Of a DNA stretch of 32,374 nucleotides, positions 1 through 32,374 are shown piece after piece (positions within the stretch are counted from its first letter, which is position 1; every line of letters begins with the position of its first letter). The notes under the pieces are model-generated. The model was not told where the DNA came from. It made no database searches and saw nothing but the letters and a program-made list of their open reading frames with translations. The DNA comes from a virus, in IMG/VR virus record IMGVR_UViG_3300037258_000269, positions 1-32,374 of that record; one strand, 5' to 3'. Both the position numbers and the translations under genes were made by a program.

Positions 1-130
1 TCAATTTTCTCATAAAGTTTTAGATATCTACGGCAAAAACCTGCTAGACTCTCCGCCGCGAATGGATGGATACACTTTTCGATAATTTGTTCCCCGCCTT
101 CGTTTTCTACCTCAAGGATGAACCCGAAGC
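1..130. repeat. Terminal direct repeat, left copy
   Basis: The first 130 bases match 32245-32374 at every position but one: position 111 is C, its partner 32355 is T. The difference is synonymous (GAG versus GAA, Glu) in the leftward gene running through the repeat. Such an overlap is what a circular or terminally redundant genome gives on assembly; headful packaging in P22-like phages produces such molecules. A physical 130-bp terminal repeat cannot be excluded from sequence alone. Confidence 0.93.
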
Positions 131-278
131 TTTTGTTTTTTGCTAACCAGACTGAATGGTCATCACCCATTAAATCGGCTAAGCTTAAATCTTCAAATGT
201 TCGCGAGGTGGGTGACTCGTCCTCACCCTCCCATGGATTGTACGATTTCTCATCGCTAATTCTGCATAACATTGTCAT
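1..278 (-). CDS. Hypothetical acidic protein, 94 aa, spans the circular junction (N-terminal part)
   Basis: Leftward ORF starting at the ATG complementary to 276-278, preceded by AGGAG with a short AT spacer. It runs off the window at base 1; joining base 1 to 32244 completes a 94-residue protein whose stop lies at 32238-32240. The middle third is rich in Asp and Glu, and the C-terminal third has aromatic and basic residues with cysteines at about 69 and 82. No family recognised. It is second in a leftward operon after the 59-aa gene at 345-524 and is followed by two tiny membrane-protein genes at the right end of the window. The reading frame staying open across the junction is the best evidence that the ends are adjacent. 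Confidence 0.8.
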   Translation of the reverse strand, partial: MTMLCRISDEKSYNPWEGEDESPTSRTFEDLSLADLMGDDHSVWLAKNKSFGFILEVENEGGEQIIEKCIHPFAAESLAGFCRRYLKLYEKI

Positions 279-344
279 TTTATTCTCCTATCTTTAAAAG
301 CTCTAAATTGTGGTCAAATTTAAATTTAATACAAAAAGTTTTGC

Positions 345-524
345 CTAGGTATTAAGATATCCTGATTTGCATAAATTTACCCCTGCAAATAAGCCGGCAG
401 CATATCTTAATGCCTCAAGCTTGCTATAAAATGAATTTTTACTATGAACATGCTCTCCTTTGTAAAAAATATCTACCTTCCAGGTGTCTTCATTTTTCTT
501 GTAAATTTCATATTCGTAGTTCAT
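345..524 (-). CDS. Hypothetical protein, 59 aa
   Basis: Leftward ORF. A longer in-frame start exists at 554, but the ATG at 522-524 is preferred because AAAGGAG lies five bases upstream of it, and 554 is too close to the promoter -10 at 553-558 to be in the transcript. The protein starts with a Tyr/Glu/Lys-rich segment resembling a beta-hairpin (residues 1-25), then a helical segment. No family recognised. First gene of the leftward operon crossing the circular junction, under the TTGACA-N17-TAATAT promoter at 553-581. Confidence 0.72.
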   Translation of the reverse strand: MNYEYEIYKKNEDTWKVDIFYKGEHVHSKNSFYSKLEALRYAAGLFAGVNLCKSGYLNT

Positions 525-552
525 TTTTTCTCCTTTTGTTGTTGATAGATTC

Positions 553-581
553 ATATTATCTGGTAATTGTTGTCATGTCAA
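553..581 (-). promoter_or_regulatory. Strong sigma70-type promoter for the leftward junction operon
   Basis: On the minus strand TTGACA (576-581) and TAATAT (553-558) are separated by exactly 17 bases. It points at the 59-aa gene. A tandem TGACA TGACA begins in the -35 box, resembling the half-sites in the early control region near 29030-29050. Confidence 0.8.
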
Positions 582-606
582 GTGTTGGCATAATGTTTTA
601 ATCAAT

Positions 607-634
607 TTGAACTTTTCATTCCATGTGCTATCTT
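607..634 (+). promoter_or_regulatory. Candidate rightward promoter for the packaging/virion operon
   Basis: TTGAAC (607-612) and TATCTT (629-634) are 16 bases apart, with a TG dinucleotide one base before the -10 box (extended -10). It is divergent from the promoter at 553-581 and lies about 70 bp before the first rightward ORF. Each box matches consensus in four of six positions, so this is moderate evidence. Confidence 0.5.
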
Positions 635-665
635 AGTAAATAAGCGACAAAAGGACTTTTTCGCT

Positions 666-685
666 ATTATTAATCGATTAATAAT
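666..685. promoter_or_regulatory. Perfect 20-bp palindrome, candidate operator
   Basis: ATTATTAATCGATTAATAAT is perfectly palindromic. It lies downstream of the candidate promoter at 607-634 and six bases before the AGGAG ribosome-binding site of the 58-aa ORF. A transcription-factor dimer site is the natural reading; as RNA it would make only a weak AT stem with no room for a loop. Confidence 0.5.
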
Positions 686-703
686 TTACAAGGAGCGCTT
701 AAA

Positions 704-880
704 ATGAGCGAAGTCAAAGATTACACAGAAGAGAAAGAAGATACTCATTACAACGGGGTTCCTTCTATGTACGGAAAAATGGTTGATCAACAAAATAGAA
801 TGCAACCTAAATATTGTATGCCAGGTGAAGCTGGTGGCGGCATGCGAGGCGAAAAACGTAACGAGCAAGCAGGCCCTTAA
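704..880 (+). CDS. Hypothetical small protein, 58 aa, start of the virion operon
   Basis: ATG at 704 is preceded by AGGAG at 691-695, eight bases away. The protein is hydrophilic: an acidic N-terminus (residues 3-14), a Met/Gln/Asn-rich middle, and a Gly/Arg/Lys-rich C-terminus containing a GEAGGGMRGEK segment. No family recognised. It precedes the terminase genes by 23 bases and is presumably co-transcribed with them. The Gly-rich basic tail might bind nucleic acid, but this is a guess. Confidence 0.6.
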   Translation: MSEVKDYTEEKEDTHYNGVPSMYGKMVDQQNRMQPKYCMPGEAGGGMRGEKRNEQAGP

Positions 881-903
881 GTTTGACACTACATGAGGTT
901 GCG

Positions 904-1278
904 ATGGGCACACCCAATAAATACAAGCCAGAACTATGCAGTAAGGCTCTTGAAGTCCTTAAGAATGGAGAGAGCCTCGCTGCTGTTTGTTGCGAACTTG
1001 ATATCACCAGAGAAACTCTTAGACTATGGCGAGACGAACATCCAGAATTTAGGGAAGCCATTGATAGAGGTCTCCAGCACGCCCAGCGCCACTGGGAGCT
1101 AATAGGTAAAGATGGTGTTGTCGGAAATTATGAAAAGTTCAATGGTGCACCCTGGATTTTCACTATGAAAAACCGCTTTCGGGCAGATTATGCAGATGAT
1201 AAAGAAGACAAAAAAGATGATGATAAAACTGTGTTAGAGAAAATAATCACCGGTGAAATCAAAATAAAGCATGATTGA
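904..1278 (+). CDS. Terminase small subunit
   Basis: 124-aa protein that would recognise the packaging site and load DNA onto the large terminase. A TTG at 883 is also in frame, but ATG 904 is preferred because GAGG at 894-897 sits six bases before it. The first ~60 residues form a helix-turn-helix typical of small terminases (KPELCSKALEVLKNGESLAA, then ELDITRETLRLWRDEHPEF); the middle is a helical oligomerisation-like region; the tail is a highly charged Asp/Lys stretch (about residues 98-112). The stop overlaps the terminase large start by 8 bp, indicating translational coupling. The call rests on domain type and position. Confidence 0.85.
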   Translation: MGTPNKYKPELCSKALEVLKNGESLAAVCCELDITRETLRLWRDEHPEFREAIDRGLQHAQRHWELIGKDGVVGNYEKFNGAPWIFTMKNRFRADYADDKEDKKDDDKTVLEKIITGEIKIKHD

Positions 1279-2773
1279 TATTTATGACTTACAGCAATTT
1301 GCGCCCCAATTCTTTAAAATTGCTGACAAATCTGGAGCCTTAAGACCTTTTGAGTTTAATAGAGCTCAAAAGCATGTCCACGCTAGATTGCAAGAACAAC
1401 TTTCAACACTAGGATATGTTAGGGCAAATATCTTAAAAGGCAGACAGCAGGGCATTAGCACATATATCTCGGGCAGATTCTTCCATAAAGCACTCACGGT
1501 TCCCGGCACGCAGGCATTTATTCTTACGCATATGGGCGATGCGACTCGCAGCCTTTTCGCTATGACAAAACGTTACAATTCAAACCTTCCAAATGGTCTC
1601 GCTCCAAAGCCTGACAAAGACAATGAAAACCAACTCCTATTTAACAAAATAAATTCTGGATATCGCGTTGGTACTGCTGGCTCTAAAGAGATTGGGCGCT
1701 CGATGACAAATCAGCTTATGCATCTATCTGAGTATGCTTTCTATGATAATCATATAGAAATCAAACGAGGTATCGAGCAGACTGTGGCAGATATTCCCGG
1801 CACTGAAAAAATCAAAGAGTCTACAGCCAACGGTATAGCTAACGCATTTTATCTAGATTGGCAGGACGCTAAAGAAGGTAAATCGGATTATATAAATATT
1901 TTCGTGCCGTGGTACTGGCAGGATGAATATACCCGTGATGCAAAGGGTTTAGCACTTACTCCGGAAGAAGAGGATTGGATGATGCTCTATGGAAATGATG
2001 GGCTAACGGCTCGTCATCTCGCATGGAGGCGCTATAAACTTGCGGACTTCGATGGTGATTACGGGCAGAAATGTAAAGGCTTTGGCCAGGAATATCCTTT
2101 TACTGAAGAAGAAGCGTTTATAAACTCAATAACAGATACATTTATTACAGTTGAGCCTGTGCAACGTGCGAGAAAAGCTACAGTAGAATCAACAAGTGCT
2201 TTAATTATCGGAGTAGATCCAGCGCGTGGCGGAGTAGATAAAAGCGCCATTACTTGGCGCAAAGGTCGCTGTGCTACAAAATGCGAGGCGTATAAGGGTT
2301 TAGATACCATGCAGCTTGTTGGTAAAATTAAAATGATTATAGATAAAGACCATCCGCATAAAGTTTTCATTGATTGCATTGGGTTAGGTGCTGGTATAGT
2401 AGACAGATTAAATGAAATGGGATATGAGCAGGTAATTGGCGTGAATGTTGCACGTGCAGCTAATAATCCCGACCAATTTCTAAACCTGCGTGCTGAATTA
2501 TGGTATGAAATGCGCGAATGGTTCAATCAAGATATGCCAGTGCAAATACCTGACGACCCTGAATTACAAAAAGAGCTTTGTGGGCTTGGTTATGATTATA
2601 ATAGCTCAGGACGTTTAGTAATCGAAGGCAAAAAAGATGCTAAGAAAAGGGGCATGAATAGTCCTGATAAAGCTGACTCTTTAATGCTTACATTTGCGTA
2701 TGGACAACATGCGGGCACTATTGCATATCAGCCTAATTTTATACCTGAGCATACGGCCGGGAGATTGATTTGA
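1271..2773 (+). CDS. Terminase large subunit (ATPase and nuclease)
   Basis: 500-aa DNA-packaging motor, the usual length for the family. The N-terminal ATPase has a degenerate Walker A (KGRQQGIST, residues 56-64) and a Walker B-like segment ending in Ser153-Glu154 after NQLMHL. The C-terminal RNase H-fold nuclease shows the three acidic motifs: GVDPARGG with Asp316, VFIDCIG with Asp368, and SPDKADSL with Asp466/Asp469. It acts at the portal vertex, translocating and cutting concatemeric DNA. Starts inside the end of the small subunit gene (ATGATTGA). P22-like neighbours suggest headful packaging, consistent with a circularly permuted assembly, although the mechanism is not proven by sequence. 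Confidence 0.96.
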   Translation: MIDIYDLQQFAPQFFKIADKSGALRPFEFNRAQKHVHARLQEQLSTLGYVRANILKGRQQGISTYISGRFFHKALTVPGTQAFILTHMGDATRSLFAMTKRYNSNLPNGLAPKPDKDNENQLLFNKINSGYRVGTAGSKEIGRSMTNQLMHLSEYAFYDNHIEIKRGIEQTVADIPGTEKIKESTANGIANAFYLDWQDAKEGKSDYINIFVPWYWQDEYTRDAKGLALTPEEEDWMMLYGNDGLTARHLAWRRYKLADFDGDYGQKCKGFGQEYPFTEEEAFINSITDTFITVEPVQRARKATVESTSALIIGVDPARGGVDKSAITWRKGRCATKCEAYKGLDTMQLVGKIKMIIDKDHPHKVFIDCIGLGAGIVDRLNEMGYEQVIGVNVARAANNPDQFLNLRAELWYEMREWFNQDMPVQIPDDPELQKELCGLGYDYNSSGRLVIEGKKDAKKRGMNSPDKADSLMLTFAYGQHAGTIAYQPNFIPEHTAGRLI

Positions 2774-2821
2774 AGATAGGATAAAAAAGTTCAGCTCAAA
2801 AACGATTAAAAGGATTTAATC

Positions 2822-5170
2822 ATGGTAAAGAAAGCAGAGAAAATTGCGCACGAAGCGCGCTTGGCTTGCGAAAAGTTTAGAGAAGGCTTTAAGTGGAATA
2901 TTGACCAATATCATGAAATGCATACTTTTGTCCTCGGCCAACAATGGACTGATGAGGAAGAGGATGACATGATTAAAACTTTCCGAAAAGTGCCCATGGT
3001 CGCCAATAAACTTGGTGCGATGGCAAACTATCTGCTCGGAGAAATGCAACAACATACTCCTCAAATCCAAGTTGTTCCAATGTCAAACTGCGATGAGCGC
3101 ACCGCACATTTACGCGAAATCATGGTTAAAGATATTATCTTTTCAACGGATGCCACAATAGCGATACAGGTTTCAGCCGGTCAAGCAGCAATCGGCGGCT
3201 ACGGCGCATATTATATTGGTACAGATTATTCTCATAAGCGGTCTTTTGAACTTGATATCTGCTATGGATGGTTTAAAGATTCAACACGTGCATATTTTGA
3301 CCTGGGTGCGGAAACCCCTTCAAAAACTGATGGGATGTACTCTGGTTACATTACTCGCATGGCGCGGGAAAAGTTTCGAGAAATCTACGGCAAAGAATTA
3401 GAAGAAAAAATCCAGAAGATATTTTCTGCAACTCAAAGCGCTGATGAAATTGCCCTAGCAGTACAGCCTGATCAAAGCGAAGACCCATTCACTTGGGCAG
3501 ATGGTGACGGAATTACTATCCTTGACCATTTCGTGCGTAAGTACGAAAAAGACACTTTATACAAATTGTCCAATGGCAGGTCATGCAATCAAGAAGAGCT
3601 CGATGAAATAATTGAAAAGTCACGTGATATGAATAATCGCTTAGCAAATGCACGCGAGCAAATGTCTATTCTGCAACAGCAACAGCCACAACAAGCTCCA
3701 CAAATGGATGATTATGGCAATCCAATGCAACAAGCTCCTATTGTGGCTGATATGAATAATCCTGAATCACAAGGCGTGCCCTCAATGGGCGATAATGCTG
3801 CTATGCCTGAGACGCAAATAAATAATGCACTCGAAATGTCAGAGATGGAAGAAGAATTTGATGACGAAACTATGACTCTTTGGGAGGATGGAGAACCAAT
3901 AAGAATAGAAGATAAAAGACCGTTTAAATCTTATAAAATCTGGCATTATAAAATAGCGGGCGATTATATTCTTGAGGAAGGTGAGTTTCCAGCAGACCAA
4001 TTGCCAATAATATTTGTTGATCAAAACAGTTTTTACGATAAAACCGGCAAGCAAGTTTGTCGCTCTTTCTTCGGAGATTGCCGCGATACACAACGCTATA
4101 TCAACTATATCCGCACCCAGTCAGCTTTTATACTGAAAATATCTCGATATGACCAATTTATAGGCTCTAAAAAGAATGTTCAGGGTCTTGATACGCAAAG
4201 AAACTGGCGCGATCCAAATGCTGTGCAGGGCTTACTTGCATATGATGAGTCCCCATCAGGCGCTAAACCAGAACAGCTAAGACCGCCTGAATTGTCTGCA
4301 TCTTTACTACAGCAGTATGAACTTGCAATACAAGATTTATATCTAGCAACAGGACTATACCCCACCCAACTCGGACAACAAGGCAATGAAATATCTGGCG
4401 ATGCAATTGATTCCCGAAGTCGTCAAGGCTCCTATGCTACTAGTTGCTTTCATAATTCCATCAAGCGAGCTGTTACCGCTGGAGGCGCTATCGTCAATGA
4501 AATGATTCCAAGAGTTTATGATTCTGAGCGTGTAATTACTTTATTGATGCCTGATGAGGGGATTAAAAATATTACAATAAATAAGCAAATGGATGAATAC
4601 GGGGAGCTAATCGAAAATGACATCAGAAAAGGAACTTATGAAGTTAGACTTGTTGCTGGTCCCAGTTACGAAGGCCAAAAAGCCGAAGCCTTACGATCCT
4701 TGCGTGAAGTTCTCCAAGCCGATCCTGAAACATTTCGAATGGTGGCCGACCTCTACGCCGACAATCTACCGTTAGCCAATAATTTAGAAATAAGAAATCG
4801 ATTAAAGACATTGGTTCCCCCGGGAATCATTCAAGCCGGTAAAACCGGAAAAATGCCCCAGGATGAAGGCGCTCCAAATCCTCAGCAAATGATGATGCAA
4901 ATGCAGATGCAACAACAACAGCAAGAAATGCAATTGAAAGTTAAAGAGACTGAATTAAAAGAGCAAGAATTAGAATTGCGCAAGCAAGAGATAATGTTGG
5001 AGGCGCAATTGAAACTGCAGGAGCTTGAAAATGAGCGCTTGCAAAGTGCTGCACAAATCAAGGAGCAAGAATTACGTTATGCTGCGGAAACACAAAGAAC
5101 GGAAAGTGACCAGCAAATTGCACATGCAGATAATCTGGTACGAATGCTGACGCATAGCCCAAAGCTTTAA
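2822..5170 (+). CDS. Portal protein, P22 gp1-like
   Basis: 782-aa protein of the P22-type portal family (P22 portal is about 725 aa). It would form the ring at one capsid vertex through which DNA enters and leaves. Seen here: a conserved N-terminal half with an early QQWTDEEEDDM segment; a Gln/Pro/Met/Asn-rich low-complexity insertion at about residues 280-345; the characteristic GQQGNEISGDAIDSRSRQG segment near residue 518; and a Gln/Met/Lys/Glu-rich coiled coil from about 688 to 760, matching the long C-terminal helical barrel of P22 portal. The insertion lies in the middle and probably faces outward. The start has AAAAGGA upstream. Third in the packaging operon. Confidence 0.93.
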   Translation: MVKKAEKIAHEARLACEKFREGFKWNIDQYHEMHTFVLGQQWTDEEEDDMIKTFRKVPMVANKLGAMANYLLGEMQQHTPQIQVVPMSNCDERTAHLREIMVKDIIFSTDATIAIQVSAGQAAIGGYGAYYIGTDYSHKRSFELDICYGWFKDSTRAYFDLGAETPSKTDGMYSGYITRMAREKFREIYGKELEEKIQKIFSATQSADEIALAVQPDQSEDPFTWADGDGITILDHFVRKYEKDTLYKLSNGRSCNQEELDEIIEKSRDMNNRLANAREQMSILQQQQPQQAPQMDDYGNPMQQAPIVADMNNPESQGVPSMGDNAAMPETQINNALEMSEMEEEFDDETMTLWEDGEPIRIEDKRPFKSYKIWHYKIAGDYILEEGEFPADQLPIIFVDQNSFYDKTGKQVCRSFFGDCRDTQRYINYIRTQSAFILKISRYDQFIGSKKNVQGLDTQRNWRDPNAVQGLLAYDESPSGAKPEQLRPPELSASLLQQYELAIQDLYLATGLYPTQLGQQGNEISGDAIDSRSRQGSYATSCFHNSIKRAVTAGGAIVNEMIPRVYDSERVITLLMPDEGIKNITINKQMDEYGELIENDIRKGTYEVRLVAGPSYEGQKAEALRSLREVLQADPETFRMVADLYADNLPLANNLEIRNRLKTLVPPGIIQAGKTGKMPQDEGAPNPQQMMMQMQMQQQQQEMQLKVKETELKEQELELRKQEIMLEAQLKLQELENERLQSAAQIKEQELRYAAETQRTESDQQIAHADNLVRMLTHSPKL

Positions 5171-5194
5171 AAACAAAAACATGAGAGGGATTTT

Positions 5195-6118
5195 ATGGCT
5201 ACAGAAACAAGCAGTATCGATGATTTATTAATGACTGGGTCTTCACCGTCTATACCTCCAGTTTCAGAATCCAATGATGATTATTCTACTCCAGACGACG
5301 CGCCATCAAATGATTTGGAAATCCCCGAAAAGTCGTATGATGAAGATTTTTATTCAACGCCAGAGGAAAGAGCTACAAAAGAAGAGGAGCCGGAAGAAGA
5401 AAGCATCAGGAATTCTGATAAAAAGGAGTCAGATTATGACGAGTATGGGAATTCTAAAGCTCCTTCTAAGACTTATACAGAAGAAGAGGTTAACGAGCGC
5501 ATTAATAAAGCAATTCGCGAAAGGCTTGCTCGTGGCAATCATCAGACTCAAGAGGCGGCTCAACAACACGTCGCGCAAAAAGCCCAAGAATTTGAGTATG
5601 ATGCGGACTCTAGTGAACCATGGGAGGCGCAATTAGAAAAATTTGTGGAGCAAACTGTTTCAAAAATAGGGCAGCGTCAGGCACAGCAGCAACAACGCGC
5701 TAATGATGAAGCGCAGCAAGCTATTTTCGAAGATAAGTTTACACGGGGTATGAGTCGATTTTCAGATTTTAGAGATGTTGTAGCATCACAACCTGTCACA
5801 GACCCCATGACCCATGCGCTGCGCGGACTAGACGACCCTGCGGGATTTATTTACGCCGCTAGTAAACGTCATCCGCAGGAACTTGCTCGAATATCTCAAA
5901 TCCAAGACCCTTCCAGCCAGATTTTGGAAATGGGAAGACTAGAGGAGCGCATGCGCAAAGCCGCTCCCGGAACAAAAGCGCCAAAACCGGTCAGCCGTAG
6001 TAGAGATGATGGCACAATGCCTGAAGTTAAAAAGAAAACTGAACCGAGCATCGATGATTTGATAGCCAAGTCTGATGCAAAAAGAAAGGCTCATTTGAAC
6101 CAGAAGCGAGGTAGATAA
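5195..6118 (+). CDS. Capsid scaffolding protein, P22 gp8-like
   Basis: 307 aa, almost exactly the length of P22 scaffold (303 aa). Highly acidic disordered N-terminal third (Asp/Glu/Ser/Pro to about residue 95), a helical Gln/Arg/Glu-rich middle (95-190), a DPSSQILEMGRLEERM segment typical of the family (about 237-252), and a small basic helical C-terminus (SIDDLIAKSDAKRKAHLNQK) which in P22 scaffold is the coat-binding helix-turn-helix. Position between portal and capsid genes supports the call. It would direct procapsid assembly and leave before DNA packaging. Confidence 0.9.
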   Translation: MATETSSIDDLLMTGSSPSIPPVSESNDDYSTPDDAPSNDLEIPEKSYDEDFYSTPEERATKEEEPEEESIRNSDKKESDYDEYGNSKAPSKTYTEEEVNERINKAIRERLARGNHQTQEAAQQHVAQKAQEFEYDADSSEPWEAQLEKFVEQTVSKIGQRQAQQQQRANDEAQQAIFEDKFTRGMSRFSDFRDVVASQPVTDPMTHALRGLDDPAGFIYAASKRHPQELARISQIQDPSSQILEMGRLEERMRKAAPGTKAPKPVSRSRDDGTMPEVKKKTEPSIDDLIAKSDAKRKAHLNQKRGR

Positions 6119-6318
6119 TGGAGCATAAATTAGATGTAGAATTTAGAGCGTATTGTCATGATTTTAATTGCCATATTTCTTATAGGCTTAATGATTTTGA
6201 GCGAAGTAAACCAGAAATTTTAGCTGAAATCCTTAAGACTATTGAGAAACAAATGGAACAATTTATTCAACTTAAAGAGAAAGAAAAGGATAAAGATGTT
6301 AATTTGACAGATTGTTAA
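6118..6318 (+). CDS. Hypothetical small protein, 66 aa
   Basis: Starts at an ATG overlapping the scaffold stop (TAATG), so it is translationally coupled to it. The N-terminal half contains a Cys-His-Asp-Phe-Asn-Cys-His cluster (residues 13-19), suggestive of metal binding; the C-terminal half is a charged amphipathic helix ending in Lys/Glu/Asp. No family recognised. The capsid promoter -35 box lies within its last codons. Its location suggests a role in head assembly, but this is only positional. Confidence 0.65.
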   Translation: MEHKLDVEFRAYCHDFNCHISYRLNDFERSKPEILAEILKTIEKQMEQFIQLKEKEKDKDVNLTDC

Positions 6319-6332
6319 TCACGTTCTAAGAT
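6304..6332 (+). promoter_or_regulatory. Strong sigma70-type promoter for the major capsid gene
   Basis: TTGACA (6304-6309) and TAAGAT (6327-6332) are separated by exactly 17 bases. Transcription would begin near 6339, about 160 bases before the capsid start. It overlaps the end of the preceding small gene. With the terminator at 7754-7785 it would give a short monocistronic capsid message. Confidence 0.75.
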
Positions 6333-6338
6333 GTTTTT

Positions 6339-6498
6339 AATCGCTGTACAGACGTGTATAGGCTTTCCGTCGGCCGAGTTATAAAGCAGTAAAAATTTAG
6401 GCGTGTACAACTGTCTCCCGCCGGACAAATGGTAGTTAGGAACTTAAGCAAGAAGCTTGAGTAATTAATAAACATTTGTTCGTCAGGGAGATAGAACA
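6339..6498 (+). promoter_or_regulatory. Long 5' leader of the capsid mRNA, with a hairpin
   Basis: About 160 non-coding bases between the predicted start site and the capsid ATG. CTTAAGC (6443-6449) and GCTTGAG (6455-6461) form a seven-pair stem with one G-U, about 38 bases before the start codon. The ribosome-binding site is CAGGGAG at about 6485-6491. Several GC-rich segments around 6370-6425 contrast with the AT-rich surroundings, so more folding is likely, but I could not resolve one clear structure. mRNA stabilisation or translational control is possible. Confidence 0.45.
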
Positions 6499-7746
6499 AT
6501 GGCTAATATATTTAGAGAAACCCAGTATGTCCTGGATGACGTGTTCGTTCGATTTTGGAACTCATTAGCGTTTGCCAGGACAGCCAATAGAAACCTTGAA
6601 GGCGACTTCAAAAACCTACGTTTCGCAACCGGTCAAACCATTGATTACCGTTTAGAAGAAAGATATCTAGCCGGTGAAGGTGCAACAGCGACCGCAGAAG
6701 CTCGCGTACAGATTATTAGACCTCTTTCCATTACTAAACAATTCCGCACCATGATTGAATATACGGGTTTTAACCTAACATTCGATCGTGCGCGTGATGA
6801 ACCTTATTTGGAAATGGCAAATGCTCCACGTGCTAAACGTTTGGCAAACTTGGTCGAAAACTTTATTGCTGATTCATTTCAGACAGAAGTTTATCAATCA
6901 GTTGGTACCCCTGGTGTTCCCGTAGACTTCAACACCATTCTTCAAGCCGATGCGCTAATGACACAGTTAGGCATACCTGAAGACGGTAAACGCTATTGTG
7001 GTACGCCTCCGCGTGTATCCGCAAGTCTTAATAACAACCTATATAACGTTTTCAACAATACTGTAAATACCGGTGCGTTGATTGATGGATTTATAGGCCA
7101 CTTATCTGGCTTTGATTTTTTTAAGACTAACTTTTTGCATCGCCAAATTGCGGGTCTAGGTGAAGCGGGCGGAACTCCTCCGGCTGGTATGTTATTAGCA
7201 GGAACCGTCACCGGTGGCCCTATAACTAGCGGCAATACCATTTCTGTAACAGGCCTAGGGCAAGCTCCCGGCGCAATAGTATTCAATAAGGGAGATATTA
7301 TCCAAGTTGACCCAGATGCTGGCGTCTACATGGTTAATCCGCTTACTTATGAACCTATTTATGAAGCACCTGCGCAATTTGTAGTGACCGCCCAGGTAAT
7401 TTCAACTGATGGTTCAACAGCAATCATACCTGTTAATCCAACAATCATTGTGGATGGCGCAAGACAAAACATTTCTGCGGCAATACCTAACGGCGCACAA
7501 ATGCTGCTCTATGCTGATCATAATGTTTCATTGGCTTATCACACTCAAGCAGTGGTTTTCGCAGCTCCTCCTATCAAGGAACTGAGAGGCGGTGTTGAAG
7601 CAGTTACTAGATACTCTGACCTGTACAAACTAGCAATGACCTACTCATTGGGTGCGGACATTCGTAACTATGAACAATTAGATCGTATCGACGTTATCTG
7701 CGGGGTAGCAATTAACCCTGAGTTTGCTGTGATGATTATGTCCTAA
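6499..7746 (+). CDS. Major capsid protein, P22 coat (gp5)-like
   Basis: 415 aa, close to P22 coat (430 aa). The N-terminal region (MANIFRETQYVLDDVFVRFW) and the arrangement of an HK97-type core with a beta-rich insertion fit the P22 coat family. The glycine-rich beta-strand segment at about 225-345 would correspond to the inserted I-domain/telokin-like region. The C-terminal part contains a GADIRNYEQLDRIDV segment, also typical of the family. It builds the icosahedral head with the scaffold at 5195-6118. It is the only virion gene flanked by both its own promoter and its own terminator, consistent with the high copy number of coat protein. Confidence 0.92.
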   Translation: MANIFRETQYVLDDVFVRFWNSLAFARTANRNLEGDFKNLRFATGQTIDYRLEERYLAGEGATATAEARVQIIRPLSITKQFRTMIEYTGFNLTFDRARDEPYLEMANAPRAKRLANLVENFIADSFQTEVYQSVGTPGVPVDFNTILQADALMTQLGIPEDGKRYCGTPPRVSASLNNNLYNVFNNTVNTGALIDGFIGHLSGFDFFKTNFLHRQIAGLGEAGGTPPAGMLLAGTVTGGPITSGNTISVTGLGQAPGAIVFNKGDIIQVDPDAGVYMVNPLTYEPIYEAPAQFVVTAQVISTDGSTAIIPVNPTIIVDGARQNISAAIPNGAQMLLYADHNVSLAYHTQAVVFAAPPIKELRGGVEAVTRYSDLYKLAMTYSLGADIRNYEQLDRIDVICGVAINPEFAVMIMS

Positions 7747-7753
7747 AGATGTT

Positions 7754-7785
7754 AGGCACCCTCTTAGCTGTGGGTGCCTTTTTTA
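7754..7785 (+). terminator. Intrinsic terminator after the capsid gene
   Basis: AGGCACCC (7754-7761) pairs with GGGTGCCT (7772-7779) over a 10-base loop, followed by a run of T. It begins eight bases after the capsid stop codon. Read-through must still supply the downstream tail genes unless another promoter exists. Confidence 0.9.
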
Positions 7786-7799
7786 CAAAGGGGTTAAAG

Positions 7800-8009
7800 A
7801 TGCATGTTGAAGAACCAATAGAGTTAGTAACTTATTTAGACAGAAAAGTACCAAAAAAAGGTTTTAGAGCATATATATATTCCAATGATGGACGAAGAAA
7901 ACTTATTAATTCCTATGATGAATTCCTTACATATACCAGCAGTGATGATTGGTTTAGCACAAAAGAAGAAGCACAAACTAAGAAGCCCCGTAAAAAAACG
8001 GAGGGATAA
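7800..8009 (+). CDS. Hypothetical small protein, 69 aa
   Basis: ATG at 7800 has AAGGGG about eight bases upstream; an earlier in-frame ATG at 7749 lies inside the terminator and is rejected. Residues 1-50 look like a small alpha/beta fold (an ELVTYLDRK strand, an AYIYSNDGRRKL hairpin); the last ten residues are Lys-rich (KKPRKK). No family recognised. Its stop overlaps the start of the gp4-like gene (TAATG), so it is coupled to the head-completion genes. Possibly a head-tail connector accessory protein, by position only. Confidence 0.65.
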   Translation: MHVEEPIELVTYLDRKVPKKGFRAYIYSNDGRRKLINSYDEFLTYTSSDDWFSTKEEAQTKKPRKKTEG

Positions 8010-8950
8010 TGCCTTACACGTTCAGAGACTTCGCATTTCAAATGTATCGCCTAATCAGCGCTTCCAATCCTACGGTTCCATTACACGGGGATGATGAAAA
8101 ACTTTGCTTGCAAGTCTTTAATCAGCTTATGCAATCTTATGCTGGCAATGGGCAAATGCTCACTATTGCTAAGACTGTAACGTGCCCAATTAATAACGGT
8201 GACCACACTATCAGATTTGTTAGCAATGACTATCCAACTGACACGGTTATGCGTGAACTGGTGATTCTCACGTTAAATTCACCATCTTTTACCGTGCTCG
8301 ATGGAACCCTTTATAAAATCGGAGATACTGTTACAGGCAATGGAATTCCAGCTTTGACTGAGATTTTATCAATAGACGGGAATCTTATAACTCTGACAAA
8401 CGACTCGACTATTACCGGGAGTTCTACTCTTACTTTTACCCAGCCAATAGTAATACCTGGCATTGTTTTTATAAAACAGGGTAGGATTGCGAATCTTGAT
8501 AATGCGTGGCTGGAGCTTTCTGGTGTTACATATCCGCTTATAGATAAATCACGCGATGATTTTCTTGCAGCATGGAAATATGAGCCCTTAAAAGGGCTTC
8601 CGCGTTTTGCGATTGTATTTCCTGACACCGAATGGATAGATATACAGCTATATCCAGCACCAAGCCAATTCTTTGAATTTTTCGCTCGATGCAAATTGCA
8701 ATTGTCGGCATATACAAAAGACTCTGATTTATCCAATTTGCCTCAATATTATATAAGATATTTATTATTTGCATGTGCGCGAGATGTTTGTATGTACAAA
8801 GGACGCGCTGATGCATGGACACAAAAGCTAGAGCAAATGTATATGGAAGCTTACGACATTATGGTTTCAACTTCAGAGGTTAACTTATCAATAACCGGCG
8901 ATGAACAATCTTTATTAAATGGCGCTTGGCGCGTCAGGGCGGGTATTTGA
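8009..8950 (+). CDS. Tail accessory factor, P22 gp4-like, with an inserted beta-domain
   Basis: 313 aa, almost twice P22 gp4 (166 aa). The N-terminal helical region (about 1-50, with YRLISASNPTVPLHGDDEK) and the C-terminal part (about 145-300) resemble gp4-type proteins, which bind the portal after packaging and close the head. Residues 86-143 form a glycine/threonine-rich beta repeat (GNGIP..., ITLTNDSTITGSSTLTF) that aligns without gaps to a segment inside the collar-domain fibre at 15301-15495. That domain probably explains much of the extra length. Start overlaps the upstream stop. Family assignment rests mainly on position between capsid and gp10-like protein plus the terminal sequence features. 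Confidence 0.72.
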   Translation: MPYTFRDFAFQMYRLISASNPTVPLHGDDEKLCLQVFNQLMQSYAGNGQMLTIAKTVTCPINNGDHTIRFVSNDYPTDTVMRELVILTLNSPSFTVLDGTLYKIGDTVTGNGIPALTEILSIDGNLITLTNDSTITGSSTLTFTQPIVIPGIVFIKQGRIANLDNAWLELSGVTYPLIDKSRDDFLAAWKYEPLKGLPRFAIVFPDTEWIDIQLYPAPSQFFEFFARCKLQLSAYTKDSDLSNLPQYYIRYLLFACARDVCMYKGRADAWTQKLEQMYMEAYDIMVSTSEVNLSITGDEQSLLNGAWRVRAGI

Positions 8951-10731
8951 TGGCTATTCAACCGCTTCCAATTTTTTGCCATTACGATGTGCAGCGCTTT
9001 ACACAATTCGGCTCTATGGACTGCGCGAATTGGTATGGAATAAAAGTAGAGACAGGAAAAAAGCAACAAGCTTTATATCCCGCCATGGGCAGAAAACATG
9101 TGCGATATCTTAATGAAAATCGGCTTGTATTTAATACAGAGCCGCGAGATATCTTCAGAACTATTAATTATTTGTATGTAGTAGAAGGAACCCAGGTAAT
9201 TGCTTATGATCCGTTCTTTAACGCACAAATATTAGGAAGCATTTCGCTCACGGGCGAGTTATGGTTTGCTTATTTGCCTGTCGGTAATGCAATTTATGCG
9301 TTGCTAACAACCGGAATAAATATATACATTATAACTGAAATTGATACAACAGTGACAATGACTGTTTGTACTGATACTAATGCCCCAACAAAGCCTCAGT
9401 ATGTAGCCGCCTTTGGTAGCAGATTTGTTGTGAACCAAATGGGAACAAACTTAAATTATTTAACGCAAATAAACTTAGGTAGCTCTCCTCCGGTTGATCC
9501 TTCAAAAATCTTTACTATACCAGATGGCGGTTCTGGTTTTCCTTTATTTTTTAGCTCATCAGGTGTAATACGGTCTTATGCTGTCCTGCATTCACAGCTG
9601 TATATTTTCACCGATTTTACAACCGATATTTGGGCAAATATTCCTACGCAAATTGAAGTTGCTGGAGTAATTCGCGAATTTCCATGGAAAATAAATACAT
9701 CCTATAACTGGGATTATGGGATGGCCGACCCTTTAAGTTTATCTGTGGATTTTGGTCGAATGGTTTGGTTAGGGAAAAATACTAGCGGCCTCGTTACATT
9801 TATGGCATCGGACGGTGGCCAGCCTGTACCGATTTCAACACAGGCTATTAATATTCTTTTACAGAATGCATCTAATACAGACACGGGTCTAAGCCCTTTC
9901 CTAAGAGAGACTACAGATGGTTTTCTCTATCAATATGAAAACACAATTTTCTATAGAGTTTCAGCAGGAGTTTTTGACGCTACAGAGCTCCTTGATCCAA
10001 CCACATTCGCTAACTCCATTGAATATAATTTCGACACTAAAACATGGGGAAGAGTAATTGAACTAAATGGCAGTCGATGCAGAATACAAAAACACATTTA
10101 TTTCAGCAATAAACATTTAGTTACAGTACAAGGTGACCCAGCTATCTATGAAATGGCAGGAAATTTATACTATAATGAGCTCAGAAATCCTGCACAACCT
10201 GATACGCAAGCCCTTGATGCATTTTTAAAATTCCCTATGCGTTACGAGCTTGTTACACCTCAAATTTTTAATGAAGATTACTCGGAATTCATAGACGATT
10301 ATGTTGAAATCGATTTTGTGTTTGGTGACCAAACCTTTTATCGAAGTAATGCGCCTTTCCTTAACACTACTTTTATCATCGATGAAGTTGATGATGGACT
10401 CGTCCCACCTTCTCCTATCTATCTGGTCAGCGAAGACGACAAGTTCCTTATTGCAGAGGGTTCAAATACTCCCACTTTTGATGATAATCATTATAATGCC
10501 CTATTTAAGCCGCATATTGAGCTGTATTATTCTGATGATGGCGGCGTTTCGTTTCTCAGTGCAGATTTGCGAGAATTTAGCCCTTTAGGCGAATACAGAT
10601 GGCGCATGCGTTGGTATGAACTCGCAATCAGTCGAAACCGATGTTACAAATTGGTTTGTGTTAGCTCTGCACCGATTGTAATTTTAGGTGCTGTACGTAA
10701 TACGCGAAGAGCTAGCGGAGGGGCTAACTAA
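8950..10731 (+). CDS. Packaged-DNA stabilisation protein, P22 gp10-like
   Basis: 593 aa when started at the ATG at 8950, which overlaps the upstream TGA (TGATG); an in-frame TTG at 8926 is not needed. P22 gp10 is 472 aa. It has a beta-strand-rich propeller-like composition, and the last 90 residues (HIELYYSDDGGVSF, then EYRWRMRWYELAISRNRCYKL) match the typical C-terminus of gp10-family proteins. It would stack beneath gp4 in the tail hub and keep packaged DNA in the head. Neighbour order (capsid, gp4-like, gp10-like) is that of P22. Confidence 0.82.
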   Translation: MAIQPLPIFCHYDVQRFTQFGSMDCANWYGIKVETGKKQQALYPAMGRKHVRYLNENRLVFNTEPRDIFRTINYLYVVEGTQVIAYDPFFNAQILGSISLTGELWFAYLPVGNAIYALLTTGINIYIITEIDTTVTMTVCTDTNAPTKPQYVAAFGSRFVVNQMGTNLNYLTQINLGSSPPVDPSKIFTIPDGGSGFPLFFSSSGVIRSYAVLHSQLYIFTDFTTDIWANIPTQIEVAGVIREFPWKINTSYNWDYGMADPLSLSVDFGRMVWLGKNTSGLVTFMASDGGQPVPISTQAINILLQNASNTDTGLSPFLRETTDGFLYQYENTIFYRVSAGVFDATELLDPTTFANSIEYNFDTKTWGRVIELNGSRCRIQKHIYFSNKHLVTVQGDPAIYEMAGNLYYNELRNPAQPDTQALDAFLKFPMRYELVTPQIFNEDYSEFIDDYVEIDFVFGDQTFYRSNAPFLNTTFIIDEVDDGLVPPSPIYLVSEDDKFLIAEGSNTPTFDDNHYNALFKPHIELYYSDDGGVSFLSADLREFSPLGEYRWRMRWYELAISRNRCYKLVCVSSAPIVILGAVRNTRRASGGAN

Positions 10732-11027
10732 TGTCTACAATATTCTTAGATAGAATTGATGCCTCACCGATTCTAAGTGACGTATTTGAGCCTCCTTTTG
10801 CTTCCTGGCTTGCAGTTTTAGTAAATGTTCTTAATGAAAATATTCAAGATATCCAAAACTATTTTAATCTTTTAGAAGCAAGAGGATATACATCCGCGGA
10901 AATCGCAGCATTATTTTCTGATGGGTTCTTAGAAAATGGTATGATTCTATATGATACAGATTTAGACGAATATGTTGGAGTACAAGGCGGCTCGTTGGTT
11001 AAATTTACAACGACAGCTTATCCATAA
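10731..11027 (+). CDS. Hypothetical virion-operon protein, 98 aa
   Basis: Start overlaps the gp10-like stop (TAATG). Sequence: a hydrophobic helical segment around residues 18-48 (PPFASWLAVLVNVLNENIQD), a short helix, then a beta-strand region after residue 60. The segment is amphipathic rather than a clear membrane span. No family recognised. It sits where P22 encodes its tail needle gp26, but the length and lack of a long coiled coil argue against a needle. Possibly a short tail or connector accessory component. Confidence 0.65.
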   Translation: MSTIFLDRIDASPILSDVFEPPFASWLAVLVNVLNENIQDIQNYFNLLEARGYTSAEIAALFSDGFLENGMILYDTDLDEYVGVQGGSLVKFTTTAYP

Positions 11028-11039
11028 GGAGATGGCAGC

Positions 11040-11681
11040 ATGGGATTCCTAGACAGTATTTTTAATCCTGGAAAGGGTTATGATAAAGCTCAAGAGGAGC
11101 TGAGAAAATATTATGAGCAAAGCCAACGTTATTTAGAACCATACAATAAAAATGGTCAGTCAGTTTTTCCTCAATATTCTGATGCAATGAATAAGCTTTT
11201 AAATCCTACGGCACTTCAGGATGAATGGTCAACAGGTTATAAAGAAAGCGATTTAGCAAAACAAAATGAAGCAATGGCAAGCCAGCATGGACTTAATGCC
11301 GCTCAAGCTATGGGGCTAGGAGGCTCATCGCCAGCATTGCAGGCTATTCAATCTGGCACTTCTGGAATTGTGGCTCGCGATAGACAGCAATATCTTGACG
11401 ATATAATGAAAAAATATCTTGCAGGAATTGGGATAGGACAAGACATTTACGGCAAAGGTTCCAGTGCTGCCTCTCAGCAATCTACCAATGCAAATCAAAT
11501 GGGCGAAAATTCTTCTCAATTAGCATTTAATAAACAAAATGCGCCTGGAGGATTATTTCAAACTTTGCTTGGTCTGGGTGCCGGTATATTTGGAGGGCCT
11601 ATAGGTAGTGCTCTTGGAGCAGGGTTGTCCCAGAATTTTGGCTGGTCTCCTACCGGCAGTTATAATCCTGGGAGAACATAA
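11040..11681 (+). CDS. Probable DNA-ejection/internal virion protein, 213 aa
   Basis: RBS AAGGAG at 11027-11032. N-terminal helical region (FNPGKGYDKAQEELRKYYEQ, residues 8-27) is of a type common in small phage ejection proteins; the middle is Ala/Gln/Ser/Gly-rich and helical; a glycine-rich hydrophobic stretch (about residues 171-198, GLFQTLLGLGAGIFGG) could insert in a membrane. Position corresponds to the P22 gp7/gp20/gp16 cluster. Those proteins leave the head before DNA and build a conduit across the envelope. Function here is inferred from synteny and composition, not from a conserved motif. Confidence 0.62.
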   Translation: MGFLDSIFNPGKGYDKAQEELRKYYEQSQRYLEPYNKNGQSVFPQYSDAMNKLLNPTALQDEWSTGYKESDLAKQNEAMASQHGLNAAQAMGLGGSSPALQAIQSGTSGIVARDRQQYLDDIMKKYLAGIGIGQDIYGKGSSAASQQSTNANQMGENSSQLAFNKQNAPGGLFQTLLGLGAGIFGGPIGSALGAGLSQNFGWSPTGSYNPGRT

Positions 11682-13046
11682 ATGGCCTTGAATATCCCGA
11701 ATTATACAGAACTTCAAAATCCTTTATTGAAAGGGATAGATACTGGATCGACATTGTTTTCACGTTTAATGCAGCCTGTTCTTGAGCGTGAAAAATTAAA
11801 ACAGCAAGCAGAACAATTCGCACAAAATATGGAATTAAGAAAACAAGCTTCAGCACGTGCAGGTGCTAATTCCGATATAAATAGACAAATATTAGAACAG
11901 CAATTATTGAAATTGCAGCATTCTAACGATCCGAATTATGAGTTAGAACAACTTCAATCGATGATACAAGCTTTTGGTAGTAACCCAACAGGACAGGAAG
12001 ATGCGGGACAAATGCCAAATAATGTCCCAGAATCATTTTTACCATCAATAACGCAAGCACCTTCCAGCAATCCTACTGAAGAATTGCCTACTTTAATTAC
12101 CGATTTGCCACAGGAACAGGTTAAAAATTCTAATGGCATAGATATGGAAGCAATTAAGAAAAATCCTCTTCTACGTAGCTGGTTTAAAAAACATTATGGA
12201 GTGGATCCGGCTGCCGGAAGTGGGCATACATTACATGGAGCGGCTAGAGATGCGGCCGACTTAGAAATTTTACGCAAAGAAGTAGGAGACAATTCTCCAG
12301 TTTATCAAAATGCATTAGCTGCATATGAATCAACTTTATCGGCTCGTAAAGATCTTAGAGATTTACGCGAGAGAACTAAACAAGGCCTAAAGCCTGGGGA
12401 AAAAGAATTCTTTGATCCTGAAAGCGGGACGCCACTAGGGAAAGAAATCCCTTTGACCGCAAAAGAAAGGGAATCAGAAGAAGGTAATATTTTATTTAAT
12501 ACACTTTATCCATTAGTTTATAAAGGGGCTGCCCCTTTCTCAGGAGAAGGTTCTATTTCCAGATTAGAAAATGCAGCAATAAACTATAAAACCGATCCTC
12601 AAGCTCGCAAATTATTTGATGATTTCCTTTTAGCCGAAAAAATGCTAGCGGCCGCTACAGTTAACGAAGCATCCACTTTGAAGGCAGGAAGAACAAATAG
12701 AACATATAACATGCTTAAAGAATCTTTAGATGCACAAGATATTCCGATACTAGTAAAAAAATTGATAAAACAATATCAGATACCTGCTAGCGCGCAATTA
12801 AAGGCTGGTATGAGATATCAAAAGGAGTTATCTGATGCGAGGCATAAAGCTAGAAAAGGTACTCCTGCTACTCAGAAACTATTCTACAATCCAGAATTGC
12901 AAGCTAAGTATGAAGAGCACAAAAATGAAGGATTGCCTCCAAAAAAAGAAAATGGTTCAGTGATAGTCATTGATCCAAATGGTAAGAGATTCGAAACTAC
13001 CGAAGAGAATGCCAAACATTTACCCAAGGGGTGGAGTCATGGCTAA
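11682..13046 (+). CDS. Probable internal/ejection protein, 454 aa
   Basis: Begins directly after the upstream stop codon. Residues 30-90 are a Gln/Glu/Leu-rich helical, likely coiled-coil segment; 105-150 are Pro/Asn/Ser-rich and probably disordered; the middle is helical and charged (ARKDLRDLRERTKQGLKPGE near residue 226). The C-terminal tail has a short strand motif SVIVIDPNGKRFETTEENAK. No enzymatic motif was seen. By position and helical, Ala/Gln-rich composition it is the likely counterpart of P22 gp20 or gp16, but sequence evidence for that is weak. Overlaps the next gene by 8 bp. Confidence 0.6.
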   Translation: MALNIPNYTELQNPLLKGIDTGSTLFSRLMQPVLEREKLKQQAEQFAQNMELRKQASARAGANSDINRQILEQQLLKLQHSNDPNYELEQLQSMIQAFGSNPTGQEDAGQMPNNVPESFLPSITQAPSSNPTEELPTLITDLPQEQVKNSNGIDMEAIKKNPLLRSWFKKHYGVDPAAGSGHTLHGAARDAADLEILRKEVGDNSPVYQNALAAYESTLSARKDLRDLRERTKQGLKPGEKEFFDPESGTPLGKEIPLTAKERESEEGNILFNTLYPLVYKGAAPFSGEGSISRLENAAINYKTDPQARKLFDDFLLAEKMLAAATVNEASTLKAGRTNRTYNMLKESLDAQDIPILVKKLIKQYQIPASAQLKAGMRYQKELSDARHKARKGTPATQKLFYNPELQAKYEEHKNEGLPPKKENGSVIVIDPNGKRFETTEENAKHLPKGWSHG

Positions 13047-14043
13047 ATCTAAATTTGATATGTCATTGCTTAGACCCATTGAAGAACAAAATGGCTTTAA
13101 TCAAAGTCAATTAATGCCCATTGAGGAAGAAATAGATGAAGGCGCATATTTAGATAATATGCCTGAACCAGAAGGATTTCTGAAAAAACTACCCAGAAAT
13201 ATAGCTATTGGATTGGCGCACGCAGGTAGGAATTTACATAACCTTCCCCATGATGTAGTTCGAGGTTTTGAGAATTCAATACAATCTTTTGGAAACGATA
13301 TTAATACGAAAGATTTGTTACCAAAGGAACTTAAAGAAGCTATGGGGAGAAAGGAAAAAAACTTAAACATTTCAGATTATTTACCTAATGACTTATCTTC
13401 CTATGCCGAGGCTTTTGGGCAGATTGGAGAAGGAAGTTTAATGGATAAAATTATTCAGAAAGGAATAGAACATTCGCCGGAAATTGCTGGTATAACAGGT
13501 TTAGCTAGATCGGGTTTAAGAAGATTCCCCGTTACTCAAAGAGGTGCGGCTCGTCAATTAAGAGAAGCTGAGGAATTAATTAATCAGCGGGGAATAAATA
13601 ATTTCCAAATGAATATTCCTTTGTTACAAGAAGTGTCACCTTTTTTACCACGAACCCGTGCTACTGGCGAAATGATACAAGGAATAATTAATGGAGAGTA
13701 TAGCCCGGCTTTTGCCCTGCAATCTCAAGTCGGGAAACATGCAAGAGACCTAGTGAAATCTCCCCTTGCCTCGGAAAGGCTTTTGGCTCCCAAAGCTCAG
13801 GAGCTAAAGCAAGCAATCTTACATGAGATGGAACAAGCATTAAGAAGCACCGGTCATAATGCGGAAGCGGATTTATTAAGAGGCGGTATTGAAGACTATG
13901 CAAAATATATGAAGTTTAAAGAGAAGGCTTGGCCAATATTAAAAAAATTAGGCATACCAACTACAGGATTAGCTGCATTGGGATTGGGAACAAGAAAAGG
14001 ACGTGGAGTAATGACAAAGGCTATAGAAAATATTGTGGATTAA
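13039..14043 (+). CDS. Probable internal/ejection protein, 334 aa
   Basis: ATG 13039 overlaps the upstream stop by 8 bp and has GGAG just before it; the longer in-frame start at 12970 would lie deep within the upstream gene. The first 50 residues are acidic and disordered; 50-170 form amphipathic helices (a LPRNIAIGLAHAGRNLHNLP segment); 170-285 are rich in Arg/Gln/Leu helices, and the final part is a hydrophobic glycine-rich segment (IPTTGLAALGLGTRKGRG). This composition suits a protein that crosses or disturbs membranes during DNA entry. No family recognised. Third of three adjacent genes at the position of the P22 ejection proteins. Confidence 0.6.
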   Translation: MAKSKFDMSLLRPIEEQNGFNQSQLMPIEEEIDEGAYLDNMPEPEGFLKKLPRNIAIGLAHAGRNLHNLPHDVVRGFENSIQSFGNDINTKDLLPKELKEAMGRKEKNLNISDYLPNDLSSYAEAFGQIGEGSLMDKIIQKGIEHSPEIAGITGLARSGLRRFPVTQRGAARQLREAEELINQRGINNFQMNIPLLQEVSPFLPRTRATGEMIQGIINGEYSPAFALQSQVGKHARDLVKSPLASERLLAPKAQELKQAILHEMEQALRSTGHNAEADLLRGGIEDYAKYMKFKEKAWPILKKLGIPTTGLAALGLGTRKGRGVMTKAIENIVD

Positions 14044-14156
14044 AAATAATCATAACCATAATGTTCAGCTTCTTTTATGTCATTCAATTCTTCACATGCA
14101 TTAAACCAGGCTGGAATTGCCCATATAAGATAAAATATAAAAAGTGCTGCAAACAT
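14040..14156 (-). CDS. Antisense membrane microprotein, 38 aa
   Basis: Short leftward ORF in the gap between two rightward genes. ATG at 14154-14156 has AGGAG at 14163-14167, six bases upstream, and a TTGTTT-N17-TATAAT promoter at 14177-14205. The protein has one hydrophobic helix near its N-terminus (MFAALFIFYLIWAIPAWF, residues 1-18) and an acidic, Tyr-rich tail. Its stop overlaps the stop of the 334-aa gene on the other strand. Own promoter, good RBS and reversed orientation make it look like a moron gene. It could be a holin-like, superinfection-exclusion or host-modifying peptide; nothing in the sequence decides. Confidence 0.5.
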   Translation of the reverse strand: MFAALFIFYLIWAIPAWFNACEELNDIKEAEHYGYDYF

Positions 14157-14176
14157 AATATTCTCCTAAAAAGATT

Positions 14177-14205
14177 ATTATATTGCATGTATGACAAAAA
14201 AACAA
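14177..14205 (-). promoter_or_regulatory. Promoter for the antisense 38-aa ORF
   Basis: Minus-strand TTGTTT (14200-14205) and a perfect TATAAT (14177-14182), 17 bases apart. The only leftward promoter recognised inside the rightward virion region. Confidence 0.55.
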
Positions 14206-14223
14206 GCATATAAGGATATAAGC

Positions 14224-15825
14224 ATGACATTTATCAGAGGAAGCAATCCAATTTGGTTCGAAGTTGACCTAACAGCTCATGCTTTTGACGACACTTTTTA
14301 CCTATTTATATTAGACAATGAAATCCCATATTCTCCTTTAACAGTATGGCAAGATCCTTTCGGAAATGTAGCTTGGACTAACCCCATAAGGTTTTTAGCA
14401 AATGGAACTCTTCCCAATAACATTTATTTTGATCCTGATGTGGTTTATAGACTTGAATTCAGACAAGGAGATACACAGGCCGATCCACTTATATATTTGG
14501 TTGAAAACTATGTTCCTGGTGTGGGTGGTGATATTCCTGTTGATGATACTTCTTTCTCTACTGATAACCAAATAAGTAATCCGCAATTTGCACTCATTAA
14601 TTTCACTAGTCCTTTGACGCTGAATAGCATTAGCAGCCAAGTTATAAAGATTGCTCCGGATTGGTTTTTGAATTTGACGGGGTCAGGGAATGTTACTTTA
14701 ACCCAAGTTTTATTAAATAGCTCAGTAGAAGACCCTACAAACGCCTCCTACGCTTTACAGATTCAACTAAGTGGAAGCTGGACAAATGTTTATTTAAGTC
14801 AAAGATTCGAGCAAAACGGGGTGCTGTGGTCAAATACCTTTGTTTCATCTTCTATCACAGCTTTGTCCGGTAATGCGCCGCAGAATATTTCTGCTATTCT
14901 AGTTGACTCCCAAGGAAATAGCCTTACTACTGTACTAAACACTACATCATTGACTGAAACATTTAATGTTTATGAAGGAGTTGGGGAAATAGGAGCATCA
15001 GTTAATACAGATTTCCCGCCCGGTGCATATATTGAATATCAGTTAACATTGCCAAATAATGCTAATGTCACATTGACAAGTGTGCAATTGATTTCGGGTG
15101 ACGTTGCCATTACTTATCCTTATGAGCAATCAACTATTCAGCGCCAGATCGACCAAACCTACCATGATGCTTACCCCATTGTCCCCGTAGGAATGGTAAT
15201 AGATTATTTTGGTTTTGGAACTCCAGCTCATTATTTCCTATGTAACGGGGCTACTAAATCAAGATTTACATATAATCAATTGTTTTCGACTTTGACTAAT
15301 TTGGAAACAGTCACTCTAACGATGGGAACACCTACATTTAATGTTGCAAATGGTGCTCTATATGCGGTGGGACTTCCAGTTGAAGGTAATGGGATTCCCA
15401 ATGGCACTACTATTATTACTATTTCAACGAATACAATTACTTTGAGCGCAAATGCGACAGTTACAGGCGCTAATCAGCTAAGATTCTTTACTGTGGGAAA
15501 TGGTGACGGCTCTACTACATTTAATTTACCATCGCTTGCCGGAGCCGTACTTGCAGGCTCTGGTGGTACTCTTTTTTCAACAACCAAAGGGGTGGGATCT
15601 TCTGGTGGTGAGGCAACTCATACACTAACAATCGCTGAGATGCCAGCGCATACCCATCCACCCCTAGCACCTTCAACAGCATTTATTACGGGCGGAACAG
15701 GTGGCGCATCATCGGCTGGTACTAGTGTTAGTGCTGCATTAACAACAGGTTCACGAGGCGGCGATGGCGCACATAATAACGTGCAACCAACATTCTTAGC
15801 ACAAAAAATGATACGATTCGAATAA
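14224..15825 (+). CDS. Tail fibre/collar protein with phage tail collar domain
   Basis: 533 aa from the ATG at 14224, chosen over 14191 because AAGGA is seven bases before it. The N-terminal ~100 residues are a beta-rich module, presumably virion-attaching; the middle is a Ser/Thr/Asn-rich beta region. From about residue 321 it has a tail collar domain: PVGMVIDYF, the FLCNGA signature, then GDGSTTFNLPSLAGAVLAGSG near 428 and a Gly/Ser-rich end with PAHTHPP. The collar domain is split by a ~60-residue beta-insert (360-423) that also occurs in the gp4-like protein. A receptor-binding or fibre-tip role is likely; it holds the place of the P22 tailspike. Confidence 0.82.
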   Translation: MTFIRGSNPIWFEVDLTAHAFDDTFYLFILDNEIPYSPLTVWQDPFGNVAWTNPIRFLANGTLPNNIYFDPDVVYRLEFRQGDTQADPLIYLVENYVPGVGGDIPVDDTSFSTDNQISNPQFALINFTSPLTLNSISSQVIKIAPDWFLNLTGSGNVTLTQVLLNSSVEDPTNASYALQIQLSGSWTNVYLSQRFEQNGVLWSNTFVSSSITALSGNAPQNISAILVDSQGNSLTTVLNTTSLTETFNVYEGVGEIGASVNTDFPPGAYIEYQLTLPNNANVTLTSVQLISGDVAITYPYEQSTIQRQIDQTYHDAYPIVPVGMVIDYFGFGTPAHYFLCNGATKSRFTYNQLFSTLTNLETVTLTMGTPTFNVANGALYAVGLPVEGNGIPNGTTIITISTNTITLSANATVTGANQLRFFTVGNGDGSTTFNLPSLAGAVLAGSGGTLFSTTKGVGSSGGEATHTLTIAEMPAHTHPPLAPSTAFITGGTGGASSAGTSVSAALTTGSRGGDGAHNNVQPTFLAQKMIRFE

Positions 15826-15837
15826 GGAGATTTAAAA

Positions 15838-16176
15838 ATGACGATTGCATGGAATGCTAATTATATAGAAACAATGCCTTTTAGTGATACTTGTTTTCAA
15901 ATCGCATTGTCTACTGCATCTGAACAAAACATTACTGTCCCAGGCTCTCCAACGGAACAATATCAGGCATATTTTGAATATGCCTGTAATGCTAATATTT
16001 ATGTTAGTAGAAATGTTCCTCCTGAATATCCTACTCCTGGAGCAACTGGAAGCCAAAGTTATTGTGAATTTAAGCCAAAGAAAAGATATGTTAGTGGAGG
16101 GGATATTATTTATTTTATTACTCCTGACGATACTGCATATTGCGGTGTTTCATTACGGAAATTACAAACTATGTAG
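15838..16176 (+). CDS. Hypothetical tail-region protein, 112 aa
   Basis: RBS AAGGAG at 15825-15830, ATG at 15838. Predicted all-beta with four cysteines (about residues 19, 51, 80, 102) and several aromatic strands; no signal peptide or membrane segment. Lies between two fibre genes in the same orientation and is probably co-expressed with them. May be a small fibre-associated or decoration protein, or a fibre chaperone. No family recognised. Confidence 0.65.
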   Translation: MTIAWNANYIETMPFSDTCFQIALSTASEQNITVPGSPTEQYQAYFEYACNANIYVSRNVPPEYPTPGATGSQSYCEFKPKKRYVSGGDIIYFITPDDTAYCGVSLRKLQTM

Positions 16177-16210
16177 TTAAATAGGAGTTAACTAATCACA
16201 AGGATTCGTG

Positions 16211-18340
16211 ATGGTAATCAATACATTAAAATTCAGTCAAATGACTGCTGGCGGGGATTTAGCGCCCGACGAAAAGACACCCGGACTATTGGCCGGAGGT
16301 AATGTACTTTTTAACAATCCTTGGACTTTTTTAGCTCCTGGATCAACTGCTGATAGACCTGTACCAAGTTCTGAAATAAATGGACGTCTTAGATTCAATA
16401 CGGATGATTTGGTATATGAATATTATGATGTGTTGGTTTCAATGTGGGTTGAGCTCTCTGGGAGTGGCACTGGTACAGTAAATCCAGGTACGGCTAATTC
16501 TATTGCATTTTATGCAGCTAATGGAACGGCAGTATCTCCTACAAATTCAGCTAATAATGCAGTTTTAATTACAAGCGGAATAGGATTTCCATCTTTAAGT
16601 ACCACGTTGCCAACGGGATTAACTATTCCCTCAGCTACAATCACTTCTTCAACTGCTGCTTTAACCTCAGGGCAAGTTATTGCTGCTCCTGTGAATCCTA
16701 CAGATATCGCAAATAAAGCATATGTTGATTCTTCTTTTGGAGCAGGTGTTACTTCAATTACGGGTACAACTAATCAAGTTATAGCGTCTGCGGCGACCGG
16801 AGCCGTGACTCTTAGTTTGCCCCAGGATATAGCAACAGGAAGCACCCCTACTTTTGCAGGCATGACACTTACTTCTATCCCTTTATCAGTATCTTCCGGT
16901 GGGACTGGATTTAATTCTGTTACTACGGCGCCCACGGCAACAGCATGGGCTGGATGGGATGCTAATAAGAACTTATCGGCTAATTCCTTTATAGAGGGAT
17001 ATGCCACTACAGCAACCGCCGCGGGCACAACTACACTTACAGTTGCTAGTGCAGCGCAACAATATTTTACTGGTGCCACTACACAAACAGTAGTTTTACC
17101 TGTAGTTTCAACATTGGTTTTAGGTCAATCATTTTTGGTAGTTAACCTTTCTTCTGGAGCTTTAACAGTTCAATCGTCAGGAGCTAATACAATTAGTGTT
17201 GTATCTGCTGGAACCTCCGCCAGATTCACCGTGATTTCTACCTCTGGAACAGGTGCGTCTAGTTGGAACTCTTCTTATAATGAAGGCGAGTTAATAATAC
17301 CCGTGACGGTATCACAGGGAGGTACGGGACAAACTGCATTAACAGCATATACTTTGCTTGCAGGAGGAACGACTTCTACGGGTGCTTTGCAGCAAGTAGC
17401 AGCAGGCACTTCAGGCCAAATCCTCACTTCGGCAGGCTCCAGTTCTTTACCCGCTTGGGTTACCGGAACCGGGACAGGCATACCAGTTCTGCAAACCAGT
17501 CCAACTATCACTACTCCGATAATAGATTTTGTTAATAGCGCCGCTGCTACGCATATTCACGGTTTTACCAGTGTAGCAAGTGCAGTAAATTATATTATTT
17601 CTGGAAACTCAATATCGGGACATGCTCCGCAGATTGGAAGTGCAGGATCTGATACTGATATTGGGCTACTTTTATTCGCAAAAGCCGAAGGAACCGTTGG
17701 AATAGTAAGCAATAACACTTCAACACCATTTGCTATCTATAACGGGACAGCAAGCGGTGGGATGCCACAACATAGAACAAATTTTTTATTCTCAAATACA
17801 AATACGACAAATAATTTAACTTTTCCTGATGCTAGCGGTACGATACTTATGACCGGACAAGCTATAAACACTGTTCCGAGCATAGCGTTTAGTTCAACTT
17901 CAGGAATTATAGGAACAACTACAAATGATAATGCTGCGGCAGGAAGTGTTGGCGAGTTTGTTACTAGTGTTATTGGTAGCGGCTCTCCTGTCTCATTGAG
18001 TAACGGGACTGCGGCCAATATAACTTCGATTTCATTAACTGCCGGCGACTGGGATGTATGGGGTAATGTCGGATTTACTGGAAATGTATTAACAACCTTT
18101 TTTGCTGGAAGGGGATGGATTAGCACCACTAGTGCAACATCACCAGATCCTTCTCTATTTTCCCAACAAGTCTATCCTACGGGGCCAACCATTTTTACAG
18201 TTTCATTACCTGCTTTTGATGCACCAGCATTAAGATTTTCTTTAGCATCGACTACAACTATCTACTTATCTGTTTTAGCATCTTTTGCAACAAATACCTG
18301 TAGCGGGTTTGGTGGGATATATGCGAGAAGAGTTCGTTAA
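16211..18340 (+). CDS. Large tail fibre protein with SGGTG-type repeats
   Basis: 709 aa from ATG 16211 (AAGGA six bases upstream; GTG 16208 is too close to that site). A short N-terminal module (about 1-95, with a DRPVPSSEINGRLRFNTDD segment) is followed by Ser/Thr/Ala/Gly-rich fibre shaft with motifs typical of phage fibres: NPTDIANKAYVDSSFG near 161-176, and two SGGTG/QGGTG repeats, the second followed by LLAGGTTSTGALQ and GTSGQILTSAG. The last ~150 residues (GTTTNDNAAAGSVGEF, SISLTAGDWDVWGNVGF, ending in YARRVR) are a C-terminal domain shared by many fibre tips, presumably receptor binding. A trimeric fibre is inferred. Confidence 0.85.
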   Translation: MVINTLKFSQMTAGGDLAPDEKTPGLLAGGNVLFNNPWTFLAPGSTADRPVPSSEINGRLRFNTDDLVYEYYDVLVSMWVELSGSGTGTVNPGTANSIAFYAANGTAVSPTNSANNAVLITSGIGFPSLSTTLPTGLTIPSATITSSTAALTSGQVIAAPVNPTDIANKAYVDSSFGAGVTSITGTTNQVIASAATGAVTLSLPQDIATGSTPTFAGMTLTSIPLSVSSGGTGFNSVTTAPTATAWAGWDANKNLSANSFIEGYATTATAAGTTTLTVASAAQQYFTGATTQTVVLPVVSTLVLGQSFLVVNLSSGALTVQSSGANTISVVSAGTSARFTVISTSGTGASSWNSSYNEGELIIPVTVSQGGTGQTALTAYTLLAGGTTSTGALQQVAAGTSGQILTSAGSSSLPAWVTGTGTGIPVLQTSPTITTPIIDFVNSAAATHIHGFTSVASAVNYIISGNSISGHAPQIGSAGSDTDIGLLLFAKAEGTVGIVSNNTSTPFAIYNGTASGGMPQHRTNFLFSNTNTTNNLTFPDASGTILMTGQAINTVPSIAFSSTSGIIGTTTNDNAAAGSVGEFVTSVIGSGSPVSLSNGTAANITSISLTAGDWDVWGNVGFTGNVLTTFFAGRGWISTTSATSPDPSLFSQQVYPTGPTIFTVSLPAFDAPALRFSLASTTTIYLSVLASFATNTCSGFGGIYARRVR

Positions 18341-18360
18341 GTATAGAAAAACGTATATTC

Positions 18361-18388
18361 TTGCGTGATGAGATTAATGTGTTAAGAT
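18361..18388 (+). promoter_or_regulatory. Candidate extended -10 promoter for the small-protein block
   Basis: TTGCGT (18361-18366) and TAAGAT (18383-18388) with 16-base spacing and TGT directly before the -10 box. The -10 is identical to that of the capsid promoter at 6304-6332. The -35 match is weak. It lies 28 bases upstream of the 72-aa gene. Confidence 0.45.
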
Positions 18389-18416
18389 TATTTTTAAACA
18401 ATAATAGGGAGTAAAG

Positions 18417-18635
18417 ATGTCAGAAGCATTACTGGAACAATTGAATCAACAACGAGCACAATTTATCCAACAACGAGATTTTGCTCAAAATAATCTTAAT
18501 CAGTTAATAGGCGCTATTTATGCCTGTGACATGATGATTGAAAAACATCAAAAATCTATAAATTCATCCTCAGAACTAGCCGGAGAACAGGGAAATGTCG
18601 AAGCTAACAACGAAGGCCAGGAAAGCAATACCTAA
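18417..18635 (+). CDS. Small coiled-coil protein, 72 aa
   Basis: RBS TAGGGAG about eight bases before the ATG. Residues 3-45 form a Gln/Leu/Asn/Arg-rich helix (LEQLNQQRAQFIQQRDFAQN), a likely coiled coil of a type frequent in small phage proteins; the last 25 residues are acidic and Asn/Glu/Ser-rich, probably disordered. First gene of a six-gene block of small proteins between two fibre genes. No enzymatic function expected. Its end overlaps the next gene by 41 bp in another frame. Confidence 0.65.
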   Translation: MSEALLEQLNQQRAQFIQQRDFAQNNLNQLIGAIYACDMMIEKHQKSINSSSELAGEQGNVEANNEGQESNT

Positions 18636-18804
18636 AAAAGATTTTGGACTTCCAGGGGAAAGAAAATATCCCATGGAAAATAAGGCTCATGCAAGAAATG
18701 CCAAGGCTAGAGCTTCTGAGATGGAGCACAAAGGAAAATTATCTTCTTCCTCAAAAGCAAAAATTGATGCGAAAGCAGATAAAGTTCTCAGGGGTAAAAA
18801 ATGA
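18595..18804 (+). CDS. Small basic protein, KxTxKxRKAxPKxxFxLPGERKYP type, 69 aa
   Basis: Contains the pattern of a widespread small phage protein: KLTTKARKAIPKKDFGLPGE, then RKYP and NKAHARNAKARASEM, followed by a Lys-rich tail. I recognise the family as common among phages without a known function. The start overlaps the preceding gene by 41 bp and its own RBS is poor (GGAG about eleven bases upstream), so translational coupling is likely. Very basic; may bind DNA or an acidic virion surface. Next gene starts in an ATGA overlap. Confidence 0.72.
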   Translation: MSKLTTKARKAIPKKDFGLPGERKYPMENKAHARNAKARASEMEHKGKLSSSSKAKIDAKADKVLRGKK

Positions 18805-19001
18805 ATATTTTACTTAGTGCATTAATTAATCATTTTCTTTCCGTTGCTGAACAACAACTTGTTAATGACGAACCGGAAATTGTGGCAGCAATTGAACATG
18901 AATTGAAATTGTTAATTTCAAAGATAGAAAACTTGCTTTTAACAAAATCTAAAGTTGTAGATACGACTCCAGTTAAAACCTTTACCATTACAAACCAATA
19001 A
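18801..19001 (+). CDS. Hypothetical helical protein, 66 aa
   Basis: ATGA overlap with the previous stop. An amphipathic N-terminal helix (MNILLSALINHFLSVAEQQL) is followed by an acidic helix (EPEIVAAIEHELKLLISKIE) and a short Thr/Lys/Val tail. The N-terminal stretch is too interrupted by polar residues to be a confident membrane span. No family recognised. Likely co-translated with the small proteins on either side. Confidence 0.6.
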   Translation: MNILLSALINHFLSVAEQQLVNDEPEIVAAIEHELKLLISKIENLLLTKSKVVDTTPVKTFTITNQ

Positions 19002-19011
19002 GGAAATTATC

Positions 19012-19152
19012 ATGGCTTCTAAAGAAAAGAAAATGGATCGTAGAGAAGATAAAAAAATGCTTGATAAGATGGAAAAGAAAATGGACAAAAAAATGGATCG
19101 AAAAATGGATCGAAAAATGGATAAAAAGGCTAAAAAAGAATGCCGATATTAG
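19012..19152 (+). CDS. Lys/Met/Asp repeat microprotein, 46 aa
   Basis: ATG 19012 has AAGGA about seven bases upstream, overlapping the preceding stop region. The protein is almost entirely Lys, Met, Asp, Arg and Glu; its core is a KMD(K/R) tetrad repeated in tandem at about residues 23-38. At DNA level this is a 12-bp tandem repeat (AAAATGGATCGA) at 19075-19127. No family recognised; possibly a highly charged single helix or a disordered nucleic-acid-binding peptide. Real expression is supported by spacing and RBS in a tight series of small genes. Confidence 0.6.
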   Translation: MASKEKKMDRREDKKMLDKMEKKMDKKMDRKMDRKMDKKAKKECRY

Positions 19153-19161
19153 GAGATTATT

Positions 19162-19320
19162 ATGCCTTTGAATCATGGTGCGAAAGCTCGCACAAAAAAA
19201 GGCTTTTCTGAGAATGTAGAGCGTGAAATGAATTCTGGCAAACCACAAAAACAAGCAGTAGCCATCGCCTATTCTGAAGCGCGACAATCTTCTAAAAAGT
19301 CAAAAGATAAAAGGAGATAA
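19162..19320 (+). CDS. Small phage protein of the GKPxKQAVAIAY type (DUF6496-like), 52 aa
   Basis: ATG 19162 with AGGAG about seven bases upstream. Carries the signature FSENVEREMNSGKPQKQAVA followed by IAYSEAR, seen in many phage and prophage small proteins of unknown function; the C-terminus is Ser/Lys/Arg-rich. The assignment is from memory of the motif. The end of the gene (AAAGGAGATAA) doubles as the ribosome-binding site of the next gene. Confidence 0.75.
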   Translation: MPLNHGAKARTKKGFSENVEREMNSGKPQKQAVAIAYSEARQSSKKSKDKRR

Positions 19321-19322
19321 AT

Positions 19323-19523
19323 ATGGCTTACGAAAACGCACCTGTTAATCGCCAAGATAAAGATGGCGCAGACAGGAAAGTAAAGCCGGGTTATAATGAA
19401 GAAATAGATCGCGCTAAAGCTGCCCGCGACAATCAATTAAAAGATACTGATCCAATGATCGAAAAGGAAGGATTTTTAGGTATCGATAATCTGGACAAAA
19501 TGAGACGTAGAAAAGTTAGATAA
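19323..19523 (+). CDS. Hypothetical charged protein, 66 aa
   Basis: ATG 19323, with the AAGGAG RBS overlapping the previous stop. Strongly hydrophilic: alternating Asp/Lys/Arg/Asn in residues 8-45, then a short hydrophobic patch (GFLGIDNL) and a basic RRRKVR end. No family recognised and no membrane segment. Last of the small-protein block before the fibre-like gene at 19552. Confidence 0.65.
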   Translation: MAYENAPVNRQDKDGADRKVKPGYNEEIDRAKAARDNQLKDTDPMIEKEGFLGIDNLDKMRRRKVR

Positions 19524-19551
19524 TTAGTCATTATTATAAGGAGATAATTAA

Positions 19552-20421
19552 ATGGCACAGACAGCGACTATCACTTCGATCAAGAGAGAATTTAACCTCT
19601 TTCCAAACATCGTGGGCATTGTGACAACGGCGGATTTAGGAACAATAACAGGTACAGATTACTGGACAAATGAATCAGATAATGTGGAGTTGCTAAATAA
19701 CGGTGTATGGCAATGGGAACTAGAAGATTTAGTTTTAATTTATTACGCAACAGCTCAAATTGGTTTCTTCACATTCGATGCTTCGACACAATCTTTTGTA
19801 GCCCTGGCAGACAATGGGAACCTTTCTAATACTTTGCCTTCTGGAGATATTTTCGTAGGAAATGCCTCAAATATTGCTACAGGCGTAGCAATGTCAGGTG
19901 ACGCAACTATGAGTAATACTGGTGTCATCACTATTGGAGCCGGCGCTATTACGGGTTCCAAAATTGCTGCCAATACTGTTGATTTTGCTAATATTGCCTT
20001 AGATGTAGCAGCTCAAGCAACTGTTTCTTTAACTGCAGCGCAAATCAAAGCTTTATATGATACCCCTGTCCAATTAGTTGCCGCTCCGGGAGCTGGTAAG
20101 CTAATTATCATAGATAGTATTCTTTGGGATATAGCATACGGTACAACTCAATTTACTGCGGGTGGTGTTTTGGCTGCACAATACGGAAATACCGTACATG
20201 GTGCTGGCCCCGTAGCCTCTGGAACTTTAGCTGCTGCATCTTTAAATGGAGTAGCTGCGAGTTCATTTTTATCTAATGGAGGAATACAAGGAAGCTTAAG
20301 CGTATTGAAATCAGCTTCTTTAAATACCGCTGTTTTCCTCTCTAACCAAACAGCAGACTTTGCAACAGGCGATAGTACAGCTACTTTGTATGTTCGTTAT
20401 CGTGTATTGACTCCTGCGTAA
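19552..20421 (+). CDS. Fibre-like minor virion protein, 289 aa
   Basis: RBS AAGGAG about nine bases before ATG 19552. Residues 1-90 are a beta-rich N-terminal module; 95-145 hold a fibre-type repeat region (GDIFVGNASNIATGVAMSGD, then TGVITIGAGAITGSKIAANTV); from about 158 a domain beginning VSLTAAQIKALYDTPVQLVA continues with Ala/Gly/Ser-rich beta strands to YVRYRVLTP at the end. This arrangement occurs in many phage fibre and decoration proteins. A second receptor-binding or accessory fibre is likely. Followed by a non-coding stretch containing a large hairpin. Confidence 0.7.
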   Translation: MAQTATITSIKREFNLFPNIVGIVTTADLGTITGTDYWTNESDNVELLNNGVWQWELEDLVLIYYATAQIGFFTFDASTQSFVALADNGNLSNTLPSGDIFVGNASNIATGVAMSGDATMSNTGVITIGAGAITGSKIAANTVDFANIALDVAAQATVSLTAAQIKALYDTPVQLVAAPGAGKLIIIDSILWDIAYGTTQFTAGGVLAAQYGNTVHGAGPVASGTLAAASLNGVAASSFLSNGGIQGSLSVLKSASLNTAVFLSNQTADFATGDSTATLYVRYRVLTPA

Positions 20422-20462
20422 GCGTTGTAGATGCAAAGGCTAAGGATAGCTAGTAGTTTTAA

Positions 20463-20507
20463 TCTGTGCGGAAGTGACATGATGTCAGAAGCCGCACAGA
20501 CCTTTCT
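20463..20507 (+). terminator. Nested hairpin ending the virion operon, possible terminator
   Basis: TCTGTGCGG (20463-20471) pairs with CCGCACAGA (20492-20500). Inside, TGACAT (20475-20480) pairs with ATGTCA (20482-20487) around a single base, leaving a small internal loop. A short pyrimidine tract CCTTTCTGTT follows; it is a weaker U-run than at the other terminators. The inner part also reads GACATGATGTC, close to the repeat near parA and in recT. Nothing else convincing is seen in the 139-base gap before the lysozyme. Confidence 0.55.
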
Positions 20508-20560
20508 GTTCACTAAAATCAAACAATTACTTGTTAGCTCATGTCAGGGAGATTTTTGTT

Positions 20561-20962
20561 ATGCAAGATTTGCAGCAATGGATTAAAACATGTGAAGGGT
20601 TAGATTTAAATTCCTACGTTGATACAAATGGGCATTTAACAATAGGCTGGGGAAGAAACTTAGAAAATGGAATAAGATTAAATGAAGCAGAACTTATGTT
20701 CCAAAATGATTTACAACAAGCTATAAGATCTTTAGAAAACTTTAATTGGTATAATAAACAACCTACTGGAGTAAAAAATGCACTTATAAATATGAACTTT
20801 AATCTGGGCATTCACAAGTTACTTGGCTTCAAGAATATGATCATGGCTTTAGAGGATTTAGATTATACAAAAGCCGCTCAAGAGGCTTTGAATAGTAAAT
20901 GGGCTAGTCAAGTTGGCACTAGAGCAAAGGATGTTGCTTTGATGATAAGGGAAGGAAAATGA
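20561..20962 (+). CDS. Endolysin, T4-type lysozyme (muramidase, GH24)
   Basis: 133 aa from ATG 20561 (GGGAG eight bases upstream); an in-frame TTG at 20531 is rejected. Cleaves the N-acetylmuramic acid to N-acetylglucosamine bond of peptidoglycan at the end of infection. The catalytic triad is visible: Glu12 (CEGL), Asp21 and Thr27 (HLTIGWGR), with exactly the spacing of T4 lysozyme Glu11-Asp20-Thr26. Typical downstream segment PTGVKNALINMNFNLG is present. No signal peptide or signal anchor, so release should need a holin, yet no obvious holin is adjacent. Overlaps the next ORF by ATGA. Confidence 0.93.
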   Translation: MQDLQQWIKTCEGLDLNSYVDTNGHLTIGWGRNLENGIRLNEAELMFQNDLQQAIRSLENFNWYNKQPTGVKNALINMNFNLGIHKLLGFKNMIMALEDLDYTKAAQEALNSKWASQVGTRAKDVALMIREGK

Positions 20963-21102
20963 CTGATAAAGAACGATTTGAATTGATTTGGCAACACTAT
21001 CATCAACAAATAGATGAAAATAGAGCTATCCATGTGTCTCTTACGGAACTAAGAGAAAAAATCAAAGAGCTGGAAAATGCCCTTATCGCCAGAACAAATT
21101 GA
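20959..21102 (+). CDS. Short coiled-coil protein, 47 aa
   Basis: Starts in an ATGA overlap with the lysozyme stop and ends 26 bases inside the VRR-NUC gene. Charged helical sequence, with a heptad-like stretch LTELREKIKELENALIA at residues 28-44. No membrane segment or lipobox, so it is not a spanin or holin by itself. Supported by GGAAAATG at the start and tight coupling. Function unknown. Confidence 0.55.
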   Translation: MTDKERFELIWQHYHQQIDENRAIHVSLTELREKIKELENALIARTN

Positions 21103-21463
21103 TCATATAAATTTGGTTAATTGGTTTCATCATGAATTTCCTGAATTCGCAGATGATTTACACCACTTTGCTAATGAAAGGCGTTGTTCTATAAATGAGG
21201 GAAGAACCTTAAAAAGAATGGGAGTAAAAAAAGGGGTTGCAGATTTTTTTCTTGCTATACCTATATCCCATGATAATAAAGCTGGATTATGGCTTGAATT
21301 GAAGGTAGGGAAAGGGAAACTATCACCTGAACAAGAAAAGTTTTTAGAAAGGAAGACGGCCAGGGGTTATATGGCTGTGGCTGTATGGGGAAAAGATGCT
21401 GCTAAGGCTGTCATTCTTGCATATTTAAATAAAAGGGAAAGTGTAAATGAAAGAAGATTTTAA
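21077..21463 (+). CDS. VRR-NUC domain nuclease
   Basis: 128 aa, a stand-alone VRR-NUC (PD-(D/E)XK superfamily) enzyme of the kind often found in phages. The core is complete: GVKKGVADFF with Asp56, then LWLELKVGKGKLSPEQ with Glu74 and Lys76 as the E-x-K pair and Gln86, and a helix with GYMAVAVWG. Such proteins cleave branched or structured DNA and are often used in replication, recombination or packaging. The start lies in the end of the preceding 47-aa ORF and the stop overlaps the following gene by 17 bp, so all are one operon with the lysozyme. Confidence 0.88.
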   Translation: MPLSPEQIDHINLVNWFHHEFPEFADDLHHFANERRCSINEGRTLKRMGVKKGVADFFLAIPISHDNKAGLWLELKVGKGKLSPEQEKFLERKTARGYMAVAVWGKDAAKAVILAYLNKRESVNERRF

Positions 21464-21935
21464 ATTTAACATTACCGAATTAGAAAATGATGAAATGGAT
21501 TTTGATGATGAGCCGGTTACATTAGATAGTTGGAAACCTAGAAAATTTGAATCAAAAATAATTCCTTCAAAATGGCGTCTTATTCAAAATAAAGGAAATC
21601 AAAACCAAATGCCGGGTTTAGACGATTTAAAAAAAATACAATTGCACATAAAAAAGAAAATATCAGATTTAGAGATAATGAGTGTATTTGCTATTAGTGC
21701 TGAAACGTTGATAGCTATAAAGAAAGATAAATATGATCCTGTAGATGGTATTTCTTTAGATAATCAAAGCAAAATTTATAACGAGTTCAAACGCATTGAA
21801 AATAAAGTTGATAGCATTTTGAGGGCAATAGAATACATGTCAGATATTATGTTCCCTGAAAAAATACAAAAGGATAATTTTAAGAAATCTTTTAAAAAAC
21901 CTAAGAAATACAAGCCTGATGAGCATGAAGATTAA
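21447..21935 (+). CDS. Unknown 162-aa protein preceding the partition genes
   Basis: ATG 21447 with AAAGGGAAAG about nine bases upstream, overlapping the VRR-NUC gene. Acidic N-terminus (residues 8-24), a central helical region (about 58-95, DLKKIQLHIKKKISDLEIMS then VFAISAETLIAIKKDKY) that looks like a helix-turn-helix, and a Lys-rich disordered C-terminus (KKSFKKPKKYKP). No family recognised. It ends just 9 bases before the GACATCAA repeat array that leads into parA. A DNA-binding role connected with replication or partition control is possible; this is inference. Confidence 0.62.
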   Translation: MKEDFKFNITELENDEMDFDDEPVTLDSWKPRKFESKIIPSKWRLIQNKGNQNQMPGLDDLKKIQLHIKKKISDLEIMSVFAISAETLIAIKKDKYDPVDGISLDNQSKIYNEFKRIENKVDSILRAIEYMSDIMFPEKIQKDNFKKSFKKPKKYKPDEHED

Positions 21936-21943
21936 AATATATT

Positions 21944-21975
21944 TCTTGACATCAAGACATCAAGACATCAAGATT
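21944..21975. repeat. Tandem GACATCAA repeats: candidate partition site/operator
   Basis: Three perfect tandem copies of the 8-bp unit GACATCAA occupy 21948-21971, followed by GATT. The array begins with the inverted repeat TCTTGA-CA-TCAAGA (21944-21957). Tandem short repeats upstream of a small ParA and a ribbon-helix-helix gene are the usual arrangement of type Ib centromere/operator sites (ParF-ParG, delta-omega systems). The same 8-bp unit recurs in tandem at 27360-27390. Confidence 0.75.
21946..21974 (+). promoter_or_regulatory. Candidate promoter of the parA operon, overlapping the repeats
   Basis: TTGACA (21946-21951) is perfect; the -10 candidate CAAGAT (21969-21974) after 17 bases is poor but differs by one base from the TAAGAT boxes used elsewhere in this genome. 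The whole spacer consists of GACATCAA repeats, so binding of the ribbon-helix-helix protein would repress transcription, as in autoregulated type Ib partition operons. Confidence 0.5.
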
Positions 21976-21997
21976 CCCTGTTTTTAAAACACAGGGA
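21975..21997 (+). promoter_or_regulatory. Hairpin that includes the parA ribosome-binding site
   Basis: TCCCTGT (21975-21981) pairs with ACAGGGA (21991-21997) over a 9-base loop. The right arm contains the AGGGAG Shine-Dalgarno of parA (ATG at 22005), so folding would hide it. It could lower ParA synthesis. No U-run follows, so a terminator is unlikely. Confidence 0.5.
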
Positions 21998-22004
21998 GTC
22001 AAAC

Positions 22005-22631
22005 ATGATCATATCAATACTGAATCAAAAGGGTGGTACCGGCAAAACGACACTAGCAGTTAATATAGCTCGTGAATATACCAAGCGTAAATTTAAAACT
22101 CTTCTTGTTGATTCTGATGCACAGGGCTCAGCATTGCGTTGGCATGAGGAATCAGGGGGAGAATTATTAGACCTCACTTGTTTGCCTGTAACAACTCTTG
22201 ATAAAGACGTCCTTAAATTCAAAGAAATGTATGATCGCATTATTATCGACGGCATACCTAGAATATCCCCATTAACTGTATCTGCTATTAAAGCTTCAGA
22301 TATGGTACTAATCCCGGTACAGCCATCTTTATATGATGTTTGGGCTACGGAGGATTTAGTTCGACTGGTTAAGCATAGGCAAGAACTTACAGAAGGCAAA
22401 CTTAAAGCTGCATTTGTTCTGAGCCGAAGAATTAAGGGTACCCTATTAAGCCAAGAGCTAGCATCTCAATTAAATATTTACGACTTGCCTATATTTTTAT
22501 CCTCAACTTATCAGCGTGTAGAATATGCGAAGGCAATCCAAGAAGGTCGCACAGTTTGTGACATGCTTACAGAGGCATATTTAGAAATAATTGCTATTGT
22601 TAATGAGCTGGAGGAGAAATTAAATGGCTAA
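22005..22631 (+). CDS. parA: ParA-family partition ATPase (type Ib)
   Basis: 208-aa ATPase without an N-terminal DNA-binding domain, the size of type Ib ParA proteins such as ParF. Deviant Walker A KGGTGKTT (residues 9-16, signature Lys9), Walker A' with Asp36 ([14 protein letters not shown]), Walker B IIIDGIP with Asp82, and the [11 protein letters not shown] segment typical of ParF-like proteins. ParA polymers or gradients on the nucleoid move plasmid copies apart, stimulated by the partner at 22624-22830. Eight-base overlap with that partner indicates coupled translation. In a phage it is usually a sign of plasmid-like prophage maintenance. No other replication or division role is indicated. 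Confidence 0.93.
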
Positions 22632-22830
22632 GATTGATTCAGGAATTATTAATATTAGAGAATCCAATAATGCAAGAATGGAAATGCTTTCTTCAAATAA
22701 AGAAACGAAACAATATCCTCTTCGCATTCCCACTCCCCTTTATAAAAAAGTCAAAATTAAATTATTAAGAGAAGATAAAAACCTTCGCGAGGTTATTCTC
22801 GAAATGCTGAATAATTACATCAAGGAATAA
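22624..22830 (+). CDS. Ribbon-helix-helix partition partner (ParG/omega-like)
   Basis: 68 aa, starting eight bases inside parA with GGAGG upstream. A disordered, polar N-terminal tail (1-28) precedes a C-terminal ribbon-helix-helix: strand at about 30-35 (QYPLRI), helix 38-50 ([13 protein letters not shown]), turn, and helix 53-67 ([14 protein letters not shown]). This is the layout of ParG, whose tail stimulates the ParA ATPase while the dimeric fold binds repeated DNA sites and represses the operon. Adjacent GACATCAA arrays are the likely targets. Could alternatively act purely as a repressor. Confidence 0.82.
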
Positions 22831-22857
22831 AGACATCTTGAAATCAAGACATCTTAA
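22831..22857. repeat. Second GACATC/inverted-repeat site after the partition genes
   Basis: Directly after the stop of the ribbon-helix-helix gene: AGACATC, then TCTTGA-AA-TCAAGA (22836-22849), then AGACATCTT. The inverted repeat matches that at 21944-21957 apart from the two central bases. The partition cassette is thus bracketed by the same motif. Confidence 0.65.
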
Positions 22858-22860
22858 ATT

Positions 22861-22894
22861 AATAAGTCTGGTTATCACCATAATCAGACTTATT
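22861..22894. terminator. Long hairpin between convergent operons, likely bidirectional terminator
   Basis: A 15-pair stem (AATAAGTCTGGTTAT at 22861-22875 with ATAATCAGACTTATT at 22880-22894, one G-U pair) closes a CACC tetraloop. It lies between the rightward partition operon and the leftward early operon. There is no strong U-run on either side, so efficient intrinsic termination is uncertain; a bidirectional barrier or mRNA-end stabiliser is plausible. Confidence 0.6.
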
Positions 22895-22967
22895 GATTAC
22901 ATTAACCAGAATAATCTCAATCTTCACAATGAATTTCTCTATCCTCTCAGACAATCGCAACCACTCT

Positions 22968-23282
22968 TTAAAGACGTATCAATTCGATGGATCCCGGCCA
23001 AATTTTTAAATCATACCCGATGCGATTCAACTCTTTTAATATTTCCCTTTTTTCTAATTCTGTAGTTTCATCATCAATGCTTAATACATCAATATTCCAG
23101 CATCTTTGACAGTAATCATTAGTCAAATGATTGCTATACCACATTAATCCATCATAAATTCCTGATCCTGGATTTTTTAAAGAATCTATTTGTTCTTTGT
23201 TTAAATATTTGCAAGCCCTGCATAATAATACTTCAAAGTGATTCGCCTCTTCTGAGGGGCTAATATTTACTTGACAAGGCAT
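22968..23282 (-). CDS. Hypothetical zinc-binding-like protein, 104 aa
   Basis: Leftward gene, last of the early operon. Two CxxC pairs, Cys21/Cys24 (LLCRACKYL) and Cys58/Cys61 (DYCQRCWNI), are placed like a zinc ribbon or treble clef; the C-terminal 35 residues are a charged helix (ETTELEKREILKELNRIGYD). No specific family recognised. Start ATG at 23280-23282, with AGGAG (23288-23292) five bases upstream. Overlapping rightward ORFs are shadows. Confidence 0.65.
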   Translation of the reverse strand: MPCQVNISPSEEANHFEVLLCRACKYLNKEQIDSLKNPGSGIYDGLMWYSNHLTNDYCQRCWNIDVLSIDDETTELEKREILKELNRIGYDLKIWPGSIELIRL

Positions 23283-23292
23283 TTATGGACTC

Positions 23293-23649
23293 CTAACTAT
23301 ATCTATTTTTATGCTTTTCTTCCGCTTCATCCATACTATCAATTACATTGTTTAATATTTTTACTGCGATAATTTTAATTTCCGAGAAAATTTTATTTTT
23401 TGTCATATCTGAAAAGTTTTTCTCCAAAATAGAAAGCTCCTCAATAAAATCAACAATAAATTTGCCAAATATACCAGCCAGTAATTGATCCACAGGAGAA
23501 TCAAAATCAAAATTGTCTAACCACTTATCTATCTGCAATTTATAATTGCTGGTCATTTTAAAACAAATTATATTAACTAATATAGCCCTGGTCTCACTAT
23601 CAACACTATCGAGAAGTGGCTCTATTTTATTTACAAAATCTTCACTCAT
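23293..23649 (-). CDS. Hypothetical helical protein, 118 aa
   Basis: Leftward gene with AGGGAAAAAA before the ATG. Acidic, nearly all-helical, rich in Ile/Leu/Asp/Glu/Lys; a hydrophobic segment QLLAGIFGKFIVDFIEELSI (about 55-74) is amphipathic rather than a clear membrane helix. No family recognised. Lies between two other unknown small genes downstream of the helicase; probably an accessory early gene. Confidence 0.6.
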   Translation of the reverse strand: MSEDFVNKIEPLLDSVDSETRAILVNIICFKMTSNYKLQIDKWLDNFDFDSPVDQLLAGIFGKFIVDFIEELSILEKNFSDMTKNKIFSEIKIIAVKILNNVIDSMDEAEEKHKNRYS

Positions 23650-23663
23650 TTTTTTCCCTATCT

Positions 23664-23741
23664 TTAATCTAAAAATGGAGGCCTATATGTCGCAATAAAG
23701 TTAAGACTCCTGGATTGAGCACGCTTCATAATATAGGCCAT
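23664..23741 (-). CDS. Possible 25-aa ORF in the operon gap
   Basis: Starts six bases after the 114-aa gene stop and ends shortly before the RBS of the 118-aa gene, so it fills the gap neatly. No Shine-Dalgarno is visible; it would need reinitiation. Basic, with a RPPFLD end. It coincides with the inverted repeat at 23680-23739, which may be the true signal here. Confidence 0.2.
   Translation of the reverse strand: MAYIMKRAQSRSLNFIATYRPPFLD
23680..23739. repeat. 9-bp inverted repeat with 42-base interior
   Basis: GGCCTATAT (23680-23688) and ATATAGGCC (23731-23739) are perfect complements in the short gap between two leftward genes. As RNA it would bring the two ends of the intergenic region together; as DNA the arms could be paired protein sites. 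No U-run follows. Confidence 0.4.
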
Positions 23742-23746
23742 AAATA

Positions 23747-24091
23747 CTAATAAAATTTGCTCTCTTTTACAGGTTTAGACATGAATCCTCTGCCGTATGC
23801 CGCAATCACTGATTTTGGCATTTTATCTTTATGTAAAAAAGCAATACTAGAGGGTTGAGTTTCCGGGTTTTCTGGATCATACATCCATGGAGTAATTGAT
23901 GCTGTAATACCACATTTATCCATGTAAGTTGAACATTCATTTAAAATATCCGTTATTTGTCTAATACACAGTTCTAATTGATTTGGCTCCATAGTAATAT
24001 GGCCTTTTTTATCTTTAAAAGATTGAATGTAATCGCCAATGATTTTTGCCTGCTTACGATACTTATTCCAAATATTTATATCAAATTTCAT
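23747..24091 (-). CDS. Hypothetical protein, 114 aa, coupled to the helicase
   Basis: ATGA overlap with the helicase stop (ATG complementary to 24089-24091). Helical N-terminal two thirds, then a short region with a PWMYDPENPETQPSS loop and a C-terminal basic tail (KPVKESK). Two cysteines at about 42 and 53. No family recognised. The tight coupling suggests a helicase partner, by analogy with phage helicase-accessory gene pairs, but nothing in the sequence shows it. Confidence 0.62.
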   Translation of the reverse strand: MKFDINIWNKYRKQAKIIGDYIQSFKDKKGHITMEPNQLELCIRQITDILNECSTYMDKCGITASITPWMYDPENPETQPSSIAFLHKDKMPKSVIAAYGRGFMSKPVKESKFY

Positions 24092-25812
24092 AACGTTCCC
24101 TGTTGTGATTGAAAAATTTTCTTTTTAATTTTGTAGCCGCCATCTTCGTGATGTAGCAATAAATGAGTTGGAGTTTTTATTGTTTCTAGCATATGTTCCA
24201 TTTTGGAACGTGTGCTTATAAAAGGATACCATTCACTTGGTTTATCGCAATGTTTTTTAATAAATTGGCCGTAAAAAACATGCTTGGCTTTGTCGTTTAT
24301 GGGTGTATAACTTTCATAATAAGAGGAAATTTTACCCCCATCGTCTTTACATCTATATAAACAATTTATTTTAAATCCAGTTCTAGTTTCTGAGATTCCA
24401 TATTTTGCATTAATAACTTCCATCTCTTTTTGTACTGAGCTTTCGTGAGGTAATTTCAATCTAGCATTGGGGTCAATAATTTCGATTCCACATACTCTGC
24501 AATGACGCACTGCAATATCATTTTTTGTTTTACATTTTTCATCAGGACATTCTTTAAATTCAAAATAGTAATCGCAGCGTTTATTGCTATTAATCCCTAC
24601 GCACCTACGGGCTGATTCAGTATTCAATTCCCGACAGCAAGGACATTCAATTACAAGGGGTTTATTTTCATCTAAAGATTTTTTGACAGCATCAAGCAAT
24701 ATTGGGTTATCCCAATCCCGATGGCGTTCAATATTTCCTGCAAAATCTAGCACTAATGCGTTTTTTTTATTAGTGCTAGGGGAAAGACGCAAGGCTCTTC
24801 CCATTGTTTGTACGAGCAGTACGAGACTTTCTGTTGGACGCAAATATGCAATTGTATCATAAGCAGGAACATCGACCCCCACACTAATAATGGCGATATT
24901 GACCAAGTATTTAATTTTTCCCTTACGCGCTTTTTCCAAAATTTCCGTGCGTTCATCTTGCGGTGTTTCCCCTAGTATTATTGCGGACTCTTCCTTTGGC
25001 AGATGAGATAATATTTCAAACGCATGTTTTTTGGTAGTAGCAAAGATAAAAACCCCATATCTAGACTGGGTTTTAACGATATAAATAATTTGTTTACAAA
25101 TAAGCTCTGTTAAGCGGGCGTTTTCACTAACAACCAGTTCCAAGCCTTTGGGGTCAAATAATCCATTTTTTTTAATCTTAACTTTTGTAAAGTCAATAAT
25201 AAGATTCGGATCGATTTCAAATTGTGGATTGATTAGATAATTATCTTTGATAAGCTGTTCTGTTGTAATGTTTCCAACTTGTTTTTTGAAGAAGCAAGAA
25301 TTACCAAAGATTTCGGTTCCCTTGAATCTAAAATTTGTTCCTGTTGCCCCGAGGATACGCATGGGCGGATGTTGTTGTTTGTAGTAGCGAAGTATGCGCA
25401 TAAAGACGCTGCTATCGTCAAGATAATTAATCGCATGAGCCTCATCAATAACAATGATATTAAACTTAATTTTGGCGATTCGTTCATTTTTAGTAATCCC
25501 GTTTAGAATCGATTGAGGAGTGCCAAAAATAATAGATGCTGAATCATCTTTTTCATGTAATGCGGCGCAGTAGATTGAAGCTGTGCCGCCTTGTTCTTTA
25601 AATGTAGCACAATTGTTTCTTACAAGTTCAGCATTATTTACTATGCATAATGCTCTTTTCTGTAATTTCTCCATGCGTAACAGTATGTTTGCAAGCATTA
25701 GGCTTTTTCCTGCACCGACACTCGCCATTAGTAGTACTGGTTCATCATCAGCTATTAAAGCTTTCCAGCAATCCCTTACTGCATCCTGCTGATAAGGTCT
25801 TAATTCTTTCAT
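24088..25812 (-). CDS. Superfamily 2 DEAH helicase with cysteine-rich C-terminal region
   Basis: 574-aa ATP-dependent DNA helicase or translocase. Motifs in order: N-terminal Q-type segment LRPYQQDAV; Walker A ASVGAGKS (30-37); DEAH in VIDEAH (121-126); motif III GATGT (155-159); motif IV GVFIFATTKKHAF (253-265); motif V SVGVDVPAYDT (310-320); motif VI QTMGRALRLSP (335-345). Residues 390-441 hold nine cysteines (CPCCREL, ARRC, KRC, ECPDEKC, HCRVCG), probably a zinc-binding module. Such genes are frequent in phage early operons and serve replication or recombination. RBS GGGAG lies 13 bases before the ATG. Confidence 0.9.
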   Translation of the reverse strand: MKELRPYQQDAVRDCWKALIADDEPVLLMASVGAGKSLMLANILLRMEKLQKRALCIVNNAELVRNNCATFKEQGGTASIYCAALHEKDDSASIIFGTPQSILNGITKNERIAKIKFNIIVIDEAHAINYLDDSSVFMRILRYYKQQHPPMRILGATGTNFRFKGTEIFGNSCFFKKQVGNITTEQLIKDNYLINPQFEIDPNLIIDFTKVKIKKNGLFDPKGLELVVSENARLTELICKQIIYIVKTQSRYGVFIFATTKKHAFEILSHLPKEESAIILGETPQDERTEILEKARKGKIKYLVNIAIISVGVDVPAYDTIAYLRPTESLVLLVQTMGRALRLSPSTNKKNALVLDFAGNIERHRDWDNPILLDAVKKSLDENKPLVIECPCCRELNTESARRCVGINSNKRCDYYFEFKECPDEKCKTKNDIAVRHCRVCGIEIIDPNARLKLPHESSVQKEMEVINAKYGISETRTGFKINCLYRCKDDGGKISSYYESYTPINDKAKHVFYGQFIKKHCDKPSEWYPFISTRSKMEHMLETIKTPTHLLLHHEDGGYKIKKKIFQSQQGTL

Positions 25813-25883
25813 ATTAGGTTATAATCTCCCTGTAATCTTCTATGATTGTCTTTGTGGTCAGGCAATTGTCGAATAAGTTCCAT
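25809..25883 (-). CDS. Possible 24-aa ORF overlapping the helicase start
   Basis: Its TGA overlaps the helicase ATG (ATGA), the coupling seen between most genes here, and the helicase RBS lies within its last codons. No Shine-Dalgarno is visible for this ORF itself. Polar and basic (RQLPDHKDNHRRLQGDYN). Could be a leader peptide for the helicase or a chance ORF. Confidence 0.3.
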   Translation of the reverse strand: MELIRQLPDHKDNHRRLQGDYNLI

Positions 25884-25898
25884 GGTTTTTTTCACTTA

Positions 25899-26039
25899 TT
25901 AGCATAAATAATTCCTCATGGATTGTATTTTTTCTATCAAAGGGCGCTGTAATCGGTCAGTCCAAGAATCACCAAATTCTGTGTAAACTTCTCTCCAACT
26001 TACTAAATCCTCTAGCTCTTCTTTCGTAAATTGATTCAT
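25899..26039 (-). CDS. Hypothetical small protein, 46 aa
   Basis: Leftward ORF with GAGGAG upstream, contributed by the end of the 81-aa gene. Starts MNQFTKEELEDLVSWREVY and continues as an acidic helix. The start resembles the reconstructed N-terminus of the frameshifted gene at 26578-26807 (a TKEEL helix), so the two may be related small phage early proteins. No family function known. Confidence 0.58.
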   Translation of the reverse strand: MNQFTKEELEDLVSWREVYTEFGDSWTDRLQRPLIEKIQSMRNYLC

Positions 26040-26042
26040 GCT

Positions 26043-26288
26043 TCAAAACTCCTCAATAAGCTCTTGCTTGGTATAACGCACGATTCTAAGCTCTAGACCA
26101 GTCGCTTCTGCCATCTCTTTAACTATAGGCCTTATATCATCTAGCAATTCTTTCCTTCCAAAAACCATCGGCATGCCGCCGTTACCTGTCATCATTGCGC
26201 AAATGCCGTCGCCTTTTTCATCCTTTGAAATAACTACATAAAGCTCATTCATTTCTTGTTTATTTTCTGGGATATGATATTTCTTCAA
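26043..26288 (-). CDS. Hypothetical protein, 81 aa, TTG start
   Basis: Most likely starts at TTG (26286-26288), six bases after AGGGG; an internal ATG at residue 13 is the alternative. Residues 15-45 look like a beta-hairpin with Gly/Met-rich turns (LYVVISKDEKGDGICAMMTG), followed by an acidic helix (ELLDDIRPIVKEMAEATG) and a final strand. No membrane segment. I do not recognise a family with known function, though the alpha/beta pattern is compact and probably folded. Confidence 0.62.
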   Translation of the reverse strand: MKKYHIPENKQEMNELYVVISKDEKGDGICAMMTGNGGMPMVFGRKELLDDIRPIVKEMAEATGLELRIVRYTKQELIEEF

Positions 26289-26297
26289 CTTAAGCCC

Positions 26298-26585
26298 CTA
26301 ATTAAATCCCGGATTTTTATTTAAATATCCAACTGGAACTGGATATTGCCCTAGCTTTTCATGATGCACATTAACCATATAAGTATCCCAATCAATTCTT
26401 GGGTCATATACATAAGGTTTTATCTCAATTTTATTTATTTCAATTCCCCATGGCCAAAAACTATCATTTATGGAGTCAAGCAGGTGTTTATATGACCTTA
26501 TTTTTATTACCGTATCCATAGACTCCTTTAATCCGCCGCGATGAAATCTAAATAAAAGTGGGTCTTTTTTGGTATATTTATACAT
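26298..26585 (-). CDS. Hypothetical protein, 95 aa
   Basis: A longer ORF reaching 26678 exists, but its extra N-terminus is only an alternative-frame reading of the upstream gene. ATG at 26583-26585 overlaps that gene's stop by eight bases and has GGAAAG upstream. Aromatic- and basic-rich: an LLFRFHRGGLKESMDTVIKI segment, an FWPWGIEINKIEIKPYVYDP beta region, and a Pro/Gly-rich end. No family recognised. Confidence 0.6.
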   Translation of the reverse strand: MYKYTKKDPLLFRFHRGGLKESMDTVIKIRSYKHLLDSINDSFWPWGIEINKIEIKPYVYDPRIDWDTYMVNVHHEKLGQYPVPVGYLNKNPGFN

Positions 26586-26807
26586 CTTTTTTCTTTCCAC
26601 ATAAGATACATTTATAGGATACTTTATCGCCAAAACCACCATTAAGAGTTGGGTTAGTACGAATTTTAGTATATTCATGGATACAGGATTTATTAAAAGA
26701 TTCGATCATGTAATGAATCTTTAAGCAAACCGAGTCAAATTCATCTCCATATTCTGGGTTGGAACATTTTAATAAAAAAATAAGTTCTTCTTTTGTAAGT
26801 CATTCAT
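26578..26807 (-). pseudogene. Frameshifted small zinc-ribbon-like gene (about 76 aa)
   Basis: The frame ending at the TAA complementary to 26578-26580 encodes LTKEELIFLLKCSNPEYGDE, continuing through SCIHEYTK to a YKCILCGKKKDV end: a C-x-H plus CxxC pattern like many small phage zinc-ribbon proteins. It has no start codon before Met-Ile-Glu-Ser-Phe. The ATG at 26805-26807, overlapping the upstream stop as ATGA, is in another frame. Adding one base after the first eight (ATGAATGA) restores a start reading Met-Asn-x-Leu-Thr-Lys-Glu-Glu-Leu. The gene is therefore broken by one missing base, or the base was lost in sequencing; a T7 tract allows frameshifting as a less likely option. Confidence 0.6.
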
Positions 26808-27109
26808 TGTAAATTCACCATGTCCATTTTTTCTAAATTCCTTTTTATGCTATCAATAACACGTTGATGGGATTCCAAGGTTATGATCATCAGCTCATTT
26901 CCGTTAACTTCTTGATGACCTGCTTGCAAATAATCATCTATATTTTTTATTGCTAAATTAATCATATTGAACATCGTTATCTCCATAAAGTCATGAATTC
27001 CTCCGCGTTTCGCAATATGAAACTTTTCTAAGAAACGCACGAGGAATTCATGTGCATTTAAGGCATGATTATTATCATCGTCATTTTTAGAACTAATTAT
27101 TTCTGGCAT
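26804..27109 (-). CDS. Hypothetical helical protein, 101 aa
   Basis: Leftward gene downstream of recT with GAGGAAATATAA before the ATG. Acidic disordered start (SSKNDDDNNH), then helices: EFLVRFLEKFHIAKRGG, MEITMFNMINLAIKNIDDYL, and a C-terminal helix ending MDMVNLQ. No family recognised. Lies directly after the recombination genes and probably belongs to the same transcript. Confidence 0.62.
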   Translation of the reverse strand: MPEIISSKNDDDNNHALNAHEFLVRFLEKFHIAKRGGIHDFMEITMFNMINLAIKNIDDYLQAGHQEVNGNELMIITLESHQRVIDSIKRNLEKMDMVNLQ

Positions 27110-27119
27110 TTATATTTCC

Positions 27120-28166
27120 TCATTTATCAGTTTCCTTATTAAGGATTTTTATAAAATCATCGGCTTGAGACTTTGTAAGCTCTTGTATCTTTTTAATACC
27201 ATAGTGTTTAAGGGCTTGTTCGAAGCGTTCATTCGAAAATCCCTTAACTGCGATTAACATATCGATTTCATCCAGTTGTACTTGTGTTGATACTTCACCT
27301 GTCTCTATAACATCATCAATAGAAGGCGCTCCCTTTGCAGCAGTAAGCTTATCCATCAAGATGTCATGATGTCTTGATGTCTTGACATCAGGCGCGCTGC
27401 CTGTCTCATGCTCTATAAAATCAATATCAAACTCTTCGCTAGCAGAGGCTTTAATGTTCTGGATTCCTGCCTCTTGAAGTTCATCTAATGATACGGCTTT
27501 TTGCATTTCCACAGAGCAGGGGAGCCATTTAAATAATTTTCTAAGCACGGTTTTTTTGGCCATTTCTTCATAGTGTGAAACCCAAGGACCACTATTTTTT
27601 CCCTGAGAACTATCTCGGATTCTGTCTACCTGTTTGCGGCTCATCACTTCCATTTGATGGCCACCGTCTCTTAGATTTGCCACCGCATAAACTGCTACTA
27701 AATCCCCGGGTTCGTTCATAGAAGGCTTATGGATTAGATTTTCTTTTAAACCAAATTCATAACTAAATTCGTCATTAGCATAAACTGCGCGTGAAACTAA
27801 TGAAACAATTTGTCCAGAGCGTCTAGCTAAATCTAAGAACCCTCGATATCCGGGCATGAACTGACATTCATATTTTCCCGCCTTACTGTTATAGAACGGG
27901 ATCAAATAACACGATCCCAATATCCCCGGCTCAAGTCCCAATTGCGAAGCTTGCATAATTGCTGCTATAAAGCTCATAGGGTCGCATTCCTGGAGTTTAG
28001 GTGTTTTCCTAAGTTCAGTTATCGCGATTCGCGCCATACGCTCAGGAGTAAGGTGTTTCGGTAGGCAGCGAGCAATCTCGCTTTTCATTTGCTTTAATAG
28101 TCCGACCACACTTTCTTGATTAGCTGTCATCATATTTTTTTTATCTACAGGTGAAAGATTGCTCAT
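27120..28166 (-). CDS. recT: RecT-family single-strand annealing protein
   Basis: 348 aa. Binds single-stranded DNA and pairs complementary strands with the exonuclease encoded upstream. Residues 1-230 carry the RecT core with family-typical segments: LTPERMARIAITELRKTP (39-56), ASQLGLEPGILGSCYLIPFY (73-92), FMPGYRGFLDLARRSGQI (103-120), and HYEEMAKKTVLRKLFKWLP (198-216). The rest is an acidic linker and a small C-terminal helical region, making it longer than E. coli Rac RecT (269 aa). The linker, around residues 260-269, is encoded by the GACATC repeat array at 27360-27390. Start overlaps the exonuclease stop; GGAG precedes it. Confidence 0.93.
   Translation of the reverse strand: MSNLSPVDKKNMMTANQESVVGLLKQMKSEIARCLPKHLTPERMARIAITELRKTPKLQECDPMSFIAAIMQASQLGLEPGILGSCYLIPFYNSKAGKYECQFMPGYRGFLDLARRSGQIVSLVSRAVYANDEFSYEFGLKENLIHKPSMNEPGDLVAVYAVANLRDGGHQMEVMSRKQVDRIRDSSQGKNSGPWVSHYEEMAKKTVLRKLFKWLPCSVEMQKAVSLDELQEAGIQNIKASASEEFDIDFIEHETGSAPDVKTSRHHDILMDKLTAAKGAPSIDDVIETGEVSTQVQLDEIDMLIAVKGFSNERFEQALKHYGIKKIQELTKSQADDFIKILNKETDK
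27360..27390. repeat. GATGTCTT tandem array inside recT, same motif as the partition site
   Basis: GATGTCAT, GATGTCTT, GATGTCTT follow in tandem (27360-27383) and then GACATCA, giving a perfect inverted repeat TGATGTC-TT-GACATCA (27375-27390). On the minus strand it shares TCAAGACATCAAGACATCA (19 bases) exactly with the array upstream of parA, over 5 kb away. It lies in the variable linker of RecT, where protein sequence is little constrained. Confidence 0.75.
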
Positions 28167-28993
28167 GCTGCCTTCTCCTCATTATTAATAGTTGCAAACT
28201 TAGGAACACCGAGTTCCTGGACTAAATAGCCTTCCCATTTGTTAGAATCTAAGCATGCTTTCAACTTACGCTTATAAGCATTAAATTGCTCTATCCCAAA
28301 CTTTAAAGCCTCTTCTTTCATTATGTAAACAGCAGGAACATGCGGCTCATCTTTTTCACAAGCTAAAATTACAAACATATCAATAGGTTTACCAAGCGAT
28401 TTACATGCCTCAAAAGCCATACCAGCTTGCAGATAATAGCCGTACTCTAATGCACTACGAGAAAAGCTAAATAGGTTTGCGTTGTTCGTTGTTTTTAAAT
28501 CTATTACCATTTTTGATGCCCAAATGTCTGGCCTAGATTTAAATTGCAAACCAGTTTCTTCGTCAGTCCAGAATATGGATTTTTCAAATACAGCATCATT
28601 AAGCAATGTTGAGACAATTTCATGTTTGCTAACAAGCTCTACCATTTTGTTGGTCTTAACAAATTGGTCATCCGTTAAAATAGTCTTGCCTTCGCTAAGC
28701 AACAAAAAATCCTCCCATTGCTCTTTTCCTTTAGTGGTTCTTCTATCTATTTTGGGAGCAACTGCATATTCAGATAAAAATTTTGCAGGCTCTAATAAGA
28801 GAGTATGAAAAGCTGAGCCCACTATCATTGAAGGGGTTGGCTCTTGTTTCTCTGCCAATCCAGACATTGTTTCGTACCAATAATGGTATGGGCTCTTATC
28901 TAACAGCATTAACTTGCTACGCGATACTCCCGAAGAATCGTGATAGGTCTCATTTGTAATATCATAAACGCCATCTTTATAAACTCTAGTCAT
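28163..28993 (-). CDS. RecE-like PD-(D/E)XK exonuclease (exodeoxyribonuclease VIII type)
   Basis: 276 aa from the ATG at 28991-28993, with AAAGGA upstream; the longer ORF to 29044 would begin upstream of the promoter's transcription start. It degrades one strand of duplex DNA to make 3' overhangs for RecT. The catalytic core is visible: GSAFHTLLLEP (59-69), SRPDIWASKMVIDLKTTNNA with Asp156, Asp165 and Lys167, and GYYLQAGMAFEA with Gln189. The size matches the nuclease domain of RecE rather than the 866-aa full-length protein. First gene of the leftward early operon, ATGA-coupled to recT. Confidence 0.88.
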   Translation of the reverse strand: MTRVYKDGVYDITNETYHDSSGVSRSKLMLLDKSPYHYWYETMSGLAEKQEPTPSMIVGSAFHTLLLEPAKFLSEYAVAPKIDRRTTKGKEQWEDFLLLSEGKTILTDDQFVKTNKMVELVSKHEIVSTLLNDAVFEKSIFWTDEETGLQFKSRPDIWASKMVIDLKTTNNANLFSFSRSALEYGYYLQAGMAFEACKSLGKPIDMFVILACEKDEPHVPAVYIMKEEALKFGIEQFNAYKRKLKACLDSNKWEGYLVQELGVPKFATINNEEKAA

Positions 28994-29022
28994 TGTTTTT
29001 CCTTTGTTGTTAATTCTCTTCC

Positions 29023-29051
29023 ATGATATGACATTAATTGTCATATGTCAA
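29023..29051 (-). promoter_or_regulatory. Early leftward promoter with an operator in its spacer
   Basis: Minus strand TTGACA (29046-29051), 17 bases, TATCAT (29023-29028). Between them lies an inverted repeat with arms ATATGACA and TGTCATAT (29026-29033 and 29039-29046) around TTAAT, so a bound dimer would block RNA polymerase. It drives the RecE-RecT operon. Confidence 0.82.
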
Positions 29052-29094
29052 CTATTTGCATACACTCCTCTGTCTTTTAATTTTATGTCAATTC

Positions 29095-29123
29095 TTGTCA
29101 CGCGTCAAAATAATTGCTACATT
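29095..29123 (+). promoter_or_regulatory. Rightward promoter of the Cro-like gene
   Basis: TTGTCA (29095-29100), 17 bases, TACATT (29118-29123), with TGC just before the -10 box (extended -10). Divergent from the promoter at 29023-29051. The region between contains further TGTCA half-sites at 29046, 29086 and 29096, suggesting multiple repressor sites shared by both promoters. Confidence 0.65.
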
Positions 29124-29148
29124 ATGTTCATTTATCAAGGGGGAAATT

Positions 29149-29364
29149 ATGACACCGCAAGATGTTTTGAGAAAATATGGGAGCCAATACAACTTTCATA
29201 AGGCCACCGGAATGGCGCATGGGTCGCTGGGGAATTGGATAAAGTGGGGGTTTGTGCCCGAAACCTCCCAATACAAACTTGAACGTATTACTGATGGTGA
29301 GCTTAAGAGCAATTGGACTATAGAGCAGGAAAAAAGGAAAAAAGAGAATGACCAAAAAAACTAA
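29149..29364 (+). CDS. Cro-like helix-turn-helix regulator, 71 aa
   Basis: Starts at ATG 29149 with GGGGGA a few bases upstream; a longer in-frame reading from 29038 would begin before the promoter. Residues 1-55 resemble the Cro/YdaS type: MTPQDVLRKYG, then helix-turn-helix FHKATGMAHGSLGNWIKWGF (about 15-34), PETSQYKLERITDGEL. The C-terminus is Glu/Lys-rich. A small dimeric repressor acting on the palindrome at 29026-29046 is the natural role. No separate CI-type repressor with a cleavage domain was found, so this gene, or the ribbon-helix-helix protein, may be the main switch. Confidence 0.75.
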   Translation: MTPQDVLRKYGSQYNFHKATGMAHGSLGNWIKWGFVPETSQYKLERITDGELKSNWTIEQEKRKKENDQKN

Positions 29365-29420
29365 AATTAATGCAGACAATATAACAAGAGCGCACATTAA
29401 TATATTTTAAGGATATTTAT

Positions 29421-29582
29421 ATGACTGATTTTCCAATCTTATGTCTTGCCATATGTTGTATAACCCAATCTTTCTGGATATGGCATTTATCTAATCGCAT
29501 TCTTCAATTAGAGAAGTCACTTAATATGCTTAACCATGTTGTTAAAGATATTTGGAATTCTGAAAATGCGAAGGACAAATAA
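29421..29582 (+). CDS. Small membrane protein, 53 aa
   Basis: AAGGA at 29409-29413, ATG at 29421. One hydrophobic helix at residues 4-23 (FPILCLAICCITQSFWIWHL) followed by a charged coiled-coil-like helix. Topology and size suit a small holin-like or envelope-modifying protein but are not diagnostic. Follows the Cro-like gene by 56 bases. Confidence 0.55.
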   Translation: MTDFPILCLAICCITQSFWIWHLSNRILQLEKSLNMLNHVVKDIWNSENAKDK

Positions 29583-29633
29583 CGAAAACCTACAAAAGCA
29601 AAGCTTAAAATAACTGTAAGGATGTACTAGAAA

Positions 29634-29819
29634 ATGAGCAATCTATTTAATTTCCCCAAAAAACCCCCGGCTGTTCAAATACTTGTTACCGAGGATAATT
29701 TACAGTTTCTAATATCGAGAGGATATAAATCTCATTTGTATTTAGGTAGAAGCCAAGGGTTCCTGATGGGGACTACTTTTTGTCTAGTAATAAATTTATT
29801 CGTGTATTTTGTTTTTTAA
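29634..29819 (+). CDS. Small membrane protein with C-terminal anchor, 61 aa
   Basis: ATG 29634, with AAGGATGT about twelve bases upstream. Polar N-terminal 40 residues (a FPKKPPAVQILVTEDNLQ segment) and one C-terminal transmembrane helix (about 43-61, FLMGTTFCLVINLFVYFVF). A tail-anchored arrangement. No family recognised. Confidence 0.5.
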   Translation: MSNLFNFPKKPPAVQILVTEDNLQFLISRGYKSHLYLGRSQGFLMGTTFCLVINLFVYFVF

Positions 29820-29833
29820 TTCAGATAAGATGA

Positions 29834-29921
29834 CCTAATGCTGAAGTTCACAGCAACAGCATTAGGCTGGCGCAAGCCGGGGACAATACCACGTGTAAAT
29901 CTCTAATGGACACGCAGTATT
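29834..29921 (+). ncRNA. Candidate structured RNA element with three consecutive hairpins
   Basis: Hairpin 1: CCTAATGCTG (29834-29843) with CAGCATTAGG (29857-29866), ten perfect pairs. Hairpin 2 follows immediately: CTGGC and GCCGG (29867-29880, one G-U) closing a GCAA tetraloop. Hairpin 3: AATAC and GTATT (29885-29889/29917-29921) and CGTGT and ACACG (29892-29896/29910-29914) with a 2x2 internal loop. A GNRA loop is a sign of RNA selection. CTAAT and ATTAG segments recur, allowing alternative pairing. No match to a known riboswitch recognised; no coding ORF of note here. Confidence 0.5.
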
Positions 29922-29967
29922 AGGAATAGTTTAATACATTGGAGATAAAAAAAGCAAAGGAGATTTT

Positions 29968-30132
29968 ATGCAAATAGATATTTATCACAGGTCAGTTCAG
30001 TTGCTAGAACGAATCGCAAATTCTGTTCATGACCGAGATCCAAAGAACCCAAATCTATTAACGTTTAGTCTTAGTGAAATACATATAGTTGAAGATTGGC
30101 TAAAGGATTTGCTAAAAGAACTTAAAGATTAA
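29968..30132 (+). CDS. Hypothetical small protein, 54 aa
   Basis: AAAGGAG at 29956-29962, ATG 29968. Two amphipathic helices (QIDIYHRSVQLLERIANSVH and SLSEIHIVEDWLKDLLKELK) linked by a polar loop (DRDPKNPN). No family recognised. Its stop codon lies at the base of a strong terminator, so this is the end of the transcription unit that begins at the Cro-like gene. Confidence 0.62.
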   Translation: MQIDIYHRSVQLLERIANSVHDRDPKNPNLLTFSLSEIHIVEDWLKDLLKELKD

Positions 30133-30167
30133 AAAGCCCGCAAGTGGAGACACGAACGGGCTTTTTT
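30131..30167 (+). terminator. Strong intrinsic terminator
   Basis: AAAAAGCCCG (30131-30140) pairs with CGGGCTTTTT (30157-30166) over a 16-base loop and ends in a T-run. It overlaps the stop codon of the 54-aa gene. It separates the Cro-like unit from the replication genes, which must have their own promoter or rely on antitermination. Confidence 0.92.
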
Positions 30168-30379
30168 GCATCTATTACAAGGGAAAGACCTATGAATATA
30201 ACAACAAGGATAATATAGCATGAATGATGAATTAGGGAAGTATTAAAAGATTTAAGATTTAAGGGTGAGGCTTCCTGCCTCTAATATATCGTAAATGTTT
30301 GAAGTTTTGGCGACCGATAACATTTACTACCAAGCATATCCCCCTTTTTTGAGGGATTGATCCAGGAGTGCATTGTAAC
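30168..30379 (+). promoter_or_regulatory. Non-coding stretch before the replication genes, three hairpins
   Basis: No convincing ORF. Contains GAGGC-TTCCT-GCCTC (30267-30281), then GTAAATGTT (30291-30299) with AACATTTAC (30319-30327), then ATCCC and GGGAT around a T-rich loop (about 30339-30357). The last hairpin lies just before the AGGAG site at 30363-30367. No clear -35/-10 pair was identified. A regulated leader for the replication operon is plausible. Confidence 0.4.
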
Positions 30380-30616
30380 ATGTCAAGCAAAAAAGATAAC
30401 TATTATTCTCTCACAAAAAATGACTTCATCCGATATTTATATCAAGAAGGCCAACGCAAGGGTGTGCACAAACACCCCGATTTCTATTCAGAAATATTGA
30501 AATTTGTTGCCAGTGAAGACGGTCAAAAATCCTTTGCCAAATTCAGACAATTGAATCCTTCCTCTGTCGGTATAACGGCAATCAACGCCCATCAAATATT
30601 AAAAAGAGCCTTTTAA
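30380..30616 (+). CDS. Hypothetical protein upstream of the replication initiator, 78 aa
   Basis: ATG 30380 with AGGAG twelve bases upstream; the in-frame GTG at 30368 directly abuts that site and is unlikely. Basic N-terminal half (SKKDNYYSLTKNDFIRYLYQ), then helices, ending NAHQILKRAF. No family recognised. Followed after one base by the initiator gene, so probably a replication accessory or regulator. Confidence 0.58.
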   Translation: MSSKKDNYYSLTKNDFIRYLYQEGQRKGVHKHPDFYSEILKFVASEDGQKSFAKFRQLNPSSVGITAINAHQILKRAF

Positions 30617-30617
30617 A

Positions 30618-31460
30618 ATGAGTATAGACGCCATTAACTGGGCATGGAGCCAGGTAGATGTTTCTCCATCAGAAAAATTAATTCTTCTTTCGTACGCGGA
30701 TAGAGCATCCGAATCCATGGAAGCTTGGCCTTCTAAAACGCGTCTTTCCCGAGACACTTGTCTTAGTCATAACACAATTGATAAAGGCCTAAAATCCTTG
30801 ATCGAAAAAGGCAAGATCATAAAGACCGGTTGCGAGAGAAATCAGGTACCCATTTATCGACTAATTGGGGTATCCAAGCGCGAAGATAATCATAAAAACT
30901 TATCCACAGCCCCCCCCAAAATTGGTACCCCCCCCAAAACCCATACCCCCCCCAAAATTGGGGGGAGTACCCCCCCCAAAATTGGGGGGAGTACCCCCCC
31001 CAAAATTGGTACCCAGAACCATAAGAAGAACCCCCAAAGGAATCCAAAGGGAGAAATCCTTACTTTTTCTTCATTTTTTTCTTCAGAAGATTTTTTTAAA
31101 TACGTAAAAGATTTAATAGCGGTCACAAAAAAGAATCCCCTTGAACAATTAACAGAAGAAGTGATTTTTTATGCTGATAAGTCGAAAGGAAAACGGGATC
31201 AAGTTGAATCGGTAAAAATGGCTGTCCATCTCATAAAAAGCGGTCAGTGGAAAACGCCTAATGGTTTTAAGGGAATTACTTCGAAGTCGATAAAAGAAAA
31301 AGAAGAAAAATATGAAATAGAAAAACAAGAGCAGATACAAAAAAATGCGGCAGTCGATAGCAAGGTGGTTAATTTACTTAAAGAAATTGTGGTTAAATCG
31401 CCCCAAATGACTATGGCAGAAAGATTAAAGATTTATAGAGAACAGATAAGTGCTAACTAA
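30618..31460 (+). CDS. Replication initiator, lambda O-like, with internal origin
   Basis: 280 aa. Residues 1-85 form a winged helix-turn-helix (LILLSYADRASESMEAWPSK, then TRLSRDTCLSHNTIDKGLKS and LIEKGKIIKT) of the kind found in phage replication proteins. Residues 97-131 are a repetitive linker of TPPKIG/TPPKIGGST units encoded by GC-rich iterons. The C-terminal half is Lys/Glu-rich and helical and may contact the host helicase loader or DnaB. As in lambda O, the gene contains what looks like its own origin: a DnaA box at 30900-30908 next to the iterons. No helicase loader (P/DnaC-like) gene was recognised next to it. The repeats belong to the coding frame without interruption. Confidence 0.8.
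   Translation: MSIDAINWAWSQVDVSPSEKLILLSYADRASESMEAWPSKTRLSRDTCLSHNTIDKGLKSLIEKGKIIKTGCERNQVPIYRLIGVSKREDNHKNLSTAPPKIGTPPKTHTPPKIGGSTPPKIGGSTPPKIGTQNHKKNPQRNPKGEILTFSSFFSSEDFFKYVKDLIAVTKKNPLEQLTEEVIFYADKSKGKRDQVESVKMAVHLIKSGQWKTPNGFKGITSKSIKEKEEKYEIEKQEQIQKNAAVDSKVVNLLKEIVVKSPQMTMAERLKIYREQISAN
30900..30908 (+). promoter_or_regulatory. Perfect DnaA box
   Basis: TTATCCACA, the high-affinity DnaA binding sequence, one base before the first C-run of the iterons and inside the initiator gene. Its position next to iterons is what plasmid and phage theta origins show; a chance match of nine bases exactly here is unlikely but possible. Confidence 0.75.
30910..31009. repeat. Five iterons, core C8-AAAATTGG: candidate replication origin
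   Basis: C8 runs start at 30910, 30928, 30946, 30970 and 30994, each followed by AAAA. Four copies continue TTGG; the second reads AAAACCCA. Spacing is 18, 18, 24, 24, all multiples of three so the reading frame is kept. Copies three and four are inverted repeats, CCCCCCAA-AA-TTGGGGGG. A T-rich, easily melted stretch follows at 31059-31104. Same layout as the lambda origin within gene O. Confidence 0.82.
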
Positions 31461-31677
31461 ACATCAGTGCCAGAAAATGATATTCAACTGCGCTGTAAAA
31501 TTTGGAGTCTCACCTAAGCTCATTTCAACCCGCTTGCTGAGTGAGGAAGATAAGGGAGACATGTTAGCTGGTCATTTATCGGAAGAGGCGCTAGAATGTC
31601 ATATTCAGGTTTGGAAGGTTGCCGGAATGCCTGATATTGCGCATGGGCTTTATGAGAGATATAGGCCTAATTATTAA
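31450..31677 (+). CDS. Hypothetical protein, 75 aa
   Basis: GTG start at 31450 overlaps the end of the initiator gene; ATG at 31477 is an alternative, and neither has a strong RBS. Helical sequence (FNCAVKFGVSPKLISTRLLS, SEEALECHIQVWKVAGMPDI). Three cysteines but no paired CxxC motif. No family recognised. Coupling to the initiator suggests a replication-linked role, by position only. Confidence 0.58.
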   Translation: MLTKHQCQKMIFNCAVKFGVSPKLISTRLLSEEDKGDMLAGHLSEEALECHIQVWKVAGMPDIAHGLYERYRPNY

Positions 31678-31699
31678 CTTTTAACGAGATAGGTTTATT

Positions 31700-31897
31700 A
31701 TGCAAAATGGACTTGTAAAGTGGTTTAACGAGGGAAAGGGATTTGGATTTATTTCTTCCGAAGGCAAAGATTATTTTGTTTACTTCAAAGAAATTCAAAC
31801 TGACGGCTTCAAGACGTTGAGGGAAGGACAGAAGGTGCAATTTGTTGCCGGAACATCCCCAAAAGGCGCTTGTGCTAAAGAAGTAAAGGTTCTTTAA
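31700..31897 (+). CDS. Cold-shock domain protein (CspA-like)
   Basis: 65 aa, the length of bacterial CspA proteins; binds single-stranded RNA or DNA through a five-stranded OB-fold and can melt RNA structure. Both RNA-binding motifs are visible: RNP1 KGFGFI (residues 13-18) and RNP2 YFVYF (25-29), where the usual histidine of VFVHF is tyrosine. The start [16 protein letters not shown] is typical of the family. RBS is weak (ATAGG). Last rightward gene, ending before a shared terminator; could aid translation of phage messages or act as an antiterminator, as CspA-family proteins can. Confidence 0.92.
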
Positions 31898-31903
31898 GGA
31901 AAA

Positions 31904-31937
31904 AAGCTCACAGTTTATGCCGTGAGCTTCAGCTTTT
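31904..31937. terminator. Convergent terminator between cold-shock gene and leftward junction operon
   Basis: AAGCTCAC (31904-31911) pairs perfectly with GTGAGCTT (31922-31929) over a 10-base loop. A-rich sequence precedes it and a T-containing tract follows, so it can act in both directions between the convergent genes ending at 31897 and 31936. Confidence 0.75.
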
Positions 31938-32085
31938 ACAAATTAACCTTGGTTAGGACGTGCAAAATCCTGGCTATAACAGCTCCCAACAAAATCATTT
32001 CCCAGAATTTTAGATTTACGCGTTGAAGTATCATAAACATCAGTCCAGAACCAATAATTGTATTTGCGATGTGATCTATAATCAA
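31936..32085 (-). CDS. Small membrane protein, 49 aa, TTG start
   Basis: No ATG fits; TTG at 32083-32085 has AAGGAAAT about seven bases upstream, shared with the stop of the preceding gene. One or two hydrophobic helices: IANTIIGSGLMFMILQRV and MILLGAVIARILHVLTKV. Two short helices with a basic end are reminiscent of small holins, but this is not diagnostic. Last gene of the leftward junction operon. Confidence 0.52.
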   Translation of the reverse strand: MIIDHIANTIIGSGLMFMILQRVNLKFWEMILLGAVIARILHVLTKVNL

Positions 32086-32089
32086 AATT

Positions 32090-32230
32090 TCATTTCCTTA
32101 TTTGCAAAAACCAAGGCAAAGAAAATCCCAATATGCCTCCTTCCCACCAAGACAAATCAACGTGGTTATTTATAACCGTTAGGATTCCGATGCCAATTAA
32201 AATTTTTAGTAAGTATTCCGTCCAATGCAT
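32090..32230 (-). CDS. Small membrane protein, 46 aa
   Basis: ATG at 32228-32230 with AGGAG four bases upstream. Hydrophobic N-terminal segment (YLLKILIGIGILTVINN, about residues 6-22), a polar hinge (HVDLSWWEGG), then a second hydrophobic part (ILGFSLPWFLQI) and RK at the end. Possibly two membrane spans. Tightly placed between the junction gene and the 49-aa gene. Together they are candidates for a holin/antiholin pair, unproven. Confidence 0.58.
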   Translation of the reverse strand: MHWTEYLLKILIGIGILTVINNHVDLSWWEGGILGFSLPWFLQIRK

Positions 32231-32237
32231 TTTGCTC

Positions 32238-32374
32238 CTACCTCTCAATTTTCTCATAAAGTTTTAGATATCTACGGCAAAAACCTGCTAGACTCTCCGC
32301 CGCGAATGGATGGATACACTTTTCGATAATTTGTTCCCCGCCTTCGTTTTCTACTTCAAGGATGAACCCGAAGC
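32238..32374 (-). CDS. C-terminal part of the junction-spanning 94-aa gene
   Basis: Second copy of the 3' portion of the gene at 1-278, with its true stop (TAG complementary to 32238-32240). It reads on beyond the window end into sequence present only at the left end. The one base that differs from the left copy (32355) is silent. Not a separate gene. Confidence 0.85.
   Translation of the reverse strand, partial: FGFILEVENEGGEQIIEKCIHPFAAESLAGFCRRYLKLYEKIER
32245..32374. repeat. Terminal direct repeat, right copy
   Basis: Repeats 1-130 with a single C/T difference at 32355. Removing one copy gives a circle of 32,244 bp. Confidence 0.93.

Follow-up and report, generated by a model that had tools for sequence, protein, structure and literature searches.

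The par locus and its flanking arrays

The window, by which we mean the whole 32,374-nucleotide stretch of viral DNA analysed, carries a two-gene partition (par) operon with an array of short repeats on either side, and a further array of matching repeats inside recT (Table 1). Its two ends repeat each other directly, so that the record probably represents a closed circle of ~32.2 kb. As expected of a type Ib partition locus, parA encodes a short ParA-family ATPase, and a small ribbon-helix-helix (RHH) gene lies directly 3′ of it. The parA product matches Pfam AAA_31 and CbiA as well as the ParA-like PHROG 164, and its closest solved structure in the PDB is ParF (E 2.7e-21). The RHH protein falls with the Arc-like repressors in PHROG; its family profile gave a weak match to omega of pSM19035 (E 0.01).

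Table 1. Positions of the par and recombination genes, the repeat arrays and other repeated sequences in the window
Feature	Position	Strand	Remarks
Terminal direct repeat	1-130 and 32245-32374		130 bp, 99% identical
parA-upstream array	21948-21969	+	three perfect GACATC units
parA	22005-22631	+	208 aa; ParF/type Ib ATPase, N-terminal P-loop, no N-terminal HTH domain
RHH gene	22624-22830	+	68 aa; overlaps parA; putative centromere-binding protein; recognition strand KQYPLRIP
Downstream par array	22832-22853	+	directly after the RHH stop codon, before a hairpin
recT	27120-28166	-	348 aa; Pfam RecT, E 5.5e-58, residues 42-233
recT array	27360-27389	-	four GAYRTC units, one every 8 bp, within recT
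Units of the recT array (plus-strand positions)	27360-27365, 27368-27373, 27376-27381, 27384-27389		last unit inverted relative to the other three
Exonuclease VIII-like gene	28163-29044	-	upstream of recT; PHROG 412 exonuclease VIII, E 2e-70
Inverted GACATTAATTGTC-type and TTGTCACGCGTCAA-type sequences	29020-29150		lie between exonuclease and P22 Cro-like genes
Tandem repeats in the replication initiator gene	30910-31015		four to five repeats of 18/24 bp

A TTGACA hexamer beginning at 21946 runs into the start of the parA-upstream array and is retained by most relatives, irrespective of repeat class; by analogy with other RHH systems, this would fit an operator on the par promoter (PMC9499535, PMC7308502). 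The downstream array, which the earlier note on this DNA had overlooked, agrees with three GAYRTC units at 17 of 18 positions and is present in most relatives.

We compared 19 par loci, namely that of the window, 16 found by search, the locus of relative G001 (L160), and L121. In the sequence ahead of parA, mean self-match peaks at a lag of 8 (0.54, compared to 0.20-0.37 at other lags). The 8-bp period is conserved across the par arrays, and the class of the repeat tracks the recognition strand of the RHH protein: arrays of the GAYRTC type accompany strands ending in LRIP (15-18 of 18 in front of parA), and those of the TATATTTA type accompany FNIP, LNIP, LKIP, and LKMP strands. In one locus (L093), the array is found only downstream. 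Since class and strand vary together in this way, we consider the par repeats very likely to be the binding sites of the RHH protein, and as such they are candidates. The strands YPLRIP, YTLRIP, YLFNIP, and YTLKIP, which vary with repeat class, form a natural recognition series (window, L084-L100, L121, L160), and this family of par loci opens the RHH recognition code to direct tests, whatever the recT array does.

Relatives by capsid are common (144 loci found; L195-L274), and the par module among them is patchy. In 49 of the 50 larger capsid-relative records tested, this parA had no match, and the sole match (G076) was marginal (E 7.5e-4, part of a 784-aa frame). The 50 capsid-related records that lack this parA, 1.23 Mb in all, contain a single three-unit match, with two mismatches, and no three-unit array with fewer than two. 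Together with the match of strand and class, this scarcity strongly, if indirectly, ties the repeats to the par system and to reading by the RHH protein. Among 14 other IMG/VR records with GACATC arrays that were checked, only L121 carries this parA, and there an array stands behind the RHH gene exactly as in the window; the remaining records appear unrelated. A peptide-pattern search for the RHH protein in viral contigs returned no match.

Four repeat units inside recT

Together with the exonuclease VIII-like gene, recT forms one minus-strand recombination operon; the best match of recT in cultured genomes has 59% identity. The stretch of recT that holds the array encodes DVKTSRHHDIL; it follows the RecT core and precedes a C-terminal module. 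The final ~85-100 residues of this RecT (LMDKLxAAKG...RF..AL.HY...QADDFI..LN; window 27120-27420) recur, at 37-52% identity, in annealing proteins of related phages with other cores, which appear Bet-like (L275-L277, L279) or of another kind (L278). The C-terminal segment looks like a portable module, to judge from these proteins, with the array at its start.

Read on the minus strand from 27391 to 27358, the sequence is CTGATGTCAAGACATCAAGACATCATGACATCTT. Its units are GATGTCAA, GACATCAA, and GACATCAT plus GACATCTT in an 8-bp register; on that strand, the hexamers of 27360-27389 run GATGTC, GACATC, GACATC, GACATC, separated by AA, AA, and AT, so that three are direct and one is inverted, in perfect register. 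Both in sequence and in spacing, these units match the par arrays. One recT octamer is exactly GACATCAA, and the other direct units depart from it at one and two positions; of the four exact copies of this octamer in the window, three belong to the parA array and one to recT. The earlier note had reported a 19-base exact identity on the opposite strand, and this holds: the longest identity between the two arrays is TCAAGACATCAAGACATCA, found at 21952-21970 on the parA side and reverse-complemented at 27367-27385 in recT.

Its further claim of a partition-type array in recT also proved real when the sites were scored. Against (GACATCAA)x3, the parA array reaches 24/24, the recT array 21/24, and the array at 22832 19/24, and the maximum was 18 both in 200 simulated (Markov) genomes and in 257 kb of real DNA of relatives away from their par loci. 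Against GAYRTC x4 at 8-bp spacing, recT reaches 24/24, the parA array 22/24, and the downstream array 20/24, with a maximum of 19/24 in the simulated genomes; the GAYRTC motif was written after the site had been seen, and thus the 21/24 against (GACATCAA)x3 is the fair, unbiased figure. Of the three arrays, only that in recT has four perfect GAYRTC units in a row, and no second such site was found across 10 genomes. The genome-wide chance expectation for a site of this type is far below one.

Single GACATCAA octamers with at most one mismatch are not clearly enriched in the window (39 found, compared to 30 ± 5 expected), so that the signal is the array and not the octamer. Two of the one-mismatch matches come from the inverted GACATTAATTGTC-type and TTGTCACGCGTCAA-type sequences, which are likely operators of the Cro-like protein and contain no 8-bp arrays. 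Elsewhere in the window, the tandem repeats in the replication initiator gene consist of CCCCCCCCAAAATTGG units, encode PPKIG, and are possibly an iteron-like element in coding DNA.

Origin of the recT array

The recT linker was compared with those of orthologues L004-L008 and L010 and of the fragments L015 and L016. With the exception of L007, which has a longer linker, all give a gap-free alignment with the window, and across the linker the relatives keep most of K-P-S-R-x-H-D-x-L-M-D-K-L. The array is absent from all six full-length orthologues with this linker and from both fragments; six relatives scored at the site reach only 13-15/24, and no array is conserved at that place. Compared to the majority of the relatives, the window differs at 12 positions of the array, of which 10 improve it, 2 are neutral, and none worsens it. 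Because the alignment is gap free and the differences are point changes only, these linkers indicate that the array arose in place by substitution and was not copied, contrary to the earlier view of it as a copy or a recombination product.

Relatives that keep the amino acids and lack the DNA repeat are the pattern that the earlier note had named as speaking against a site. This does remove a conserved role; what stays is a lineage-specific site, with 10 of the 12 changes directed toward the array. Three relatives (G001-G003) have the same class of par repeat as the window, yet the recT array is missing from them, and for this reason we regard the array, on present comparisons, as lineage specific, with no conserved function seen. 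The linker is more constrained than the earlier description of it as permissive and variable implies: relatives keep K-x-SR-x-HD-x-LMDKL, and the module from LMDKL onward is common to other annealing proteins.

The array is known from one genome, and the nearest recT sequence has ~78% protein identity; a search for a close relative spanning recT found none. No match to recT or parA came from record L195/G041 (20.9 kb), whose major capsid is identical to that of the window. In G001-G003, a weak third site (at 31784, 33451, and 34907; 15-17/18) was rejected as a coincidence at a stop/start overlap because it is conserved about like its flanks (pairwise, 19, 21, and 22 of 24 positions, compared to 78-88% in the flanks).

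Possible roles and comparison with known systems

In our reading, the point mutations in this segment of recT created an RHH site, on whose four contiguous, partly inverted 8-bp units RHH dimers would sit side by side, as on the arrays flanking parA-rhh. The resulting complex would be an auxiliary centromere for ParA to pull, 5.4 kb from the main one. Since the recT units are as good as or better than those at par, an RHH protein that binds the par arrays should bind here as well; the earlier suggestion that the recT array is an RHH site is therefore plausible, and we consider binding rather likely. In pSM19035, full activation of ParA takes a run of four repeats or more, all direct or of mixed orientation, and orientation is of little importance (PMC9499535). 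In the phage, only the recT array offers four perfect units, which makes an auxiliary centromere the function with the best support. With two arrays already at the par operon, the third need not be used, and we would place a contribution to partition slightly below even odds. For the reading as a whole, a genuine extra RHH site that arose by point mutation and acts as an auxiliary centromere, we estimate a probability of roughly 0.45. The array probably represents a spare site to which the partition protein would bind, acquired by point mutation in this one lineage. That the most complete array of the genome would be a second functional centromere, evolved by point mutation in a gene of the recombination operon, seems rather unlikely.

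The array could also be gratuitous, mutations in a partly free linker having given a match that the RHH protein perhaps occupies without consequence. Its absence from all relatives is consistent with this, and the conserved S-R-x-H-D already favors TCAAGACA and CATGA, with two relatives (L010, L016) standing at 15/24 without any array. Of synonymous recodings of the window's own linker, 0.4% score 21/24 or higher, and rare matches will surface when many genomes are scanned. However, recoding of the relatives' linkers never reached 21/24, and in a linker model with the conserved residues fixed and the rest drawn from genome codon usage, the maximum against GAYRTC x4 was 21/24, with none of 200,000 draws scoring 22 or more. 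Chance as the origin of the array is strained by these draws, by a genome-wide expectation so far below one, and by the 1.23 Mb of par-less relatives without an array of such quality, and we regard mere coincidence as unlikely, though it deserves serious weight.

A regulatory role is less probable still. An RHH complex within recT might slow RNA polymerase and lower expression of the 3′ end of recT and of later genes in lysogeny, tying recombination functions to the partition protein of the prophage. The array does lie within the recombination operon, after the exonuclease gene, and RHH partition proteins are known to regulate several promoters via their sites (PMC9499535). Against such a roadblock or operator, no sigma-70-like promoter was found overlapping the recT site, in contrast to the TTGACA at the start of the parA array; the site is ~0.8 kb into recT; and relatives with the same operon lack it. 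Recombination that copied part of the parA array into recT would account for the 19-nt identity on the opposite strand, but we consider it very improbable: the linker aligns without gaps between conserved flanking amino acids, resemblance to the parA flank ends with the repeat, the fourth unit has the opposite orientation, and AT and TT take the place of AA at the ends of two direct units.

An auxiliary centromere in recT, if bound and used, would be an RHH-type partition array in a phage coding sequence, produced by substitutions of use to a protein and a DNA site at once. Such a case would illustrate the birth of extra centromeres on small replicons, an intragenic centromere caught early, and would bear on whether lytic or recombination genes come within the reach of partition proteins.

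Among known systems, ParF-ParG-parH of plasmid TP228 (type Ib) likewise has a short HTH-less ParA followed by a small RHH protein. The phage differs in having one GAYRTC unit per 8 bp, arrays on both sides of the operon, and a third array in a coding sequence 5.4 kb away, and in an RHH profile that matched omega, not ParG. Omega of pSM19035 is also the closest solved RHH protein to that of the phage (E 0.01). As presented in the part of PMC9499535 considered here, delta/omega-parS shares with the phage its short tandem repeats, direct or inverted, and its several arrays per replicon, overlapping promoters, whereas its repeats are 7-bp WATCACW units, 7-10 per site, in promoter regions; no parS in a coding sequence is described in that part of the source. 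SegAB of the Sulfolobales pairs a ParA-family SegA with the RHH protein SegB, over 80% of whose sites are inside genes (PMC12284271), although these are 13-bp palindromes scattered on a chromosome, unlike the 8-bp arrays on the phage. In repABC replicons, extra parS sites occur in coding genes (such as cas), and de novo origin and selection have been argued for them (PMC9040568); there, RepB belongs to another protein class and the site is one 16-bp palindrome, not an array. One can envision that the recT array, a ParF/RHH-type array within a phage gene, may work like these intragenic repABC and SegB sites.
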